The notes under the pieces were generated by a model that ran no database searches, was not told the origin of the DNA, and worked only from the letters and a program-made list of their open reading frames with translations. Both the position numbers and the translations under genes were made by a program. 64,000 nucleotides of DNA, taken from Rheinheimera texasensis DSM 17496 (GTDB lineage: Bacteria; Pseudomonadota; Gammaproteobacteria; Enterobacterales; Alteromonadaceae). Below are positions 1 to 64,000 of the stretch, piece by piece. Positions within the stretch are counted from its first letter, which is position 1, and every line of letters starts with the position of its first letter. Location of the stretch: contig NZ_KL544005.1 in assembly GCF_000711985.1 (NCBI RefSeq), forward strand, positions 633,970 to 697,969. Reading direction: 5' to 3'.

Positions 1-740
1 AGCACCGTATCGCTGGGTGTAAAGCGCAGTGAGGCGCGAGCACCTAAACGGTCAATGCCATGCAGATCGGGTTGTGTTGCTGCAATATTTTTGACATAGC
101 CATCACGCTCCCTGTAGGTAAATGCAAATCGACCTTGCATCGATTGCTGTCCACCGGTAATAAATCCTTGCATCTGTCGGGCCGCAAAATTACCAAATCC
201 AGCACTGGTTGAGGCTTCAAACTATTCCTGCGGTTTGCGGGTGGTAACACTCAGCGCACCAACAGAGGCCGCGGTGCCAAATAACGTTGCCTGAGGGCCT
301 TTCACAACTTCAACCCGCTCAATATCAAAGAGCTCGAAATAAGAACCGCGAGAGCGGGAAATATCTGTACCGTTGTAATAAACCGAGACTTTCGGGGCGG
401 CTTGCGCCGAGCCACTATCTGAAGTGATCCCGCGGATCACAAAACCCGGATTATTCGGGCTTTGCTCCTGAATCACCAGACCCGGCGTAATATCGGATAA
501 CACATCCAGATCTTGGATCCCTAGCTGTTCCAATGTTTCGCCATTAAAGGCACTGACCGTTACTGGCACATCCTGCAAAGGTTGCGCTCGCTTTTGCGTC
601 GTTACCGTGATCCGCTCGATTTCGGCAATTGCCGCAGCCTCTTCAGCTACCACCGATGGCAATGCCTGAATAAAAAAAGCGCCCATGATACAAGTGCTGA
701 GTAATTTTTTACGAAAAGGGAGGTAAGTTTTTGATTTCAT
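1..740 (-). pseudogene. TonB-dependent receptor, N-terminal part, interrupted by an in-frame amber codon
   Basis: The ATG at 740 has a good AAGGAA ribosome site and starts a protein with a signal peptide (cleaved near VVA-EE), a TonB-box-like ITVTTQK and a plug domain (LEQLGIQDLDVLSDITPG, VIRGITS, ERVEVVKGPQATLFG). The reading frame stops at TAG (224-222) just after TRKPQE. In the same frame beyond the stop, codons stay open to the window edge and encode typical barrel sequence (FEASTSAGFGNFAARQ, then GRFAFTYRERDGYVKN). So the gene is a normal receptor with one nonsense codon, not a short protein. The codon was probably CAG or GAG. The C-terminal barrel lies outside the window. Substrate unknown. 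Unless the stop is suppressed or is a sequencing error, the product is a useless 172-aa plug fragment. Confidence 0.85.
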
Positions 741-931
741 AGCAAAGTTCCTTATAAAAGATCGAGGAACTTTAGAGATAAATAATTAACCTTTTGCTTA
801 AAACTGGTGACAGATTGATTGCAATCATCAGTTCTTCGTGACAAAAAAACCACTGATAAAAACAATGCTCTATCAATGGTATAGCTTTTCAATAAACCTG
901 GAGAGACAGCAAGAGTCTCTCCAGTTATTAG

Positions 932-2176
932 TTAAAACACGAAGTCGATGCCGAGGCTTAGCAGCTTTGCATCATTGTGATAGCTAAAATCAAACCAAGG
1001 AGAGCGGTCGCCTTTGTCCTGGAAATCGTTATATTCCAATTTGATAGCCGCGCTACTGCCAAGGTTATAGCGCAGGCCCAACGTCATGATTTGGTGCTCT
1101 TCAGCATCTCCGACACCGAACCCCTGCCAGTCTTTCGTCAGCTCCAGTTTCGCGGTCGACAGCCCGATATAGGGCTGCCAGGTCTCGTGGTTATAAACCA
1201 TGCTGACGTAAAAGGTCGGAAACTCTGAACCATACCCGTCATCATAGACAACGTAGTTATAGTCGAACAGCACGATGACATGTTCAAAAGTAAAGCTGCC
1301 TCCAAGCCCATAAAAATCCAAATCAAAATCAGTCAGAGGCCAGTCGCCGGAAACAAAAGGCGTGCCGTCTGGCTTGAACCGGCGTTCGATGCGTTGGTCG
1401 ACAACACCGTCATTATTGATATCCAGTTCGTCAGTAAAAAACACATCCGCAGTGGTATTGTAATGGGTCCGGAAATACGACGCTCGTAAATCGATCCAGT
1501 CATTACTCATCGCCAGATTGGCGCCGAGAATTTTACTCCAGGTCACATCAGCGGTACCTGCAATGTAGGTGCCCGCTTCCGGAAAATAGTAGCCACCCCG
1601 ATTACGCCAAAAATCATGTGATTTGATATCCCGCTGCGTTTCCCGACCGCCAAATACACTGGGAGTCAGCGTCCAGTCACCGAGATAAAAAGAATGCGCA
1701 TAAGTGAGGCCGTTAAACTGGGTAATTTCCCACCAATACAAATTGGCAGGCGGGCGTAACCAGGGATACGCATAACCAACTTCCATATATTCTGAGAAAT
1801 AGTACATCGGCAACATGCGCCGCCCCGCCATCAGCGTACCATCCTGCCCAACCTGATAACTCAGATAGGCCCAGTCAATATCAGGACTCCAGCCGTCCGC
1901 ACCTTTTGCCACCAGTTGAATCGTCGCGGTTAAGCGATCCATGACATCTGCACGCATTTGCAGTGCAACCATCGACTCCTGTTCAAAATCCAGCTCCTCG
2001 GTGTAAAAAGCGTAATCGTAAAAATCGACCTGGAATTCTTTTTCGCCGGAAGGATCGACTTCACCGCCAATAACCTTTCCGCCTACCAGGGATCCATAGC
2101 CACTGAAATGAAAACGATCTTCAGCCAGCAGTTCGGTACAAAATACTAACGCGATTAACCATAAGTATCGAAACAT
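932..2176 (-). CDS. outer-membrane beta-barrel (porin-like) protein
   Basis: A 414-aa protein with a signal peptide (hydrophobic stretch cleaved near LLA-ED), then alternating hydrophobic/polar strands rich in Tyr, Trp and Asp, and a C-terminal Phe (IDFVF). This is the hallmark of an outer-membrane barrel recognised by the Bam machinery. Start ATG at 2176 has GGAG upstream. It begins 10 bp after a small PstS-like periplasmic protein gene, so the two are probably co-transcribed. A DINNDGVVD stretch near residue 250 looks like a calcium-binding loop. The pairing suggests a role in anion or phosphate-like ligand handling, but the substrate cannot be read from sequence. Confidence 0.75.
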   Translation of the reverse strand: MFRYLWLIALVFCTELLAEDRFHFSGYGSLVGGKVIGGEVDPSGEKEFQVDFYDYAFYTEELDFEQESMVALQMRADVMDRLTATIQLVAKGADGWSPDIDWAYLSYQVGQDGTLMAGRRMLPMYYFSEYMEVGYAYPWLRPPANLYWWEITQFNGLTYAHSFYLGDWTLTPSVFGGRETQRDIKSHDFWRNRGGYYFPEAGTYIAGTADVTWSKILGANLAMSNDWIDLRASYFRTHYNTTADVFFTDELDINNDGVVDQRIERRFKPDGTPFVSGDWPLTDFDLDFYGLGGSFTFEHVIVLFDYNYVVYDDGYGSEFPTFYVSMVYNHETWQPYIGLSTAKLELTKDWQGFGVGDAEEHQIMTLGLRYNLGSSAAIKLEYNDFQDKGDRSPWFDFSYHNDAKLLSLGIDFVF

Positions 2177-2186
2177 GAGCCACTCC

Positions 2187-2597
2187 TCAATATTTACCTA
2201 CAACGCGTACACCGCTGACCTTGCCAGCATCAACAATCCCAATTGTGCTTGGATTTTCAGCGACTAATTTGAGCATTTCGTCTTGGCTGACTTCTTTTGG
2301 CGGCGTGCCTTTCCCGGTAAACATCACTTTCGACCAATAGGCTTTCATCTGAGAGTCAGATTTACCTAAGGCCTTACTATTGAAGACGGTAAGATTGCTG
2401 TCACCTTCCGGCAAACTCAGCACTATCGCTGCATTGCCATCTGGAAAGCTCTTCTGCTTCCCACTGAACAGGTTTTTTATATCGGTATCAGACAGGTTTT
2501 GCTGGTTGGATGGATGAACAATCACGGCAACTTCTGCATATGCGGGAGCAATAATAACTCCCCCTAGGTACATGGTCATACATAGTAGTTTTCGCAT
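2187..2597 (-). CDS. small periplasmic PstS-like (PBP-like) protein
   Basis: About 136 aa from the ATG at 2597, chosen because it has GGAG upstream and gives a clean signal peptide (MRKLLCMTM...APAYA-EV); an ATG further up at 2639 has no ribosome site. The mature part resembles short phosphate-ABC-transporter substrate-binding-like proteins: VIVHPSN at the start, DIKNLFSGKQKSFPDG, and SKVMFTGKGTPP in the second half. These 130-150-aa versions are roughly one lobe of PstS and commonly sit beside an outer-membrane barrel gene, as here. It likely works in the periplasm with the barrel encoded 10 bp downstream. Ligand unproven. Confidence 0.75.
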   Translation of the reverse strand: MRKLLCMTMYLGGVIIAPAYAEVAVIVHPSNQQNLSDTDIKNLFSGKQKSFPDGNAAIVLSLPEGDSNLTVFNSKALGKSDSQMKAYWSKVMFTGKGTPPKEVSQDEMLKLVAENPSTIGIVDAGKVSGVRVVGKY

Positions 2598-3026
2598 CAC
2601 GTCGTGCTCCGCTTGAGAGGAATGTCTCTCCTCAAACATAGCAAGTGTTACAAAAATCGCTGAAAAATCGTGCTGAATTGACCATGGGGATTTATGAACT
2701 TTTTATGAATACCAATAAAAGCATATCCATAAAAGTAATCTCACAAAGGACTTCCCCCGTCAGCATTGTGTGAATCGCCACTAATTTATTAGTGGCGATT
2801 CAGTTTATTGGAAATATCATCAATGTCATGGTCTTAAATTTGGCGGAAAGGTCAAACGTCATCTGAACTAACAATCCCTCTTTTCTAATGTTGTCGCATA
2901 GTCAGACAGTTAATCTCTGTGACTTAAGTACGTTAACAACAGTCCTTGTACCTCACAGCACTAGCTCTCCCCCGTTCGCTTTGCTAAATTCGAGACACGA
3001 CAGGATGTTTCTTTACGACGGGGCAT
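2598..3026. other. non-coding interval between divergent units
   Basis: About 430 bp without a convincing gene separating the leftward PstS-like unit from the rightward recombinase module. It carries a perfect 14-bp hairpin (2771-2802) and must hold both promoters. No convincing -35/-10 pair could be fixed. Confidence 0.5.
2771..2802. terminator. perfect 14-bp hairpin
   Basis: TGAATCGCCACTAA (2771-2784), loop TTTA, then TTAGTGGCGATTCA (2789-2802). The stem is perfect and is followed by GTTTATTGG. It has terminator form, but it lies upstream of both flanking genes, where no transcript should end. It may be left over from a lost gene or mark the edge of the recombinase module. Confidence 0.45.
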
Positions 3027-3527
3027 ATGCGTTTACTCACCGTGCCATTTGAGCTGTTGGCAGGGTTACACCCTAAACTCAGCGAACAAACCAAAAAGAC
3101 CAGTCAGTTGATGTATTCGTCGACTATCGCTGACTTTTCAGTCGATAGCCTGGCGGCGCTTCTTGGGCTTTACCCAATCCACGTGGTTCAACAAAAAGAC
3201 GAGGCGAACTATTGGGTTATCGCTGGCCTGCGGCAATTCGAGTTGCTGTCTGTGTTTCATGCAAAAAATGCAGCTTCCGAAGCTGTGGCAAAAACCAATC
3301 CGCTAACCAATATTCCTGTTCTCGTGCACGATAAAACGACAACCAAGTACATCCAACAGCTTGCCGCAACTGATGTTGCCGGCAGTGCGATTCTGTTTTC
3401 ACTGGGCACCAAAGTAGCCGCACAACTGGACTTAATCAGAGAAAACTTGCCGGAGGAGATTGTGCAGCAGTTTCCCAAGTTCAGCTCTGACCGACGTTTG
3501 TCAGACCGCAAGAGCCGCAAGGATTAA
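3027..3527 (+). CDS. ParB-like-fold small protein, first gene of a recombinase trio
   Basis: 166 aa. The middle (about residues 50-105) resembles the ParB/sulfiredoxin fold: a hydrophobic strand (YPIHVVQQKD), then YWVIAGLRQFELLSVF in the position of the usual Y-x-I-I-x-G-x-R-R motif, then IPVLVHD. The second Arg of that motif is Gln here, so nuclease or CTPase activity is doubtful. The C-terminus is very basic (SSDRRLSDRKSRKD), which fits DNA or protein binding. It ends 6 bp before the next gene, with AAGGA inside its own 3' end serving that gene. I infer a helper or targeting factor for the two recombinase-like proteins. The fold assignment is tentative. Confidence 0.6.
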   Translation: MRLLTVPFELLAGLHPKLSEQTKKTSQLMYSSTIADFSVDSLAALLGLYPIHVVQQKDEANYWVIAGLRQFELLSVFHAKNAASEAVAKTNPLTNIPVLVHDKTTTKYIQQLAATDVAGSAILFSLGTKVAAQLDLIRENLPEEIVQQFPKFSSDRRLSDRKSRKD

Positions 3528-3533
3528 ACGCCG

Positions 3534-6014
3534 TTGTACCGAACCGAGTTTGATGAAGTTTTTGCATTGATGGACATCTCGGATAGTGAGAGGATCCAAT
3601 ACGCCGAATTTTTGCGGCACCTGAATACGCCACCTGACATGAGAAGATTGGCTGGCGTACTGAAAAACTTTATTACCACCTACAGCGATGCCTGGTTCGA
3701 AGACATCAGCCTCAATGCAAATATTGTCCAGCATACCCATCAATGGCTGGAATTGGCCGAAACTCTGGAAGAAAAATTACCGTCAGCTCGCAAGTATCAC
3801 CGTCATCCCGGTAAACGAGGTTTGCAGACTCTATTCCGTGGCAGCTTTACCCACTATCCGTTTTATTCAGTCCATTACATTTTAAGTATTGATAATGCGG
3901 ATTTTTTTAAATGGCTGCGGCAAGTCTTGTTTGTGCTGCCGTTTCTGATGCAGGGTCGCATCCGGGATACCCAACGATTTATGGCCTACGAATATAAATT
4001 TGTGGGCCTTTTTTTTCGGGAAATGACAATCAATGAACAGGCTTTGCAGTGGTTAAGACAAAAAGACTGCTCAGCATGTAAGAACATTCGTTGTTTTATT
4101 GGCTGGCTCTACGAATATCGCGCTTATTTTCGCAATAACCACACGCTTACCTACGCCGAGCTTCAAAGAGCAGGAGAAAAATCCAACACAGAGTCAAGGG
4201 AAAGAGTGATTGCCCTCTACCATGAAATAACTCGCGTCATTAAAACTCTCGAAATCCTTATCGGTTATCAGAAAAAGCGTCGTGGCAGCGGCAACCGGGA
4301 TAGGCGTCCGTCTGGACATTCACGAGTGGATGGAGACATCCCAAGATACGGTGTCACTGCGCTGGAAAGTGACCTTCTCATCCAAATTGAAACGTTGCCC
4401 GATGAAGCAGAGGAATTGCTTTATTCGGTAATGCAGCCGGAACTTGATGATGAACTGGTTGATGCCGGTGAAGACTTATTCGAGCAGCAACAAGATGAGG
4501 TTTATTTGTTTGCTGACGCGGAGCCGATGGAAGCCTATATCGCGGCTTTTCATGGCCGCCGATTGTCTAAGTCAATCATGCGGCGAGTTGAACGGCAGCA
4601 TCAATATCTCACCAATCAGCAGACTTTATCCAACAGTGACGTGTATCGCCTACTGAACTGGTGTCGCCAACCAGAGAAATATGGGGATGAGCATGAAGTT
4701 GCCTGCATTACCGCAATGGTCTTTTTCTGTGCAATGCTACCGCACCAATTAATATCGACCAGCCTAAACTGGGACAATAGTAAATATCCCAAGCTGGATT
4801 TTGGCGAAAATAAACGCTTGGCGTTAAAAGTATTTTCGGTTCAATACGCTTTTAACTTAAAGAATGATTCACGTGCAAAAGCCCTGCTGTTGCCGGTACC
4901 AACCATTTTATTGCAAGCTTCAGAGAATTACATTACTAGACTAATTGACGAGTTCAAAGATCCAAATTATCCGTTAAGTGAATCTAAGTACTCTGCTGGT
5001 GGCACTGCTCTACAAGACAGGCTTGAGCTTGCAACCGGACTTAATGTCAGTGCGCATCAGCTTTCAAGCTTTCTGTTTTTGCGCGCCTGTGCCATGTTCG
5101 GCACTGCGTGTGCAACGTTGATGTTCAATAGGCCTGCTCCTGGCAGCCAGGCAAGACTGTATTACACGTCACTCAATGCAAAGTTACTCCAGGAGCGATA
5201 TAAGCAGCTGGTTACCCAGGTACTGCAGGATGCGAACTTGCTCGACCAGCCCGCATTTGCCTATGACTCACCGATACAAACCGACAACATTGGTTGTCGT
5301 CAGGCGCCAAAGTTGCAGGACTACCAAAGCCTGCTGGCAAAGTTATCCACCAAATTACAAGAGCTACGTAAAAACCTGCTAAACCAGGATTGGGTACACT
5401 TTCATAATTACTTCACAGCTTACTGTATCGTTGCGCAAGGTCTGCTTACTGGATTAAGACCTACACATCAGGGCTTTATCACTGCCCGGCAGATTTTGTA
5501 TAGCAGCAAAGTTGCGGTAGTTCGGGACAAAGACAGCGCCGACGAGTATCACACCAGAACCATTCCGCTGCATCCGGTTGCGATAGAGATTGCAGAGGCT
5601 TATCAAGCGCATATGCAGGCAATGCTTGGACGATTACATCGGATTGGAGCCCTCAGGAAATGGCAAGGCATCGGTAGTCCTGAACCGTTCTTTTTCACCA
5701 ACACAGCGAATGTTGATAGTAGTTACAAGGTCTCGCTGATGCCCTTTAAACCCAGCCTGTTGCAAGAAACTCTGCAAGAGTTTTTCTCCGGGCCTCCGAA
5801 CGGCAATCGCAAGTTTTTACGATCCTGGTTCGAAAGCCAGTCAGTACCAAGCTACTGCATTGACGCGCTGCTCGGGCATGGCAATTTGGGTGAGACGGTT
5901 TGGCATCCACACAACACGATGTCCCTTGAGGATGTCCGACAGACTCTCGTCCCATATCTTGATGCTCTAGTTCAGGTGCTTGAGCTTAGAGCAATATCGG
6001 GGCTGACTTCATGA
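3534..6014 (+). CDS. large tyrosine-recombinase-like protein with degenerate active site
   Basis: 826 aa from a TTG start with AAGGA 10 bp upstream. The C-terminal ~200 residues have the tyrosine-recombinase layout: box I GLRPT (Arg642), RTIPLHP strand, NRKFLRSW (758-765) in place of the H-x-x-R box, and LLGHG (His782). Where the nucleophilic Tyr is expected the sequence reads TVWHPHNT, so the key Tyr is missing, as is the first His. The N-terminal ~600 residues match no domain I know and have a CSACKNIRCFIGW cysteine cluster (around residue 180). It overlaps the next gene by 4 bp (ATGA). It probably acts as a non-catalytic or regulatory partner of the downstream integrase. Confidence 0.75.
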   Translation: MYRTEFDEVFALMDISDSERIQYAEFLRHLNTPPDMRRLAGVLKNFITTYSDAWFEDISLNANIVQHTHQWLELAETLEEKLPSARKYHRHPGKRGLQTLFRGSFTHYPFYSVHYILSIDNADFFKWLRQVLFVLPFLMQGRIRDTQRFMAYEYKFVGLFFREMTINEQALQWLRQKDCSACKNIRCFIGWLYEYRAYFRNNHTLTYAELQRAGEKSNTESRERVIALYHEITRVIKTLEILIGYQKKRRGSGNRDRRPSGHSRVDGDIPRYGVTALESDLLIQIETLPDEAEELLYSVMQPELDDELVDAGEDLFEQQQDEVYLFADAEPMEAYIAAFHGRRLSKSIMRRVERQHQYLTNQQTLSNSDVYRLLNWCRQPEKYGDEHEVACITAMVFFCAMLPHQLISTSLNWDNSKYPKLDFGENKRLALKVFSVQYAFNLKNDSRAKALLLPVPTILLQASENYITRLIDEFKDPNYPLSESKYSAGGTALQDRLELATGLNVSAHQLSSFLFLRACAMFGTACATLMFNRPAPGSQARLYYTSLNAKLLQERYKQLVTQVLQDANLLDQPAFAYDSPIQTDNIGCRQAPKLQDYQSLLAKLSTKLQELRKNLLNQDWVHFHNYFTAYCIVAQGLLTGLRPTHQGFITARQILYSSKVAVVRDKDSADEYHTRTIPLHPVAIEIAEAYQAHMQAMLGRLHRIGALRKWQGIGSPEPFFFTNTANVDSSYKVSLMPFKPSLLQETLQEFFSGPPNGNRKFLRSWFESQSVPSYCIDALLGHGNLGETVWHPHNTMSLEDVRQTLVPYLDALVQVLELRAISGLTS

Positions 6015-9000
6015 CGTTCTCAGAACTACCAGCGGAATTACAAAGTTTGCTACTAAAGACCACAAAGTTGCATAGAAGCAATGTGGACGAGGTCCCTGCA
6101 AAACTGAGTCAATCGCACTACTCGCAGATTTTTTGGGAACTGTACGGCAAGCGTTCGCGTAATGACATGGGCCAAGATGACACGGCAAAGACAGCGACCG
6201 AACTCATCCATCTGCTCAATCAATTTATTCTGGCTAACAGAAGTGCACTCTATGGCCTTAAAATCAGAAACCCCATTCTGATCAAACGCCCCAAGCCACC
6301 ATTACGGGAACAATACGCCTCTTACCTGCCGGAAATTGACTACATTGACCAGCAGTTTTTGCGTAATCCCGACGTTACCTTAAACGGCTCACCTCTTCAC
6401 CAGTCAATACACACACAGGCAAAGTTCTATGTCGGACAGCTGCTGTACGCCGCTAGTCGTTTTGGCGGGCTGTTACGCGTCGATTTACTGAAGAGCCTGT
6501 TGCATCAGACCATCTACGCCGCGCCCTATCAGCACAATAACGTCGTTTGGTATGAGCTAGAAGCTGCCGACCAGTCCCACATGATTTGGATCCCAGACCC
6601 TGTCAGTAGCACGCTGTTACCTCGCTTGTTGAATATGCGACATACTTCAAATTGGGCAGAGCACCCGGCAGTTCAGCAACTGAATATTCAGAGTTGTCTC
6701 AGTTACTTTTTGAAATCCTTTGGACTGCCGCATTTTGACGAGCTGCTCAGGCAGCGTAAAGAGCGCATAAAGAAACTGCTCAAAATCATTGAAGCCAGGT
6801 TGTCGCTGACGCATACAGCCTGTCATCTGCCTGTGTTAGCCGGGGAAGAAGCCAACCTGTCACTTGCCCCAGAAGCATTTAGACGCCTATTAACAATAAC
6901 AACCAGAACCGGGCCATCACATGCTTATTCATTTCTCTCATCTGCGCCTGGTGTACCTTCGATACATAAAAGCAAACAGCGTAAGTCAGACAAAGAACTG
7001 GCTCTGCTATCAAAACCTATCAGCCAATCGATAACAGACTGCGTGGCCGTAATAACCATTGTGAAGAAAAAATTGGCCTCCGGCGCATCAGCAGCGGATA
7101 GTGACCAGTCAAACAGCCCACAACAACATTCCCTCCGCAACTTGTCCGCAACATTAAAAGCGATGGCGCAATCGACGGAGTTCGTGCTGCTACCTGTTAC
7201 ACGGTTACTGATTGAATGGGCTGCATTTCGACTCACTTCGCAAAGTAAATGGTCTGGCAAACTCAAACCAAGTACCCTGATTTCTCACCTGGGGGTGATA
7301 TTAAGGCCATTAACGCGGCTGTTTGCGGCTCACTCCCCATTAAAAATGAATATTGCAGACCTTGACGAGTATTACCATGAAGTCATCGATGATGCGCCGA
7401 AACAACAAGGGCAAATGAGACGCGCGGCTATCCTGCGTGACTTTCATCTGTTTTTAGAAAAGGAATACCAGTTAGAGCCGAGCTACGTGTGTTCAGGTTT
7501 TGTCATGCGAGGTAGCAAATACAAAGCATTGATGGTTGATGCGAACATCTTGCTCCCTGCGGAATACAGCAGCGCCTACCAAACCTTACTACGACGTGTC
7601 GTGTTATCTAAAGCGCCGGATGCAGACCACATCAGGCTTATACTACTGATTTTAGGATTTCGTTGTGGGCTCCGTCGCAGCGAAGCGCTTTATCTGCGCT
7701 TTGAAGATATTCAGACCCCGGGCACTTCCCTTGACGAGGTATCATCGCTCTCCGAGCTTTTAGTACGGCCGCATTCGGAGCGCCAGCTAAAAAGTAAATC
7801 GGCCACTCGCCGCTTGCCACTGGGCCTATTATTATCGAAGGAAGAGCGTGATTGCTTCAGTAATTTCCTCAAACTGCGACAACCTAAAGACCCATCGAAG
7901 TATCTCTTTGTCGGCGCACATGCCGACAAACCACTCGATACTGATCTTGCATTCAAGCCTTTGGTGGCCGTGCTGCAAGAGATCACTGGCGATCCTGATT
8001 TTCGGTATCACAGGTTGCGCCATAGTTTTGTGACATGGACCTTCTGGTATTGGCAGCAACACAAATATCCAACCACACATCCGTTGACGCCGTTTTTATC
8101 CCACGCAGTGATGTCGCATTTAGCTGAGGCCCGACAGCAGTATTTCTTACAGACTCACAGTTCAGCGATTCGGGGGGAATTACATGCCGTCAGTAGCCTA
8201 GCTGGGCACTCGAGCCCGTCCATTACGCTGTTTCATTATCTGCACTCGATGCAGTGGTGTTACACCGCTGAAAACTGGCGTCTTTACGCCTTACACCAAG
8301 ATGCTACGGCTAAGTTACTGAGTATGTCCCGGCGTAATTACTTTTACCGGCTAAATCAAATCGGTTTTACGGCGCTACTCGCCGCTGAATTAACGCCATG
8401 GTGTAAAGCTCCTGAATTATCCAATAGTGAGCAGCAAGCCAAGGAAAGTAACCCCACGGACCAACCCAAAAAACCATCCGGGTTTCACGAAATTTGGGAG
8501 TTTTATCAGGCATTTCTGCTATACACCAGCAAGGCCATGGGAGAGTGGAAAGAAAACCTACTCTATGAAGATACTCGCTATCGCGATACGGATATTGACC
8601 CCGATCCAAATGCCCCCCGCGTCTGGGCTTCAGACAAAAAGCTAGAACCAGACAGATTTGTGTTTGCTGTTGAGCTCCTAGAGTACCGGCAACAAAAAAG
8701 AAATCGTGCAACGCGTCAGTCGTCCGAAAATAGCCCTCCGAGCAATATTGCCGGTTATCAGCTACCCAAATGGTCTACCTGGCATATTGCTACCAGCAAA
8801 GCGATGGCTATTGTGAACTCGTATCAAGAGCTCAATGACGATGAACAATTAGATGTGCTCAAAGCATGTCATTACGTCGTAGTCACCCGCCCTATCAGCG
8901 CACTGAATTGTCAATTCCGCGAGCCAGCTCAACTCTGGTTGTTCGTACAATGGCTCAAACCAATTCTGCGCACTTTGCCCAATACCTATTATTTGAACGT

Positions 9001-9595
9001 GAGTATTCATTGCCATCACAACATCGCCATAAATGAGAAGGAAAAAATACTCGTGGATTGGCAAACGCCTGAATTTGCGGGTTTTGTTGTGAATACACAG
9101 CTGGTCGCCGTCAATGATATCAGCAATGTTCCATTTGCTGACATCACTTTGCGGCACACACCAACACGCGAGGTCAGCAAGCCATTTGCAGACATAGGTT
9201 TAACCCTTGGGATGACCATGCTGTATTTCTATGACGGAGCACGTCTACAACAACAGATTGCCCCAATTCCCATCACAAAGGCGATGCACAAGGAATACGT
9301 TGCCAGACAACAACGGAAAGCCGAAGAGGCAAAAGCGGCTGAATATCAACGAATCAATCCACCTCTCTTTGACCCCGCAGTTGCTCAGGTTAGTGGTATG
9401 TCAGACGAAACGTTTTTTGGCTTCTTAAAATCTAAAGAGATTGATGGCATCGATGAAAAAAAGCAACATCAACCGTCTGACCTGGATAGTATGATGAGTT
9501 CTCAGGACAATCAGAAGTCAGATCTAAATGACATGTGGTCAGACTATAGTGACAAAAAACCGAAAAGGCGGAGCAGAAAAACCAAAGACAATTGA
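6011..9595 (+). CDS. very large tyrosine recombinase / integrase
   Basis: 1194 aa, about three times the usual integrase length. The catalytic core lies mid-protein with all expected residues: GLRRSEAL (Arg555), Lys594/596 in LKSKSATRRLPL, HRLRHSF (His667, Arg670), LAGHSSPSIT (His733) and FHYLH (Tyr743). Ahead of it, residues ~390-510 resemble a core-binding (SAM-like) domain. The first ~380 and last ~440 residues match no domain I know; the tail ends in a basic stretch (KKPKRRSRKTK). Start ATG overlaps the previous stop (ATGA), so the three genes are one transcript. It likely cuts and rejoins DNA for integration, excision or transposition of an element. The arrangement recalls Tn554 tnpABC and the gamma-mobile-trio islands, but size and gene order differ, so neither name is applied. 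Confidence 0.85.
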   Translation: MTFSELPAELQSLLLKTTKLHRSNVDEVPAKLSQSHYSQIFWELYGKRSRNDMGQDDTAKTATELIHLLNQFILANRSALYGLKIRNPILIKRPKPPLREQYASYLPEIDYIDQQFLRNPDVTLNGSPLHQSIHTQAKFYVGQLLYAASRFGGLLRVDLLKSLLHQTIYAAPYQHNNVVWYELEAADQSHMIWIPDPVSSTLLPRLLNMRHTSNWAEHPAVQQLNIQSCLSYFLKSFGLPHFDELLRQRKERIKKLLKIIEARLSLTHTACHLPVLAGEEANLSLAPEAFRRLLTITTRTGPSHAYSFLSSAPGVPSIHKSKQRKSDKELALLSKPISQSITDCVAVITIVKKKLASGASAADSDQSNSPQQHSLRNLSATLKAMAQSTEFVLLPVTRLLIEWAAFRLTSQSKWSGKLKPSTLISHLGVILRPLTRLFAAHSPLKMNIADLDEYYHEVIDDAPKQQGQMRRAAILRDFHLFLEKEYQLEPSYVCSGFVMRGSKYKALMVDANILLPAEYSSAYQTLLRRVVLSKAPDADHIRLILLILGFRCGLRRSEALYLRFEDIQTPGTSLDEVSSLSELLVRPHSERQLKSKSATRRLPLGLLLSKEERDCFSNFLKLRQPKDPSKYLFVGAHADKPLDTDLAFKPLVAVLQEITGDPDFRYHRLRHSFVTWTFWYWQQHKYPTTHPLTPFLSHAVMSHLAEARQQYFLQTHSSAIRGELHAVSSLAGHSSPSITLFHYLHSMQWCYTAENWRLYALHQDATAKLLSMSRRNYFYRLNQIGFTALLAAELTPWCKAPELSNSEQQAKESNPTDQPKKPSGFHEIWEFYQAFLLYTSKAMGEWKENLLYEDTRYRDTDIDPDPNAPRVWASDKKLEPDRFVFAVELLEYRQQKRNRATRQSSENSPPSNIAGYQLPKWSTWHIATSKAMAIVNSYQELNDDEQLDVLKACHYVVVTRPISALNCQFREPAQLWLFVQWLKPILRTLPNTYYLNVSIHCHHNIAINEKEKILVDWQTPEFAGFVVNTQLVAVNDISNVPFADITLRHTPTREVSKPFADIGLTLGMTMLYFYDGARLQQQIAPIPITKAMHKEYVARQQRKAEEAKAAEYQRINPPLFDPAVAQVSGMSDETFFGFLKSKEIDGIDEKKQHQPSDLDSMMSSQDNQKSDLNDMWSDYSDKKPKRRSRKTKDN

Positions 9596-9696
9596 TGGAG
9601 TTTGGAAGAAATTGCGTGATATGGATATTGCCACTGCCAATAGCGACCCAAGGACGCGAAATCCAGCCCAGAAAGTATACTGTGTTGCTAATTAAC

Positions 9697-10818
9697 TCAT
9701 ACTCGTTGGATGCGCTCGTAATATCGCCAGAGCCCTAAGAACATAAGCAGGAAAGGACTAACTCCAATGAAAATCCATACCACACGCAACCAAATCCCCC
9801 CCACAGAGCCGTCATGCAAAGGATGCAACCAGTTTTTCACTGTTTCGCTGCTACCTCGCTCACGGATATCCTGGATCCGTACAAGAGCGCCACTGTGCCG
9901 GTCAACTTGTATATAGCTGTGTGGGAAGCGCCGTGACGGATCGCCTGGCAGCTGCACACGGAATTGATAGTAACCTCCAGACTGCGCCGGCACTTCAATC
10001 CAGGCCAGAATGGCTTGCGGCACTTCGTGCCTGATCTTTTTGATAGCTTCGCTGAGCGGGATCACAGGGGTGATTACTGCATCTGTTGCTGCAGTCTGCC
10101 AGGATAACAAGCCTGGGTTTGGCTTTTGGCCCGGCAATACCTGCAGTAAAGTCTGGGTCGGTCCCGGCAATGCCAGCATCACGCCCGTCGCGGTCAACAG
10201 CATCAAAGGCAGTAAACAGCATAATCCAATCGTTTTATGCCAATCGTAGAGTAGCCCGACTTTATTACTTCGGGCTTTAAATACCAGGCTTTTTCGCCAC
10301 TGCCCGCGACGCGGCCACCAGGCCAATAGGCCTGAGATCAGCAGCACCAGCGTGGCAATGCCGAGGTAACCTAGCAACAAAGTTCCAGTCGCGCCCAATA
10401 GCAGCTTATAATGCAGGTTATACAACCAGGTCAGTAAAGACTGACCCCAATAGTCCTGACGTAACACCTGACGACCATCGGCTGATAACCAGACCAACAG
10501 CGGTGCAAAATGCTGGCCCTTTGTTTCCTGTGGCTGGTTATAACGGGCCGGGATCAGCTGCAGCTCCGGCGTAACTTCCAACCGCCATGGCCCGGTTTTA
10601 TCCGGATAACTGGCACGAAGTGTCCTGACTGCCTGATCCCAATCCGGCTCGCCACTCTGTGGCATTGGTACTTGAAGTTCCGGGTGCAACCATTGGTCCA
10701 GCTCGACATAAAACACAATGGCAGCACCGGACAGGCTGATTAACACCAAAATCATGCCCACCGATAATCCCAGCCATAAATGCAGCCGACGGCTCAATAA
10801 ACGCCAGGATCCCTTCAT
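9697..10818 (-). CDS. PepSY-associated membrane protein
   Basis: About 373 aa from ATG 10818. The N-terminus carries R-R-L-H-L-W-L-G-L, typical of the PepSY_TM family (COG3182), with membrane segments near residues 15-37, 135-165, 200-220 and 340-365, and a periplasmic PepSY part between them (SEAIKKIRHEVPQAIL). Conserved His residues in the membrane helices fit a haem- or flavin-linked ferric/siderophore reductase role suggested for such proteins. It follows the TonB-dependent receptor gene by 27 bp in the same direction, so both likely serve uptake of one iron complex, the receptor across the outer and this protein at the inner membrane. Confidence 0.85.
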   Translation of the reverse strand: MKGSWRLLSRRLHLWLGLSVGMILVLISLSGAAIVFYVELDQWLHPELQVPMPQSGEPDWDQAVRTLRASYPDKTGPWRLEVTPELQLIPARYNQPQETKGQHFAPLLVWLSADGRQVLRQDYWGQSLLTWLYNLHYKLLLGATGTLLLGYLGIATLVLLISGLLAWWPRRGQWRKSLVFKARSNKVGLLYDWHKTIGLCCLLPLMLLTATGVMLALPGPTQTLLQVLPGQKPNPGLLSWQTAATDAVITPVIPLSEAIKKIRHEVPQAILAWIEVPAQSGGYYQFRVQLPGDPSRRFPHSYIQVDRHSGALVRIQDIRERGSSETVKNWLHPLHDGSVGGIWLRVVWIFIGVSPFLLMFLGLWRYYERIQRV

Positions 10819-10845
10819 CAAACTACCTAATTGCCAATCTCAGGG

Positions 10846-12915
10846 TTAATAACGCAAATGCACAGCCGCGGTCACCGCCCGCCCTTCGCCCGGGCTGTGC
10901 AACGTTTGGCTGCCATCCCACCAGACATACTCGTAAGCGTCGTCTGTCAGATTTTGCAGTTGCAGGCTCACTTCCAGCTGCGTATTGATGATGTAGCGTG
11001 CCTGCGCATCCAGCAACAGATACTTGCCATACCGGCCGCGATCATTGCTGGTGGTCAGTTCATACGATGACTGGGCACGCAACGAGGCGGACAGCAGCCA
11101 TTGATCGGACAGGCTGTAGTCAACACCGGCACTGTGGATCCACTGCGGGATATGGTCGATATCATTTCCAGCGAGCGCGGGCGTAGCAGGGTCCGGCGTC
11201 TCAATCTGTGCTTGCTGCCAGGCGATAGCGGCCCACAGATTCAGCGCCTGCGTCGGTGCTATTGAAAATTGCACATCGACGCCTTTACGCCGGGTGGCAC
11301 CCAAGTTATCAAAATCGCCAAGCGGGTCATTCAGCTTACGCTTAAATTCACCGGTTGCAGTCTGCTGCCACAGCGTCGTGCGTAATTGGGTGCGCGCGGA
11401 GGTCTGGTATTTCACACCGAGTTCCCAGCCATCATTAACCGACGGCGCCAGATCAACCTGGCGCGGCGGGATCAAATACGCGCCAGAGCCTGCGCCTATC
11501 TGAAAGCTGCGGCCCCAGTTGCTAAATAAGGTAACATCTTCAGAGGCCAGGATCGCCAGCGCCAGTTTCGGCTGAGATATAGTGCCGTAGTCATTGATAT
11601 CCGCGCTGGTTTTGGCGCGAAAATCCTGGAAATCGCCATCGACCTTGTCGAGTCGCCATGACGGCGTGATCCGCAACCAGGACACAGGCTCCATTGATAG
11701 CTGGGCATAGACACCGGCAACGGATAAATCATATTGCTGATCCCGCGTTTGGCTGGTGATCACCCGCTCTTTAGTCAAATAGCGTCTGGATTCGTTGTCC
11801 TGTTTTTCAATGCTGGCACCCAATTCCAGCTGCACATGTTCAAATCCGTCGACTTCCGGCGCCACACCGAGTGTGCTGCTGGCACCATAATGCTGCTCTT
11901 GAGTGACACGGTTTTGTTGTGAAGTCCCGGCAGAAAATTTCACAAACCGGTCGTCATCCAGTGTATTCAGCCAGACCAGTGTTTTAACCGATGCCAGCTC
12001 TGATAAATGTGCATCCAGCCCAAGGCTGAACTGGTCCATGTCGCGCTCATCCAAATCAGACGCGTTATAGGCATTAGTCGCTCTTGGTGTCGCTGCAGCA
12101 ACATCAGCAGTCAGATACCCCGGTTCCTGCTGCTCCGCGCTATAGGTTCTGGCGCTGGCATGCAACGTCAGTTGCTCTGTCATGTCCCAGCCCCATTTGC
12201 CGGAGAAACCCAGCCTGGTGGCTTCGGAATGATCACGATAACCATCAGCTTTGCGGTAATTCAGTGCATAGTTCTGCCGAAAACCATCTTGCTCCAGACC
12301 GGCGGCGAACTGCGCCTGCGCTTTGCCAAAGCTGCCAACGGACAACCTGCTGTCGAGATAAGTCCCACCACTGCGGGTAATAAAATTAACGTGACCGGCA
12401 ATGTTGTACAGACCAAAACGCGGGTCCGTGGTGCCGCGTACGACTTCGGCCGCTTCAATTTCGAGCGGAAAAATCATATCCAGATAAGGCATATTGCCAT
12501 CATTAGAATTGGATGGAATCCCATCAATCAGCAATTTGACGGCGTTGACTTCACCTTCGCCATTAAAACCGCGGAATGACAATTTGCCACTGGAAGAACC
12601 CTGATTAAATTCTGTCGTCATGACCCCAGGTAACTGGCCAATCAACCGCCAGGCAAAATCCGCATTTGAATTTTGCGCAACATCCGCGCCCAACCGGTCG
12701 ACCGAAGTCAGGACCCGGCTGGCATCCGTCAGTCGCTTTCCGGTCACTTCAATATGCTCACCAATAACAAAACTGGTATCACCTTTGGAAGGTGTAGTCT
12801 TTTTCGCAGTATCCTTGCTGGATTCTGCCGCAACAGCAGGCTGGAGAAGAATAAAAGAAACCATCAAAGCGACAGTATTTTTCTGAAAACGGCGACGAGA
12901 CTGGGCGGCAAACAC
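10846..12915 (-). CDS. TonB-dependent outer-membrane receptor
   Basis: 689 aa from a GTG start with AAGGA 6 bp upstream. Signal peptide (VSFILLQPAVA-AE), TonB box region HIEVTGK, plug domain (RLIGQLPGVMTTEF, KLSFRGFNGEGEVNAVKLLIDGI, EAAEVVRGTTDPRFGLYNIAG), and a 22-strand-type barrel ending in an aromatic residue (VHLRY). It imports a ligand, probably a ferric siderophore or another metal chelate, using TonB energy. First gene of a two-gene unit with a PepSY membrane protein. I did not find a Fur box in the upstream gap to 13087, so its control is less clear than that of the other receptors here. Confidence 0.92.
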   Translation of the reverse strand: MFAAQSRRRFQKNTVALMVSFILLQPAVAAESSKDTAKKTTPSKGDTSFVIGEHIEVTGKRLTDASRVLTSVDRLGADVAQNSNADFAWRLIGQLPGVMTTEFNQGSSSGKLSFRGFNGEGEVNAVKLLIDGIPSNSNDGNMPYLDMIFPLEIEAAEVVRGTTDPRFGLYNIAGHVNFITRSGGTYLDSRLSVGSFGKAQAQFAAGLEQDGFRQNYALNYRKADGYRDHSEATRLGFSGKWGWDMTEQLTLHASARTYSAEQQEPGYLTADVAAATPRATNAYNASDLDERDMDQFSLGLDAHLSELASVKTLVWLNTLDDDRFVKFSAGTSQQNRVTQEQHYGASSTLGVAPEVDGFEHVQLELGASIEKQDNESRRYLTKERVITSQTRDQQYDLSVAGVYAQLSMEPVSWLRITPSWRLDKVDGDFQDFRAKTSADINDYGTISQPKLALAILASEDVTLFSNWGRSFQIGAGSGAYLIPPRQVDLAPSVNDGWELGVKYQTSARTQLRTTLWQQTATGEFKRKLNDPLGDFDNLGATRRKGVDVQFSIAPTQALNLWAAIAWQQAQIETPDPATPALAGNDIDHIPQWIHSAGVDYSLSDQWLLSASLRAQSSYELTTSNDRGRYGKYLLLDAQARYIINTQLEVSLQLQNLTDDAYEYVWWDGSQTLHSPGEGRAVTAAVHLRY

Positions 12916-13087
12916 AATGAAATCCTTACAGTTTTAATCGGGCGGCAGATTATAAAGGAAGGGTTTGGACCGAACAGCGTGACAAATTGTCGCACCCGGC
13001 AGGTTCGGAACGTCGCGCGACAACATACTCAGCCACTTATAGCTGAGTATTGGTTGATACCTGCCCGACTCAGAAGGCACTAAAGGT

Positions 13088-13513
13088 TCACTGCAGATTA
13101 TCAGCAATTTTTTGTAACAGCAGACTGAGCGTTTGCTGCTGTGCCTGGTCCAGCCCTGCCAACATCTGACTGCTAATTGCAGCGTCGATTTGACGGATGT
13201 GCGCGATAAGCTCTAACGCATCTGCTGATAGCACCAGGCAAACACTCCGCTTATCAGTTGGGTGCGGGACTTTTTCAATCAGGCCCCGCTGCTCCATATC
13301 GCTTAATAGCCGGGTGACTTGTGCTTTATCTCTGCCGCTGTATTGCGCCAACATCTGGGGCGTATTGATGCCCTGATGGGCAATCAATTTCAGGATTTTG
13401 GCATCAAGTGCTGACAACGCTAATTGATGGCTTTTAAAACCACGCTGCAGCGCAGTTTTATAATTTTGCAAAACCTGAAACAGCAACTCAGGCTTAAATG
13501 AATTCGCTTGCAT
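13088..13513 (-). CDS. MarR-family transcriptional regulator
   Basis: About 141 aa. Winged-helix pattern: LSALDAKILKLIAHQG, NTPQMLAQYSGRDKAQVTRLL recognition helix, LIEKVPHPTDKRSVCLVLS wing. I chose the ATG at 13513 because GGAG sits 5 nt upstream; ATGs further up fall inside the operator palindromes. MarR proteins are dimeric repressors relieved by small phenolic ligands or oxidants. It is divergent from a DUF3861 gene, and two inverted TTGACAATATCAA boxes lie between them, which suggests it represses both itself and that neighbour. Confidence 0.9.
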   Translation of the reverse strand: MQANSFKPELLFQVLQNYKTALQRGFKSHQLALSALDAKILKLIAHQGINTPQMLAQYSGRDKAQVTRLLSDMEQRGLIEKVPHPTDKRSVCLVLSADALELIAHIRQIDAAISSQMLAGLDQAQQQTLSLLLQKIADNLQ

Positions 13514-13528
13514 CATAGCTCCAAATTT

Positions 13529-13572
13529 AGTTGACAATATCAACCAATAAAGCATAGTTGATATTGTCAACT
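13529..13572. promoter_or_regulatory. MarR operator and divergent promoter
   Basis: AGTTGACAATATCAAC (13529-13544) and its exact reverse complement GTTGATATTGTCAACT (13557-13572), 12 bp apart. Each arm is also nearly self-palindromic (TTGA-N5-TCAA). Each arm contains TTGACA, a perfect -35 hexamer, one facing each gene, so bound repressor would block both promoters. Confidence 0.8.
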
Positions 13573-13618
13573 AACAAGTCTGTTTTGGCAATGCTTACAT
13601 TCAATTGGAGTACACACG

Positions 13619-13909
13619 ATGAACAACTCTTACCGCATATCAGTGGTTGAAACCCATCCACAGCAAAACGAGCACACACAAGAAGTGATGCTGTTTGATA
13701 CCACGCTGCACGACAGCCTGACGGAACTACTACCCAAAGTAAGTGCAGGATTGGGGCTTTCTGCAGAAAAATCTCAAGCCTTTTTATTGGGCTTAAAACT
13801 ACTCGGTGAAGTGATCATGACCGAGCGTTCACATCCGACGATGCGGGAATTGGCACCACATTTTCGCGCCATGATGCAGGTTGTCAAACCCAAGCGGCCA
13901 ATGAGATAA
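13619..13909 (+). CDS. DUF3861 family protein
   Basis: 96 aa, soluble, no signal peptide. The sequence fits DUF3861: YRISVVETHP at the start, a central LPKVSAGLGLSAEKSQAFLLG helix region and GLKLLGEVIMTERSHP followed by LAPHFRAMM. Function of the family is unknown. It is preceded by GGAG and is divergent from a MarR regulator with a shared operator, so it is the likely main target of that regulator. Confidence 0.8.
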   Translation: MNNSYRISVVETHPQQNEHTQEVMLFDTTLHDSLTELLPKVSAGLGLSAEKSQAFLLGLKLLGEVIMTERSHPTMRELAPHFRAMMQVVKPKRPMR

Positions 13910-14005
13910 TCTAACTCATCAGATCACCACATCTGACAATTATCTCAACCGATTAACATGTTATGCTCTGTGTTGAGTTTTCGGTGTGCGGAGCAGAAAA
14001 AAGCT

Positions 14006-14806
14006 ATGAGATTTCTCGCGATCACGCTATTTCTTGCATGTTCTGCCAATGCTGCAGAGTTAAGATGGTGCTTGGACCACTTTCCTCGCTACCACGAATT
14101 TAATACCAGTAATCGCCAACCTGAAGGGCCAAGTGTGCAGTTAATGCAGCATTTAGCGAAAGTAGCAGATTTCAAATTGGTGATCATGCCGAAAACACCA
14201 CCGAAACGTTGCTTTCAGCTGATTGCAGCAGGTGAAGCTGATGTGATGACAAATCTGCTGCACAAACCTGAACGTGAGGAGATCATGACTTTAATCCCCA
14301 TGGGAGCAAAAAGGCGTGACTCTTTTATTGTCAGACAAGACGAAAAACGTGACCTCTCAGATGCTTCGCGTTTGCGCCACGCTTCTGTTATTACAGTGCA
14401 TGGCTATCATTACGAGCAAAACTTCGTCGACTTTCTAAAAAACTTTCCAAAAGAGCAGCTGACCGAAGTTGCTGATATTCAGTCCGGTCTGAATATCATC
14501 AGCAGAGGCAGAGCGGACGTGTTGGTTGCTCCATCGATGCCTGCACTAACAGTCGCGATAGAGAATTTTCCACCTAACACATTCACCCGGATTAAATCAC
14601 CATGGGTTCTGCCGACTCAAAGCTTGGTGTATCTGGGGTTATCAAAAAATTCTGTTACGCCGGAACTCGCTGACAGAGTGAAACTGGCGTTAGAGCAGGC
14701 AATCACTGATGGCACTGTTGATAAAATTTTTGCCACTCAAGCTATTGAGAAAGAAGTTGCCAAACTCAAGGATGCGAATGGCATCACCGCTAAAAACCCT
14801 GAGTAA
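14006..14806 (+). CDS. periplasmic extracellular solute-binding protein, family 3 type
   Basis: 266 aa from ATG 14006, where a clean signal peptide begins (MRFLAITLFLACSANA-AE). The mature part resembles the SBP_bac_3 fold: RWCLDHFPRYHEF, GPSVQLMQHLAKVADFKLVIM, a KRCFQLIAAGEADVMTNLL strand-helix and a second lobe (GRADVLVAPSM). Members without an adjacent ABC transporter, as here, often act as free sensors or orphan binding proteins, frequently for amino acids. Ligand unknown. Confidence 0.8.
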   Translation: MRFLAITLFLACSANAAELRWCLDHFPRYHEFNTSNRQPEGPSVQLMQHLAKVADFKLVIMPKTPPKRCFQLIAAGEADVMTNLLHKPEREEIMTLIPMGAKRRDSFIVRQDEKRDLSDASRLRHASVITVHGYHYEQNFVDFLKNFPKEQLTEVADIQSGLNIISRGRADVLVAPSMPALTVAIENFPPNTFTRIKSPWVLPTQSLVYLGLSKNSVTPELADRVKLALEQAITDGTVDKIFATQAIEKEVAKLKDANGITAKNPE

Positions 14807-14846
14807 ATAACCGGAAAAATCACTGTCTGCCCTGTCACTCCTTTTG

Positions 14847-14874
14847 GGAGGAGCAGCGACAATTCTGCTCCTCC
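14847..14874. terminator. hairpin between convergent genes
   Basis: GGAGGAGCAG (14847-14856), 8-nt loop, CTGCTCCTCC (14865-14874), with outer GTCAC/GTGAC arms that can extend it. It lies between the rightward solute-binding protein gene and the leftward DUF3325 gene. No T-run is seen, so it would work as a bidirectional stem at best. Confidence 0.5.
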
Positions 14875-14882
14875 TGTGACTA

Positions 14883-15179
14883 TCAAGACTTCCGGCTAAA
14901 GCCGACAGGCCACGCCAACAACAAGACAACTGCGACATAGCCAACCGTCAACTCACCAACCCATGCTACAGAACCAATAACACCGCCCCATAGCTCCACG
15001 CAGAGACCAAGTGACGCGACCAGCAACAGCCAGCCGGTTAATTTAAGCATCCTGATTTTGGCAACAGACAACTGTGACTCAAACATGCTCTGATAGTGTT
15101 TTTCCATCGCCAGCGAAAGACACACCATAGCCGCCAGTGCGGCAATAAGACTGAATATCAGCAACAACGATGCCCCCAT
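14883..15179 (-). CDS. DUF3325 small membrane protein
   Basis: 98 aa. Three hydrophobic segments (about 4-25, 43-62, 72-92) and the family pattern LSLAMEKHYQS then KIRMLKLTGWLLL. DUF3325 proteins sit with DUF3649 and PepSY genes in iron-uptake operons. The ATG at 15179 overlaps the PepSY stop (TGATG) and has GGAGG upstream, so translation is coupled. Role in the complex is unknown; likely an inner-membrane accessory subunit. Confidence 0.8.
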   Translation of the reverse strand: MGASLLLIFSLIAALAAMVCLSLAMEKHYQSMFESQLSVAKIRMLKLTGWLLLVASLGLCVELWGGVIGSVAWVGELTVGYVAVVLLLAWPVGFSRKS

Positions 15180-17056
15180 CAAATGCCTCCAGCTGTAGAT
15201 TGCATTGCTTGAGTAGATTGCGCTCTTCGCTGATTGCTAGCGCCCTTGCTGCGCACTTTCAATGCAGCCCAGCCAAACATCAAACCCAAAGCGATAAAAA
15301 CCAAATCTATCGACGCAAGTACCCAGTCACCCTGTGGTATCGTTTTGAGCAGATAACGTTCTGTCGTCAGGGCGTTTAAAACCGGCAATAACAAAAATGC
15401 TATGCATGTGATGGTGAGACTGTCTCGCCATGCCAACATCACCGGGCGAAACAGACTGAAAGCTGCCAACAAAGCCCAGCTAATAAACATCACGTGGATC
15501 TCCCATTGCTGGCGTCCTGCCAGGTCGGCAGGGATAAGCCGGTTAGCCCAGAAATAACAAGCGAGGCCGAAACTCAAGCCAGCGATAGTAGCGACATTCA
15601 GGCGTTCAACCGATTGATGCCACACACGATACTCACCAGTCTTTTCCAACTTGGGGCGTCGCTTTACAGTCCAGACCACCAGACCGGTTGCAATCATCGC
15701 GCAACCCAAAAAACCTGAAATAAGATACATCCAACGTACTGCGGTGCCTGCAAAGAGGCCCTCGTGCAAACCAAGCATACTGCTACCAAAAACCTCAGGC
15801 GCAGCTAACTCATTGGGTAACGTTTTGATTTCTGCACCGGTAAATGCATTAAATTCGATATTTCCAGCCCCTCTGCTTCGCCGAATAGTCTCGGAAAAAG
15901 CCGGGCTAAACTGAATTTTGGCAGGCTCACCACGCACAGCAGGTGTTATAGTCAATGAGCGGACCTGACCGGTACCCCATTGCTGTTCAACTTGTAACAA
16001 TAATGGGACCAAATTCACAAACCGTTTGGCCTGTATGCCGAGACCATCAGCACCCCGCATGGTTGCTGTTCCATCACCACGATGTTCGCCTGAACGTTGA
16101 CGCCCCTGACCACTTCGGTTTGCTCGCTCGCTATTCCGCTCTGAACCAGCGACTTGCGCAGATTGATCAGGCCTGCTACTGCGCTGAGACTGCTGTTCTG
16201 TTGGCGTAGTCCCATCCATCCGTGGTCTTTCACCTGCTCCCTGTGCTTGTCTTGGCGGACCACCGCCACCACCTAAGCCCAAAATGCGTTGGCTGCCCGT
16301 TTGTTGCATTAACTCCTGATAATAAGTTTGCTTGTCTTGCTCAGAAAAACCATAGGTAAATGGCACACCAAGCGGCATATAGGTGTAGAGGAAAAAGATC
16401 AATCCACTGTAGGTAATCATCAGGAAAAAAGGCAACGCGGCGATACTGACCACATTATGTGCGTCTAACCAGGAGCGTAAATTTTTCGCCGGACGATAGG
16501 TAAAAAAATCCTGCAGGATTTTTTTGTGTGCGATGACTCCGGTAACCAAAGCGATCAGCATCAACATTGTACACACACCGACGATCAGAATCGCCGTATC
16601 TGAAGGGATGTAATGTAATGCATAATGCATCCGCAATAGCGCGCGACCACCGGCAGTTTCACGTGGCTGTTCCGTCAGAGGCTCAGCGGCACCCGTCTGA
16701 TGATTCAGGTAAATAGTCTCAGTTCTGCCTCGACGCTCGCCCTCTGCTGCAGGCATCGACCAGCTGGCAGATAGCTGCTGACTGTTTCGGGCATCACTGA
16801 CAAAGTTGATAGTCCAACTCTGGGCATCTTGTGCACGCGGGTCATGCAGTAATTGTTGATAGGCTGCATCAAACTGCGCTTTGATATCCAAGTTGGTTGG
16901 ACCCTGCATAGGCCGCTCTGGCTGCATCCATCGGGTTATTTCCTGGGTCGCATAACTTGCCGTTCCTGTTACAAACACAAAAAACAACACCCATCCGGCA
17001 ATAAGCCCAACCCAGGTATGCAACCAACTCATGGATTGCCTGAAGCTTCCTTTCAT
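15179..17056 (-). CDS. PepSY-associated membrane protein with long periplasmic insert
   Basis: 625 aa from ATG 17056 (GGAGAGG upstream; overlaps the preceding stop as ATGA). Family start SMSWLHTWVGLIAGWVLFF, further helices near residues 165-190, 215-240, 440-460 and a four-helix C-terminal end. Between helices lies a low-complexity stretch rich in Gly, Arg, Gln and Ser (about residues 262-340), likely disordered and periplasmic. By analogy to FoxB/PiuB-like proteins it may reduce or release iron from siderophores at the inner membrane. Middle gene of a DUF3649-PepSY-DUF3325 operon. Confidence 0.85.
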   Translation of the reverse strand: MKGSFRQSMSWLHTWVGLIAGWVLFFVFVTGTASYATQEITRWMQPERPMQGPTNLDIKAQFDAAYQQLLHDPRAQDAQSWTINFVSDARNSQQLSASWSMPAAEGERRGRTETIYLNHQTGAAEPLTEQPRETAGGRALLRMHYALHYIPSDTAILIVGVCTMLMLIALVTGVIAHKKILQDFFTYRPAKNLRSWLDAHNVVSIAALPFFLMITYSGLIFFLYTYMPLGVPFTYGFSEQDKQTYYQELMQQTGSQRILGLGGGGGPPRQAQGAGERPRMDGTTPTEQQSQRSSRPDQSAQVAGSERNSERANRSGQGRQRSGEHRGDGTATMRGADGLGIQAKRFVNLVPLLLQVEQQWGTGQVRSLTITPAVRGEPAKIQFSPAFSETIRRSRGAGNIEFNAFTGAEIKTLPNELAAPEVFGSSMLGLHEGLFAGTAVRWMYLISGFLGCAMIATGLVVWTVKRRPKLEKTGEYRVWHQSVERLNVATIAGLSFGLACYFWANRLIPADLAGRQQWEIHVMFISWALLAAFSLFRPVMLAWRDSLTITCIAFLLLPVLNALTTERYLLKTIPQGDWVLASIDLVFIALGLMFGWAALKVRSKGASNQRRAQSTQAMQSTAGGI

Positions 17057-17349
17057 ACGCCTCTCCAGATCTGCAAGCCTTGCACGATTAAAAGCATGGC
17101 AGTTGATGCAGAGCACACTGACAACGCCGCCACACGCACACTGCGCAGGTGAAAAACCAACAACACCACTAATAACCAAACGGTGAAGCTAAACAGCATC
17201 GCACTGTAAGTTGCTAAAGCCTGCGTGTCGGTAAACAGCAGTCCGACCATCGCGACACTCAAGTTCGCGACCAAAAAGCCGCCCGCAGCTGCCAGCACGC
17301 ATCGTATGAATACCATCCAGCGGGAGCGGGTTAAATCATCATTTTTCAT
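17053..17349 (-). CDS. DUF3649-like small membrane protein
   Basis: 98 aa from ATG 17349 (an ATG at 17364, with GGGG upstream, is an alternative). Three hydrophobic segments; the first (VLAAAGGFLVANLSVAMVGLLF) resembles the DUF3649 signature of iron-transport-associated small proteins. First gene of the operon with PepSY and DUF3325. Function unknown, probably a partner of the PepSY protein. Confidence 0.7.
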   Translation of the reverse strand: MKNDDLTRSRWMVFIRCVLAAAGGFLVANLSVAMVGLLFTDTQALATYSAMLFSFTVWLLVVLLVFHLRSVRVAALSVCSASTAMLLIVQGLQIWRGV

Positions 17350-17460
17350 TTGGATCTCATACACCCCATGTTTAGCCCGCCTCGTACTGGACCAGGAACA
17401 TTATTACGATCGCGAATTATTCGCTTTAAAATCTGGTTATCCAGAGTTTTTACACACTCT

Positions 17461-18768
17461 TTACAGTGATAAGTTTTGACCGCTGATAATTGCAGTACCC
17501 AATTCAGGAAGTACCATCAGCGCAATCCGCCATTGAGTGAATTGCTGACTAAGTTTATTCAGCCTTGTGATGTGGTCCGCCTGACATACTTGATTAATCG
17601 GATGAATGATGCCGTTACACATCATCAGTTGAAGCAACTGCTGTAACGTTGCTACATTTTGGCGGTAAACCGGTATTGCGCAGCATTCTGCGTAAGAGAG
17701 CGGTTGCAGCTGAAGTTTTGTCCAGAGCGGCTCAACCAATGGTGCCGGGCAGTCAATCATGCCGATGGACGTTGCGAGGCGCTGTGGCATCACTGCACCC
17801 GGGACTTTTGCAAAGGTCAATGTATTCAATTGTCGCAGCTGTTGCGCTTTGTTTAACTGGGCGGCACTTCGCTGAAAAATATCGACGCGTTGGCGTTGGT
17901 TTCTCACCAAATCACGGAACAATTCCCGCACCGTATGTTGCCCAATTTGCTGCAAAACAGGCTGCAAATTTGCAGGAATTGAGATGCTATCGATATTATC
18001 TGTTAGCACTCCACTACCGAGGTACCTGATATTCTCTGTTGCAAGCCGTTCATGCACATCGACTGAATGCTCGGGAAGCCAATATTCAGTAAGGAATTCG
18101 TGCGCCAGATAATTCTCCGGGTGTTTCGTCATCGCTTTGATGTGCAGTTCGAAATCAGGTGAATCGTGGAAAGCCCCGGCTTGTGCGGTTGCTGCCAACA
18201 ATTTTATCGCCAGTTGCACATTATTGAGCGGATAGCGGCCACCTATTCCGTTTTTAGCTATCTCATGGATCAGTTTTTGGATCGGCTGCATCCGGGTCGA
18301 ACCCGGATGACACATGTAGTGTAAATATCCTAGCCCGCGCTCTGACAATAAATGATCAAACGCAGTTTGCAGCTCGAGCCGTACCTGTTGGCTGACCCAT
18401 GACCAGACCCCGTGGCAAACTACATAATCAAAAGTACCAAGCGACAATAAAGGTACATCGGCAAAACGACCGGTTATAAAACGCACATTTGACAAGTCAG
18501 CAGCATCAGCCATGGCCTGAGCTGCTGCAGTATGTTCGGGATTTAAATCGACCCCAATAAATTCACTTTGTGGATATGCAAGCGCTGCGACCAGCAGATT
18601 AATGCCAAAGCCACAACCAAGATCGCAATACCGAAACGACAGTGTCGGATCAGGTGCAGCAACGCCCTGAAACATCGCGGCAGTACTAAGCCACCCCGGC
18701 GTCATTTCTTTGTAAAATGAATAGCTGTAGGGGACATCTGTCAGATAGTCACTCTGAGTCTGCTTCAT
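17461..18768 (-). CDS. class I SAM-dependent methyltransferase with regulatory domain
   Basis: 435 aa. SAM-binding motif I YCDLGCGFG (residues ~47-55), acidic motif II FIGVDLNPEH, then FDYVVCHGVWSWV as motif IV. After the catalytic half comes a region with a long inserted helix bundle like the methyltransferase regulatory domain of peptide/protein methyltransferases. GGAG precedes the ATG. It lies 59 bp downstream of a Fur-controlled receptor gene on the same strand, with a hairpin in between, so it may be part of that iron response. Substrate unknown. Confidence 0.8.
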   Translation of the reverse strand: MKQTQSDYLTDVPYSYSFYKEMTPGWLSTAAMFQGVAAPDPTLSFRYCDLGCGFGINLLVAALAYPQSEFIGVDLNPEHTAAAQAMADAADLSNVRFITGRFADVPLLSLGTFDYVVCHGVWSWVSQQVRLELQTAFDHLLSERGLGYLHYMCHPGSTRMQPIQKLIHEIAKNGIGGRYPLNNVQLAIKLLAATAQAGAFHDSPDFELHIKAMTKHPENYLAHEFLTEYWLPEHSVDVHERLATENIRYLGSGVLTDNIDSISIPANLQPVLQQIGQHTVRELFRDLVRNQRQRVDIFQRSAAQLNKAQQLRQLNTLTFAKVPGAVMPQRLATSIGMIDCPAPLVEPLWTKLQLQPLSYAECCAIPVYRQNVATLQQLLQLMMCNGIIHPINQVCQADHITRLNKLSQQFTQWRIALMVLPELGTAIISGQNLSL

Positions 18769-18784
18769 TTAAAGTGCTCCAGAT

Positions 18785-18813
18785 GCCAGCTCACCATGAA
18801 CAGGTAAGCTGGC
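18785..18813. terminator. intercistronic hairpin
   Basis: GCCAGCTCACC (18785-18795), 7-nt loop, GGTAAGCTGGC (18803-18813), one mismatch. It lies between the receptor stop and the methyltransferase start. Without a T-run it may set the ratio of the two products by partial termination or RNA protection. Confidence 0.45.
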
Positions 18814-18827
18814 TGAATCAACCAGAC

Positions 18828-20876
18828 TCAGAATGTGTGACTCACAGAGAATACAAACTTACGGCCATCGAGAATGTAGGCATAGTTTTCTGCTGAGGTG
18901 ACTTCTTTATTGCCGACGTTGTAAACACCTGCTTTCAGCATCAAGTCATCTTTAGGTTTGTAAGCAAAGCCCAGATCTGTGAAACCATATGCCGGATATT
19001 GAATACCGTTGCTGGACGCGCCACTGGTACCGGTTTGCCAACGCCCCGTTGTCTTACTGCGGAAGTTGGTTTGTGCCCACAAGGTCAGTTGGTCCGTCGC
19101 TTCCCAGTCGATCGAAGCATTGAACATATGTTTGGCCAAGTCAGTGAGCGGTTGACCTGCGTAAGTGCCTGTTTTTGCCACTGAGGAGGTATAGGTATAG
19201 CTGTGGCGGTATTTCAGCGCATCGGTGATCCGGTAGTCGAAAGTCATTTCGACACCTTTTAACTCAGCTTCATCAATGTTTTCATAAGCGGTGTAGCCAA
19301 ACTGATGGGCCGGATACTCGGTACCTTTGTAAGTACATGGTTGATTCTGCAGACAAATCCGACCGGTACGATTGATTTTGTCTTCATAGTCGGTTTTATA
19401 AACGACCAATGAGGTATCAATTTCGTTATCTGAACTGGTGTAGCCAATGCCTGCCTCATAGTTCAGCGTTGTTTCCGGTTTGAGTTCAGGGTTACCAATG
19501 ACCACTCCACCCATTGAGGTTGCGCCAAAATCCGTGGCACTTTGACGCAGACTCGGCGCCTTAAAGCCAGATGTCACACCACCTTTGAGTACAAAATTAT
19601 CACTCAAGCTGTAAACAGCATAAGCTTTTGGACTGAAGTGACTGCCAAACCGCTCGTTATCATCAAATCGCCCACTGAGAGTCAGTGTCAGATCATCAAT
19701 TAAACGCCAGTGATCTTCCAGATAGACCGAATATTGGTCTCGTTCCATCGTCACAATAGCGTCAGCAACCGGGATGACGGGGGGGCGGAGGCCATTCGTT
19801 GCACCATCCTTTAAACTTTCATTTTCAAAAGTGAATCCACCTGACAGCGTATGCTGGTCAAGGATCAACGTAGCCTGAGAATTCACCGTCAACACATCAA
19901 AGCTAATACCGTTTCCGGTATTGGCATTGATACGACTCGGGTTTTCGCTGGTGTCATAATTGGCATAACTTTTCCAAGTCCAGCCTTCGTAATTCCCTTC
20001 GTGTGTCAGAAAATAATTGTTTTTGATTGATTGGCTGTAACTTTCGGTTGCACGAGCTGCGAGACTGCGGCCAGGCCTGTGCAGCCGCTCTTGCCATGCA
20101 TAAGTGTGCCCTAAGGTTACAATATTATCCTTGTCGACCTGCCAGCCTAGCTTGCTGCCAATATTCTTTTTCTTGTATTCAGGATCAGAAGCTGCGCTGT
20201 CAGAACCGCCAACAAATAAGCTTTCTTCCTGATTTTGCAATGCGCCATTCAATTGCAGCGACAAAGTATCTTTGATTAATGGGGCATTTAAATAAACGCT
20301 GGTCTGAAAACCATCTTCGTTCACTTTGTTATCAGAGTCTGCTTTGCTGTACTCTGTGGTGATACCGCCATTCCACTCGTTGTGAACTTTACGGGTGATA
20401 ATATTAATCACACCGCCCATGGCATCAGAGCCATACAGCGATGAAGCAGGCCCGCGGATCACTTCAATACGTTCAATGGCCTCGATCGGTGGCAGGAAGT
20501 TAATTGGTGTACCGGCCTGAGCGCCATTAAGCCCAAAACTATCGTTCCCTTGCATCGGCTTGCCATCTATTAAAAACTGCGTGTAGTCAGCAGCCATCCC
20601 CCGGATCAGGATTGATTGCTCTACACCACCGCCCATGATTTGGATACCGGCGACATGTTTTAATGCATCAGTGATATCGGTGTATGCCTTTTTTCGTAAC
20701 TCATCGCCACTGATCACTGACATGGTGGCTGGCGCTTCCAGAAGATTCTGTTCATAACCGGAAGCGGTGACAACAATCACTTCAACTTTATCGGCTGCTT
20801 CTTCAGCGAAAATGGGAGCTGCATGCAAAACAGCTGCGACTGCACAGCAGGTATAGGTACGACGGGATACTGACAT
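18828..20876 (-). CDS. TonB-dependent receptor (ferric siderophore type)
   Basis: 682 aa. Signal peptide (CAVAAVLHAAPIFA-EE), TonB box VEVIVVTAS, plug with LRKKAYTDITDALKHVAGI, ILIRGMAADYTQFLIDGK and IERIEVIRGPASSLYGSDAM (a strongly conserved receptor signature), then a barrel ending in aromatic Phe (FSVSHTF). Overall closest in style to FepA/CirA-like catecholate siderophore receptors. A near-consensus Fur box lies 45-63 bp upstream, so expression should rise under iron starvation. Ligand not determined. Confidence 0.95.
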   Translation of the reverse strand: MSVSRRTYTCCAVAAVLHAAPIFAEEAADKVEVIVVTASGYEQNLLEAPATMSVISGDELRKKAYTDITDALKHVAGIQIMGGGVEQSILIRGMAADYTQFLIDGKPMQGNDSFGLNGAQAGTPINFLPPIEAIERIEVIRGPASSLYGSDAMGGVINIITRKVHNEWNGGITTEYSKADSDNKVNEDGFQTSVYLNAPLIKDTLSLQLNGALQNQEESLFVGGSDSAASDPEYKKKNIGSKLGWQVDKDNIVTLGHTYAWQERLHRPGRSLAARATESYSQSIKNNYFLTHEGNYEGWTWKSYANYDTSENPSRINANTGNGISFDVLTVNSQATLILDQHTLSGGFTFENESLKDGATNGLRPPVIPVADAIVTMERDQYSVYLEDHWRLIDDLTLTLSGRFDDNERFGSHFSPKAYAVYSLSDNFVLKGGVTSGFKAPSLRQSATDFGATSMGGVVIGNPELKPETTLNYEAGIGYTSSDNEIDTSLVVYKTDYEDKINRTGRICLQNQPCTYKGTEYPAHQFGYTAYENIDEAELKGVEMTFDYRITDALKYRHSYTYTSSVAKTGTYAGQPLTDLAKHMFNASIDWEATDQLTLWAQTNFRSKTTGRWQTGTSGASSNGIQYPAYGFTDLGFAYKPKDDLMLKAGVYNVGNKEVTSAENYAYILDGRKFVFSVSHTF

Positions 20877-20920
20877 GACTGGAGAACCTCAAATAGCGTG
20901 CCTGAAAAAAGCACGCGAAT

Positions 20921-20939
20921 AATAATGATTATCATTAGA
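20921..20939. promoter_or_regulatory. Fur box
   Basis: AATAATGATTATCATTAGA; its reverse complement matches the 19-bp Fur consensus at 16 positions by my count. It lies just upstream of the receptor gene that starts at 20876. Confidence 0.85.
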
Positions 20940-21036
20940 TCAATTCAATGTCAGTGAACGTAAGTTTTGTGTAAAGACCAAAGCGTTTTGTAAAGAATCG
21001 TAAATAAAGCCACCTCAAGATTTGTGAGTTTTCCTC

Positions 21037-21630
21037 TCAGGCTTCACTGGCTGAGCTTATCAAGGATCCCGACAGTAAACTCAGTACAGAGCTTTCGGCA
21101 ACTTCGAGCGCATCCAGATCCTGATTTGCCCGACAAATCAGGATCGCCCCTTCTGTGATAGCAATGATGGTTGTGGCTAACTGTTCAGCTTGAGGCTGTG
21201 CAAGCCCTTCAGCCTGTAAACAAACCGCAATTTGTGTGCGTAAATCATGAAAAACTTTAGAAACCCGGATGAGCGCTTCAGGAGCATCCTGCTTTGCCTG
21301 TGCATCCATCGAAATAGCCGCCAGAGGGCAGCCAGCGGCATAACCGGAGCTCAATAATACAGTGCGCCATTGCGCAAAATATCGTTTGAATCCGTCCAGC
21401 GGTCCCAATGCGAGACAATCCGCCAATTGTTTTTCCACTTGACCGCCGGTGAAGGTCACAGCATCAGCCACAAACTCCGCTTTGCCGCCCGGAAAGTAAT
21501 GATAAACAGAACCTAACGGTGCACCGGCGTGCTTGGCTAATTCACGAACGCTCGTAGCTTGCAAGCCACGCCGACGCAGTAAATCGGCGGCAGCAGCGAC
21601 CAGCTTTTGCTTACTCTGTTGTTTGCTCAT
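21037..21630 (-). CDS. TetR-family regulator (LmrA/YxaF-like)
   Basis: 197 aa. The N-terminal helix-turn-helix is clear (LLRRRGLQATSVRELAKHAG, APLGSVYHYFPGGKAEF). The C-terminal part (GYAAGCPLAAISMDA) matches the LmrA/YxaF-type ligand-binding domain. It is divergent from a thioesterase-like gene with a strong inverted repeat between them, so it most likely represses that gene and itself. Inducer unknown. Confidence 0.9.
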   Translation of the reverse strand: MSKQQSKQKLVAAAADLLRRRGLQATSVRELAKHAGAPLGSVYHYFPGGKAEFVADAVTFTGGQVEKQLADCLALGPLDGFKRYFAQWRTVLLSSGYAAGCPLAAISMDAQAKQDAPEALIRVSKVFHDLRTQIAVCLQAEGLAQPQAEQLATTIIAITEGAILICRANQDLDALEVAESSVLSLLSGSLISSASEA

Positions 21631-21636
21631 GGCGAA

Positions 21637-21689
21637 TTATATCGACTGTTATAAAATATCCAGTATTGGTATTATATCAGTCGATATAA
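21637..21689. promoter_or_regulatory. TetR operator, two inverted 18-bp arms
   Basis: TTATATCGACTGTTATAA (21637-21654) and TTATATCAGTCGATATAA (21672-21689) are reverse complements with one mismatch, in the gap between tetR-like and thioesterase-like genes. Confidence 0.75.
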
Positions 21690-21744
21690 CTCTTTGGGGC
21701 TATGGCACCGCCAATTAGCGCCCTGCTGTGAATTGGAGATCCCG

Positions 21745-22290
21745 ATGAATTTATGGTTCAGACTCAGCAAGTTACTCTTAAGCCGACCCTGGCGTCGTCA
21801 GGTGTCACCAGACAGTACCATCATCACAACGATGCGGGTGTGGCCCTTTGATCTAGATATCAATCGTCACGTGACCAATGGCCGCTACTTTTCAATGGCG
21901 GATATCGCACGGATGGATTATCTGTTTCGTAGCGGCGCCTATAAAGTTGCTTTGGAGCACAAAGCATTACCTATAGTGGGAGACAACTGGGGGAAATTTC
22001 GTAAAGAACTCAAATTGTTCCAAAAATTCGAAATCCATACCCGCATGTTAGGCTGGGATGAGAAATGGATTTTTGTTCAACATGACTTCAAGCGCCACAA
22101 CCGCGTCCTTGGCAGCGTCATTATGCGCGGAGTCTTCCGTGCTGGCCGGAATATTCTCAAACCTGGCGCTTTTGTTGAAGGCATGGGTTTACCCAGTGAG
22201 TCACCAACACTACCGAGCTGGATCTCACAATGGTCTGACAGCTGTGATGCGTTGAGTGAGAACATCCGGGAAGCGGAACAACAGGTCTAA
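21745..22290 (+). CDS. thioesterase-like (4HBT hot-dog) protein
   Basis: 181 aa from ATG 21745 (GGAG upstream). The segment VWPFDLDINRHVTNGRYFS carries the hot-dog thioesterase pattern in which Asp (DLDINRH) and Asn (HVTNGRY) are catalytic-region residues; similar to acyl-ACP/acyl-CoA thioesterases and THEM6-like proteins. Probably hydrolyses acyl thioesters in the cytoplasm. It is likely the target of the divergent TetR regulator. A strong hairpin overlaps its stop codon. Confidence 0.8.
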   Translation: MNLWFRLSKLLLSRPWRRQVSPDSTIITTMRVWPFDLDINRHVTNGRYFSMADIARMDYLFRSGAYKVALEHKALPIVGDNWGKFRKELKLFQKFEIHTRMLGWDEKWIFVQHDFKRHNRVLGSVIMRGVFRAGRNILKPGAFVEGMGLPSESPTLPSWISQWSDSCDALSENIREAEQQV

Positions 22291-22303
22291 GACCTGCTGT
22301 TCC
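22275..22303. terminator. bidirectional hairpin overlapping the thioesterase stop codon
   Basis: GGAACAACAGGTC (22275-22287), TAA loop (the stop codon itself), GACCTGCTGTTCC (22291-22303); 13-bp stem with one G-T pair, followed by CTTTCTGTTT. It separates two convergent genes. Confidence 0.65.
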
Positions 22304-22312
22304 CTTTCTGTT

Positions 22313-23854
22313 TCACGGTAATTTAGCGATCCAATCGAACAATTCAGGCAGGTCATAATCGCCACCATGTGCTTGGCCAAATGGCAACGCAAAATCGACT
22401 TGTTTCCCACTGTTCTCCAGTTTCAATGCCAAGATTGCAGGAACCGCCAAGGCCGTATCGTTATCTGCAGTACCGTGTCGGATTCGCCAATGCACTGCGC
22501 TATTCGCTTTTGGATTGCCGATAAAATTCATTGGATTCATCATGCTCACAACATTTGCCGGTGCAAGCTTTTCAGGCTTTTCCGCCGGACCAGTGTGATG
22601 CGCATGACCCCACTCAGTAAAATGTCTGGTGTCGGTACTGTTATCCCCAAACAGGCTGTTTTCACCACTGCTTAAATCGAGTGAGTCGAAGGCTGGTGCT
22701 TTTTTCAGGCGTCCGGTCGCTGCAATGTAGCGATCCCAATCAGCTTTAAAACCTTGACTGCCAACACTGAGCCAACTGACGCTGCTGACATTCTGACCGT
22801 CCTGCTTGGCTCGCTCAGCCGATTTTTCCAACTGTTGCTGCAGATAGTTTCTGAATGTTCCGGAACCTTTGGCATCCAGCTGCAGCGGCTGTCCCTGCCA
22901 GGTCAGTTGCAGTGAGTTCAGATAAGCTGGAAATCCCGCGGCTAAAAGTGCAGAGACTTTTATTTGTTCTGGCGACATCGGGCCGGTATTGAACATCGGT
23001 GCCCCGGCAGGCCGGCGAGGCCGGTCTTGTTCGGACTTAGCACCCATTGGTCCATTCGCTGGCGCAGGTCCAAAGGCTGGACCACCGGAACGTTTAGGCC
23101 GTGTCGCTTCATGAATACTATGAAACATCCATTCATAAGCCAGATCGGCGTGTTCCAGGTTTGTAATAGGGCAATAGCTGGAGACCGCATAAATGGCATC
23201 ACTGCCGGGCGCTGCGCCAAGTTTCTCTAGATAAGGCAGATATTCAGGCGCATCACCACTGGCACCGAGTAAAGCAGACAAAGCACCACCGGCACTGGTC
23301 CCGTTTGAAATAATTCGCTCCGCAGTTCCAGGCATGCGTTGGTCGTTGAACTTCAGATAACGCACCACGGCTTTTAAATCCACAATAGCAGCTGGCGCTT
23401 TGCCGGTGAATTTTCCACTTTGATCTTGTAGGGTTCTGCCACGGGTGCCGGGCGAAATGACAACTAGCCCCTCGGACAAAGCGACTGACATCGCATCAGG
23501 TTGCTGATCGCGCCCAAGTCCGGGAGCTTTTGGCAAAGCAGGCATATAGCCCCCGACATGATTCGGCAAAAAAATCGGTGCCGTATCGGCTTTATATCGT
23601 CCCTGAGTTTTGTTCTCGGCATAAGCCTTAGGGATATAGACGTTTAGTTGCTGGTATTTTGGCTCGAGTGGGTTTTTCACGTAGGTTAGCCCCTCAAATG
23701 CTAGGTATTTCACCTCGACACCACTGACCGTTAATGTCCGCTCAACACCTGCAGTCATATCAAAAGAGAGTACAGAGGCAGCAGACGAATCCGCGGCAGT
23801 CGCGGCGGTCGCCATAGTTAAACCTGCTATCGTGATAGCGATTTGGTAAATCAT
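22313..23854 (-). CDS. tannase-like (subtype B) alpha/beta hydrolase
   Basis: 513 aa from ATG 23854 (GGAG upstream; signal peptide with ITIAGLTMATAATAADS). Nucleophile elbow NGTSAGGALSALL (Ser187 in G-x-S-x-G), LNVYIPKAYAEN near the start, and late His-containing motifs (TRHFTEWGHAHHTGP, FGQAHGGDYDLPELFDWI) fit subtype B bacterial tannases, which cleave galloyl or related aromatic esters. Secreted to the periplasm or beyond. A Fur-box-like site directly upstream is unusual for a tannase and suggests it acts on an iron-binding aromatic ester. That link is inferred. Confidence 0.8.
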   Translation of the reverse strand: MIYQIAITIAGLTMATAATAADSSAASVLSFDMTAGVERTLTVSGVEVKYLAFEGLTYVKNPLEPKYQQLNVYIPKAYAENKTQGRYKADTAPIFLPNHVGGYMPALPKAPGLGRDQQPDAMSVALSEGLVVISPGTRGRTLQDQSGKFTGKAPAAIVDLKAVVRYLKFNDQRMPGTAERIISNGTSAGGALSALLGASGDAPEYLPYLEKLGAAPGSDAIYAVSSYCPITNLEHADLAYEWMFHSIHEATRPKRSGGPAFGPAPANGPMGAKSEQDRPRRPAGAPMFNTGPMSPEQIKVSALLAAGFPAYLNSLQLTWQGQPLQLDAKGSGTFRNYLQQQLEKSAERAKQDGQNVSSVSWLSVGSQGFKADWDRYIAATGRLKKAPAFDSLDLSSGENSLFGDNSTDTRHFTEWGHAHHTGPAEKPEKLAPANVVSMMNPMNFIGNPKANSAVHWRIRHGTADNDTALAVPAILALKLENSGKQVDFALPFGQAHGGDYDLPELFDWIAKLP

Positions 23855-23877
23855 CACAAATCTCCAAAACATGTTAT

Positions 23878-23892
23878 TAAGAATCATTCTCA
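23878..23892. promoter_or_regulatory. Fur-box-like site
   Basis: TAAGAATCATTCTCA; read leftward TGAGAATGATTCTTA fits the 7-1-7 Fur pattern at 11 of 14 arm positions. It is 24 bp upstream of the chosen tannase start. Confidence 0.6.
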
Positions 23893-24018
23893 ATCTATCA
23901 GTTATAAACCAGTGTCGCTGATGCTTTACCTCTTCTTTACCTGTATCGAATTCTGCTAAACCGGCTTAGTTATCAGTTTAGACAAGAACTGATTCGGGAC
24001 TTATTTGCATTTCTGATA

Positions 24019-24030
24019 ACTGATATCAGT
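24019..24030. promoter_or_regulatory. palindrome upstream of the metabolic cluster
   Basis: ACTGATATCAGT is a perfect 12-bp palindrome, and GTTATCAG (23969-23976) is repeated inverted as CTGATAAC (24013-24020). They lie 70-130 bp before the SRPBCC gene and could bind the LysR regulator at the end of the cluster. No direct proof. Confidence 0.4.
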
Positions 24031-24099
24031 AAGCCCGATTGGTCAGGTGTTATCCCGATGATTAATCTGTCGGCGTTTACCAACCACTGGAGAGAAATC

Positions 24100-24609
24100 A
24101 TGCAAAGTATTCAATGGCCAGCAGGCTACGTTCCCGGTTTTACCGACAATTTTTGTTCAAATGAAGTGATCGTGAGTGGCCTCTCAGTCGCACAGATTTG
24201 GCCTTTGCTGGTAAGCCCGGCGTTATGGCCAACGTATTACAGCAATTCTGCGAACCCACGCATTTATGACAGCCAAAGTAAAGAATTGGCATTACATGAC
24301 CGCTTTTATTTCGAGACTTTCGGCTTTCCGGTTGAAGCTGAAGTCGTCGAATTGATTGCACCTGTACCTGGACAACCAGCACGCATCGCGTGGCATGGTT
24401 GGGCTGGAGAAAGCGAAAGCCGTCTTGATGTGCACCATGCCTGGTTATTAGAAGACTTACCTGAAGGCCGTGTACGGATCCTGACCCAAGAGACGCAGAA
24501 TGGCGCTCCGGCAAAAGAATTAGCGCGAACAGTTCCGAATCCGATGATCAATGGTCACCAACAATGGTTAGACGGCATGGTGTCGGCCGCTCTTGCAGCC
24601 AATCAATAA
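24100..24609 (+). CDS. SRPBCC-family protein
   Basis: 169 aa from ATG 24100 (GGAGAG upstream). The sequence follows the START/Bet v1-like SRPBCC layout: SVAQIWPLLVSPALWPTYY near the start, FPVEAEVVELI central strand, and a long C-terminal helix (HQQWLDGMVSAAL). These proteins bind hydrophobic ligands in a deep pocket. First gene of a rightward cluster with a dehydrogenase, VOC protein, old-yellow enzyme and LysR regulator, which points to small-molecule catabolism or detoxification. Confidence 0.8.
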   Translation: MQSIQWPAGYVPGFTDNFCSNEVIVSGLSVAQIWPLLVSPALWPTYYSNSANPRIYDSQSKELALHDRFYFETFGFPVEAEVVELIAPVPGQPARIAWHGWAGESESRLDVHHAWLLEDLPEGRVRILTQETQNGAPAKELARTVPNPMINGHQQWLDGMVSAALAANQ

Positions 24610-24665
24610 CTCAATAATTCCAGTCAGAGGCAGTCTCTATGACTGCCTATTTTAGGGGAAACACA

Positions 24666-25559
24666 ATGAAAATTGCTTTTCTTGGGTTAGGTGCAATGGG
24701 CAGCAGAATGGCAAATCGCATGCTGGACGCAGGGCACGACCTCACTGTTTGGAACCGGACAGAATCGGCAGCGTATCCACTGATGCAAAAAGGCGCACGA
24801 ATAGCCGTTACACCTGCTGCCGCTGTTTGCGAAGCCGATTTGGTGTTTTCTATGGTGCGCGATGATATCGCCTCAAAATATGTCTGGAGCGATTCTGGTA
24901 CTGGTGCTTTGAAAACAATCAGGGAAGGTGCCATTGCTATTGATTGTTCTACGTTGTCATTTGAATGGGTTAAGCAATTGTCCATTCTCATGCACAAAAA
25001 AAATATTTCATTTATCGAAGCGCCAGTATCAGGTTCCCGACCTGCAGCTGAAAATGGTCAGTTAGTATTTTTTGCGGCCGGTGATAAGACACTCATTGAG
25101 CGAGTGAAGCCAACCTTGCTTCTGCTTGGCAACCAAATCAACCTAGTCGGCGATATTGGCTGTGGCGCTGTGACTAAACTCTTCACTAACGCTTTGCTCG
25201 GAACTCAGGTTGCGCTCTTTGCTGAACTACTGGGTGCTTGCCGTGAACATAGTCTATCCGCCACCAGTATTTTGAAAGCAATTTCAACAACGTCCGTTTG
25301 GGCGCCCGTTGCGAACTACCTTTCCATGTCAATGTTAGCCGAAGAATACAGCCCTCAATTTCCAGTCGAGTTACTTAACAAAGACTTGGGGTATACGACA
25401 GCGTTATCCAAACACCATATGCCAGTTGTTAACACGGTACTCGGCATCTTTCAAAGGGCAGCTCAACGCGGCTACGCTGAAGAGAACATGACTGCAGTCG
25501 CGAAATTATACCAAACCAGCGAAAGCTTTCCCCGCAAAGCTTATTCAGCCACTAGTTAA
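24666..25559 (+). CDS. NAD(P)-dependent beta-hydroxyacid dehydrogenase family protein
   Basis: 297 aa from ATG 24666 (AGGGGAAAC upstream). N-terminal Rossmann motif IAFLGLGAMGSRMANRML, substrate motif APVSGSRPAAENGQL (family pattern APVSGS), and catalytic Lys in KLFTNALLGTQ (usual G-x-x-K-x-x-x-N). Matches 3-hydroxyisobutyrate dehydrogenase / glyoxylate reductase type enzymes. It likely reduces an aldehyde or keto acid made by the neighbouring enzymes. The exact substrate is not visible. Confidence 0.88.
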   Translation: MKIAFLGLGAMGSRMANRMLDAGHDLTVWNRTESAAYPLMQKGARIAVTPAAAVCEADLVFSMVRDDIASKYVWSDSGTGALKTIREGAIAIDCSTLSFEWVKQLSILMHKKNISFIEAPVSGSRPAAENGQLVFFAAGDKTLIERVKPTLLLLGNQINLVGDIGCGAVTKLFTNALLGTQVALFAELLGACREHSLSATSILKAISTTSVWAPVANYLSMSMLAEEYSPQFPVELLNKDLGYTTALSKHHMPVVNTVLGIFQRAAQRGYAEENMTAVAKLYQTSESFPRKAYSATS

Positions 25560-25568
25560 GGAATGCTC

Positions 25569-26087
25569 ATGTCCACCTATCCAAGAGCTTTTTCACATAT
25601 AGGCTTGTCAGTCACCGATTTAGACGCTGCAGTGAAGTTTTATACAGAAATTATGGGGTGGTATCTGATTATGCCACCAACCACAATTGTTGAAGACGAC
25701 TCGGCAATCGGCATCATGTGTACTGATGTGTTCGGTAAGGGATGGCAATCTTTTCGAATTGCACACCTTTCAACTGCGGACCGGGTAGGCGTGGAGATTT
25801 TTCAATTTGTCGGAGCTGAGAGGCCTGTAAACAATTTCGATTACAAAAAGTCAGGAGTCTTCCACTTCTGTGTCCAAGATCCTGATGTTGAAGGATTAGC
25901 TGCAAAAATTGTTGCTGCCGGTGGCAAACAGAGAATGCCTGTTCGGTTTTACTTTCCAGGTGAGAAACCCTACCGCATGGTGTACATGGAAGACCCATTT
26001 AGCAATATTCTCGAAATTTACAGCCACAGCTATGAATTGACTTACGCAGCCGGGGCCTATCAAACCACCGCAAAGGACGCAAAATGA
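25569..26087 (+). CDS. VOC-family (glyoxalase/dioxygenase-like) protein
   Basis: 172 aa. Two beta-alpha-beta modules: HIGLSVTDLDAAVKFYTEIMGW (metal His in HIGL) and VFHFCVQDPDVEGLAAKIVAAGG, with YMEDPFSNILEIYSH at the end carrying the metal-ligand Glu. Vicinal oxygen chelate proteins cover lactoylglutathione lyases, ring-cleavage dioxygenases and resistance proteins. It overlaps the next gene by 4 bp, so is part of one operon. Reaction not determined. Confidence 0.85.
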   Translation: MSTYPRAFSHIGLSVTDLDAAVKFYTEIMGWYLIMPPTTIVEDDSAIGIMCTDVFGKGWQSFRIAHLSTADRVGVEIFQFVGAERPVNNFDYKKSGVFHFCVQDPDVEGLAAKIVAAGGKQRMPVRFYFPGEKPYRMVYMEDPFSNILEIYSHSYELTYAAGAYQTTAKDAK

Positions 26088-27205
26088 CAGCATTATTTAC
26101 ACCATTTGTATTAAAAAGCGTCACATTACGTAACCGCATTGCCGTCCCGCCGATGTGCCAATACAGCGCTCTGGAGGGATTCGCTACTGAGTGGCATCTG
26201 CCACACTACACATCTCTGGCAAAAGGTGGGGCTGGACTGGTGATTGTTGAAGCGACAGCGGTGGCTCCGGAAGGCCGAATTACTCCGGGATGTCTAGGGC
26301 TGTGGCAAGATGCACACACTGAGGGCCTTCGTGTAATTGCATCAGCAATAAAGGCTACAGGCGCTGTGGCAGGTATCCAGCTCGCGCATGCTGGCCGTAA
26401 AGCGAGTGCTAATGAACCCTGGAATGGCGATGACCATATTGACCAAACAGACTCTCGCGGATGGCAAACGATTGGTCCCTCCGCCCTGCCATATGGAGCT
26501 CATCTCCCTAAAATACCTGCTGAAATGACACTGCAGGATATTGAACGCGTTCAACAAAACTTTGTTGATGCGGCTATCCGGGCTGCAGAAGCCGGGTTTC
26601 AATGGCTGGAATTACATTTTGCCCACGGTTATCTGGCACAAAGTTTTTTATCTTTGCACAGCAACAAACGAACCGATCATTATGGTGGTAGTTTGGAAAA
26701 CCGGGCTCGGTTTATGCTAGATACCATTGATGCAGTCAAAGCTGTTTGGCCGACAAAACTACCGTTGACCGTACGACTCGGAGTGATTGAGTTCGACGAT
26801 AATGATGAGCAGACATTAAGCGAAGCAATCAAAGTAGTCGATATCATGAAGTCAAAAGGCGTTGATCTGGTAAGCGTCAGCATGAACTTTGTGATCCCTG
26901 AAACAAATATCCCTTGGAATAAACCAGGTTTTATGGCCCCCATAGCAGCAAGAGTGCGTCAAGAATGCCAGTTACCAGTCGCCAGCAGCTGGTCGCTTGA
27001 TGATGCAATCACCGCAGATGAAGTTGTTGCTAAAGAGCAAATGGACTTAGTCACGATAGGCCGCGCACACTTGGCCAATCCTTGTTATTCGTATGAACTT
27101 GCTTGCCAATTGGGTGTGATTAACGCCAGTAGCGTTTTGCCGACGCAGTACGCTCATTGGTTAGCCAGGTATCGACGCCCTGCAGCACTCACCAGAGCTG
27201 AGTAA
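26084..27205 (+). CDS. NADH:flavin oxidoreductase (old yellow enzyme, YqjM-like)
   Basis: 373 aa. FMN-binding TIM barrel: LRNRIAVPPMCQYSA (the Cys is typical of the YqjM class), GIQLAHAGRKAS (substrate-binding His in the H-A-G-R-K motif), HFAHGYLAQSFLS, NKRTDHYGGSLENRARF and IGRAHLANP. Old yellow enzymes reduce activated C=C bonds of enones, maleimides or nitro compounds with NAD(P)H. It shares an operon with the VOC and dehydrogenase genes, which suggests breakdown or detoxification of an unsaturated carbonyl compound. Confidence 0.92.
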   Translation: MTALFTPFVLKSVTLRNRIAVPPMCQYSALEGFATEWHLPHYTSLAKGGAGLVIVEATAVAPEGRITPGCLGLWQDAHTEGLRVIASAIKATGAVAGIQLAHAGRKASANEPWNGDDHIDQTDSRGWQTIGPSALPYGAHLPKIPAEMTLQDIERVQQNFVDAAIRAAEAGFQWLELHFAHGYLAQSFLSLHSNKRTDHYGGSLENRARFMLDTIDAVKAVWPTKLPLTVRLGVIEFDDNDEQTLSEAIKVVDIMKSKGVDLVSVSMNFVIPETNIPWNKPGFMAPIAARVRQECQLPVASSWSLDDAITADEVVAKEQMDLVTIGRAHLANPCYSYELACQLGVINASSVLPTQYAHWLARYRRPAALTRAE

Positions 27206-27258
27206 ACCTAGTTAAAATCTGACAACATCAGCACCGAGAGAGAGAGCAGAGACAAGCT

Positions 27259-28155
27259 ATGAATCTACAAAAACTGGATTTGAACTTACTGAAAGTATTC
27301 GATGTGTTGATGGATGAGCGCAATGTATCCCGGGCTGCGGAACGGCTCGCGCTTTCGCAGCCCGCAGTCAGTGGAGCTTTAACCAGACTCAGGGACAGTC
27401 TCGGGGATCCATTGTTTGTCAGAACCCAACACGGCATGACGCCGACCATGAAAGCAACTGAACTCGCTGCTCCCCTGAAACGGTTGCTGAACGAACTGGC
27501 TATAGTGCTTGAATCCGAAAAGTTCGTGCCTGAACAGGCTGAGATGGTACTTTCAATCGCCGGTACTGATTATTCGTTGTCAGTGATTATTTTGCCGTTG
27601 ATCGAACGATTAAAAAAACTGGCGCCGGGGATCAAAGTATCAGCCCGGTTTATTCGTGATGAACTGGTTCAGCAACAAATGGAAAAAGGCGAATTGGACA
27701 TTGCGCTAATGACGCCTGACACCGCACCTGAAGGGTTACGCGGCAAAACACTTTTTACCGAAGATTATGTCTGTGTAATGGGTAAAAACAACCCGTTGGC
27801 AAAGCTGCCAGTTTTAACGCTTGATGATTTTTGTAAGGCAGACCATGCCATTGTTTCGTACCTTGGCGGAGCGTTCTCGGGAGCAACAGACAAAGCGTTG
27901 GCGTCTTTAGGTTTCCAGCGGAATGTCACTATTTCCGTACCCAGTTTTTTAATTTTGCTGGATTTGGTCAAGAAAACCTCGCTCATCGCTGTCGTGCCTT
28001 CAAGACTTGTAACCAACTCAACAGATTTACACGTGACAGATTTGCCTATCTTGGTCCAGGGGTTTACAAAATATATGGTTTGGCATGAGCGGACACATCA
28101 CCATCAGGCATATCAGTGGCTTAGAGAGCAGGTGGCATCGATTAGTTATGCTTGA
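27259..28155 (+). CDS. LysR-family regulator
   Basis: 298 aa. N-terminal winged HTH (LNLLKVFDVLMDERNVSRAA, LALSQPAVSGALTRLR, DPLFVRTQHGMTPT) of the NodD/NahR-like subgroup, followed by a two-lobe effector-binding domain. It lies 53 bp after the old-yellow-enzyme gene on the same strand and probably activates the metabolic cluster in response to its substrate. Confidence 0.9.
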   Translation: MNLQKLDLNLLKVFDVLMDERNVSRAAERLALSQPAVSGALTRLRDSLGDPLFVRTQHGMTPTMKATELAAPLKRLLNELAIVLESEKFVPEQAEMVLSIAGTDYSLSVIILPLIERLKKLAPGIKVSARFIRDELVQQQMEKGELDIALMTPDTAPEGLRGKTLFTEDYVCVMGKNNPLAKLPVLTLDDFCKADHAIVSYLGGAFSGATDKALASLGFQRNVTISVPSFLILLDLVKKTSLIAVVPSRLVTNSTDLHVTDLPILVQGFTKYMVWHERTHHHQAYQWLREQVASISYA

Positions 28156-28308
28156 GCTGTACTCAACGTTTTAGCAAATCCGCAGAGTGATATATCTAAG
28201 TAGGGATGTCAGCCCTCTAGATAAAAAAGCTCGAAAACCTGTTTTATGCTTGGGCAAACCCTTAATCCGCTTAGGCCTCGGAAGCAGACGAGCGAGCTTA
28301 GAATTATG

Positions 28309-28640
28309 ATCTGATCCGCCAATACTGGACACGCCACTAAGCTCTTTTCTTTAACTCATAGTTTTGCGAGCTTAGATAGCACTATGCCGTCTGGTTTTGT
28401 TGTAATCAGCTTCAATATATTCAAATACCTGTTGTTTCAGCGTGGCCCGATCCGTTAACGGTTCATCTTTGAGCAATTCGACCTTCACCATATGAGAGAA
28501 GCTTTCCGCTACCGCATTATCCCAACAGTTACCTTTCGGACTCACGCTTTGCGTAAGCTGATGTTTTGCAATGATATTCTGATAAACCATCGAGCAATAT
28601 TGGCTGCCCCAGTCGCTGTGCACGATAACCCCTTCATGGC
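28309..28640 (-). mobile_element. IS3-family insertion sequence remnant
   Basis: What remains is the right end only. A likely terminal inverted repeat starts near 28309 (TGATCCGCCAATACTGGACA at 28313-28332), followed by the last third of the orfB transposase. The left half, including orfA, is missing, and the IS sequence meets foreign sequence around 28630-28660. The element cannot move by itself. Confidence 0.7.
28337..28640 (-). pseudogene. IS3 orfB transposase, C-terminal fragment with 7-bp deletion
   Basis: Recognisable DDE-integrase end: RGCHEGVIVHSDWGSQYCS (the second Asp), GNCWDNAVAESFSHMVKVEL (the Glu) and YNKTRRHSAI. The frame then hits TAA at 28374-28372. Two bases on, another frame reads SSQNYELKKRA and a TAG at 28339-28337, which is a normal-looking end. 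A 7-bp loss in a short CTATC repeat would explain the break. Inactive. Confidence 0.75.
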
Positions 28641-28719
28641 AACCACGCTGGAACAGACGACAATTCTTGAACCTGAGCTGCGAAAACTGCTCGATCCGGC
28701 GCTATTGGCAAAAGGTTAA
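28640..28719 (+). pseudogene. 3' tail of a gene cut by the IS
   Basis: An open stretch reading TLEQTTILEPELRKLLDPAL to a TAA at 28719, followed by a good terminator at 28765-28790. Codon use looks natural, and the terminator faces the same way, so this may be the last ~25 codons of a gene whose 5' part was lost with the IS rearrangement. The parent gene was not recognised. Confidence 0.4.
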
Positions 28720-28764
28720 ACCAGCCAATCAGTTTGTGATAATCCTTCCATTGTTTCAGGACAG

Positions 28765-28790
28765 AGCCTGTGCCAGATGCAGGCTTTTTT
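28765..28790 (+). terminator. rho-independent terminator
   Basis: AGCCTG, 9-nt loop, CAGGCT, then TTTTT. It lies 46 bp after the stop of the truncated gene tail. Confidence 0.7.
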
Positions 28791-28872
28791 GTATTTCTTC
28801 GAAAAGCCTTTAGCTGATTTTAAACAGGAACAATAAATCATATTCCTTTATGAGCAGTTACTTATATTGGCT

Positions 28873-28891
28873 GCAATTGATAATCATTCCT
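28873..28891. promoter_or_regulatory. Fur-box-like site
   Basis: GCAATTGATAATCATTCCT matches the 19-bp Fur consensus at 13 positions by my count, with an intact GATAATCATT core. It is 46-64 bp upstream of the receptor start at 28937. Confidence 0.7.
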
Positions 28892-28936
28892 ATTCCGATC
28901 TAAAATGAGCTGCTTATAAAAAAAAGGAAACGGAAA

Positions 28937-30937
28937 ATGGGTGTTCGGAACGTACAAAAACAAACTCGAGTCAGTGAACAAAAAAAAGTATTGAGGTTAT
29001 CGGCGCTGACACTGGCACTGTTGATATCACAACAAAGTCTGGCCGCTGAGGCTGAGGATGCTACCGCAGATAAATCACTGGAACATATTGTGGTGACGGC
29101 GAGTGGTAACCAGACCAGTGTGGCGCAGGCGCCGGCGTCGATTTCGCTGATTGATCTGGCAGAAATCACCCGCCAGCCGGTGAAAGATCTGGTCGATATT
29201 CTGGAATCTTTACCCGGGGTCACCAACAGACCAACTTCAGGGGGCCGCAACGGCATTATGATCCGCGGTCTGGACGAAGACTATGTGCTGCGGTTAGTCA
29301 ATGGCAAACGCGTGTCCTCAAGTAACGGTATTTGGCGGGCCAACAACTTCGACAATACTTCCATTCCGCTGCAATTTATTGAACGTGTCGAAGTGATCCG
29401 GGGGCCAATGTCGGCTTTGTATGGTTCTGATGCCGTCGGTGGTGTTGTCAACGTCATCACCAAAAAGCCGGCGCAGCAGTGGCAAACGCACTTGAGCTAT
29501 GAAAAAAGTATGATGCAGCAAGGTGACGGGGGCGATCGTGACAAAACCGCTTTGGTCACCAGTGGAAAACTGAATGACCTGTTAGGTCTGACCTTCAGCG
29601 CTGAAAAAGCCAAACAGGATGCCTGGTTTTATGCGCCTATCAGCGACAGTGCCGATCATACGTTGATTGAACCTCGTGATGCGACGAAGTTTGCCGGAAC
29701 CCTGGACTGGCAAATTCAGCAAGGGCAAAGCCTGAGCTTTGATGTATCTCATGATCAAGACGAAGTGCCTCTGGCCAGTTACGGCTATGCCAAATACCAG
29801 CAGGATATCGATCGCTGGACTTATGGCCTGACCTGGCGCAGTGAATGGGCCTGGGGCGGATCAGAGTTTCTGCTGAACCGTTCAGACGCTTCGATGATGG
29901 ATTTTAATTCGCGTTATGTTGACCTGAAAACGACGGCACGGGATGAGCGCTATCTGCGACCTGATGAAATATTCACCACAGTGCGGGGCACTACTTTTGT
30001 CAACCTGGCCAATCACACGCTGACCCTGGGTGCAGAATATCTGGAAACCGAAGTGAAAGACGATATCCAGTATCCGCTGACCGGCGGCGCCAGTCTGAAC
30101 CTCAAATCATTGTTTTTACAAGATCAAATTGACCTGACTGAAAGTCTGATTGCGACTGTTGGTTTGCGCGCTGAAGATGCCGAAATTTATGGTTCACACC
30201 TGAGTCCACGCGCCTACCTGGTTTATGAACTGTCAGACGGTATTACGGTAAAAGGTGGCGTAGGTTCCGCATTTCGGGCGCCGACGTTGTTTCAGGCATC
30301 ACCGTTGTTCCAGTCCATCAGTTGTGGCGGTAGCTGCTTCATTTACGGAAATCCTGATTTAAGCGAAGAGACCAGTGTCAATACTGAATTGTCAGTCCTG
30401 ATCGAACGAGACCGCTGGAACGCCAGTCTGACCTGGTTCCGCAACAAAGTAGATGAGCTGATGGAGGTTGGTTTTTATCCGGCCGGTCACGCCCGGGCCG
30501 GCAATCGCGGTTACTTCAATATTGATGAAGCCACGTTGCAAGGGATTGAAGTCACATTTTGGTGGCGATTGAGTGACATATTCAGTATTGACAGCAATTA
30601 CAGCTACCTCGATGCCAGAGATGGCGCGGACATACGCCTGGATAACAGGCCACGTCATAAAGCCTTCACCAAACTGGATATGGATCTGACAGAGCAGTTT
30701 AGCCTGTATCTGAGCCATAACTATTACGGTGCACAATCAGACATTTATCTGGCAGACAAAGAGCAGGACAGCTACGGGGTGACCGATTTAGGCGGTCGTT
30801 ATCAGTTTGCCAGCGGGCTGACAGTTAAAGCTGGTCTGAGCAACGCCGGCAGCACACAGCCGCGGAAAAAAGACCGTACTTCCACTTTGTATCTGCAGGG
30901 CAAGTCTGTTTTTGCCGGTGTTGAATACAGCTTCTAA
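28937..30937 (+). CDS. TonB-dependent receptor (FepA/CirA-like)
   Basis: 666 aa. GGAAACGGAAA precedes the ATG. Signal peptide (LTLALLISQQSLA-AE), TonB box HIVVTASG, plug with VKDLVDILESLPGV, IMIRGLDEDYVLRLVNGK and ERVEVIRGPMSALYGSDAVG, and a barrel ending in FAGVEYSF. A Cys pair in an extracellular loop (SCGGSCF) is typical of FepA/CirA. First gene of an operon with two small membrane proteins and a PepSY protein, under a Fur-like box. It probably imports a catecholate siderophore-iron complex. Confidence 0.95.
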   Translation: MGVRNVQKQTRVSEQKKVLRLSALTLALLISQQSLAAEAEDATADKSLEHIVVTASGNQTSVAQAPASISLIDLAEITRQPVKDLVDILESLPGVTNRPTSGGRNGIMIRGLDEDYVLRLVNGKRVSSSNGIWRANNFDNTSIPLQFIERVEVIRGPMSALYGSDAVGGVVNVITKKPAQQWQTHLSYEKSMMQQGDGGDRDKTALVTSGKLNDLLGLTFSAEKAKQDAWFYAPISDSADHTLIEPRDATKFAGTLDWQIQQGQSLSFDVSHDQDEVPLASYGYAKYQQDIDRWTYGLTWRSEWAWGGSEFLLNRSDASMMDFNSRYVDLKTTARDERYLRPDEIFTTVRGTTFVNLANHTLTLGAEYLETEVKDDIQYPLTGGASLNLKSLFLQDQIDLTESLIATVGLRAEDAEIYGSHLSPRAYLVYELSDGITVKGGVGSAFRAPTLFQASPLFQSISCGGSCFIYGNPDLSEETSVNTELSVLIERDRWNASLTWFRNKVDELMEVGFYPAGHARAGNRGYFNIDEATLQGIEVTFWWRLSDIFSIDSNYSYLDARDGADIRLDNRPRHKAFTKLDMDLTEQFSLYLSHNYYGAQSDIYLADKEQDSYGVTDLGGRYQFASGLTVKAGLSNAGSTQPRKKDRTSTLYLQGKSVFAGVEYSF

Positions 30938-30988
30938 GTTCAGCGAAGCCGGGTCCGGTCGCCACCGGGCCCGCATTTGGAGCGCGCT

Positions 30989-31252
30989 ATGTTTGTCGCA
31001 TTTATCCTGATGCTGACGGGAACCATTCTGTTGTATCTGAGCCATCCCAACCAGCAATTGCTGACCAGACCTGCAGGTCTTGGCGTGAAGGCCGTTGGTT
31101 TTCTGAATTTTGCTTTAGCAATATTTTTATTAGGTCGTGATTTCAGTGCCGGAACTGCGGCATTGATTTTGATTTGTACAACGATGTTATTACTGGGCAC
31201 AGTCCCTTTTCTGTCTTTGCTAAAACGCGGCAAGGAGAACGGCCATGACTGA
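30989..31252 (+). CDS. small membrane protein, DUF3325-like
   Basis: 87 aa from ATG 30989 (GGAG upstream). Three hydrophobic helices; LSHPNQQLL sits where DUF3325 has its Arg/His motif. Family match is weaker than for the other copy near 15 kb. It overlaps the next gene by 8 bp. Likely an inner-membrane accessory of the PepSY protein. Confidence 0.65.
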   Translation: MFVAFILMLTGTILLYLSHPNQQLLTRPAGLGVKAVGFLNFALAIFLLGRDFSAGTAALILICTTMLLLGTVPFLSLLKRGKENGHD

Positions 31253-31550
31253 ACGCAGCCGGCGTACTCAGCGCATTGAACCGGATTGGTGGAGCAAAAC
31301 ACTGGCGATAATCTTGCTGAGCTATCCGCTGGCACTGGCGTTGGCCGGGTTATTGGAAATGTTGTTGCCACCGGGAGAGAGCCGTATTCAATTGATCATG
31401 TGGTCTGTCGCGGCTTTTGTGCTGCTATTGCTCGCCTTTAGTTTTTTATTGCGAAGCGGTCAACGTGCCTGGTGGGTTTTGGGTAGCGCAACGCTTTTTG
31501 GCTGGACCTTACTAAAAGGCCTGCAAATTTTGACAGGGAGTGCCGGATGA
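31245..31550 (+). CDS. DUF3649-like small membrane protein
   Basis: 101 aa. Basic, soluble start (MTERSRRTQR), then WWSKTLAIILLSYPLALALAG, the DUF3649-type segment, and two more helices ending LLKGLQIL. AAGGAGAA precedes the start. It overlaps both neighbours (8 bp and 4 bp), so the four genes are one operon. Function unknown. Confidence 0.7.
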   Translation: MTERSRRTQRIEPDWWSKTLAIILLSYPLALALAGLLEMLLPPGESRIQLIMWSVAAFVLLLLAFSFLLRSGQRAWWVLGSATLFGWTLLKGLQILTGSAG

Positions 31551-33202
31551 AAATACATGGCAGTGTGTTAAAGGTATATCGCGATTTGCACAGCTGGGTC
31601 GGGATCTGTGCCGGTTTACTGTTGTTTATCTGCTTTGTCGCAGGCAGCCTGACAATGTTTGAACCTGAGATCAACCGTTGGTCACAGCCACAGCTGCAAC
31701 GGTTTGCGCCGGTTGATGTGGCGCAATATGACGTATTGCTGCCACAGTTACTGGCACAAGAACCTGCAGCAGCTGCAGATCTGACAATAGCACTGAGCAG
31801 CGACGCACCAGCTCCTTTTGTCTGGCAGCAAACACCTTCCCGTGGCTTTACCCTGCATAATCCGCAGTGTTTTGCCGGTCCGGATGCAGGCAAGCTGCTG
31901 CAAATACGCTGTGAAGCGACGTCGCAACTGGGCCAATTAATCGACTTGTTACATCGTACTGCGGGCATCCCGGGTCTTGCCGGACATCATTATGTTGGCG
32001 AAATTGTCATGGGCGTTGCGGCCTTGTTGTATTTCATTGCACTGGTGTCGGGACTGATTCTGTTATTGCCCAATTTGATCCGGGATTTTTTTACGCTGCG
32101 CCTTGACAGCGCGAAGAAGTTCTGGATGGACAGCCATAATCTGCTTGGGATCACCAGTTTACCTTTTCACATCATGATTAGTCTGACCGTCGTGGTTTTT
32201 GCATTTCATGATCCGATTTATGATCAGTTGGAGCAGTGGGTCGCTCCGTCAGCTCCGGGATCCACGGTCGCAGCTGCTGTAAAACCACCACGCGACAGCG
32301 TAGATCTGGCAACCTTATTGCCGGTGAGTAAGCTGGTGCAGACAGCGCAGCAACATGCCAATGGTGCCAGCGTGACAGAGCTTCGTCTGATGTTAAGCGG
32401 TCCACGGAAAACAGTCCGCGCAGCACTGGATGCACCGAAACACTATAGCCGCGGCGCGCGCACTGGCTATCTGCTGCTGGACCCTTTCAGTGGCAAGGTC
32501 CAGAACGCGGCGATGGTTCCTGGCGCACAGCCCGGTTACGCCGCCATCGTTGACCTGCTATTTGCCAGTCATTTTGGCAGCTATGGTGGCTACGGCGTGA
32601 AGTGGCTGTACTTTTTGCTTGGGATCAGCGGAGCCCTGCTGTTTTATTCCGGCAATCTGCTGTGGCTGGAGAGCCGGCGAAGCAAACAGGTCCGGGGTTA
32701 TTCAGCAGAAGGCCAGCCGGTCAGGCAACCGGCCAAAGTGGTCTGGCTGGCAGCACTGACAACAGGGATCAGCAATGGATGTTTACTTGGGCTTGCGGTG
32801 GTGTTTCTGGCGACTAAATGGCTGCCGGCGCTAGTGAATGAAGTAAACAGCGCATTATTGACGCTGTATTATCTGACCTTTGGTATTGTGCTGGGGTGGA
32901 CTCTGCTACAAGGCGCTGCGAAAACTGCAGTACCACAACTGAAGCTGTGTGCCCTGCTGTTGTTTGCGGTACCGCTCAGTTCGATGCTGGGACCATTTCT
33001 GCCTGGCAGTGGCGTGTGGCCCACGCGTGAAATCGCCGAGGCAATGCTGGACTTAACTGCGCTGCTGCTTTCATTTCTGCTGTTCAGTGGCGCAACGCTG
33101 TTACAGAGGCGATTTCGCAACGCGGCCAGTGACAGTATCTGGTATCAGGGAGAACGAACTCTGCCGGACAACAACCTGCCAGAACGGAATCCGGATTGTT
33201 AG
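31547..33202 (+). CDS. PepSY-associated membrane protein
   Basis: 551 aa. Opens with VYRDLHSWVGICAGLLLF, the classic PepSY_TM start, with helices near residues 17-37, 155-180, 205-225, 345-365 and a four-helix C-terminal group. Membrane His residues (LHSW, DSHNLLG, FHIMI) resemble haem-ligand positions in siderophore reductases. Last gene of the receptor operon; its stop codon is followed by a hairpin. Likely inner-membrane iron release or reduction. Confidence 0.85.
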   Translation: MKIHGSVLKVYRDLHSWVGICAGLLLFICFVAGSLTMFEPEINRWSQPQLQRFAPVDVAQYDVLLPQLLAQEPAAAADLTIALSSDAPAPFVWQQTPSRGFTLHNPQCFAGPDAGKLLQIRCEATSQLGQLIDLLHRTAGIPGLAGHHYVGEIVMGVAALLYFIALVSGLILLLPNLIRDFFTLRLDSAKKFWMDSHNLLGITSLPFHIMISLTVVVFAFHDPIYDQLEQWVAPSAPGSTVAAAVKPPRDSVDLATLLPVSKLVQTAQQHANGASVTELRLMLSGPRKTVRAALDAPKHYSRGARTGYLLLDPFSGKVQNAAMVPGAQPGYAAIVDLLFASHFGSYGGYGVKWLYFLLGISGALLFYSGNLLWLESRRSKQVRGYSAEGQPVRQPAKVVWLAALTTGISNGCLLGLAVVFLATKWLPALVNEVNSALLTLYYLTFGIVLGWTLLQGAAKTAVPQLKLCALLLFAVPLSSMLGPFLPGSGVWPTREIAEAMLDLTALLLSFLLFSGATLLQRRFRNAASDSIWYQGERTLPDNNLPERNPDC

Positions 33203-33211
33203 TTCACAATA

Positions 33212-33234
33212 AGGCCGGCCACCAGAGCCGGCCT
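33212..33234. terminator. GC-rich hairpin between convergent genes
   Basis: AGGCCGGC (33212-33219), 7-nt loop, GCCGGCCT (33227-33234). Perfect 8-bp stem between the PepSY and esterase stops. Only a short T-rich tail on the minus strand (TTATT). Confidence 0.55.
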
Positions 33235-33242
33235 GACGTTAC

Positions 33243-34823
33243 TTAATCAGCAGCTGAATACAGTGCAATGAGGCCATCGGCCAAAGCTCCGCGCCAGGCC
33301 AGATAATCATGACCAGCAGCATATTCCCGGTAGGTCACCTGATAACCTTTTGCTCTTAGCACGTCTTTAAGGTTCCGGCTGCCATCCAGGATGCCTTTAT
33401 CTCCCTGCCCACCGTGCGTACTTTCATAGATCCCGGCACTGATAAAGACTTGTAACGGTAACCGTTCACTGGCCAAGAATCGCTCGCTGAGCAAGTAGGT
33501 ACCCGCTGGCGGCTGTGGGCGGTTGTCCCACCAAAGCGATGGTGATTTTGCGATCACTTTGCCAAAGATCTGTGGGTGACGCCAGGCTAACTGCAGTGCT
33601 GCCAAACCGCCAAAACTGGACCCGGTCAGGATGGTGTCAGCTGCCGCAAAGCGACTGCCGTATTTTTGCTGCAAGAGGGGCAGGAGCTCATCGGTCAGCA
33701 TCTGGCCAAAATTTGTATTGTCAGGTAACTCAGCAGCGCGGGTTTCATTATCAATGGGGTCGATCAGCACTAACTGAACGGGGGGGATCAAGCCCTGCTG
33801 ACTCAGATACTCAACAATGGCCGGCGTGTTAATGTGCCGCTGATACTTAGGACCATCAAAGGCCAGCAGGCGGATATTGCCGGGTTTACCTTTGACAAAA
33901 TTACTGCTGTGGTAGACCGCAATGGTTCTGCTGTTGCCCAGTAGTTTGCTGCTGAGGATAAAGCTGTCCACAGCGCCTTTAAGCGAGATATTGCCATCGC
34001 TGCCAGGTTGTGCCGGTGCTTTTGGTAACACCAACACCGAACTTTGCTGGTATGGGTCAGTTTCATCCGCCGGGTATACCACAGAATTCAGTGGGTCCCG
34101 TTGTGCAGTGGCCAGAATGGCGACCCGCTGCGCCCGTGCCGGAGCCAGAATATCCGGTACATCCGGGGCGAGTTTATAAGACAACCGGGTACTGGCTGGG
34201 ACTATATAACTGCGATACCACAGGTCAGTGCCGGCTATTGGACTCAACCAGTCATGATCCGGGGACGGGCCACCTAACAGCCGGACATTGCGCTTCGCGC
34301 CCTGATAGATAAATGTCACCCGGTAATTGCCATCACTGAGCGCTGTTTTTAATGGCATGCCTTGTTGTTTTAATCCGATCCAGGCAGAACGCCAATCGGC
34401 CCCGGTTTGAGCTGACTGTGCTATTCGTTGCAGCAATGGTTCATCAGGTGCTGTAGATTTCTGATCAATGCGTGGATATTTAGCGCGCCAGGTTAATTGC
34501 ACCTTAGTAGCCGTCTGGCTGTGCAAAAGAAGTTGCTGTCCGGCTGGATCTGACACCAAATGCAGGCTTTGCCGGCCGGACTGCAGTGGAAACTCACGGA
34601 GCACGTTGTGATGCTTATCAACCAGCTGTAGCCGTACCGGACTATCACTGTGTAGTTCACCATGCCAGTATTGGCCGGAAGTGTCTGCCAATGGCACTAC
34701 TTGCCTCTGCCCCGGCTGCAAGCTGAATTCCAAGGGGGCAACATGCTGTTCCATGGCCTTGACAACTGCGGGTTTTATCAAAGGAATACAAACTAACATC
34801 ACTGATATTGCTGCTGCTTTCAT
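33243..34823 (-). CDS. enterochelin esterase (Fes)-like periplasmic hydrolase
   Basis: 526 aa from ATG 34823 (AGGT upstream; signal peptide MKAAAISVMLVC...VVKA). The middle part (VTFIYQGAKRNVRLLGGPSP, LWYRSYIVP) is the Fes N-terminal sandwich; the C-terminal part is an alpha/beta hydrolase with TGSSFGGLAAL (Ser403), SPSLWW and AGHDYLAW (His505). Fes enzymes cut tricatecholate siderophores to free iron. Unlike cytoplasmic Fes, this one has a signal peptide, like periplasmic IroE/PfeE. Convergent with the receptor-PepSY operon and with its own Fur-like box, so they likely act on the same siderophore. Confidence 0.85.
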   Translation of the reverse strand: MKAAAISVMLVCIPLIKPAVVKAMEQHVAPLEFSLQPGQRQVVPLADTSGQYWHGELHSDSPVRLQLVDKHHNVLREFPLQSGRQSLHLVSDPAGQQLLLHSQTATKVQLTWRAKYPRIDQKSTAPDEPLLQRIAQSAQTGADWRSAWIGLKQQGMPLKTALSDGNYRVTFIYQGAKRNVRLLGGPSPDHDWLSPIAGTDLWYRSYIVPASTRLSYKLAPDVPDILAPARAQRVAILATAQRDPLNSVVYPADETDPYQQSSVLVLPKAPAQPGSDGNISLKGAVDSFILSSKLLGNSRTIAVYHSSNFVKGKPGNIRLLAFDGPKYQRHINTPAIVEYLSQQGLIPPVQLVLIDPIDNETRAAELPDNTNFGQMLTDELLPLLQQKYGSRFAAADTILTGSSFGGLAALQLAWRHPQIFGKVIAKSPSLWWDNRPQPPAGTYLLSERFLASERLPLQVFISAGIYESTHGGQGDKGILDGSRNLKDVLRAKGYQVTYREYAAGHDYLAWRGALADGLIALYSAAD

Positions 34824-34858
34824 TGGTAAGAACCTCGAGATCACACACAAACACGAAT

Positions 34859-34877
34859 AACAATGATTCTTATTTTA
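34859..34877. promoter_or_regulatory. Fur-box-like site of the esterase gene
   Basis: AACAATGATTCTTATTTTA; on the minus strand 13 of 19 positions fit the Fur consensus by my count. 36-54 bp upstream of the start. Confidence 0.65.
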
Positions 34878-34902
34878 ATACATTTTAGTGATTCGTTGGA
34901 AA

Positions 34903-35004
34903 GTTTGTGAGTTTGTGAGTTTGTGAGTTTGTGAGTTTGTGAGTTTGTGAGTTTGTGAGTTTGTGAGTTTGTGAGTTTGTGAGTTTGTGAGTTTGTGAGT
35001 TTGT
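34903..35004. repeat. GTTTGTGA octamer tandem array
   Basis: Twelve perfect copies of the 8-mer GTTTGTGA (34903-34998) plus a partial GTTTGT. It sits between the esterase promoter (26 bp beyond the Fur box) and the 3' end of a LysR gene. Perfect short arrays change copy number by slippage. Confidence 0.95.
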
Positions 35005-35027
35005 CTGAAAATAAGATTCAACTTCTT

Positions 35028-35900
35028 TCATCTAGTCAACAATCGTCGCTTTAACCACAAAGCTGCTGGACCGACAGTTTTGTTTCTGCACTGCCAAAGT
35101 TCCAGCTGAAGCGGCAGCAAGGTTGCTCCCTTATCGACTATAGGTAGTGCTTTAATGTTTTTATGAACTTTGTTTTGTTCAAGTACATGCTCTGGCAACC
35201 ATGCCCAGCCAACCCCCTGCTCAACCATCGCCAAGACAGCAATATCTCCCTCCAACCACCAAACCTGGCCAGACAAACGCCCTCGTTGTTTTTCTGCACC
35301 CTTTCCACGGCCTGCAACCATGAGTTGTCTATACTGTTGCAAATCCGTATTAGTAACGGAAACAAGTTTAGAAAGCGGGTGATCCACCGACGCTGCAGCC
35401 ACAAAGTGTAATTGATGAAGTGGCCAGCGTAAAAATAGCTCTGAAGGCGATTGAGGCTGAAAGCAAATCCCCAAATCAGCCTCATCATCAGCTAAAAGAT
35501 GCGTTACATCCTCAAGTAGCGGAAACATGATCTGTAACTCGAGTTTCGGAAACCTCTCAGCCAGCTCCGCTAAGATAGGAGCTAGCCAAGGTAATTGGCC
35601 TTCATCATCGACTGCCAAGCGCAAGCATGTTTCAGTTCCTGAAGCTAAATCAACAGCAAGTTCTTTTAGTTGGCTGCATTGCATATGCACTAGTTTTGCT
35701 TGCTGTAGAATCCTCGCTCCTACTTCTGTCAACTGTGGGTATCTTCCACTACGGTCGAATAGATGCAGATCTAAATCTATCTCAAGTTCACTTATTGCTG
35801 TACTGATCGCAGACTGTGCTTTACCGAGCTTTCTGGCCGCAGCGGAAAACGAGCCTGTTTCGACCACTGTTAGCAGAGTTTCAAGTTGTTGTAGATTCAT
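35028..35900 (-). CDS. LysR-family regulator, divergent from a PACE pump
   Basis: 290 aa. HTH at the N-terminus (LETLLTVVETGSFSAAARKL, KAQSAISTAISELE, LHLFDRSGRYPQLT) and a LysR effector domain ending in a basic WLKRRLLTR. It is transcribed away from a PACE efflux gene with 87 bp between, the usual layout for a LysR that activates its divergent pump gene. A second, broken copy of the 3' end of this type of gene lies near 51.2 kb. Confidence 0.92.
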   Translation of the reverse strand: MNLQQLETLLTVVETGSFSAAARKLGKAQSAISTAISELEIDLDLHLFDRSGRYPQLTEVGARILQQAKLVHMQCSQLKELAVDLASGTETCLRLAVDDEGQLPWLAPILAELAERFPKLELQIMFPLLEDVTHLLADDEADLGICFQPQSPSELFLRWPLHQLHFVAAASVDHPLSKLVSVTNTDLQQYRQLMVAGRGKGAEKQRGRLSGQVWWLEGDIAVLAMVEQGVGWAWLPEHVLEQNKVHKNIKALPIVDKGATLLPLQLELWQCRNKTVGPAALWLKRRLLTR

Positions 35901-35987
35901 GTATCTGTTTTTCAGATGCTATCTAACTTATTAATGCCCAATATAGCAGATACACTGACATCATCATTATTTTCGTAGGCTATTTTT

Positions 35988-36458
35988 ATGAAACAATCAT
36001 CTGAAACAAGAAAAGTGAGTCACGGACGTTCTACGAGAGATAGACTACGAATGGCGGTAGGTTTTGAAATCTTAGGCCTGTTAATTTTAATACCTAGTGC
36101 TAGCTTTGTATTAGACAAACCAGTCGTTGAACTTGGATGGCTTGCTGTACTAATGTCAGTGATTGCAACGTGGTGGAACTATATGTTCAATAAGCTGTTT
36201 GACCAATACTATCTAACTCCACGTGGCAGAGCATTTAAAACACAGTCCGAACGTATTTATCATGCATTTGGATTTGAAATGGGGCTGTTGGTCGCCATTT
36301 TACCGCTGACAGCATGGTATCTCGATATTAGCATGTGGAATGCTCTGCTACTTGACATCGGGTTTATGCTTTTTTACCTGGTGTATGGTTACTTCTATCA
36401 TTGGCTTTATGATGTAGTTTTCCCGCCAACCAAAAGCGTATTAGTAACTGCAGATTAA
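35988..36458 (+). CDS. PACE-family multidrug efflux transporter
   Basis: 156 aa, four transmembrane helices (about 27-45, 50-68, 98-117, 124-143). The two tandem bacterial-transmembrane-pair domains are visible: RDRLRMAVGFEILGLLILIP with the essential Glu, WWNYMFNKLFDQ, then RIYHAFGFEMGLL and a repeat-like second half. PACE proteins (AceI type) export biocides such as chlorhexidine and short diamines in exchange for protons. Regulated most likely by the divergent LysR. Confidence 0.9.
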   Translation: MKQSSETRKVSHGRSTRDRLRMAVGFEILGLLILIPSASFVLDKPVVELGWLAVLMSVIATWWNYMFNKLFDQYYLTPRGRAFKTQSERIYHAFGFEMGLLVAILPLTAWYLDISMWNALLLDIGFMLFYLVYGYFYHWLYDVVFPPTKSVLVTAD

Positions 36459-36741
36459 GTGACTGATGACTCAGTCTATTCAGAGCATCTTAAATAAATC
36501 GAATTTTTTCAACTTCGAATCACTTTGAATGAGTTCCGTATACTGTCATCTCTGTTATTGTCAGGTCTTTTTGGAGAGGCAGCACAACTAACTTAGCGAT
36601 GATGGGCGTTGCCATGTCTGCATCCCTAGACATCCTGTTTATTTAGATGAAAACGATGGCAACGACTTCTTGTTCAAGATCGGTAAAACTAACCTTTAAA
36701 CACACTTCACAGTATGAACTGTTCAAATCTAGCGCATATAG

Positions 36742-38877
36742 TCAAAAACCAGCAGACTCAACCACAAAGGTGTCACGTCCAACAGCTTTGGCGCGGTAGA
36801 GTGCTCTATCAGCTCGGCTAATCCAATCATTCAGGTCAGTTGCAGGGCCCCGGTGAAATGCAATTCCGATACTAGTGGTGATGTTTATTTCGTCATGATT
36901 AATCCATATCGGAGCGCGCATAATTTTATTGATCTTTGAAGCAATAGTTTTAGCTTGCTGCGCACACGTTAGATCCTCCAAAATCACAACGAACTCATCA
37001 CCAGCTAGTCTTGCAGCCGTGTCTGTTGAGCGGATGACCGACTTTATTCGATTTGCAAACTCACTCAACACCGAATCGCCTGCACCATGTCCCAATGAGT
37101 CATTAATTTGCTTAAAATAGTCGATGTCCAAATAAAGCAGTGCAGTAATTGCACCGGAGCGAATGTTACGGTCATGAGCTAGCTTTAGAGATTCATTGAA
37201 CTGTACGCGATTAGGTAATCCCGTTAGACTATCAATGCGGGCAGACTTACGAAGTTCAGCCTCTACTCGTTTAAGATCAGAAACATCCGTACAAAGTTTA
37301 AAGACCCCCTTGACTTGGCCATCTGGATCTACATCAGAGACCAGTTTTGTTTGCATATAGACAGGTGCACTACTCTCGCCATACTGAGCCTCAAATTCAA
37401 CATGCTCCCCTAATAAGGCTCGGAGGAAGAAATCCCTACGTTTTGCATGAAGCTCTGGTCCTTCAACTTCCAACATCGTTTTACCAATAGCATACTCTTT
37501 TGTGATTTTAAGTCGCTCACAGTAAGTGCGATTAATAAACCGAACCCTTTCTTCTGCATCAACGTATGCTATTAAAGCGGGTAAGTTGTCAGTAATTGCT
37601 CGCAATTGGTTTTCGCTTTCGGCAATCTTTTTTCGTGCTTGAACCTCCGCGGTTCTATCGATAACAAGACCCAGCACACCAATAATTTGTCCTCTATCGT
37701 CAAGTTCTGGCGCACAATACAAAAATATGTGGGGAGGAGCATTAGATGGTGGCATATCTAGTTCAACTGAAACTTCATTCCCATTCATCGCTTGATCGAT
37801 ATAAGGCTTGATGGCATTAAAAGAAGCAGTTTCAAAAACTTCTCCAACAGTTTTACCAATAACCCCTGGCACCTGATGACCGGGAATGTTCAAACCGCCC
37901 AAGGCATACCAAATGTCAAAATTATTGTTGGCAAAGGTGTAACGATACTCTTTATCTACAGATGCGATTAATACTGGTAACTTATCGGTAATCATGCGCA
38001 AACGACGTTCGCTTTTTTGTAGTTGGACTTGGGCTAATACTCGATCAGAAACATCCCGATTGCTCCCCACTAATCTGGTCGGCTGTCCTATACTGTTTCG
38101 GATTACTGTGCCATGCGCATTTATGTATTTAACTACACCCTCTATGTTGCGAATTCGGTACTCGCTGCTAAAAGTTGCGGAATTTTCCAAAGCACATAAC
38201 AACTCTTGCTTAACACGTGAAACGTCCTCAGGATGAACAAACTTAAGCCAGTCTTCCTCTAAACCACCAAATGTGCCTCTCGTTCCCCCAAAGAGCTCAA
38301 ACATGACGTCATTCCATTGCAACTCTCCACTGGCAAGATCGAGCTCCCATGTTCCGATATCATTGTCTTGTATAGCCATTTCAAGGAGGTTGTTAGTCGC
38401 TAATTCTGTCTTTAGAGGCGTATCTTCTAATCCCAGTACAGGAATATCATGGCTACGCAAAGCAGCTATAGCAATTCCAGCAATTTCTTTGATCGCGACG
38501 CGATGAAGATCGGTGAGCTCAACTTCATGGGGTGCCATAACCGATAGGGCGCAAAGAATATTGTTGTCCGCCGAACGCAAAACCACAGAGAAAAGAAAAC
38601 GTACGAAAGGAGAACAAGTTACCACTGAAGCATTACTGAACCTTAGGTCGATTGAAGCATCAGGAACTTCTAAAAAGCCCTCCATACCATCAAAGAAGTC
38701 CCATAAATTATCAATATCTACCAGTGTATCAATACCATCAAAACCTGTTGCGAACCGCAATTCAGGTCCCTGAAGTTGGCGAATACGAATACTTGCCAAA
38801 GGGCATCCGCAAATTGTGGCTGCTGAGCGCGCTATACTGCAAAGAACGGTCTCCAACCTCGGGTCATATTTAATCAT
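36742..38877 (-). CDS. GAF-PAS-PAS-PAS-GGDEF diguanylate cyclase
   Basis: 711 aa, soluble. An N-terminal GAF-like region (1-155), three PAS domains (about 160-285, 290-415, 420-545; the first with WELDLASGELQWNDVMFELFG), and a C-terminal GGDEF domain (about 550-710). The signature is RLAGDEF, with Ala in the first position, which is still found in active cyclases, and DSLTGLPNR at the domain start. It should make c-di-GMP in response to signals sensed by GAF/PAS. No EAL domain and no membrane segment. The I-site RxxD was not confirmed. Confidence 0.9.
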   Translation of the reverse strand: MIKYDPRLETVLCSIARSAATICGCPLASIRIRQLQGPELRFATGFDGIDTLVDIDNLWDFFDGMEGFLEVPDASIDLRFSNASVVTCSPFVRFLFSVVLRSADNNILCALSVMAPHEVELTDLHRVAIKEIAGIAIAALRSHDIPVLGLEDTPLKTELATNNLLEMAIQDNDIGTWELDLASGELQWNDVMFELFGGTRGTFGGLEEDWLKFVHPEDVSRVKQELLCALENSATFSSEYRIRNIEGVVKYINAHGTVIRNSIGQPTRLVGSNRDVSDRVLAQVQLQKSERRLRMITDKLPVLIASVDKEYRYTFANNNFDIWYALGGLNIPGHQVPGVIGKTVGEVFETASFNAIKPYIDQAMNGNEVSVELDMPPSNAPPHIFLYCAPELDDRGQIIGVLGLVIDRTAEVQARKKIAESENQLRAITDNLPALIAYVDAEERVRFINRTYCERLKITKEYAIGKTMLEVEGPELHAKRRDFFLRALLGEHVEFEAQYGESSAPVYMQTKLVSDVDPDGQVKGVFKLCTDVSDLKRVEAELRKSARIDSLTGLPNRVQFNESLKLAHDRNIRSGAITALLYLDIDYFKQINDSLGHGAGDSVLSEFANRIKSVIRSTDTAARLAGDEFVVILEDLTCAQQAKTIASKINKIMRAPIWINHDEINITTSIGIAFHRGPATDLNDWISRADRALYRAKAVGRDTFVVESAGF

Positions 38878-39264
38878 GGTAATCTAGCATTCCATTCGCA
38901 CTCCTCATTTTCCACCAGGTAATGAAAATCGCCCATTAGCAAAACTTAATGTATTGGGCATCACCTACACTCTAAACGAATCGCCCAGCTTAAACATCGA
39001 GTGATTGTTGACAGTTTGACATTTAGGGGCAGCACTAAAAACCAATCACAATGTATCCGAAACCCAATAATAGACAACAAATCTAAAGACAGGCTCAATG
39101 GTCGATTTAATGGAGATTTTATGACGACGATTTTCAAGTGTACAAAAATCTATAAAACTAAACTTTTGATTTAAAATGCTGACGTGACTGCTCAGGAAGA
39201 ATCAGGTTAGCGTTTATTCGACTTTGAGTGGCATTGCCTGAGCGCATGTGCTCAGGCAAATTCA
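38878..39264. other. non-coding interval
   Basis: 387 bp, AT-rich. It holds the promoter of the diguanylate cyclase gene on one side and a 10-bp hairpin at 39234-39259 on the other. I see no gene. Confidence 0.5.
39234..39259 (-). terminator. hairpin after the PfpI-like gene
   Basis: TTGCCTGAGC, 6-nt loop, GCTCAGGCAA, perfect stem a few bases after the stop codon (on the minus strand). No T-run. Confidence 0.55.
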
Positions 39265-39945
39265 TTAACCTTTTAATACTTTTAACAACTCTGCGGCTGT
39301 TATTGCCGAAGAGCCAGGATTTTGTCCCGTGATCAGTAATCCATCAGTCACCACATAAGGCTGCCAGTCTGCAACTTTACTGTAGATGCCCCCCTTAGCC
39401 TTGAGCATATCTTCAACCAAAAATGGCACAACCTTAGTTAACTCAACAGCATCTTCTTCAGTATTGCTAAATCCGGTCACTAACCTACCTGCGACTATCG
39501 GCTTACCGTCCAAGCTTTTAACATCTCGGAGAACGCCTGGTGCGTGACAAACCAACCCAACTGGTTTATTTGCTTTAATGCTATTTTCAATCAGACTAAC
39601 TGAGTTTTTATCCTCGGTTAAATCCCATAACGGTCCATGGCCTCCGGGATAGAATACTGCATCAAATTCGTCAATATCGACATCAGCTAATTTCCCTGTA
39701 TTGGCCAATGCAGCAAGCGCGTCCTTATCTGCTTCAAATCTTCGGGTTTCATCAGTCTGAAACATAGGATCATTACTTTTTGGGTCTAAAGGTGGCTGTC
39801 CACCCATTGGAGATACTAAAATTACGCTAGCTCCCGCTTCCTTAAAAACGTAATAAGGAGCTGCAAGCTCTTCAAGCCAAAAACCAGTTTTCAAACCTGT
39901 ATCACCAAGATCTTCGTGTGATGTTAACACGATTAAAATTTTCAT
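39265..39945 (-). CDS. DJ-1/PfpI family protein (type 1 glutamine amidotransferase-like)
   Basis: 226 aa from ATG 39945 (GAGG upstream). The nucleophile elbow GLVCHAPGVLRD and YPGGHGPLWDL fit the Hsp31-like class of DJ-1/PfpI proteins, with Glu near residue 24 (LEELAAPYYVF) in the usual acidic partner region. Such proteins act as glyoxalases (converting methylglyoxal without glutathione), deglycases or chaperones. Single gene with its own hairpin terminator. Confidence 0.9.
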   Translation of the reverse strand: MKILIVLTSHEDLGDTGLKTGFWLEELAAPYYVFKEAGASVILVSPMGGQPPLDPKSNDPMFQTDETRRFEADKDALAALANTGKLADVDIDEFDAVFYPGGHGPLWDLTEDKNSVSLIENSIKANKPVGLVCHAPGVLRDVKSLDGKPIVAGRLVTGFSNTEEDAVELTKVVPFLVEDMLKAKGGIYSKVADWQPYVVTDGLLITGQNPGSSAITAAELLKVLKG

Positions 39946-40088
39946 TAACAACCTCGCTTATTTGTCTGCTGTTTTGAAGTTTTCGAACGTACACAACTCA
40001 TAAAAAATCACTAAAGACAAATCTGCATATAGGCTTTATCTAGTGACTTCGCTAGAAAAATTTGCCAAAGAATGACTATTCAATAAAT

Positions 40089-41690
40089 TTATAGTTTAAA
40101 ACGACCAACTAAATGGCTTAGATGCCCCGCGACACGTTTCAACTCATTTATCATTGTGGAGTTTTTATCAGCAATCTGCTCGGCAAGAATTGCCTGATCA
40201 TGAAGCTGATGGAGGTTCCGGTTTATTTCTTCTGATACCTGGGACTGTTCTTCAGTCGCGGCAGCTGTGCGCAAAGACATACCACTGACTTCCGAGGATG
40301 ATTTCATTAGATGACTAAACACTGATTCAGCCACTTCAGTATGTTGAACGGAACTATCTGCAGATGACCGCCCACGCCGAATTGCTTCCGTTGATTCCGA
40401 TACAAGCTGCTGTAACTGTTGGACAGTTGCTTTGATTTCTTCAGTGCTCTCTTGTGTTTTAGAAGCAAGTTTGCGAACTTCATCTGCGACAACAGCAAAG
40501 CCACGTCCTTGCTCACCTGCTCTCGCCGCCTCAATGGCTGCATTTAACGCAAGCAAATTTGTTTGACCGGCAATATTGCTAATAACTTCTATTACACCAG
40601 AAATTGCGACTGAACTATTATTGAGAACCTCTGACAGATTCATTGCTGTATCTACGTCAGTTAACACTCTTGCAATGCTCGTCGTGACAGTTCCAATTGA
40701 GCTGATCCCTTTCTCAGCATAAACACGAGAATCTTCAGACTCGCGAGCTGTGTCCGCAGCAACAACTGCAACCTCTTTGTTAGCAACAGACATCTCATGA
40801 ACTGCACTTACGATAGAATCAGTGGCAAAATTCAGGTTCTGAGTAATGCGTTTGGTTTCGTTGACCGAGGTGAGCATATTTTCAGTAACAGCGGCGAGTT
40901 GCTTAGTGCTACCTAAAATATCTGAAATCATGAGTGTTTGCGCATCAAGAAAACGGTTGAAAGAATCAGCTAAGTCACGAAGTTCATCTTTCGTCTGTAC
41001 ATCGATACGCTGTGTTAAATCACCTTCTCCTTGAGTAATTTCATCCAACCTTCGGATAATAGTTTCAACATTTGATTTAATTATAGTTGGTACCCTATAA
41101 CTGTACCAAGCAGAAACCCCAAACACTATGATACTCATAATCAACGCTAAAAATTCAGTACTACGTACTTCGCTGTTAGCAGCGTCGATGTATTGCTTTG
41201 ACAGTTCCAGCGAAAATTCGCCTGCATCATCAAATACTTTTCTTAAGGCTTTGAATTCACGTTCTTCTTGTTGCACAAAATCATGATCCGAACGTCCATT
41301 CTTCATAAAATGTTGATCTGAATCCTTAAGCCACTCACTATATTTCTCGTTAAAATCTGAAAATTTCCCAGTAAACTCAGGATATGTATTCATCAACTGT
41401 TCGTATTTCTGAAAACCGTTTTTAGCTTGCTCAACGTTTTCTTGAAAGTCGATTTGATGTTGTGGGCTGTAATCTGTTTTAAATTCCACAATGGCAAGTT
41501 TTGCTTGATATAAATCTCGGTCTGCATTAAGGACAAGTGAGATCGCTTGCTGAAATACTTCAGATTCATCTCTAATTATTTTTTGCAGCTTTGAAACTAT
41601 CACTGAGGATAAAAAAAACATAAAAAATAAAGTAATAGACATCAATATAGTGGGTACACTAATTTTGAAACGCAGACCATGGTAATTCAT
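40089..41690 (-). CDS. methyl-accepting chemotaxis protein
   Basis: 533 aa. One helix near residues 12-32, a periplasmic four-helix-like sensor (about 33-180), second helix at 183-202, HAMP ([20 protein letters not shown]), and a long cytoplasmic coiled coil with the hairpin tip signature [20 protein letters not shown]. The tip binds CheA/CheW. It starts 10 bp after the GGDEF-EAL gene, so they form an operon that could link chemotaxis to c-di-GMP level. Ligand unknown. Confidence 0.93.
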
Positions 41691-41699
41691 TAAGAACCT

Positions 41700-43601
41700 C
41701 TATAACTTTGGAAAAAGACTTGAATATTCGACAGGCTTGCTGAAGTAATACCCCTGTAAGTATTGGATCCCCATGTTACGAAGGATCTCAACCTGTGCAG
41801 ATGTCTCAACTCCTTCAGCGACGACCTCCCAGCCCATCGATTGTGACATTGATGCAATAGCATGTAGAACCGGCATCCCACCATGCTCGATTTTTTCGAT
41901 AAAAGCCTTATCAATTTTGACCTTGTTTAGATGTAATTCATTGATTACTGACAAAGATGAGTACCCAGTACCAAAGTCATCGATTGAAATAGCAATACCA
42001 GCATAGCGCAACTGTTTGGTTTTATCGATCAGCACATTTTTATTGGCTGTGAATATAGATTCTGTAATTTCAATCTGAAGTAAATTGCGCGGGATGTGAT
42101 GTTTATCAACTAACTTCAAAAGTTCACCCACAAATTCCTCCTGCTGGAATTGTACAGCCGATACATTGACAGCCAATTCTATTGGCTGATTTCGTTGTAG
42201 ACTCTGCCAAATAACCAAGCAAGATTGCTCGAAGACCCAATGGCCTATTGAATTAATTAAATCGCTTTGTTCTGCTAGCGGGATAAACTCATCTGGGGGG
42301 ATTGCTTCACCATTCAAATTCCATCGCAGCAATACTTCGTAATAACTTTTTTTCACATCCTTTTGATGGACAATTGGTTGGAATACTAACCGCAGTTCCT
42401 TTTTCTCAATAGCGTGTTCTAATCGGCTCCGTAACATAGATTTACGCTGATACCTTTCACCTATTTTTCTGTTGTAAATCGTAAACAACTGCTTGCCACA
42501 TTTTTCAATATCATCATATAACGCAAGATCAGCCATAATAATAAGTTCTGAGATTTTTTGGCTATGGTCTGGATATATGGATACACCAATATTATTTTTA
42601 ATTTTGAGAACATTTCCCTGAAGTAGCAATGGCCGTATGGTAGATTGTTGTAAGTTTTTTACGAAGTCAGCTAAAGCACTGTCGATAATCGGGATAGCAA
42701 TAAGAAATTCATCGCCCCCCCATCGACAGCAAATGGCAGGTTCTTGAATAATTTCGCGAAGCCGATTAGCAGTAGCGCGAATATATTCATCTCCGACCTC
42801 GTGACCCAAACTATCATTTATACTTTTAAGATCTACTAGGTCTACTATTACAAACGCTAATTTTAGACCGTTTATCTGGCTTAATTTTATAAGCTCCGAA
42901 GTTAATTCAATAAATCTACTCCGATTATATAAACCTGTTAAAGGTTCGGTATTGGAAAGATGCAATAGCTCTTTCGTGCGAAGTTTGACTTCAGTTTCCA
43001 GATTAACCAACAGATGCTGATGCTCCCGACGTAATCTGATAGACTGAAGCGTGAAGATGTAACTATTACGTGCAGAAAATGATAGCAAGGCAGTAAAAGT
43101 CACACCCAAAAATCCAAATAATTTTTGCTCTCCTCCCTGGTAAAAGGACCATAGCCCAAACGGCAATAACGTCAGAGTGATGTAACTGATTATTAATGAC
43201 TTGCTTGATGACATTGAATTTGTCACGCCAGCATTTACAGCCGCAAGCGCTGAGAATACAATTACCATTTGATTAGAATCGGCACCAGTACTAAAATAAA
43301 GGCCGAACACACACCATAAAAGTGCCGTACCGAGCGTTAGAGCAGAATAACGCTTAAGTACAATTGGGTGGTATTTATCTTTTTCAAGTTCTAACTTATT
43401 CCAGCGACATAAATCATAACCACGCAGCAAAAGGCTCAACAACATTAAAATCAGCCAGATGAATACTATTACATCATCGTTCTGATAGTACAATAATACT
43501 GATGCTGACACGGCCGCAACACCTGCACCTATCAAACCAGTCTTTAGATTTTTATAAAGTATATCCAATGTCCCACGTAATGCATCCGAGTTATCTGACA
43601 T
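41700..43601 (-). CDS. membrane GGDEF-EAL c-di-GMP protein
   Basis: 633 aa. Six hydrophobic segments (about residues 20-190), a GGDEF domain with NTEPLTGLYNR and CRWGGDEF (Gly-Gly-Asp-Glu-Phe near 293), and an EAL domain (about 380-630). The EAL signature reads YEVLLRW, with Val replacing Ala; other catalytic-looking motifs are kept: ITESIF, SIDDFGTGYSSL and KIDKAFIE. So it may make and/or degrade c-di-GMP. GGAG precedes the ATG. Operon with a chemoreceptor. Confidence 0.92.
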   Translation of the reverse strand: MSDNSDALRGTLDILYKNLKTGLIGAGVAAVSASVLLYYQNDDVIVFIWLILMLLSLLLRGYDLCRWNKLELEKDKYHPIVLKRYSALTLGTALLWCVFGLYFSTGADSNQMVIVFSALAAVNAGVTNSMSSSKSLIISYITLTLLPFGLWSFYQGGEQKLFGFLGVTFTALLSFSARNSYIFTLQSIRLRREHQHLLVNLETEVKLRTKELLHLSNTEPLTGLYNRSRFIELTSELIKLSQINGLKLAFVIVDLVDLKSINDSLGHEVGDEYIRATANRLREIIQEPAICCRWGGDEFLIAIPIIDSALADFVKNLQQSTIRPLLLQGNVLKIKNNIGVSIYPDHSQKISELIIMADLALYDDIEKCGKQLFTIYNRKIGERYQRKSMLRSRLEHAIEKKELRLVFQPIVHQKDVKKSYYEVLLRWNLNGEAIPPDEFIPLAEQSDLINSIGHWVFEQSCLVIWQSLQRNQPIELAVNVSAVQFQQEEFVGELLKLVDKHHIPRNLLQIEITESIFTANKNVLIDKTKQLRYAGIAISIDDFGTGYSSLSVINELHLNKVKIDKAFIEKIEHGGMPVLHAIASMSQSMGWEVVAEGVETSAQVEILRNMGIQYLQGYYFSKPVEYSSLFPKL

Positions 43602-43690
43602 TCGAAACTCACTCCAAAACTAAAGTTATAGTTGGACCGGCGACACTTTACCAAATATTATTGATTAAATCTGGCGAATCTACCAAAATC

Positions 43691-43718
43691 TTTGCCTCTT
43701 CATTTAAAAAGAGGCAAA
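43691..43718 (-). terminator. hairpin ending the efflux operon
   Basis: TTTGCCTCTT, 8-nt loop, AAGAGGCAAA. On the minus strand it follows the last efflux-operon gene and is followed by GATTTTGG. Confidence 0.6.
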
Positions 43719-43843
43719 AATCTAATGCATGTCTATTTAAACAAAATAGATGTACACGACACACAAAACCATACAAGTTGATAATGTAAATAAACTCTAC
43801 AAGGCAACCAAGATCATTAATGGATAATATTAAGATTTGGTAT

Positions 43844-44503
43844 TTATTTTTTTGCAGCGAACCTTATTGATTTTCCATCATACACTTGCACGTTGTTGGT
43901 TTGAGTCATCGTAATGTTGAACATTGCTCTTGCGAGGTCAGCTACCGGTAAACCAATTAATCCCCACAGAGTAAGAATTTTTTCTGTGGTCGATGCGTCA
44001 TTTCCACGGTCTAAACTGCCAGGTCGTAAATAAGCAGCCCGTTCAAATTGGAGTTCAGTGACAAAATCTTCAACTTCGCCCTTCACGCGATACATGTTCA
44101 TGCTGCTTTTTGAGTTAGCCCCTTGCCCTGATATAAAACTAAAGAACTCAACACCAGCGGCTTTAGAATATTTGGCAAATTCCGTTGCGATTCCAAAATC
44201 TGTGGATCTATATTCTGCGGCTTTGCTACTTTTAAAAACGTCGTGAAATGCTGTGCCAATGCAGCAAAATGCTGAATTAGCACCTATGGCATGTGCAAGT
44301 GGTTGTGAAGCTATTTCAAGCATATTTGGTACAATGTGCTGTGTTAACTTCGCCACACCTTTGTGCTCAATGCTTTCCCGTCGCCCGAACGCTACAATCG
44401 ACTCACAATCATCAGATGCAATGAGCTGATCTAAGAGTGCTTTACCAGTTGCTCCAGTATGACCAATAATCAATGCTCTAATTTTCTTATTACTCAATTT
44501 CAA
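43844..44503 (-). CDS. NAD(P)H-binding atypical SDR oxidoreductase
   Basis: 219 aa from a TTG start with GGAG 8 nt upstream. Rossmann motif ALIIGHTGATGKALLDQL (GxTGxTG type), CCIGTAF, then FSFISGQGANSKSSMNMYRVKGEVE with an Ser/Tyr-Lys-like arrangement. Resembles small NAD(P)H-binding proteins of the YwnB/HTATIP2 type. Last gene of the efflux operon, so it may reduce or modify the pump's substrate. Inference from position only. Confidence 0.8.
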   Translation of the reverse strand: MKLSNKKIRALIIGHTGATGKALLDQLIASDDCESIVAFGRRESIEHKGVAKLTQHIVPNMLEIASQPLAHAIGANSAFCCIGTAFHDVFKSSKAAEYRSTDFGIATEFAKYSKAAGVEFFSFISGQGANSKSSMNMYRVKGEVEDFVTELQFERAAYLRPGSLDRGNDASTTEKILTLWGLIGLPVADLARAMFNITMTQTNNVQVYDGKSIRFAAKK

Positions 44504-44556
44504 AACGTTACTCCTAAAAACATACTAAAAATTCTTTATTGGTATCGGTTTTTAAT

Positions 44557-45978
44557 TTATGTAGAAGACCATCCACCACCTAATGATTTGAATAGATCAA
44601 TCATCGCTATTAACTGCGCTTGACGATTGTTCAGTAGCTGCATCTCAGAGCTATTCACTGTTCGTTCTGCTTCAAGAACCTCAGAGAAACTTGAATAACC
44701 CGCGTCATAACGAGCATTCGATAGGGAAAGTGCAATAGTTGCAGCCTGTAATTTGGCTTCTGTGTCAGCTTGTGATGAATCGGCGAACTTTATATTCGTC
44801 AGCGCATCGGAAACATCCTGTAAGGCGACATATACAGCACTTCTATAATCGGCTTCTGCAGCTTTTCGTTCTGCAATAGCCTGCTCTACAGCCGCTCTTC
44901 GCCGTCCTGAGTCAAAGATAGGAACATCAATACTTGGCCCAAAACTCCATACTTCCGAAGGATTCGATAATAAATTTTTAAGAGTCGCACTCTCACCACC
45001 ACCACTTGATATCAGGGAAAACGATGGTAATCGTGCCGCCTCTGCAACCTGAATCTTTGAGTTCGCAGCAATCAACTGTTGCTCTGCTTGACGGACATCT
45101 GGTCGACGACTTAATAATTCTGAAGGAACGCCAAGTGCGGGATACGCCGGAGTTTCAGGGAGGCTTTTTGCTCTCTGGCTAAGATCAATTAACGGGTCAG
45201 CTGCAAGTACGCTCAGCTTAGAAATTAGTAATGACTGCTGTTGCTTTAATTCCTTGAGTTGTACATTGGCATCAATTTGCTGTATTTCTGCTTGTTTTAA
45301 CTCTAATTGTCCGATTTGACCTTGCGTAAACTTCAATTGCTGAAGTTTGTAATTTTCGATGTAACTTTGAATATTCCTCTGGGTTAATTCAATCTGTAAA
45401 TCGGTAGTCAGTAACTTAAGGTAAGTTTGTGCGACCTGAGTTGCTATCGTCTGACGTACGACTTCTGCAGCATAAGTCGTCGCCAGAGTTTGCGCTCTGG
45501 CGGCTTCTGTTTCATGGTGAAGCTTGCCCCAGAAGTCTATTTCAAATGCGCTAGATAACGATGCACTGAAGGTATTGGATACTTGATTACCCTTAGCTTG
45601 ATCATTTGCTTTTGAACGTGTTCCGGAAGTTTTTAGTTCAACATTTGGCACTTCTGCGGTTTCAATCACCCGACTAAGCGCATTTGCCTGTTCAATTCTT
45701 GCAACAGCTTTTAATATGTCAGAATTATTCTCAAGTGACCGTTCTATTAAATTAGTCATGGCTGGATCATTAAAATTCAACCACCATTCAATAGACAACT
45801 GATTAATACCATTGATATTTTGATTGATTTTCAAATCTGAAATATATGAATCGGGTAAATTCAAATCCTGACGGTTATTTAACTGAGCTGAACTACAGCC
45901 AGAAACTCCTATCACTGATGCAAGCATAACAGCCAAAGATATATGTTTTTTCTTCATCGTATTATTTTGAAGGCACAT
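44557..45978 (-). CDS. RND outer-membrane efflux lipoprotein (NodT/OprM family)
   Basis: 473 aa. Signal with lipobox (VIGVSGCSS), then SIEWWLNFNDPAMTNLIERSLENN as the standard family opening, and two repeats with LELKQAEIQQID and YRSAVYVALQDVSDALTNI. The ATG overlaps the pump stop as TAATG with GGAAG upstream; the second Met (45957) is an alternative start. It forms the outer-membrane tunnel for the RND pump. Confidence 0.93.
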   Translation of the reverse strand: MCLQNNTMKKKHISLAVMLASVIGVSGCSSAQLNNRQDLNLPDSYISDLKINQNINGINQLSIEWWLNFNDPAMTNLIERSLENNSDILKAVARIEQANALSRVIETAEVPNVELKTSGTRSKANDQAKGNQVSNTFSASLSSAFEIDFWGKLHHETEAARAQTLATTYAAEVVRQTIATQVAQTYLKLLTTDLQIELTQRNIQSYIENYKLQQLKFTQGQIGQLELKQAEIQQIDANVQLKELKQQQSLLISKLSVLAADPLIDLSQRAKSLPETPAYPALGVPSELLSRRPDVRQAEQQLIAANSKIQVAEAARLPSFSLISSGGGESATLKNLLSNPSEVWSFGPSIDVPIFDSGRRRAAVEQAIAERKAAEADYRSAVYVALQDVSDALTNIKFADSSQADTEAKLQAATIALSLSNARYDAGYSSFSEVLEAERTVNSSEMQLLNNRQAQLIAMIDLFKSLGGGWSST

Positions 45979-48900
45979 TATTTATCTTCCGCGTTTATTT
46001 CATTCGTTTGTGGCTGACTAGTTTTTCGAGCTAATACTGTAAAGAATAAAGGAATGAACATCGGTGCAATGAAAGTCGCAAGTAGCATGCCCCCAAAGAC
46101 ACCTGTTCCCATTGATTGCCTTGCAGCTGCTCCAGCACCGGTGGCGCTAATCAGTGGCACTACACCCAAAATGAATGCTAGTGAGGTCATCACAATAGGA
46201 CGGAAACGAAGACGGGCTGCTTCCAGGGCTGCTTCTCCAGCCTTTAAGCCTTCGGCCATTGCTTGCATCGCAAACTCTGCGATTAGAATTGCGTTTTTTG
46301 CCGCAAGGCCGATCAGCACGACTAAGCCAATTTGAAAGTAAATGTCATTCTGCATGCCCCTTAACCAAACCATTAAAAGTGCGCCAACCACTCCAAAGGG
46401 GACTGCGAGTGCTACAGCAAGTGGGACGCCCCAACGCTCATACATTGCGGCGAGGATCAAATACACCATGATCATGGCAAATCCAAAGGCAAATATGGAC
46501 GCACTTCCAGTTCGTTTTTCCTGATAAGCTTGGCCTGTCCACTCAATACCATAACCACTTGGCAATGTTGTTGCCGCGACCTGCTCTACAGCCGCAATGG
46601 CCTCACCTGAGCTAAATCCTGATTTTGCGGCTCCCATCACTTTGGCAGAAATGTATCCGTTATAGCGCTCGATTTGCTCAGCACCCACGACTGATTGCAC
46701 CTTGATCAATGCCTTTAGCGGAATCATTTTAGAAGTCGTTGTAGAGCGCACATATAAATTCCCCAAGTCTTCAGGCTTCGCTCTGAATCTTGCTTCCGCT
46801 TGAATAGTCACTCGGTATGTACGGCCGGAACGGTTAAAATCATTGATATACAACGAGCCCATTTGGGCCTGTAATGCACCATAAACATCTTCCAATGGCA
46901 CACCCAAGGACATTGCTTTTTCGCGATCCACGTCGACCAATAACTGCGGAACATTCGCGTTAAAGAACGTTTGCATTCCTGCAAGTGCCGGATGCTGAGA
47001 GAGGGCTGAGATGAACTCTTGAGTCACAGCTGCCAATTTCTTGGGATCGCTGCTATTGCGACTTTGGACATACACTTCAAATCCACCGGCCTCACCTAAA
47101 CCCTGAATGCCTGGCGGATTAAAGGCAAAGGCAATGCCATCTTTTAATGCCATCCCAGCACCACCAATTTCGGCGACTAATTGCTGTGCGGACTGCTCTC
47201 GTTCTTCCCAATCCTTCATCGTGATAAAGATGGTTGCAGCATTTCCTTTCGCACCTCCACCAATCATGTCAAACCCATTGATTGTGAAAAAGGAGTCAAT
47301 GGCGCTGTTGTTAGCGCTCATCTGTCTGAGTTCTTCAGTTGTTTGTTCTGTCCGCTTCAGTGTTGCACCGTCTGGGAGCATTGCTGCCGCGATAATGTAT
47401 CCCTGATCCTCTTCGGGTACAAAGCTGGTAGGAATACTTTTAAATAACACCGCCATAACAATAAGCATTCCCAAGAATGTTCCTGCGGACGCTAAACGAT
47501 GTTGTTGAACAAAGCTCACAGCATTTGTGAAGTGACTAGTAACCCACTCAAATGCGGTATTGAATTTGGTAAAAAATCCAGCGAAACGACTGGTGTCAGT
47601 CTCATGAGGCTTTAACAATGTCGCGCAAAGTGCCGGAGTTAGAGTCAATGCCACAGCACCCGATAGCACAACTGCGATTGCAACTGTGACTGCAAACTGC
47701 CGATATAATTGCCCAGCAATTCCGCCCATAAAAGCGACCGGTATAAATACGGCGCAAAGTACTAAAACAATCCCAACAACAGCACCTGAGACCTCCCGCA
47801 TGGCTTCAATTGAGGCGGCTACAGGGCTTAACCCTTTCTCGCGCATCAGACGTTCCACGTTTTCAAGCACGACTATGGCATCATCAACTACGATACCAAT
47901 CGCTAGTACCATTGCGAAAAGAGTTAAGGTATTGATTGAAAAACCAAACAACCATAAGCCTGCAAAGGTTCCAATGAGCGACACCGGCACCGCTAACATC
48001 GGGATCAAGGTCGCACGCCAAGTTTGAAGAAACAAAAACACGACAGCTAAAACAATCAAAGCTGCTTCAACCACGGTATGGACAACTTCTGATATAGATG
48101 CAGAGACAAACGTTGTTGTGTCGTAGGGAATAGAGTACTCAAGGTCTGCCGGAAACTTGGTTGCTTTAAGCTCGGCCATTTTGGCTTTTACTGCATCGCC
48201 CACTTCCAACGCATTTGCGCCTGATTGTAAGAAAACTGCAAGTGACACAACAGGTTTACCGTTTAAGGTACTTGATTGCTCGTAGTTCTGTGCCCCTAAC
48301 TCGACCGTTGCGACATCTTTTAAACGCAAAACGCCTTTAGGGCCGCTGGCACGAAGTGCAATGTTACCGAACTCTTCTGCCTGAACTAATCGCCCACGAG
48401 CTGTCACGGTATAAGACAAAAATTGGTCTTTTGGCGAGGGCTCGGCCCCTATTTTACCAACAGCATACTGGGCATTTTGTGCTGATATAGCGGCAGAAAT
48501 ATCACTGACTGTGATGCCCAATTGCGCCATTTTGTCGGGTTGCAACCATATACGCATTGCATATTCACGAGCACCAAAGACGGACACATCCGCAGTTCCT
48601 TGAATGCGTTTGATTTCATCAACCAAATTTTGGGTTGCAAAGTTAGAAAGGAACATCTCGTCCTTACTACCATTTGGTGAAATCAGAGAGATAACCTGTA
48701 AAAAATTATCAGACCGTTTAGCAACAACAATCCCATTTCTTCTTGCTTCATCTGGCAGTCTTGGAGATGCCATCTGCACTCTGTTATTGACATTTAATGC
48801 AGCTTTGTCGGCATCGGTACCAACCTCAAAAGTAGCTGTGATCGTCACGGTGCCGTCAGAGGATGAATTTGAATTGAAGTACAGAAGACTCTCTATGCCT

Positions 48901-49112
48901 GAAAGTTGCTCCTCGATAGGTGCGGCTACTGTCTTTGACAGTGTTTCTGCAGAGGCACCAGGGTATGTCGCTGTAATCGTCACCGATGGAGGTGCAATAT
49001 CGGGGTACTGCGATATGGGTAATATCTTGACTGCCACTAAACCGGCTAATACCAAAATAATCGACAATACAGCTGCAAAAATTGGTCTATGAATAAAAAA
49101 GCGAGAGAACAT
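45978..49112 (-). CDS. RND multidrug efflux pump (HAE1/AcrB type)
   Basis: 1044 aa, full length for the family. Starts FSRFFIHRPIFAAVLSIILV, with 12 helices and two big periplasmic loops. Proton-relay Asp residues are kept (LAIGIVVDDAIVVLENVER), as is the C-terminal FIAPMFIPLFFTVLA. It captures substrates from the periplasm/inner membrane and exports them by proton motive force. GGAGAA precedes the ATG, 15 bp after the adaptor gene. Substrates unknown but probably drugs, dyes or detergents. Confidence 0.96.
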   Translation of the reverse strand: MFSRFFIHRPIFAAVLSIILVLAGLVAVKILPISQYPDIAPPSVTITATYPGASAETLSKTVAAPIEEQLSGIESLLYFNSNSSSDGTVTITATFEVGTDADKAALNVNNRVQMASPRLPDEARRNGIVVAKRSDNFLQVISLISPNGSKDEMFLSNFATQNLVDEIKRIQGTADVSVFGAREYAMRIWLQPDKMAQLGITVSDISAAISAQNAQYAVGKIGAEPSPKDQFLSYTVTARGRLVQAEEFGNIALRASGPKGVLRLKDVATVELGAQNYEQSSTLNGKPVVSLAVFLQSGANALEVGDAVKAKMAELKATKFPADLEYSIPYDTTTFVSASISEVVHTVVEAALIVLAVVFLFLQTWRATLIPMLAVPVSLIGTFAGLWLFGFSINTLTLFAMVLAIGIVVDDAIVVLENVERLMREKGLSPVAASIEAMREVSGAVVGIVLVLCAVFIPVAFMGGIAGQLYRQFAVTVAIAVVLSGAVALTLTPALCATLLKPHETDTSRFAGFFTKFNTAFEWVTSHFTNAVSFVQQHRLASAGTFLGMLIVMAVLFKSIPTSFVPEEDQGYIIAAAMLPDGATLKRTEQTTEELRQMSANNSAIDSFFTINGFDMIGGGAKGNAATIFITMKDWEEREQSAQQLVAEIGGAGMALKDGIAFAFNPPGIQGLGEAGGFEVYVQSRNSSDPKKLAAVTQEFISALSQHPALAGMQTFFNANVPQLLVDVDREKAMSLGVPLEDVYGALQAQMGSLYINDFNRSGRTYRVTIQAEARFRAKPEDLGNLYVRSTTTSKMIPLKALIKVQSVVGAEQIERYNGYISAKVMGAAKSGFSSGEAIAAVEQVAATTLPSGYGIEWTGQAYQEKRTGSASIFAFGFAMIMVYLILAAMYERWGVPLAVALAVPFGVVGALLMVWLRGMQNDIYFQIGLVVLIGLAAKNAILIAEFAMQAMAEGLKAGEAALEAARLRFRPIVMTSLAFILGVVPLISATGAGAAARQSMGTGVFGGMLLATFIAPMFIPLFFTVLARKTSQPQTNEINAEDK

Positions 49113-49127
49113 GTAATAAATTCTCCC

Positions 49128-50288
49128 TTAGTTAGACAATGATGAAGTTGGATCTGACTCAACAACAGTCGTTGTTACCGCAGCATCAGGACTTAGCTTC
49201 ATTAGATTGTCGACGATAACTGCATCACCTTCTTGCAATCCCTTTGCGACGATCCAATCAGATCCGTTCCATTCTGCAGTCTCGACAGGAACAATGGTCG
49301 CCTTATGCTCGCGTGCAATCCATAACATATTTCCTTGTTCAGTTTGAACAACCGCAACCTGAGGAACTTTAAACACAATTGATTTACCAGCTTCGACACG
49401 GAGCTTTGCAAATTGTCCTGGCATTACCTTGTGTTCAGGGTTAGAGAATTCTGCCCGAATTTGAACAGTACCCAATTGGGGATCAACTTCAGAACTTGAA
49501 AAATTAAGTCTTCCTCCCTTGAGTAGCTCGTTTCCATCAGCAGAAACCAATTGAATATTGGTTGATTGTGTAGCTTTTAACCGATGAGCCTCACTTTCTG
49601 ATACTGAAAATCGAACCCAAATCGGATCGGCTTGAGTAATGGAGGTAAGTGCTGTTTCTGAGTTTGAATTTACCAAATTGCCGACCGAAAAATAGGCTCT
49701 ATCAGTAAACCCGGAAATAGGGGACGTAACGGTTGTGTAAGAAAGATTGAGCTCAGCTTCTTCAAGACTTACCTTTGCGCTATCCAAAGCAGCCTTTGCG
49801 ACTTTTTCAGCAGACAAAGCATCATCATATTCTCTTTTTGAAACAGCCTTCTTTTCAGCGAGCGGTTTAAGCCTGTTGACTTCTCGAAGACTTTGTTCAA
49901 ACAGATTCTGACGCTGTAAAACGTCCGCTTTTGCGTGTTTCAACGCGAGCTCAAAAGGAACTCGGTCGATCAAAAACAATGGTTTACCAGCAGCCACAAT
50001 CTCACCCTCACTGAAAAGCTGCTGTTCAAGCAAACCAGATACTCTCGCCTTTACTTGTACGACGCGCGAGCCCTCCGCTTGTCCAACAACGTCTAGCACA
50101 AAGGGATGTTCAACAGGCTTTGCAATCTCAACCCCGACAGAGATCGTTGGGTTAAGACCTGCTGAAGATGGGGCACTGGACTCATCAGGCGCTTTCGTGC
50201 ATCCGGCGATATTTATTAAAAGTCCAGCAGCGACTACCAAACTAATACTGCTGAGCTTGCGGATATGACCGCGTTTGTTATGTTTCAT
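49128..50288 (-). CDS. RND periplasmic adaptor (membrane fusion protein)
   Basis: 386 aa with a lipobox signal (LLINIAGCTKA). Lipoyl halves around VVQVKARVSGLLEQQLFSEGEIVAAG and YTTVTSPISGFTDRAYFSVGNLV flank an alpha-hairpin coiled coil; then beta-barrel and membrane-proximal domains. First structural gene of the efflux operon, joins pump and outer-membrane channel. A TetR operator lies 21-38 bp upstream of its start. Confidence 0.95.
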   Translation of the reverse strand: MKHNKRGHIRKLSSISLVVAAGLLINIAGCTKAPDESSAPSSAGLNPTISVGVEIAKPVEHPFVLDVVGQAEGSRVVQVKARVSGLLEQQLFSEGEIVAAGKPLFLIDRVPFELALKHAKADVLQRQNLFEQSLREVNRLKPLAEKKAVSKREYDDALSAEKVAKAALDSAKVSLEEAELNLSYTTVTSPISGFTDRAYFSVGNLVNSNSETALTSITQADPIWVRFSVSESEAHRLKATQSTNIQLVSADGNELLKGGRLNFSSSEVDPQLGTVQIRAEFSNPEHKVMPGQFAKLRVEAGKSIVFKVPQVAVVQTEQGNMLWIAREHKATIVPVETAEWNGSDWIVAKGLQEGDAVIVDNLMKLSPDAAVTTTVVESDPTSSLSN

Positions 50289-50308
50289 ATAAATCTCGAT
50301 TACTTACA

Positions 50309-50326
50309 TGAGTGATTGATCACTCA
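50309..50326. promoter_or_regulatory. TetR operator in front of the efflux genes
   Basis: TGAGTGATTGATCACTCA, palindromic apart from the central pair. Shares TGAGT...ACTCA with a second site upstream of the regulator gene. Confidence 0.75.
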
Positions 50327-50347
50327 GTTAAGAACTCCAAAAAAAGG

Positions 50348-50917
50348 CTAACTTTGAGTCAGCCCTTTCCACATGATTTTAAACCCGACTTGTTTGTACT
50401 TTGTGGCTTCTGCAGGGTGCGATATCACAAAATTCACAGTGACTTGTGCGAGCGCATTCATGACCGCATCAACATAAAATGTCGAAACATTTTGTTCAGT
50501 TAGAAATAGATCTGAAATATCTTTTCCGTGTAAATCAATGCAGAGCTGCATGACCCTTTCGTGTGATTCTGCAGTAATTTTCTCGGATACAGCCAATTGA
50601 CTTATCGCTGAATTTTCAACTGGGTGTGCCACACCCCAATCGATATAGTTATTCCATATCGCTTCAGTTCTCTCATACAGAGTAGAAGAGGGATCAGATT
50701 TTTTGTAGATAGACTCGTTCATTAAGTTAATTAAGTATAGATAGACCTCATTAATCAACTCGTCTTTAGTCGCGTAATACCTAAACAGAGTCCCCTCAGC
50801 AACTCCCGCAAGCTTCGCGATTTTAGAAGTAGGAGCACCAAGGCCATCGCTCGCTATCGCTTGAACCGCGGCTTTTAGCAATGCAACTTGTTTATCAGTG
50901 CTTTTTGGTCTAGCCAT
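50348..50917 (-). CDS. TetR-family repressor of the RND efflux operon
   Basis: 189 aa. HTH: LLKAAVQAIASDGLGAPTSKIAKLAGVAEGTLFRYY, typical TetR/AcrR, followed by a helical ligand domain. It precedes the adaptor gene by 60 bp on the same strand. Palindromes with the same half-sites lie upstream of both, so it likely represses itself and the pump, and releases when a pump substrate binds. Confidence 0.92.
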   Translation of the reverse strand: MARPKSTDKQVALLKAAVQAIASDGLGAPTSKIAKLAGVAEGTLFRYYATKDELINEVYLYLINLMNESIYKKSDPSSTLYERTEAIWNNYIDWGVAHPVENSAISQLAVSEKITAESHERVMQLCIDLHGKDISDLFLTEQNVSTFYVDAVMNALAQVTVNFVISHPAEATKYKQVGFKIMWKGLTQS

Positions 50918-50932
50918 TAATTACAACCATTA

Positions 50933-50950
50933 AATGAGTACTCACTCATT
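50933..50950. promoter_or_regulatory. TetR operator upstream of the repressor gene
   Basis: AATGAGTACTCACTCATT; inverted TGAGT/ACTCA half-sites, 16 bp before the repressor ATG. Same motif as at 50309. Confidence 0.75.
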
Positions 50951-51120
50951 ATAGGCTTTTATTTAGTTTTTTTCAACTCAATAAATGCGCAAAATTCAAG
51001 CAATCCACATTCGTTTTTGCTATGTCAATTGTAAACAACTCTATAAAATTTACTTATGAGCTATCAAGGGTATTGGAAATCGAAGCTCTAAAGCAGGTTG
51101 TTGATAGCAATATTCGCCAT

Positions 51121-51305
51121 AACCTTAAAGCGGCTGGACCTACCTTTTTGTTTCTGTTTTGCCAGAGTTCCAACTGAAGCGGTAACATGGTTGCTCACTT
51201 ATCGGCGATAGGCAGTGCTTTTATGAACCTCGTGTTGTTCAAGTACATGCTTTGGCCCCCATGCCCATCCAATACTATGTCCAGCCATCGACAAGACAGA
51301 CAACT
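51121..51305 (-). pseudogene. 3' fragment of a second LysR gene
   Basis: The sequence aligns along about 185 bp with the 3' end of the LysR gene at 35028-35900: GTTCAAGTACATGCT is identical in both and long runs around it are near-identical (e.g. AACTGAAGCGG vs AGCTGAAGCGG). The upstream two-thirds of the gene is absent and the frame is disturbed by small indels. It is a dead gene fragment, not a duplication of the full gene. Confidence 0.75.
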
Positions 51306-51368
51306 GAGTAATGCATCCGGTGTTGGCAAAGCAGAACATGTCCGCAGCTTCAGCCAACACACCATAGC

Positions 51369-51836
51369 TCAGCTTTGTTTCGGGCTCAGCGCTTCGCCTT
51401 CGAATTTTTTCATCGCGCTGAGTGTATTGGCCCAGAACAACATCGCCGTGCTGTCTTTACGAGCAGCCGCACTTTGCAGAACCTGCTGTGCCTTTTCAAA
51501 AAAATTGACTGGGGTAAGTTCGTTTTTGCTGCCTCCGCCAGTAGCGGAGTAAATCAGCGCTTTCAGTGCGCCGCTTTGTTCTTCCGTCAGTTTGCTGCCA
51601 CTTTGCTCAAGCCACTGTTTCAGCTGCTTGCTGCTAATATTGGCAAAAGTCAGCGTCGTCGACGGTTTGGCCGGCACGCTGACCATCGGCGTGTCAGGTT
51701 GGGATGTGACACCATTTTTATACGTCTGCTGTTGTTTAATTTTGTCGCTGTACTGGTTTAGTAGCGCCAGTTTGCGATTTTGCTCGCGACCGCGCAATTG
51801 CTGAAAAGTGTCAAACAGGCTGCTGTCTAGTTTCAT
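51369..51836 (-). CDS. hypothetical protein
   Basis: 155 aa with AAGGATG 9 nt before the ATG. No signal peptide or membrane segment. The N-terminus (MKLDSSLFDTFQQLRGREQN) is helical and charged; the middle is low-complexity; the C-terminal half (SSKQLKQWLEQSGSKLTEEQ, then AQQVLQSAAARKDS) is predicted helical. I do not recognise a family. GC content is higher than the neighbouring fragment, and it sits at the left edge of the accessory region. Confidence 0.55.
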   Translation of the reverse strand: MKLDSSLFDTFQQLRGREQNRKLALLNQYSDKIKQQQTYKNGVTSQPDTPMVSVPAKPSTTLTFANISSKQLKQWLEQSGSKLTEEQSGALKALIYSATGGGSKNELTPVNFFEKAQQVLQSAAARKDSTAMLFWANTLSAMKKFEGEALSPKQS

Positions 51837-52261
51837 CGGTTATGTCATCCTTGTCGGTCGGGCTATCGCGAGGGATGGATTTAAAGGCCATGTATTGCAA
51901 TTTGTGCGCCAAAGTGACTTACAAAATTTTGACAACCGCCCGCCACCAACTGGGTGGCAGTCGTTTAAATTGACTAGGCCAGAGGCTCCGCAACGGGTTA
52001 TATCGCCAAATATATCTGCAGAAACATCGAAGGCCCGGACTGGTTCAGCATATTAACGACAGTGATACAGGGCTAGCCGCCGCAGGAGTTGAGGCTCGGG
52101 CCTATTACAGGGGATCCGTCAGTTTCAATCACTAGGCAGCGTGTAGATAACAGTCTGGTGTGGCCTGAAATGGACTTTTTTGCCGTCTATTTTAGGTGTT
52201 AATCCACCAACTATTGAGGTGGTAAATTGGACTTACGTTTTGCATTCGCCTGAATAAAAAT
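51837..52261. other. non-coding interval
   Basis: About 425 bp between the 155-aa gene and the AbiEii-like gene. No gene, RNA or strong hairpin recognised; a weak CCACC/GGTGG stem lies near 52205. May be degraded DNA from island turnover. Confidence 0.45.
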
Positions 52262-53110
52262 TTAGCCCGCCTTGAACTTCGCTCCTGTAATTAATGCATC
52301 AATCAACGCGTTACACCTATCCAAAGATTCATAGCTCATTACCTTCATATGCCGGGCAAACATTGCAATCGTGGTTGGTTGACTAAAAATTTTAGTCCAG
52401 AGAAAAGCACGTGTCGGATCTGACATGATAGTCATCATATCTGCACCAAGCTTATATGCGGCGGCCAAATCTTCATCATAATCCCAACGTTCCATCACCC
52501 CCTCGCTGTAAAGCAAATCATGTATTAGCGGGATTTTGGCGTAAGACTTCATCATATAAAGTAAATCTGAAGCGTCTTTTGGCCGCACAGAGAGGTCACG
52601 CTCAATCCAGGCGACCAGTTTGAGCGCAGCCATCGCGGCTGGAGAGCATACGTCTATCAGCGTATCACTTTCGATCTGGACCTTCATTGCATGTTCATAA
52701 GCTTCTTGAAAACCCAAAATCGTCATGACGACGTCACCACTGGGTGGCCATGCAATTTCACTGCTATGTTCTTCAAAACCAAAAGGAACTATATCAATTT
52801 CCCATGGCAGGCCTTCCATGTCTGCGCGGTGAAAACGATGCCTAACCTGTTGGTCTTGCACAAACCCTTTCGCTACAAGTCCAATCGACATCTTGTGAAA
52901 ATCTTCCCAAGTCCTGATCTTAATCCCAAAATCAATATCACGGGTGCCGCGTACAATTGCAGCTCCAAACCCATGGTAGAGAATGAGATCACGTGCTGTA
53001 GCGCCAACAACCAAATAAGGAATATTCAGCTCTCTCGCAAGGACATTTACATCACGGTAAATCGCGACGACGCCCTGTGGCAGTTGGTCAATGACCAAAA
53101 TATCTGTCAT
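52262..53110 (-). CDS. AbiEii-like nucleotidyltransferase toxin (type IV TA)
   Basis: About 282 aa from ATG 53110 (a TTG at 53131 is possible). Nucleotidyltransferase motifs: YLVVGATARDLIL (GxxxRD region) and RGTRDIDFGIKI (the D-x-D pair), then PWEIDIVPFG with a third Asp. Typical of AbiEii/MNT-like enzymes that transfer nucleotides to targets such as tRNA and stop growth, aborting phage infection. The gene overlaps the upstream partner by about 23 bp, the usual AbiEi-AbiEii layout. Confidence 0.8.
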   Translation of the reverse strand: MTDILVIDQLPQGVVAIYRDVNVLARELNIPYLVVGATARDLILYHGFGAAIVRGTRDIDFGIKIRTWEDFHKMSIGLVAKGFVQDQQVRHRFHRADMEGLPWEIDIVPFGFEEHSSEIAWPPSGDVVMTILGFQEAYEHAMKVQIESDTLIDVCSPAAMAALKLVAWIERDLSVRPKDASDLLYMMKSYAKIPLIHDLLYSEGVMERWDYDEDLAAAYKLGADMMTIMSDPTRAFLWTKIFSQPTTIAMFARHMKVMSYESLDRCNALIDALITGAKFKAG

Positions 53111-54128
53111 ATAGTCGCTTAGCAGTGTCAATATTGCGTGGATCTTTTGATGCCATCAGCTCCGCATAGGCCAATAGCGGATGTGCATAGCCATCATTCC
53201 CTATAAGTAGTTCTTTAGGCATCATAGGCTCCATAAAACTGATTTTATAACCAGATTCAAAATCTGTTCTCGCCTTTCGTAGCCTGAAAGTTCGGGCCAT
53301 GCTATCAATCTCTTGCCTTGTGGCATAAAACATTGCTGAGCCCGGAGTCAGATAGTTCAGATAATGAGATGCTGCAATTTCACCACCGATGACAGCAGTA
53401 GAGGCGGAAAGTTGTTGTTCATCCTGCCAGAACGGTTCACTCGAAACCCAGCGCTCAGGACTGCGAAACTTACGCCAGACATCCATATATCCTGCAGTCC
53501 AACGCTGGAGCAGTTCGTCAGGCTGCAAAATGCTTGTCACTTTGGTTGATGATTTTGTCAGATACCCCTGCTGTTCCAGCTCACGCATCACTTGAGAAAT
53601 CATGCCGATTGATACCGAAGTTTTCTCTGAAAACATGCGATATGACCACTTCAATGCGTCGGGCTCTTTCAAAATGGTATACATCACCACGAGAGCTTTT
53701 GCTGACAGAGCCTTTGCCATTGGCACAGACTGGCCTTTGTCATGACTCAAGTCTCCCTCCTTGTTCCCTGTCACAAATAAAAAGTGACCAGGCTGCCTGA
53801 GATAAATGTTGCCGACAGTGTCTATAAACTGAAGTTCGGCATCCCTAAATCGTTCTGCCATTTTAGGATTGATGTACTGTGCAACCAGAATAAGGTTCTG
53901 AATGGGTGACTTCCTGCTGAGTTTCATCAGCAACAGGTCTGTGTCGATATGGTTAGCCCAGCGTTTCACTTCCACCACTAGTGACACAAAGCTGTCCGCG
54001 AGATTGAGCCGAACCCTTGCGTCGTCCATATCGCTTTCAAATGCTTCGATCTGCAATCCAAGCTTGTAAGTGTCATTAGCATGACTCACTGCATATCGAA
54101 GTAAATCAGCTTCATTGTTGTGAGACAT
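53088..54128 (-). CDS. AbiEi-like antitoxin / regulator (type IV TA)
   Basis: 346 aa from ATG 54128 (GGAGG upstream). An N-terminal part reading VSLVVEVKRW and LILVAQYINPKMAERF (restriction-endonuclease-like fold seen in AbiEi_2-type proteins), then a winged helix (LKWSYRMFSEKTSVSIGMISQVMRELE) and a C-terminal domain with STAVIGGEIAASHYLNYLTPG. Members repress their own promoter and neutralise the nucleotidyltransferase. Two identical 17-bp palindromes upstream are the likely binding sites. Confidence 0.78.
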   Translation of the reverse strand: MSHNNEADLLRYAVSHANDTYKLGLQIEAFESDMDDARVRLNLADSFVSLVVEVKRWANHIDTDLLLMKLSRKSPIQNLILVAQYINPKMAERFRDAELQFIDTVGNIYLRQPGHFLFVTGNKEGDLSHDKGQSVPMAKALSAKALVVMYTILKEPDALKWSYRMFSEKTSVSIGMISQVMRELEQQGYLTKSSTKVTSILQPDELLQRWTAGYMDVWRKFRSPERWVSSEPFWQDEQQLSASTAVIGGEIAASHYLNYLTPGSAMFYATRQEIDSMARTFRLRKARTDFESGYKISFMEPMMPKELLIGNDGYAHPLLAYAELMASKDPRNIDTAKRLYDRYFGH

Positions 54129-54155
54129 TGCACCTCCAAAACAGGAATCACGATC

Positions 54156-54172
54156 GTTCATTATTAATGAAC
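54156..54172. promoter_or_regulatory. AbiEi operator, copy 1
   Basis: GTTCATTATTAATGAAC, palindromic, 28 bp before the antitoxin ATG. Confidence 0.75.
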
Positions 54173-54225
54173 ATTATAGATTACTGAACGCAGGAATATC
54201 CAGACATCGTTCACGAATTAATTTT

Positions 54226-54242
54226 GTTCATTATTAATGAAC
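54226..54242. promoter_or_regulatory. AbiEi operator, copy 2
   Basis: Identical GTTCATTATTAATGAAC, exactly 70 bp from copy 1. The spacing is near seven helical turns, which suits cooperative binding or looping. Confidence 0.75.
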
Positions 54243-54356
54243 AAATCTGCATGTAACATTGATAGTGATTAAAGGATGAATTTCACAGATAACTTTGAGA
54301 CAACAAACTCTTTCATCAAAAATGCGCCGGCTAAATGACTCATTCTGCAAGTGTCA

Positions 54357-54390
54357 TTAGCTGCGACCAGATTACTCCGGTCGAAGCTAA
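54357..54390 (-). terminator. hairpin after the protease gene
   Basis: TTAGCT-G-CGACC, 10-nt loop, GGTCG-A-AGCTAA; 11 paired bases with one mismatch, 14 bp after the protease stop on the minus strand. No T-run. Confidence 0.55.
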
Positions 54391-54403
54391 CTGAGCATGG
54401 TGT

Positions 54404-56176
54404 TTATTTGCAGGCCGCAGGTTTGCTAGCACTCGTTGCCTTGTCGGTGTTCATGACCAGAACCTCGCCACAAGCGCCGTTTTCACAGACTTGCATGCCG
54501 TATTGCAGCGTATCAGGCGTCAGCGCCCCCAGCTGCACTTCGGCCTGAGTAAAGGTTCCAACGACAGCCGGAGTCGACTTATCCCACTGCTCCCCTTTTG
54601 GAATGGAGACCAACTGATAACTCACGTTATTGAGCAAAACCCCGTTCATGAACGTGACTTTAAACAGGTTGCAGAGCCGGGCCTTTTGACCAAAATGGTC
54701 CAGCAACCAGATTTGCTCACATTCGGTCTTGGAGCCAAGCGCGTGCTCGATGCGATTGAGGCCTCCGGCTTTGGCAAGACGGGCAATCCCCATCACCCCT
54801 GCGGCATTTAAACGACCGGCCCCACAAGTGTCCTTCACATCACAGCGTGCATCTCTGACTGACTCAGAGGTCAACAGCAACGCCAATTTGAGCGTGTCAT
54901 CATCGACACCGGTTTCCCGTTTGACGGTTGCTAACACGCCAGAGACCACAGGCGCTGAGAACGACGTACCGCTACTGAAACAGTAGGTTGATTTCTCGTC
55001 GTTATCCTCACAGGGGACTGGTATCCAGCTGCCCTGTGCCATCACATCCACTTCTTTCCCGGTATTGGAATAGGACGCTATGGTTCCATCCGTATCCAGA
55101 GCACCCACGACAATCACACCACGGCAGTTCGCCGGGGATTTGACTCCGGTATCAGCGCCCTCATTGCCGGCAGAGACCACAATGGTGAATCCCGCCTTGA
55201 TGGCTTCATCAATCGCTGTTTGCAGATACACAGGACATGACTCTGATTTACTACCCAAGCTCATGTTGATGATGCCTGGCTTGCCTGCATAAGGCGTCAC
55301 GAGGTTCGAGTCCTTAAATGGCTTGCCAGCGAGGAATAGCAGCGAATTCGCCGAGTCTGACAAAAAGCCCGTACCACAGGTCATAGAACGAATAGCATGT
55401 CGGTTTACATTGTTGGTAATGCCTGCACCACCAAATTCATTGTTGGTCTTGGCGCTGGCCGTTGCAATGACCTGCAGACCGTGCGCATCACAGACATCAT
55501 CCACTTCCGGGCGGACGCTAAAATCATCATTGGGTTTCTGAAACGGGCCACCCTTGGTCAAAGCAGTAGTCGTCAGGGAACGACCTGAGTGATAGGTCAC
55601 CTCCTTACTGGTTTCAAATTCCGAATCGATGAAGACGAGGTCAATCGGGTCTTTGGGCTCCAAAACCGCAGGGAGACCCACCATATTCCACAGGTCAATA
55701 ATTCCACTGCCCACATTCGCTTTGCTCGGGCTCGCAAAATACCGGTTCAGCTGATACGAGGTAAAATATGGGTCATTGATTTGTGTTGAATCGCTCTCAA
55801 CCGTCATGTCCATGGTTTCAACCGGGCGAGCGCTTGTTATCAAATCCGCCTCAACCACACCAAATTGGCCGCTTTGAGTAAATAAGTGCGCGATGTAGCT
55901 GGCGTCATAGCCATGTGCCGGAAGTTCATGCACAGCAAAGAGCGGCTCAGTACCTGCAGCGGAATTGGCTTTCGCCTCACCAGCTGGAATACACCACTGC
56001 GTCAAACCATCTGGCGTGCTGACACAACCGGCTTGCCCCACATTCTGTGAAGTAGTTTGCGACTGGCTGATGGCCTGCTGCTGATTGAATACCAATCGCA
56101 CGGTTTCATCGGCATAAGCCGGCATCAACACACCAGCAAGGCCTAACATGGACGATAGAATTGCAAAATGTTTCAT
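54404..56176 (-). CDS. S8 (subtilisin-like) secreted serine protease
   Basis: 590 aa from ATG 56176 (signal peptide FAILSSMLGLAGVLMPAYA). Catalytic triad Asp184 (VFIDSEFE), His232 (DAHGLQV), Ser405 (GTSFSAPVVSGV), oxyanion Asn338 (SAGNEG). The strand before Asp reads LVFIDSEF rather than the common AVIDTGI. A C-terminal ~100-residue extension has paired Cys (CEQIW, ARLCN, CENGACG, CK) and may bind partner or substrate. It starts 11 bp after the 918-aa metalloprotease gene, so both are made together and exported. Confidence 0.88.
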   Translation of the reverse strand: MKHFAILSSMLGLAGVLMPAYADETVRLVFNQQQAISQSQTTSQNVGQAGCVSTPDGLTQWCIPAGEAKANSAAGTEPLFAVHELPAHGYDASYIAHLFTQSGQFGVVEADLITSARPVETMDMTVESDSTQINDPYFTSYQLNRYFASPSKANVGSGIIDLWNMVGLPAVLEPKDPIDLVFIDSEFETSKEVTYHSGRSLTTTALTKGGPFQKPNDDFSVRPEVDDVCDAHGLQVIATASAKTNNEFGGAGITNNVNRHAIRSMTCGTGFLSDSANSLLFLAGKPFKDSNLVTPYAGKPGIINMSLGSKSESCPVYLQTAIDEAIKAGFTIVVSAGNEGADTGVKSPANCRGVIVVGALDTDGTIASYSNTGKEVDVMAQGSWIPVPCEDNDEKSTYCFSSGTSFSAPVVSGVLATVKRETGVDDDTLKLALLLTSESVRDARCDVKDTCGAGRLNAAGVMGIARLAKAGGLNRIEHALGSKTECEQIWLLDHFGQKARLCNLFKVTFMNGVLLNNVSYQLVSIPKGEQWDKSTPAVVGTFTQAEVQLGALTPDTLQYGMQVCENGACGEVLVMNTDKATSASKPAACK

Positions 56177-56187
56177 AATGATAAGTC

Positions 56188-58944
56188 CTATTCTGCCTTG
56201 CACGTTTGCGTTTCAGGAAAAACGATAGGAGTGAGGAATGCGTAATTGGCGTTGAACTGCCACTTGCCGTCTTTGTACTGCCCGAGGCTGTTATTGCCGA
56301 TAAAGCGGGACAGTTTTTTGCTGGTGCTGTCGAACAAGAGCGCGCCCAGTGCGACTTGAGGCACGACACCGTTGTTGGCGCTGACTGCGTCACTGATGAC
56401 GGTATCGACAGTGCTGCCATGGGCCTGTAGTAATCCCATCAGCTCTGCAGTGGCCGCTTTTAAAGCAGTCTCTTCTGCTGCGCCACTTTGATAGCGCGCG
56501 GCATCCCCAGCATGAGACTGCAACCAGGATGTAATGGCTGCCTGCTTACCCTTGGCGTTCACTTCTTGTTGGAGGCGGTCCAGTAACGTTGATTCTGTGC
56601 CGGTATAGGCGGCGTTCGTCAGGACCGCGAGCGCAGACAGCCGACGCACCAGTTCCCGCTCGGGTTTTAGCTCCGAGAAGGCTGGAGCTGCGGCGTAGGT
56701 CTGATTGAACTCTTCAAGCAGTTTGGCGCCTGTGGCGTTTATCAATGAAAACGACTGGGTACGTTTTTGCACCTGACCTGCCGCATCGGTAAACGCCAGA
56801 GCCAATTTGAGCTCATGATTGACCCGTACCAATTCGCCAGCCGTGACCTCCAACGTGCCACCGGCATTTGTGAGTGTTGTTTTTGTGGTGATGCTTTGCT
56901 CAGTCGTGGTTGGTTCAACAGCAGCTTTGACATCCCCGCTTGCCCCGTCAAAGGTGAACTGAATAGTGGCGCTGCTGTTCTCTTTCAGTTCAATACCGCT
57001 TTCAGGAATGCTCGCCACCACGCGGTGAAACCCTGGTGAGTTCTGTAAGGAAACCGCCATCGATACGGTACTGCTGCGACCGTCCGCATCACTCACCACC
57101 AGTTGCACATTGGCCTGCTGATGACTGAACAGCTCCCCGAGCTGCAATCGCAGCGTACCGCCTGTGCTACTCATCGTTGGGGTGACGGTGAAATTGGATG
57201 GGCCGTTATGGGTTGCCGACACATTCACAGCACCCTGCGCACCGGTGATAGTCACGGGGACATCAATGGCACTGCTTTCAGGAACAGTGCTGCTACCTTG
57301 AAGCGTTACCCGCAAATCGGGTTTGGTTACCACAGGAGGCGTGGTTGCCGTGTCACCGCCACCACCTCCTCCGCAGGCTGACAATAACAGCGCCGCCGTG
57401 ACCGGGACCGCTATCCGTTTAATCGCTTTGAAACGACGCCACCCTACTAAAGCCAGCAGGCCGATAGTCCACAGCGGCATCGAACCGCCACTGCTTTCGG
57501 ATGATAATGGTGTCGTTGTATTGCCTGAACCGCCAGTTCCAGTGCCACCATTTCCAGTACCTCCACCGGTGCCAGGATTTGAAGGCGCAGCCTTTAACGT
57601 CGCATCCAGGATGTTGTTAAAGCCATTGCGGTCAACGTCGAAGTCGGTGGAATACACCTCGCCCGCGATGACATAACCAGAATCGGTTAACGCACCAAGT
57701 GTCAGCGACATTTTTTTACTGGATAGTGCCGCGAGGTCAAATATACAGCTCAGCACCTGCGCTTCCAGCACGCAGCCCTGCTGGTCACCCGACAGTGTCA
57801 CACCCGTATATTTGGCGTCCAAACGCACTTGCGCCTGCAGCTTGTCGACGTCTGCATTCGTGTGATTTTTAAAGGTGACGTCAATGTAGGTTTTGCTCGC
57901 GGTGCTGGCATTTGTATCAAGCGTTGCCTGTGCCGACACATCAATAACCTGGCCGGTTTTGCGACACCACCCGGCATCACAGAGCATGTGTGCGGCAATC
58001 CCCATGTCCTGAACCCGGGCAGCAGCTGAATACATCAATTGCTGCGGTTGCACATCAAAGGAAATGTGACTACCGACCTGACCGTCCCAATCACCCTTGC
58101 TGGTTGGTGTGGCAAACATCTGCACGTAACCACCGCTGCTATCAACATAAGTCCCACCGGTTAATTCGGAGCGCACCGCCGCAGAAGTCCGCGGCGCGCT
58201 TAAAGTGCCACCTGCGAGGAACCGGTTGCCACTTTTGCCGGCCGCCTCCCGGCCATCCAAATCCAACTGCTCGTAGCTGACCAGCGAATTGTCTGTATTT
58301 CGGTACCATAGCAAAGGCGTCATGTGGCTGTTATGCGACATCCGGGCAGGAATACAGGACCCCAAACAGGAGTTTTCTGCAAAGCCGTACAGGTGAATGA
58401 GTTCGTGATACACAATCGAGGTCAGGATTGGCTGACCGCTGCTTGGCGCGATGGCGGACTGTATATTTTGTGGGTTTGCCAGGAACTGCGTTTCGGCGTG
58501 AGGCTCTCCCGGGATAAAGCCGACGTCAAAGCCATTGAGTCCCGAGAGTAAAGTGATGGGATACCACTGACCGAGCTTCGCGAATCCATTTTTATCCTGG
58601 TTTCTGGAAGTGACTTCGGTAAATGCAGGCCCCATGGTCAACGCATCGTAACCCGCATTCGTTTGAAACATCACACTCCAATTCAGTGGCGCCGCGTTAT
58701 GAAACTGCAGTGCTACTGCCCGCGCCACATGCTCAATGGTGCTTTTACGAAAAGCCCCCACCGTCGTCTGAGTACCATCAGAGAGCGTCAGTTGCGTCGT
58801 ATCATTCACGCCGATGCCGGCTCCGTCTTTGTATTGAATATTCAGCGGTGCATGCGTCGCAGTGACACCCTCTGAAAGCGCCCCTGCACTGAACGCCAAT
58901 GAACCACACAGCATACTCTGCGTGACCAAGTTCCTGTTCCACAT
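56188..58944 (-). CDS. metalloprotease with internal sorting anchor fused to a lipoprotein-like part
   Basis: 918 aa. Signal peptide, then a zinc-protease centre YHELIHLYGFAEN (HExxHxxGxxE, a metzincin-like spacing with Glu where His or Asp is usual) and SHMTP as a possible Met-turn. Near residues 483-507 is a complete C-terminal sorting anchor of GlyGly-CTERM type (GGSMPLWTIGLLALVGWRR). Instead of ending, the frame continues into IAVPVTAALLLSACGGGGGG (lipobox Cys524), which by itself is a lipoprotein signal, and then two Ig-like domains and a helical C-terminus. This looks like two genes, protease and lipoprotein, joined in frame around codon 508 (ATT at 57423). Followed by the S8 protease gene. 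Either a real fusion or a lost stop. Confidence 0.8.
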   Translation of the reverse strand: MWNRNLVTQSMLCGSLAFSAGALSEGVTATHAPLNIQYKDGAGIGVNDTTQLTLSDGTQTTVGAFRKSTIEHVARAVALQFHNAAPLNWSVMFQTNAGYDALTMGPAFTEVTSRNQDKNGFAKLGQWYPITLLSGLNGFDVGFIPGEPHAETQFLANPQNIQSAIAPSSGQPILTSIVYHELIHLYGFAENSCLGSCIPARMSHNSHMTPLLWYRNTDNSLVSYEQLDLDGREAAGKSGNRFLAGGTLSAPRTSAAVRSELTGGTYVDSSGGYVQMFATPTSKGDWDGQVGSHISFDVQPQQLMYSAAARVQDMGIAAHMLCDAGWCRKTGQVIDVSAQATLDTNASTASKTYIDVTFKNHTNADVDKLQAQVRLDAKYTGVTLSGDQQGCVLEAQVLSCIFDLAALSSKKMSLTLGALTDSGYVIAGEVYSTDFDVDRNGFNNILDATLKAAPSNPGTGGGTGNGGTGTGGSGNTTTPLSSESSGGSMPLWTIGLLALVGWRRFKAIKRIAVPVTAALLLSACGGGGGGDTATTPPVVTKPDLRVTLQGSSTVPESSAIDVPVTITGAQGAVNVSATHNGPSNFTVTPTMSSTGGTLRLQLGELFSHQQANVQLVVSDADGRSSTVSMAVSLQNSPGFHRVVASIPESGIELKENSSATIQFTFDGASGDVKAAVEPTTTEQSITTKTTLTNAGGTLEVTAGELVRVNHELKLALAFTDAAGQVQKRTQSFSLINATGAKLLEEFNQTYAAAPAFSELKPERELVRRLSALAVLTNAAYTGTESTLLDRLQQEVNAKGKQAAITSWLQSHAGDAARYQSGAAEETALKAATAELMGLLQAHGSTVDTVISDAVSANNGVVPQVALGALLFDSTSKKLSRFIGNNSLGQYKDGKWQFNANYAFLTPIVFPETQTCKAE

Positions 58945-59069
58945 CGTTCTCTGTACTCCTTTTGCCTACACCAGAAAATCAAAAATTGTGCGACTCAAAC
59001 AGAAAGGCCCCCTTACAAATGCAGCACGCGCATGACTCTGCAGGTAACCTTTCGCAAACTTGATTCGAA

Positions 59070-59693
59070 TTAGTTTTGTAACCAGGGATTGGGTTCTTCA
59101 GCAGGTGGATCCAGAGTGATCTCGCTTTCTGGGGTCCCGGTAAAACTGTTTGTGCGGATCGCTTTTTGAACCGCATCTTTGGCAAGTTGCGTTAACTTGG
59201 GGTCGATGAAATAACCATGAATATTTCGGACGATGATGGCGCACCAAATACCGGCCATAAAAACCAGGAAGCCAGCCAAGAACTCGCTAGCAAAAGCCAC
59301 AAATACTCCGACGATCAGGGCTAAAAAGCCTGTGGCGTAAAATGGCAGCCCTTTAGAGGCGAAGGCTCTTGCGATGCCTGCGTTGTTAAAAATGACATAC
59401 TGATCCGTGTCGATGTTTAAATAACCGACGTAGCCGGAGAGTCCGTCCTCGCTCTCGCCACGCAGTAAGACCAGTCGATGCCCCTCCCGAGCCTTCACCT
59501 CCTTGTCATGCAGAGTGATTTGGCTCTCGGTGCCGTCTAATTTTTTTATCCAAAACTCCTGAACAGTGCTCGTTTGAGAATGCACTCTGACAGGGTCATG
59601 ACGAGTTCCACGACCTGTTGAATACACACTGGTTTCTGCATGTTTGCTGCTTTCCAGTAGCACTCCTTCGACCAAACTTACTGATAGATCCAT
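59070..59693 (-). CDS. hypothetical membrane protein
   Basis: 207 aa. A soluble N-terminal domain (about 1-115, with HRLVLLRGESEDG) is followed by two close membrane helices (about 118-160, LPFYATGFLALIVGVFVAFA and FLAGFLVFMAGIWCAIIV) and a soluble tail. No family recognised. GGGGTGAAAG precedes the ATG. Divergent from an XRE regulator gene. In a defence region such membrane proteins can be effectors, but nothing here proves that. Confidence 0.6.
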   Translation of the reverse strand: MDLSVSLVEGVLLESSKHAETSVYSTGRGTRHDPVRVHSQTSTVQEFWIKKLDGTESQITLHDKEVKAREGHRLVLLRGESEDGLSGYVGYLNIDTDQYVIFNNAGIARAFASKGLPFYATGFLALIVGVFVAFASEFLAGFLVFMAGIWCAIIVRNIHGYFIDPKLTQLAKDAVQKAIRTNSFTGTPESEITLDPPAEEPNPWLQN

Positions 59694-59845
59694 CTTTCAC
59701 CCCACAGCTAATTTCAAGTTTGATGAGCGAAGACGACATGCTGAGGTACTTTCCAACTCCCCCTGCGATTCAACGCTAAAAGCAAACATGATGGCAAATT
59801 TATCGATTTTCGATAATATTGATCAAAAGGATATGTTTTTCAACC

Positions 59846-60100
59846 ATGAAGAGCATATTCAATGAACGCTATCGACAGCTGATCGGCTGGATGATCGCGG
59901 AGCGGAAGTTCAAAAAGGTTACTCAGCTAGAATTAGCGGAGAAGCTTGGCTATCCCAATTCAACTTACATTTCCAAAATTGAACAGTTCGAGCGCCGGAT
60001 GGATATTTTAGAATTCGTTAACATATGCGAGAAAATCGGAATCAACCCGCATGACGGATTATCGATACTCTTAAAAGGCAGCTCGCAAAACAAGGCGTAA
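59846..60100 (+). CDS. XRE-family helix-turn-helix regulator
   Basis: 84 aa. One domain: LIGWMIAERKFKKVTQLELAEKLG, then PNSTYISKIEQFERRMDILE, the Cro/C1 (XRE) HTH. I use the ATG at 59846; a TTG at 59819 would add nine residues. It lies divergent to the 207-aa membrane protein gene and may control it or the SIR2 gene downstream. Confidence 0.8.
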   Translation: MKSIFNERYRQLIGWMIAERKFKKVTQLELAEKLGYPNSTYISKIEQFERRMDILEFVNICEKIGINPHDGLSILLKGSSQNKA

Positions 60101-60537
60101 CAAGACGCATGGGCTCTTTTCCTACCCAATACGCAGCACTAACCAAAAGCTCGACTAGCAAATACACTCCTGCCTGCCTGCATGCATATGCTAACTAGTT
60201 CAGTAACGCCACAGGTCCAATTGCGATCTTAATGCTGGTTAGGGTGCGGCTCAAACGCACTTTGTGTCAGTCGCCAACGGTTGCAGCCGAATAGCTGCTT
60301 TTTACTAACAACTGACTTCCGTTATTGCCTATTCAAATCGACAATATTGAAGATCCTTATGTCAATACGAAATTTCCAAAATAGATTGGTAAAAATTAGT
60401 CATATCGAATAATCGTGTGGAATTAAAATATTTTCGTGGCTTCCAAAGTTGTTTCTGAGCTTGCAACAAAAATTGGCTCCTGTTAGCGTCTTTATAGCAA
60501 CTGAAGGTACGGATTTGATGTAAAAGGAATAGTCTTT
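60101..60537. other. non-coding interval before the SIR2 gene
   Basis: 437 bp without a gene. It has one terminator-like stem at 60283-60303 and must contain the SIR2 promoter. AT content rises strongly after 60300. Confidence 0.45.
60283..60303 (+). terminator. weak rho-independent-like stem
   Basis: GCAGC, CGAATA loop, GCTGC, then TTTTT. Five-bp stem with a T-run, 183 bp after the XRE stop. Confidence 0.35.
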
Positions 60538-61872
60538 ATGAACGACAAATTGTTGATTATCGGTGCCGGCGTAGATCGTACACAAGGTATTGATTTTCCA
60601 CTTGCCAATACTTTGTTAGCTGATGTGTCCAGATATCTTGAGGGGCCAGGCAAATCCGTTGATGTGTCACTGCGAAAAATGTTACCAGGGCTGAAATTCA
60701 GCTTCAACAACATGATTGCCCGTGCAGTGGACAGGATTGCAACTCGCGAAACTCATGAGCAAAAAGCAATGGTGCAGCGTGTTCGAGATGCTATTGCTAA
60801 CCTGCCACAGGATCAAGATACAGTTCGTAAGCATGGTGAGCTCATTATCCGTCTGTTTGAGAAGCTTGCCACCATTGCCGAACACAGTTATCTGGATGAA
60901 GAGACGGAAGCGCTGATTCGTGTCGTGTTTCCAAAAGATGCTGAAGATCTGATTGATAGTGATTCAATTTTGGATATTCATAAACTATCACTTTCGGATA
61001 CATTTAAAACTGTACTGAAGCGTACGCTCAAGTTAGGGCTAAGCGGTGAGCACCATGCAGTAGCGAGTGCACTCGGTGCCGATATGTTGAATATCGAAAC
61101 CTTACTTGTGGAGAAGTTTCTTGGCTTTTATAACGAGAAGCCATCTGATATTAAAAACTATATCTACATTTCATGGGCACTCTGGGCGTATTTGGTTGCC
61201 AAACAAAAAGAAGTCATGTCGACGGTAGAAGACGCCAATATGCCATTTTATGGAAAACTTCCAAATAATGTTCGGGCATTGACGCTGAACTATACTGCCT
61301 TTTTACAAAATCAACTTGGTGCTGATCAAGTCATTTACTTCCATGGTGGGTTAGCGGAATACGTCCGAATGGATACTCGTGATTTGTTGCCTGTGGAAGA
61401 TATACTTAAATGCGACCCTGCTGAGTTCATTCGAGAGATTGTCGCACCAAATGTTGACGTGACTCATGAAGACATACGGCTGCAGCGCCATGTAATTCCA
61501 GCATTGGTGCCACCACTGCGCTTGAAGCCCATACTTTCCCATAGATACATTGAACTATGGTCACAGGCATCACAGTGGGTTAATGATGCAAAACATATTG
61601 TTGTAGTTGGATACTCCTTCAACAATGCTGATGAGCACTTCAACGATATACTTCGCAGCCATCCAGATAGAAATGTCGATATTATTGTTCCAGAAGCCGG
61701 AAGTGAATATTTCAAGAATCGGATAGAGAAGGTTTTCAACATTCCTGCATCACAGTTCAATACAGTCAAAGTTAATGGGCATACAGCTTTGCAGGCCAGA
61801 AAAATCCGTCTTATTGCAGCTAAGGCTTCAGAAGTTGACGTGTCAGCATTGTTTAGCTCTATAGCGAAATAA
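60538..61872 (+). CDS. stand-alone SIR2-like protein, probable anti-phage NADase
   Basis: 444 aa. SIR2-type nucleotide motif LLIIGAGVDRTQGIDFPLA (residues 5-23), LNYTAF (Asn251), VIYFHGG (His269), then IPALVPP and HIVVVGYSFNNADEH, the end of a SIR2 fold. A helical insert of ~200 residues splits the domain, as in defence SIR2 proteins (ThsA, DSR, SIR2-HerA types), which degrade NAD+ on phage infection. No Cys4 zinc finger of a deacetylase is seen. GGAAT precedes the ATG. No partner gene (TIR, HerA, Ago) is adjacent, so it may be a single-gene system. Confidence 0.75.
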   Translation: MNDKLLIIGAGVDRTQGIDFPLANTLLADVSRYLEGPGKSVDVSLRKMLPGLKFSFNNMIARAVDRIATRETHEQKAMVQRVRDAIANLPQDQDTVRKHGELIIRLFEKLATIAEHSYLDEETEALIRVVFPKDAEDLIDSDSILDIHKLSLSDTFKTVLKRTLKLGLSGEHHAVASALGADMLNIETLLVEKFLGFYNEKPSDIKNYIYISWALWAYLVAKQKEVMSTVEDANMPFYGKLPNNVRALTLNYTAFLQNQLGADQVIYFHGGLAEYVRMDTRDLLPVEDILKCDPAEFIREIVAPNVDVTHEDIRLQRHVIPALVPPLRLKPILSHRYIELWSQASQWVNDAKHIVVVGYSFNNADEHFNDILRSHPDRNVDIIVPEAGSEYFKNRIEKVFNIPASQFNTVKVNGHTALQARKIRLIAAKASEVDVSALFSSIAK

Positions 61873-62018
61873 AAAAAGGGAAAGAACCTGCATTGGCCTT
61901 TCTCAAGCACTCAACGGTAAAGAACAGGACAACAACGGCGGCTGCATAATGCCCAAAGTCAAACGCTTTCCCATACATTAGTTTTGGGCATTCAGTCCAC
62001 TTTTCGCAAGGACATCCT

Positions 62019-62318
62019 ATGGACAAACGCGTATTCACCGAGATTGAGACCGCAGCTTATTTGGGCATGAGCCGCTCATATCTGCGCCAGTCCCGTATGG
62101 AGGGGAATCGGGACAATCGTACACCTGCCCCACCCTTTATCCGGATTGGGCGCTCGATTCGGTATCTAAAAGAAGATTTAGACATATGGCTGGATGCGTT
62201 GCCTAAGCATCAGCAACTAAATCAAACGACCAAAGGTATGACAACCAAGTATAATGCCAACTGCGACAACATAAACGACGAAAACACAATCATGTTGTAC
62301 AAGCTCAACAATAATTAA
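62019..62318 (+). CDS. AlpA-like helix-turn-helix regulator
   Basis: 99 aa with AAGGA upstream. FTEIETAAYLGMSRSYLRQSR and PPFIRIGRSIRYLKEDLDIWL form the MerR/AlpA-type (HTH_17) excisionase-like fold. Such proteins regulate integrases or genes in P4-like satellites and defence islands. The final ~35 residues are polar and Asn-rich. It sits between the SIR2 gene and the Qat operon, so may mark an integrated element. Confidence 0.8.
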   Translation: MDKRVFTEIETAAYLGMSRSYLRQSRMEGNRDNRTPAPPFIRIGRSIRYLKEDLDIWLDALPKHQQLNQTTKGMTTKYNANCDNINDENTIMLYKLNNN

Positions 62319-62634
62319 TTGAATTTATAACTCAGTTCCAGAGCAAATTTACCAGAAGTTGCCAATCCGGGTAGCCCGTTGTTGCAGCTAACTTACAACT
62401 TTAATCAAAATTCCATTCTAATAGCTGTGCTTTAACTATCGATATCTAAAATTCGGAATAACTGTTTCAGAAGGTGGCTTTGCGCCATTTCCAGACAAAG
62501 AGATTGGCAGTTGTCGAATCACAGCTTTTCACTGAAAGCAGACCTTGTCGAAGGTAGCTGGATAGTGTTTCTCGAAATTTTTGAGTTATTCAACTAGTTT
62601 TCAAAACAAAAACAAGTATTAAAATAAACTGTCT
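62319..62634. other. non-coding interval
   Basis: 316 bp, AT-rich, between the AlpA-like gene and the end of the Qat operon. No gene or strong hairpin seen. Confidence 0.45.
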
Positions 62635-63396
62635 TCAAATCAATTTTTCAATTAGTTTTGTATAGCCAATTTTGTTCACAAACATTCTAGCGTTACTGAG
62701 TAATTGAGCTCTGACCTCCTCAAAAGGCACCGACCAAACGTCACTAAGAAGAGCTACCGTAATATCGAAATCCCAAGGCATGACAGAGCGACCATCTAAT
62801 TGAGCAAAAGGACCATCGCTTTCAGGAAGAACTCTATCCCTCGGAAGTTTCGTGGCTAGTGCCTTTCCTGCAGCGGAACAAAAGGCCGCTGGACCGATAC
62901 TGAACCAGCAACCCTGTCCAATAGCAGTTTTAAGCTCCGATGCCGTTCCCGTAAACCAATGCAGTACCGGAACTCCATGGTCAGGGAACAAACGGAGTAG
63001 TTCTAAAACGTCTGAAACCGCCTGCCTTGAATGGATACTAAGCGCCCGCCCACCCATTTGATGGCATCGCCTCACGGCCGCAGAGAAGACTTGCTTTTGC
63101 TTTAGGTAGCTAGCAGCATAACGTTTAGATCCATCCAAACCGATTTCACCAACAGCAATAGTGTCACCAATTTGAGCTGTCAGCAGCTCCAACTCATCAA
63201 AGCGATCACTTACTATCTCAGGGTGAAGGCCTGGACTTATCAACACCGTTTCATGCCGGCCAAGCACTGAGCTCGTAGCGCGAAAAGCCTTTGGACTTGT
63301 AGTTACTAACCATGTGAATGCATTGCGTCTCAGAGACTCTGCATATACTTCCTTTGCTTGTGGATAAAGATCTAGATGACAATGAAAGTCGATCAA
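62635..63396 (-). CDS. qatD: QatD, TatD-like DNase of the Qat anti-phage system
   Basis: 253 aa. TatD metal ligands are all present: DFHCHLD (HxH), GLHPE, VGEIGLDG (Glu), SIHSR (His), LHWFTG (His) and PESDGPF (Asp). The start is a TTG that overlaps the QatC stop (TTGA), so translation is coupled. In the four-gene Qat system (ATPase QatA, QatB, QueC-like QatC, TatD-like QatD) this is the last gene. The order and overlap seen here fit that. A housekeeping TatD is the alternative, but the neighbour argues for Qat. Confidence 0.85.
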   Translation of the reverse strand: MIDFHCHLDLYPQAKEVYAESLRRNAFTWLVTTSPKAFRATSSVLGRHETVLISPGLHPEIVSDRFDELELLTAQIGDTIAVGEIGLDGSKRYAASYLKQKQVFSAAVRRCHQMGGRALSIHSRQAVSDVLELLRLFPDHGVPVLHWFTGTASELKTAIGQGCWFSIGPAAFCSAAGKALATKLPRDRVLPESDGPFAQLDGRSVMPWDFDITVALLSDVWSVPFEEVRAQLLSNARMFVNKIGYTKLIEKLI

Positions 63397-64000
63397 AGCA
63401 ATTGATCCTTAACAAGAACGGCTTCCAATTCAGTAAGACCCTGTTGCAGCACTCTGCGATATGCAGTGCGGTCATTAATAGATGCAAATGCCAAAGTACC
63501 ACCAAGGAATCGATCCAATCCTCTTTGCTTAGCATCAAGCACAGCCAGAGCCATTGCCATTGGATCGTCAGGACCGCTGGACTTATTGCTGCCAACTACT
63601 GACGGAAAGCGATAGTTGGTTTGATCGGAGCCTGGTTTCCATGCTAGAAAAGCAGCTCGGCGGATAAGGCAAGGCACACAACGACCACAGTGTTGACGAT
63701 TATAAGTCCTGAAACGTCCACAACTTGTGGAGCCTGATGCAAGTTCACTCAATCGGTTCTGGTCGAGGCAGCTCCGCATCATCTCCCCTTTTGTTTGGAA
63801 ACGATAAGGCAATATCAGTTCGACGGATATACCAAGCTCACCTAGTACACTTTGAAGCATATCGATGAAAAGAGGATGAGTCGTGCGCGTACTCAGGCTC
63901 GAGACTCGGCCCGGTACCAATGGAGGATTAATACAAATAAACCCGTTTTCGGGAATATAGATTTGTGGCTTGGGCAGATTGATCTTCGTTGAAGCTAGTA
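63393..64000 (-). CDS. qatC: QatC, QueC-like protein of the Qat anti-phage system (partial)
   Basis: The frame is open to the window edge; I read about 200 C-terminal residues. IPENGFICINPPLVPGR and SLSTRTTHPLF are typical of QueC-like defence proteins, and CGRFRTYNRQHCGRCVPC carries the zinc-binding cysteines of QueC (7-cyano-7-deazaguanine synthase). The N-terminal ATP-pyrophosphatase loop lies outside the window. In Qat it is thought to modify a target with a deazaguanine-like reaction. qatA and qatB should follow beyond 64000. Confidence 0.85.
   Translation of the reverse strand, partial: LASTKINLPKPQIYIPENGFICINPPLVPGRVSSLSTRTTHPLFIDMLQSVLGELGISVELILPYRFQTKGEMMRSCLDQNRLSELASGSTSCGRFRTYNRQHCGRCVPCLIRRAAFLAWKPGSDQTNYRFPSVVGSNKSSGPDDPMAMALAVLDAKQRGLDRFLGGTLAFASINDRTAYRRVLQQGLTELEAVLVKDQLL

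Follow-up and report, generated by a model that had tools for sequence, protein, structure and literature searches.

A candidate recombination module pairing a giant tyrosine recombinase with a nucleophile-less partner in Rheinheimera texasensis

Introduction

A 64,000-nucleotide stretch of the Rheinheimera texasensis DSM 17496 genome, called the window below, contains three adjoining genes, A, B and C. Their products are a small protein, a large protein with only part of a recombinase active site and a giant tyrosine recombinase. The locus raises the question of what such a trio does, and why a recombinase with a complete active site should be accompanied by one that lacks the nucleophile. 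Here, we address it through the conservation of the three genes, the catalytic residues of their products, the ends and neighbours of the locus, and a comparison with known multi-recombinase systems.

Organisation and conservation of the trio

The three genes are tightly packed, with a gap of 6 nt between A and B and an overlap of 4 nt between B and C. The open reading frame (ORF) coordinates bear out the gene sizes and spacing given in a preliminary description of this DNA (Table 1). The TTG start of B aligns with the ATG start of B in the nearest relative, from R. oceanensis.

Table 1. Features of the trio and its candidate ends (window positions)
Feature	Position	Strand	Remark
Inverted pair of the 14-bp motif TTAGTGGCGATTCA, 4-bp spacer TTTA	2771..2802		Candidate core-type recombination site, left end
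Remnant of about 55 bp resembling an insertion-sequence end	2801..2856		Recurs in 13 sister-genome loci
Gene A, 166 aa, ATG start	3027..3527	+	Small accessory protein, weakly ParB N-terminal-like
Gene B, 826 aa, TTG start	3534..6014	+	Tyrosine-recombinase fold (by profile), without Tyr nucleophile
Gene C, 1194 aa, ATG start	6011..9595	+	Giant tyrosine recombinase, complete catalytic set
Expected right-end region of the window copy	9596..9696		End motif not seen

Co-occurrence of the genes across genomes, a check that the preliminary description had proposed, found the trio to be co-conserved. Order and strand are the same in all seven close loci long enough to tell (window counted), and homologues of A occupy the equivalent position in the six other close trios. 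Profile searches with B recovered relatives in 54 of 395 genomes of the same family and in 11 of 369 genomes sampled across the class; the trio reaches its highest density in the family that includes Rheinheimera, Arsukibacterium and Paraglaciecola. Among 60 B loci, 40 have an adjacent, separate C and 16 encode B and C in one protein, while three lie at a contig edge and one has no detectable C. The separate C starts between -128 and +13 nt from the B stop in 39 of the 40 loci, the other (L017) having a split B. A 197-aa fragment (L123) was excluded before counting; the second pieces of two split B genes (L017, L173) were kept out of the organisation counts and retained in the residue table, which has 61 or 59 rows. 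B and C distances are correlated (r = 0.844, 56 loci), and none of 1000 permutations came as high (largest, 0.145). By this sequence-based measure, B and C diverge together.

An intact recombinase and a partner lacking the nucleophile

Protein C carries the catalytic set R555, K594, H667, R670, H733 and Y743. The complete R-K-H-R-H-Y set described earlier is confirmed in the window and in a 57-sequence table that includes it, where R, K, R, H and Tyr are kept in all 57. The position of H667 is variable (His 42, Tyr 13, Lys 1, Gln 1). Residues 537-676 match Pfam Phage_integrase (E = 1.5e-8). In the PDB, the C profile gave no significant match, drawing an XerC-like recombinase at E 0.088.

Protein B of the window keeps R642, K666, R675, R759 and H782, and has N756 where the box II His is expected. 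H782 is followed by GNLGETVWHPHNTMS, with W-H-P at +8 to +10 and the earliest Tyr at +26. R642, H782 and the W-H-P in place of the Tyr had been noted in the preliminary description, and all three observations hold. Across the family, R, K, R and H are near-invariant (the first Arg in 60 of 61) and Asn replaces the box II His in 56 of 59. One of the 59 B sequences has a Tyr at +9 or +10 from the His, and 16 have one at +11. The missing Tyr goes beyond chance, as the pattern recurs across the 59 B sequences, whereas C has its Tyr at +9 or +10 in 57 of 57. This conservation fits the suggestion, made at the outset, of a dead recombinase serving as a structural subunit.

The fold of B emerged from deep comparisons. 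B gave no significant match in Pfam, NCBIfam, PHROGs or PADLOC, and the recombinase matches of its relatives in Pfam and NCBIfam were weak (0.03-0.2). A ten-protein B profile found no recombinase in the PDB, its top match being an F-box protein (E 2.6). Because the PDB search was negative and the family matches weak, the assignment depends on deeper hhalign comparisons, which used alignments of 57-61 sequences. There, B matched two canonical recombinases at 92% (E 6.6e-7), against at most 0.6% for reversed and five shuffled controls; the match was 84% when a third, unrelated ORF sat in the comparison set. Shallow hhalign runs (alignments of 3 to 8 sequences) missed even B against C. Profile comparison thus indicates that B has a tyrosine-recombinase fold.

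B might still cut DNA if a conserved Ser 12 residues past the His, or some other residue, acted as nucleophile. The near-invariant pocket would suit such a role, and Ser occupies the relevant column (794) in 51 of 59 sequences. Against this, B of the window has Asn at column 794, and the box II His is replaced in nearly all members. We know of no precedent for a Ser nucleophile in an otherwise intact tyrosine-recombinase pocket, and we regard this reading as highly improbable.

The small protein

Protein A had no Pfam match at E<=1 and no recombinase match. A profile of 11 A relatives gave three PDB matches at E<=10, all of them ParB (E 0.051, 0.28 and 1.1). Pfam searches of 40 small proteins at E<=10 returned no ParB model, and eight distant small proteins gave no ParB match; ParB-likeness as a family-wide trait was rejected on these grounds. 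Individual small proteins had HTH-type matches (E 0.002-0.004). The ParB-like label first given to A finds weak support in the PDB matches of its profile. Taken together, the profile searches that the preliminary description had called for placed C in Phage_integrase, gave B a recombinase fold by hhalign and left A weakly ParB-like.

Candidate ends and copies of the element

At the left end, a flank from a sister genome (G018) that is 98% identical to the window stops at position 2770. Three exact matches to the degenerate form of the 14-bp motif occur in the 4.59-Mb genome, each of them next to one of its two trios, the motif having been derived from the same loci where it was later found. 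Within the window, three matches occur at <=1 mismatch, a number that 0 of 100 shuffles reached; the third, at 30559, was rejected as an end, since it lies within a 666-aa ORF and carries a mismatch. The motif is unrecognisable in most other subfamilies. Past C, the second copy in this genome has an end motif at 98 bp, whereas the window copy has no match (<=4 mismatches) in the 500 bp downstream. Rfam searches of the left end returned only miRNA and sRNA families below gathering scores, and seven sister loci gave no match.

The remnant of about 55 bp lies close to contig ends in several of its 13 sister loci. In three of the 13, the upstream sequence resembles, by eye, an IS3-type orfA.

Copies of the trio provide a further view of its boundaries. 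Over 2.8 kb, the second copy of this genome matches the G018 copy at 95.9% identity, and past C the similarity between the two falls to chance level by about +125. Their flanks differ: one copy adjoins an MFS transporter gene, and the counterpart in this genome of the other copy's flank adjoins an IntI4-like integron integrase. Loci L065 and L068 share a 6.6-kb block at 91% identity that breaks at both ends, on the right 106-109 bp past C. Comparison of flanks had also been proposed as a way to find an empty site, and these searches yielded no clean one in relatives. The G018 sequence to the right of the window junction is absent from this genome, and in G002 the sequences that flank the window copy on either side lie on separate contigs. 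tRNA-like repeats upstream of L065, L068 and L016 were considered as trio ends and rejected, ARAGORN finding no tRNA there; another integrase may explain them.

Genomic surroundings

Neighbouring genes were surveyed in 100 upstream and 100 downstream ORFs, hand-picked at about the two nearest per locus and drawn from 150 of 159 upstream and 150 of 154 downstream ORFs. The survey omitted the window (both sides), L121, L169 and L191-L193 upstream, and L189, L192 and L193 downstream, as well as two upstream ORFs overlapping or part of B (L115, L173). Families were taken from the 25 commonest Pfam families of 109 upstream and of 68 downstream. Among those listed, HipA_C occurs in 5/100 upstream versus 2/100 downstream ORFs and Fic in 3/100 upstream ORFs, where restriction-type and TOTE families are also found. 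Downstream, again among the families listed, phage-type integrase domains (6/100) and TraI_2 (4/100) occur; certain members thus sit in islands that could be mobilised by other enzymes. C-like domain matches were found in 17 plasmid records, and genes of three plasmid relatives are annotated as "hypothetical protein", "integrase", "tyrosine-type recombinase/integrase" and "site-specific integrase". No relative was found in viral contigs searched with B and the C alignment, or in phage records searched with C.

Such neighbours, and the plasmid matches, would suit a trio that is an island accessory, acting for example in cargo capture, dimer resolution or island stability, with ordinary integrases and relaxases moving the islands. 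This account seems rather unlikely to us, as the homologous block ends near the trio in both locus pairs and the 96%-identical copy has unlike flanks in two genomes. Through this comparative genomics, we infer that the trio is mobile.

A proposed strand-exchange mechanism

On balance, and by a modest margin of confidence, we favour the reading that A-B-C is the recombination module of undescribed integrative elements of Gammaproteobacteria, in which C cuts and B is an obligate non-cutting partner. C would be the DNA-cutting subunit, attacking with Y743. B would be its same-fold partner, and could hold a core half-site uncut because the phosphate-gripping residues are kept and the nucleophile is absent. 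Natural fusions of B to C recur, which points to a 1:1 complex. C and B may occupy alternate half-sites of the synaptic complex, and exchange would then be limited to the strands under C. Replication or host repair would finish the half-crossover, as proposed for SE elements; in integron cassettes, a half-crossover is completed in just this manner. A would serve as an accessory DNA-binding or regulatory protein.

More tentatively, the live-dead pair may define a distinct class of transposable element, in which a pseudo-enzyme fills half of the synapse and hard-wires single-strand exchange; we put this forward as possible rather than probable. If true, strand-biased integration would gain a molecular basis open to testing in the B/C pair, which would also serve as a natural experiment on the retention of an inactive recombinase in several transposon families. 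The loss in B is confined to the nucleophile, along with the box II His-to-Asn change, in a pocket near-invariant across about 60 diverse proteins. As the fusions set the ratio of B to active enzyme at 1:1, one-sided exchange could be tested with two proteins, or with one fused protein. The trio itself is an unnamed family, present in more than a tenth of the sampled genomes of its host's family.

Comparison with known multi-recombinase systems

The trio could also be a very divergent member of the GMT, SE, GInt, Tn554 or RIT systems with the same behaviour. All share its layout of tyrosine recombinases and a small protein in one operon. GMT loci resemble it in their three genes: one for a giant protein, one for a recombinase of lesser size and one for a small protein. 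At E<=1, neither A, B and C nor eight proteins of relatives matched the NCBIfam GMT models, which include GmtY (NF040693) and, we presume, GmtX and GmtZ. GmtY scored above its cut-off in 4 of 60 relatives. Their GMT loci read Y (433-503 aa), Z (883-1439) and X (207-248), with Z and X named by position; the order is thus recombinase-giant-small, as opposed to small-B-C here, and the sizes differ too, as the preliminary description had maintained. Neither A nor B matched these GMT proteins by profile, and C matched GmtY at 63% (hhalign), as between any two recombinases. GMT islands carry defence and offence cargo, according to the accessible part of a citing paper (PMC12715929).

SE elements are strand-biased circularizing integrative elements with the genes IntA-Tfp-IntB-Srap and end motifs, and occur in Gammaproteobacteria including Alteromonadales (accessible portions of PMC10214605 and PMC9345347). 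Like the trio, they have an operon of recombinases in which one protein, Tfp, has the recombinase fold but is inactive, together with a small auxiliary protein. Their exchange of one strand, through a nicked circle, leaves no empty site. They differ in having four core genes (intA-tfp-intB-srap) and two active enzymes, where the trio has three genes and one. The SE genes of pAQU1 (545-614-671-161 aa, named by order) gave no profile match of B to Tfp, A to Srap or C to IntB, single-sequence profiles being insensitive; C matched IntA at 87.6% (hhalign), as a recombinase.

GInt elements (ginABCD) likewise place a recombinase operon with one degenerate member and a small fourth protein at an island end, as far as the accessible text of PMC5385486 describes them. 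They too have four genes and two active enzymes, and are set apart here by gene number and description. Their GinC is described as having a recombinase fold without the catalytic Tyr (PMC10214605, in part). Within the same limits, PMC5385486 describes GinC as missing the first Arg and Tfp as without the RHRY residues, whereas B keeps the first Arg almost throughout. RIT and Tn554-like elements, compared by description, also have overlapping recombinase genes, and actinobacterial Tn554 relatives include giant recombinases; a possible catalytic motif is present in each of the three RIT families (PMC3414803, accessible part). RIT elements are defined by three catalytic recombinases; here, B lacks the Tyr and A has no recombinase match.

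Kinship could be missed because known SE and GInt proteins are themselves so divergent, with identities of 20.5-26.6% between two SE members and of 24-40% in GInt families (PMC9345347 and PMC5385486, as far as accessible). Even so, with the differences above, we consider membership of a known system improbable. The undescribed system first proposed stands in that no GMT model matched, and yields in that its kind, with two or three tyrosine recombinases of which one is inactive and a small protein, is known: SE Tfp and GInt GinC precede B (accessible text of PMC10214605 and PMC5385486), so the novelty lies within that kind. Hence, the A-B-C family appears to be a new family of a known kind, distinguished from GInt, Tn554 and RIT by description.

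Organization and conservation of the trio

The module joins a small accessory protein (A), a partner lacking the tyrosine nucleophile (B), and a giant tyrosine recombinase (C). The coordinates bear out the tight spacing given in a preliminary description, a 6-bp gap followed by a 4-bp overlap: 6 nt separate A from B, and B and C overlap by 4 nt.

Genes of the trio (window positions)
Gene	Position	Strand	Product
A	3027-3527	+	166 aa
B	3534-6014	+	826 aa
C	6011-9595	+	1194 aa

The window sits on contig C4 of the 4.59-Mb genome. Its trio has a porin-like gene and a short ORF without Pfam match on the left, and a PepSY-TM gene and a TonB receptor on the right. A 171-aa ORF at 222-740 consists of a TonB receptor plug domain alone and is apparently truncated. 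An insertion-sequence-like remnant of ~55 bp (2801-2856) also occurs in the sister genomes, several times close to contig ends.

Searches with C matched 9 of 60 genomes (own genome counted), the close matches being those in the sister genomes G017 and G018. The trio is also present in G017, and the G018 contig breaks off inside the module. A second full trio lies on the minus strand of the same genome (C4:597575-604234), with identities of 33% (A), 37% (B), and 35% (C). About 33 kb separate it from the window copy (636996-643564), in opposite orientation; the A ends face one another and the C ends point outward, an arrangement resembling the two ends of a composite element. Scanning one genome per species returned six loci, two of them the G017 and G018 loci again. 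The relatives are same-family genomes of Rheinheimera, Arsukibacterium, and Paraglaciecola, and A-B-C order and strand are kept in R. oceanensis, A. tuosuense, Arsukibacterium sp. MJ3, and a Paraglaciecola MAG. Co-conservation, which the preliminary description had named as a check, is thus observed, with the trio intact in 7/7 loci of sufficient length, window included.

A profile of ten B proteins (E<=1e-8) matched 11 of 369 class-sampled and 54 of 395 same-family genomes, the window's genome being counted in both samples. Sixty-two loci were assembled, window included; 60 B loci remained after removal of fragment L123, and L005 holds C only. C is separate at 40 of the 60, starting -128 to +13 nt from the B stop in 39; the exception, L017, has a split B. 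Sixteen carry B and C as a single ORF of 1,278 to 1,963 aa (L015 on contig C5 of the window's genome, 9928-15219; L019; and 14 more within L121-L191). Three (L116, L119, L120) stop at a contig edge, and no C was recognized beside B in L178 (1/60). A small same-strand ORF (60-300 aa) precedes B at 37/43 unfused loci and 5/17 long loci (>=1,250 aa). It is retained in the four longest fusions (1,924-1,963 aa) and lacking from 10 of 11 fusions of 1,729-1,834 aa, nine of which instead have a same-strand ORF of 250-299 aa at most ~370 nt downstream. C-like domains matched 17 plasmid records (14 Acinetobacter, one Sphingobium) and none of 50,697 phage records. Three of these plasmids were examined: in Vibrio cyclitrophicus and A. 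lwoffii, a 743- or 758-aa gene, B-like by position, overlaps the C-like gene; in Sphingobium, a 306-aa gene stands before it.

Catalytic residues and fold of B and C

The full catalytic set claimed for C proved sound. R555, K594, R600, R670, H671, G732, H733, Y743, and H745 are invariant (57/57), and the box II position H667 varies (His 42, Tyr 13, Lys 1, Gln 1). B retains much of the pocket: R642 (60/61), K666 and R675 (61/61 each), R759 (58/59), and H782 (59/59), with N756 at the box II His position in 56/59, in a table whose rows take in split pieces. The claimed loss of the nucleophile likewise extends across the family, as in the raw sequences the His is followed by a Tyr at +9 or +10 in 57/57 C and 1/59 B proteins. 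The commonest B tyrosine lies at +11 (16/59), where 13 proteins have Phe and 9 have His. At column 794, 12 residues past the catalytic His, 51/59 B proteins have Ser and the window's B has Asn.

Profile comparison against two canonical recombinases, taken from loci L031 and L032, supports a recombinase fold for B (92%, E 6.6e-7); R642, the R-x-I-P-L stretch, N-x-x-R, and G-H each align with the equivalent positions. Controls (one reversed, five column-shuffled) gave 0.0 to 0.2% for B and 0.1 to 0.6% for C. Counting against this fold, a smaller B profile found no recombinase match in PDB. Distances among B proteins track those among C proteins (r=0.844; 56 loci, 1,538 pairs), a value reached by 0/1,000 permutations, which indicates that the pairs were inherited or moved together.

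Ends and mobility

The second copy and the G018 copy share 95.9% identity across the 2.8 kb available for comparison. Their blastn alignment stops 26 bp beyond the C stop; gapless 25-bp bins counted from the stop hold 18, 15, 9, 11, 13, then 6, 6, 6 matches, reaching chance level from ~+125. The second copy adjoins an MFS gene, nitrate-transporter-like in our reading of its neighbors, that occurs in nine sister genomes. The G018 copy continues into sequence matching two repeat copies of the window's genome at 85-86%, one of which adjoins an IntI4-like integrase (PDB 2a3v, E 3.5e-129). Locus L198 (5467-14073; C4 ~930-939 kb), with an IntI4-like integron integrase, repeats, and a series of small ORFs on the minus strand, appears to be a chromosomal integron; similar sequence adjoins the end of the G018 trio copy. 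In another pair, loci L065 and L068 share a 6.6-kb block (90.8% identity) between unlike DNA, which ends on the right 106 and 109 bp beyond C.

The motif TTRGTGGYKATTCA lies 98 bp past C in both the second and G018 copies. Two inverted occurrences of it, 4 bp apart, also occupy window 2771-2802, at the very point where the 98% match to G018 stops. All three exact matches genome-wide stand beside the two trios (backwards control, one match). Since the motif was written from those sites, this placement follows by construction; the informative part is the lack of other matches and the equal offset in two copies. The right-end motif was not found at the window copy, which may therefore be immobile. 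Most other subfamilies yielded no clear end motif, and comparison of loci in relatives no clean empty site. Upstream of the trio in L065 (5686-6900), L068 (5890-6160), and L016 (3440-3680), repeats resemble, by eye, tRNA-Arg 3' halves with a terminator; ARAGORN called no tRNA in them.

Gene A and neighboring genes

The ParB-like character claimed for A is weakly supported. Gene A had no Pfam match, and a profile of 11 close A proteins gave three PDB matches at E<=10, all ParB (E 0.051, 0.28, 1.1). They run through the HPIHVV...VIAGFR stretch of A, resembling the QPI-V...GERR motifs of ParB. Pfam ParB models matched none of 40 small proteins, and eight distant ones had no ParB match in PDB, so the likeness is a hint confined to the subfamily of the trio itself.

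On the A side, HipA occurs in R. oceanensis (also AbiE and a TOTE protein), Paraglaciecola, and, as a fragment, A. tuosuense; MJ3 has a reverse transcriptase and G017 Fic. The window and second copies have ordinary genes there. The HipA fragment and reverse transcriptase may be defense-island neighbors rather than cargo, because they fall outside the block shared by L065 and L068. Among 100 near ORFs per side, picked by hand from the broad family, HipA_C occurs in 5 upstream versus 2 downstream and Fic in 3 upstream. Phage-type integrase domains (6/100) and TraI_2 (4/100) downstream suggest nesting in integrative islands. Long minus-strand ORFs face C downstream in L162, L164, and L169.

Proposed mechanism

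Sequence comparison establishes the gene set, its conservation, the profile-based fold, copies that are nearly identical yet differently flanked, and a candidate end motif. For function, we infer a C-B tetramer, one-sided exchange, and a role for A. Most likely, C alone would cut and B would give the synapse its shape. Occupying alternate half-sites, B would limit exchange to one pair of strands, and the resulting junction, as has been proposed for SEs, would fall to replication or to host enzymes.

Comparison with known systems

The claim that gene order departs from that of the gamma-mobile-trio (GMT) agrees with the loci: GMT reads Y-Z-X in the three examined (Z and X named by position; the G055 locus lies below the GmtY cut-off), as against A-B-C. 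GmtY scored above its cut-off in 4/60 relatives. A and B matched no GMT family model or profile, and C resembles GmtY only as recombinase to recombinase. The pAQU1 SE encodes proteins of 545-614-671-161 aa, its genes being named by order. C and IntA matched at 87.6%, a general recombinase likeness, and no match linked B to Tfp, A to Srap, or C to IntB; these single-sequence comparisons are insensitive, so remote kinship may exist. For RIT, GInt, and Tn554, the comparison covered gene content and published descriptions.

No description of the A-B-C module appeared among the literature matches listed. A dead partner as such has precedents, since the available parts of the SE and GInt papers (PMC10214605, PMC9345347, PMC5385486) describe inactive recombinase-fold partners, including GinC of GInt, which is described as lacking the catalytic Tyr. 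Compared with those parts, the apparently new features are a single active partner, a pocket this conserved despite loss of the nucleophile, and the B-C fusions.
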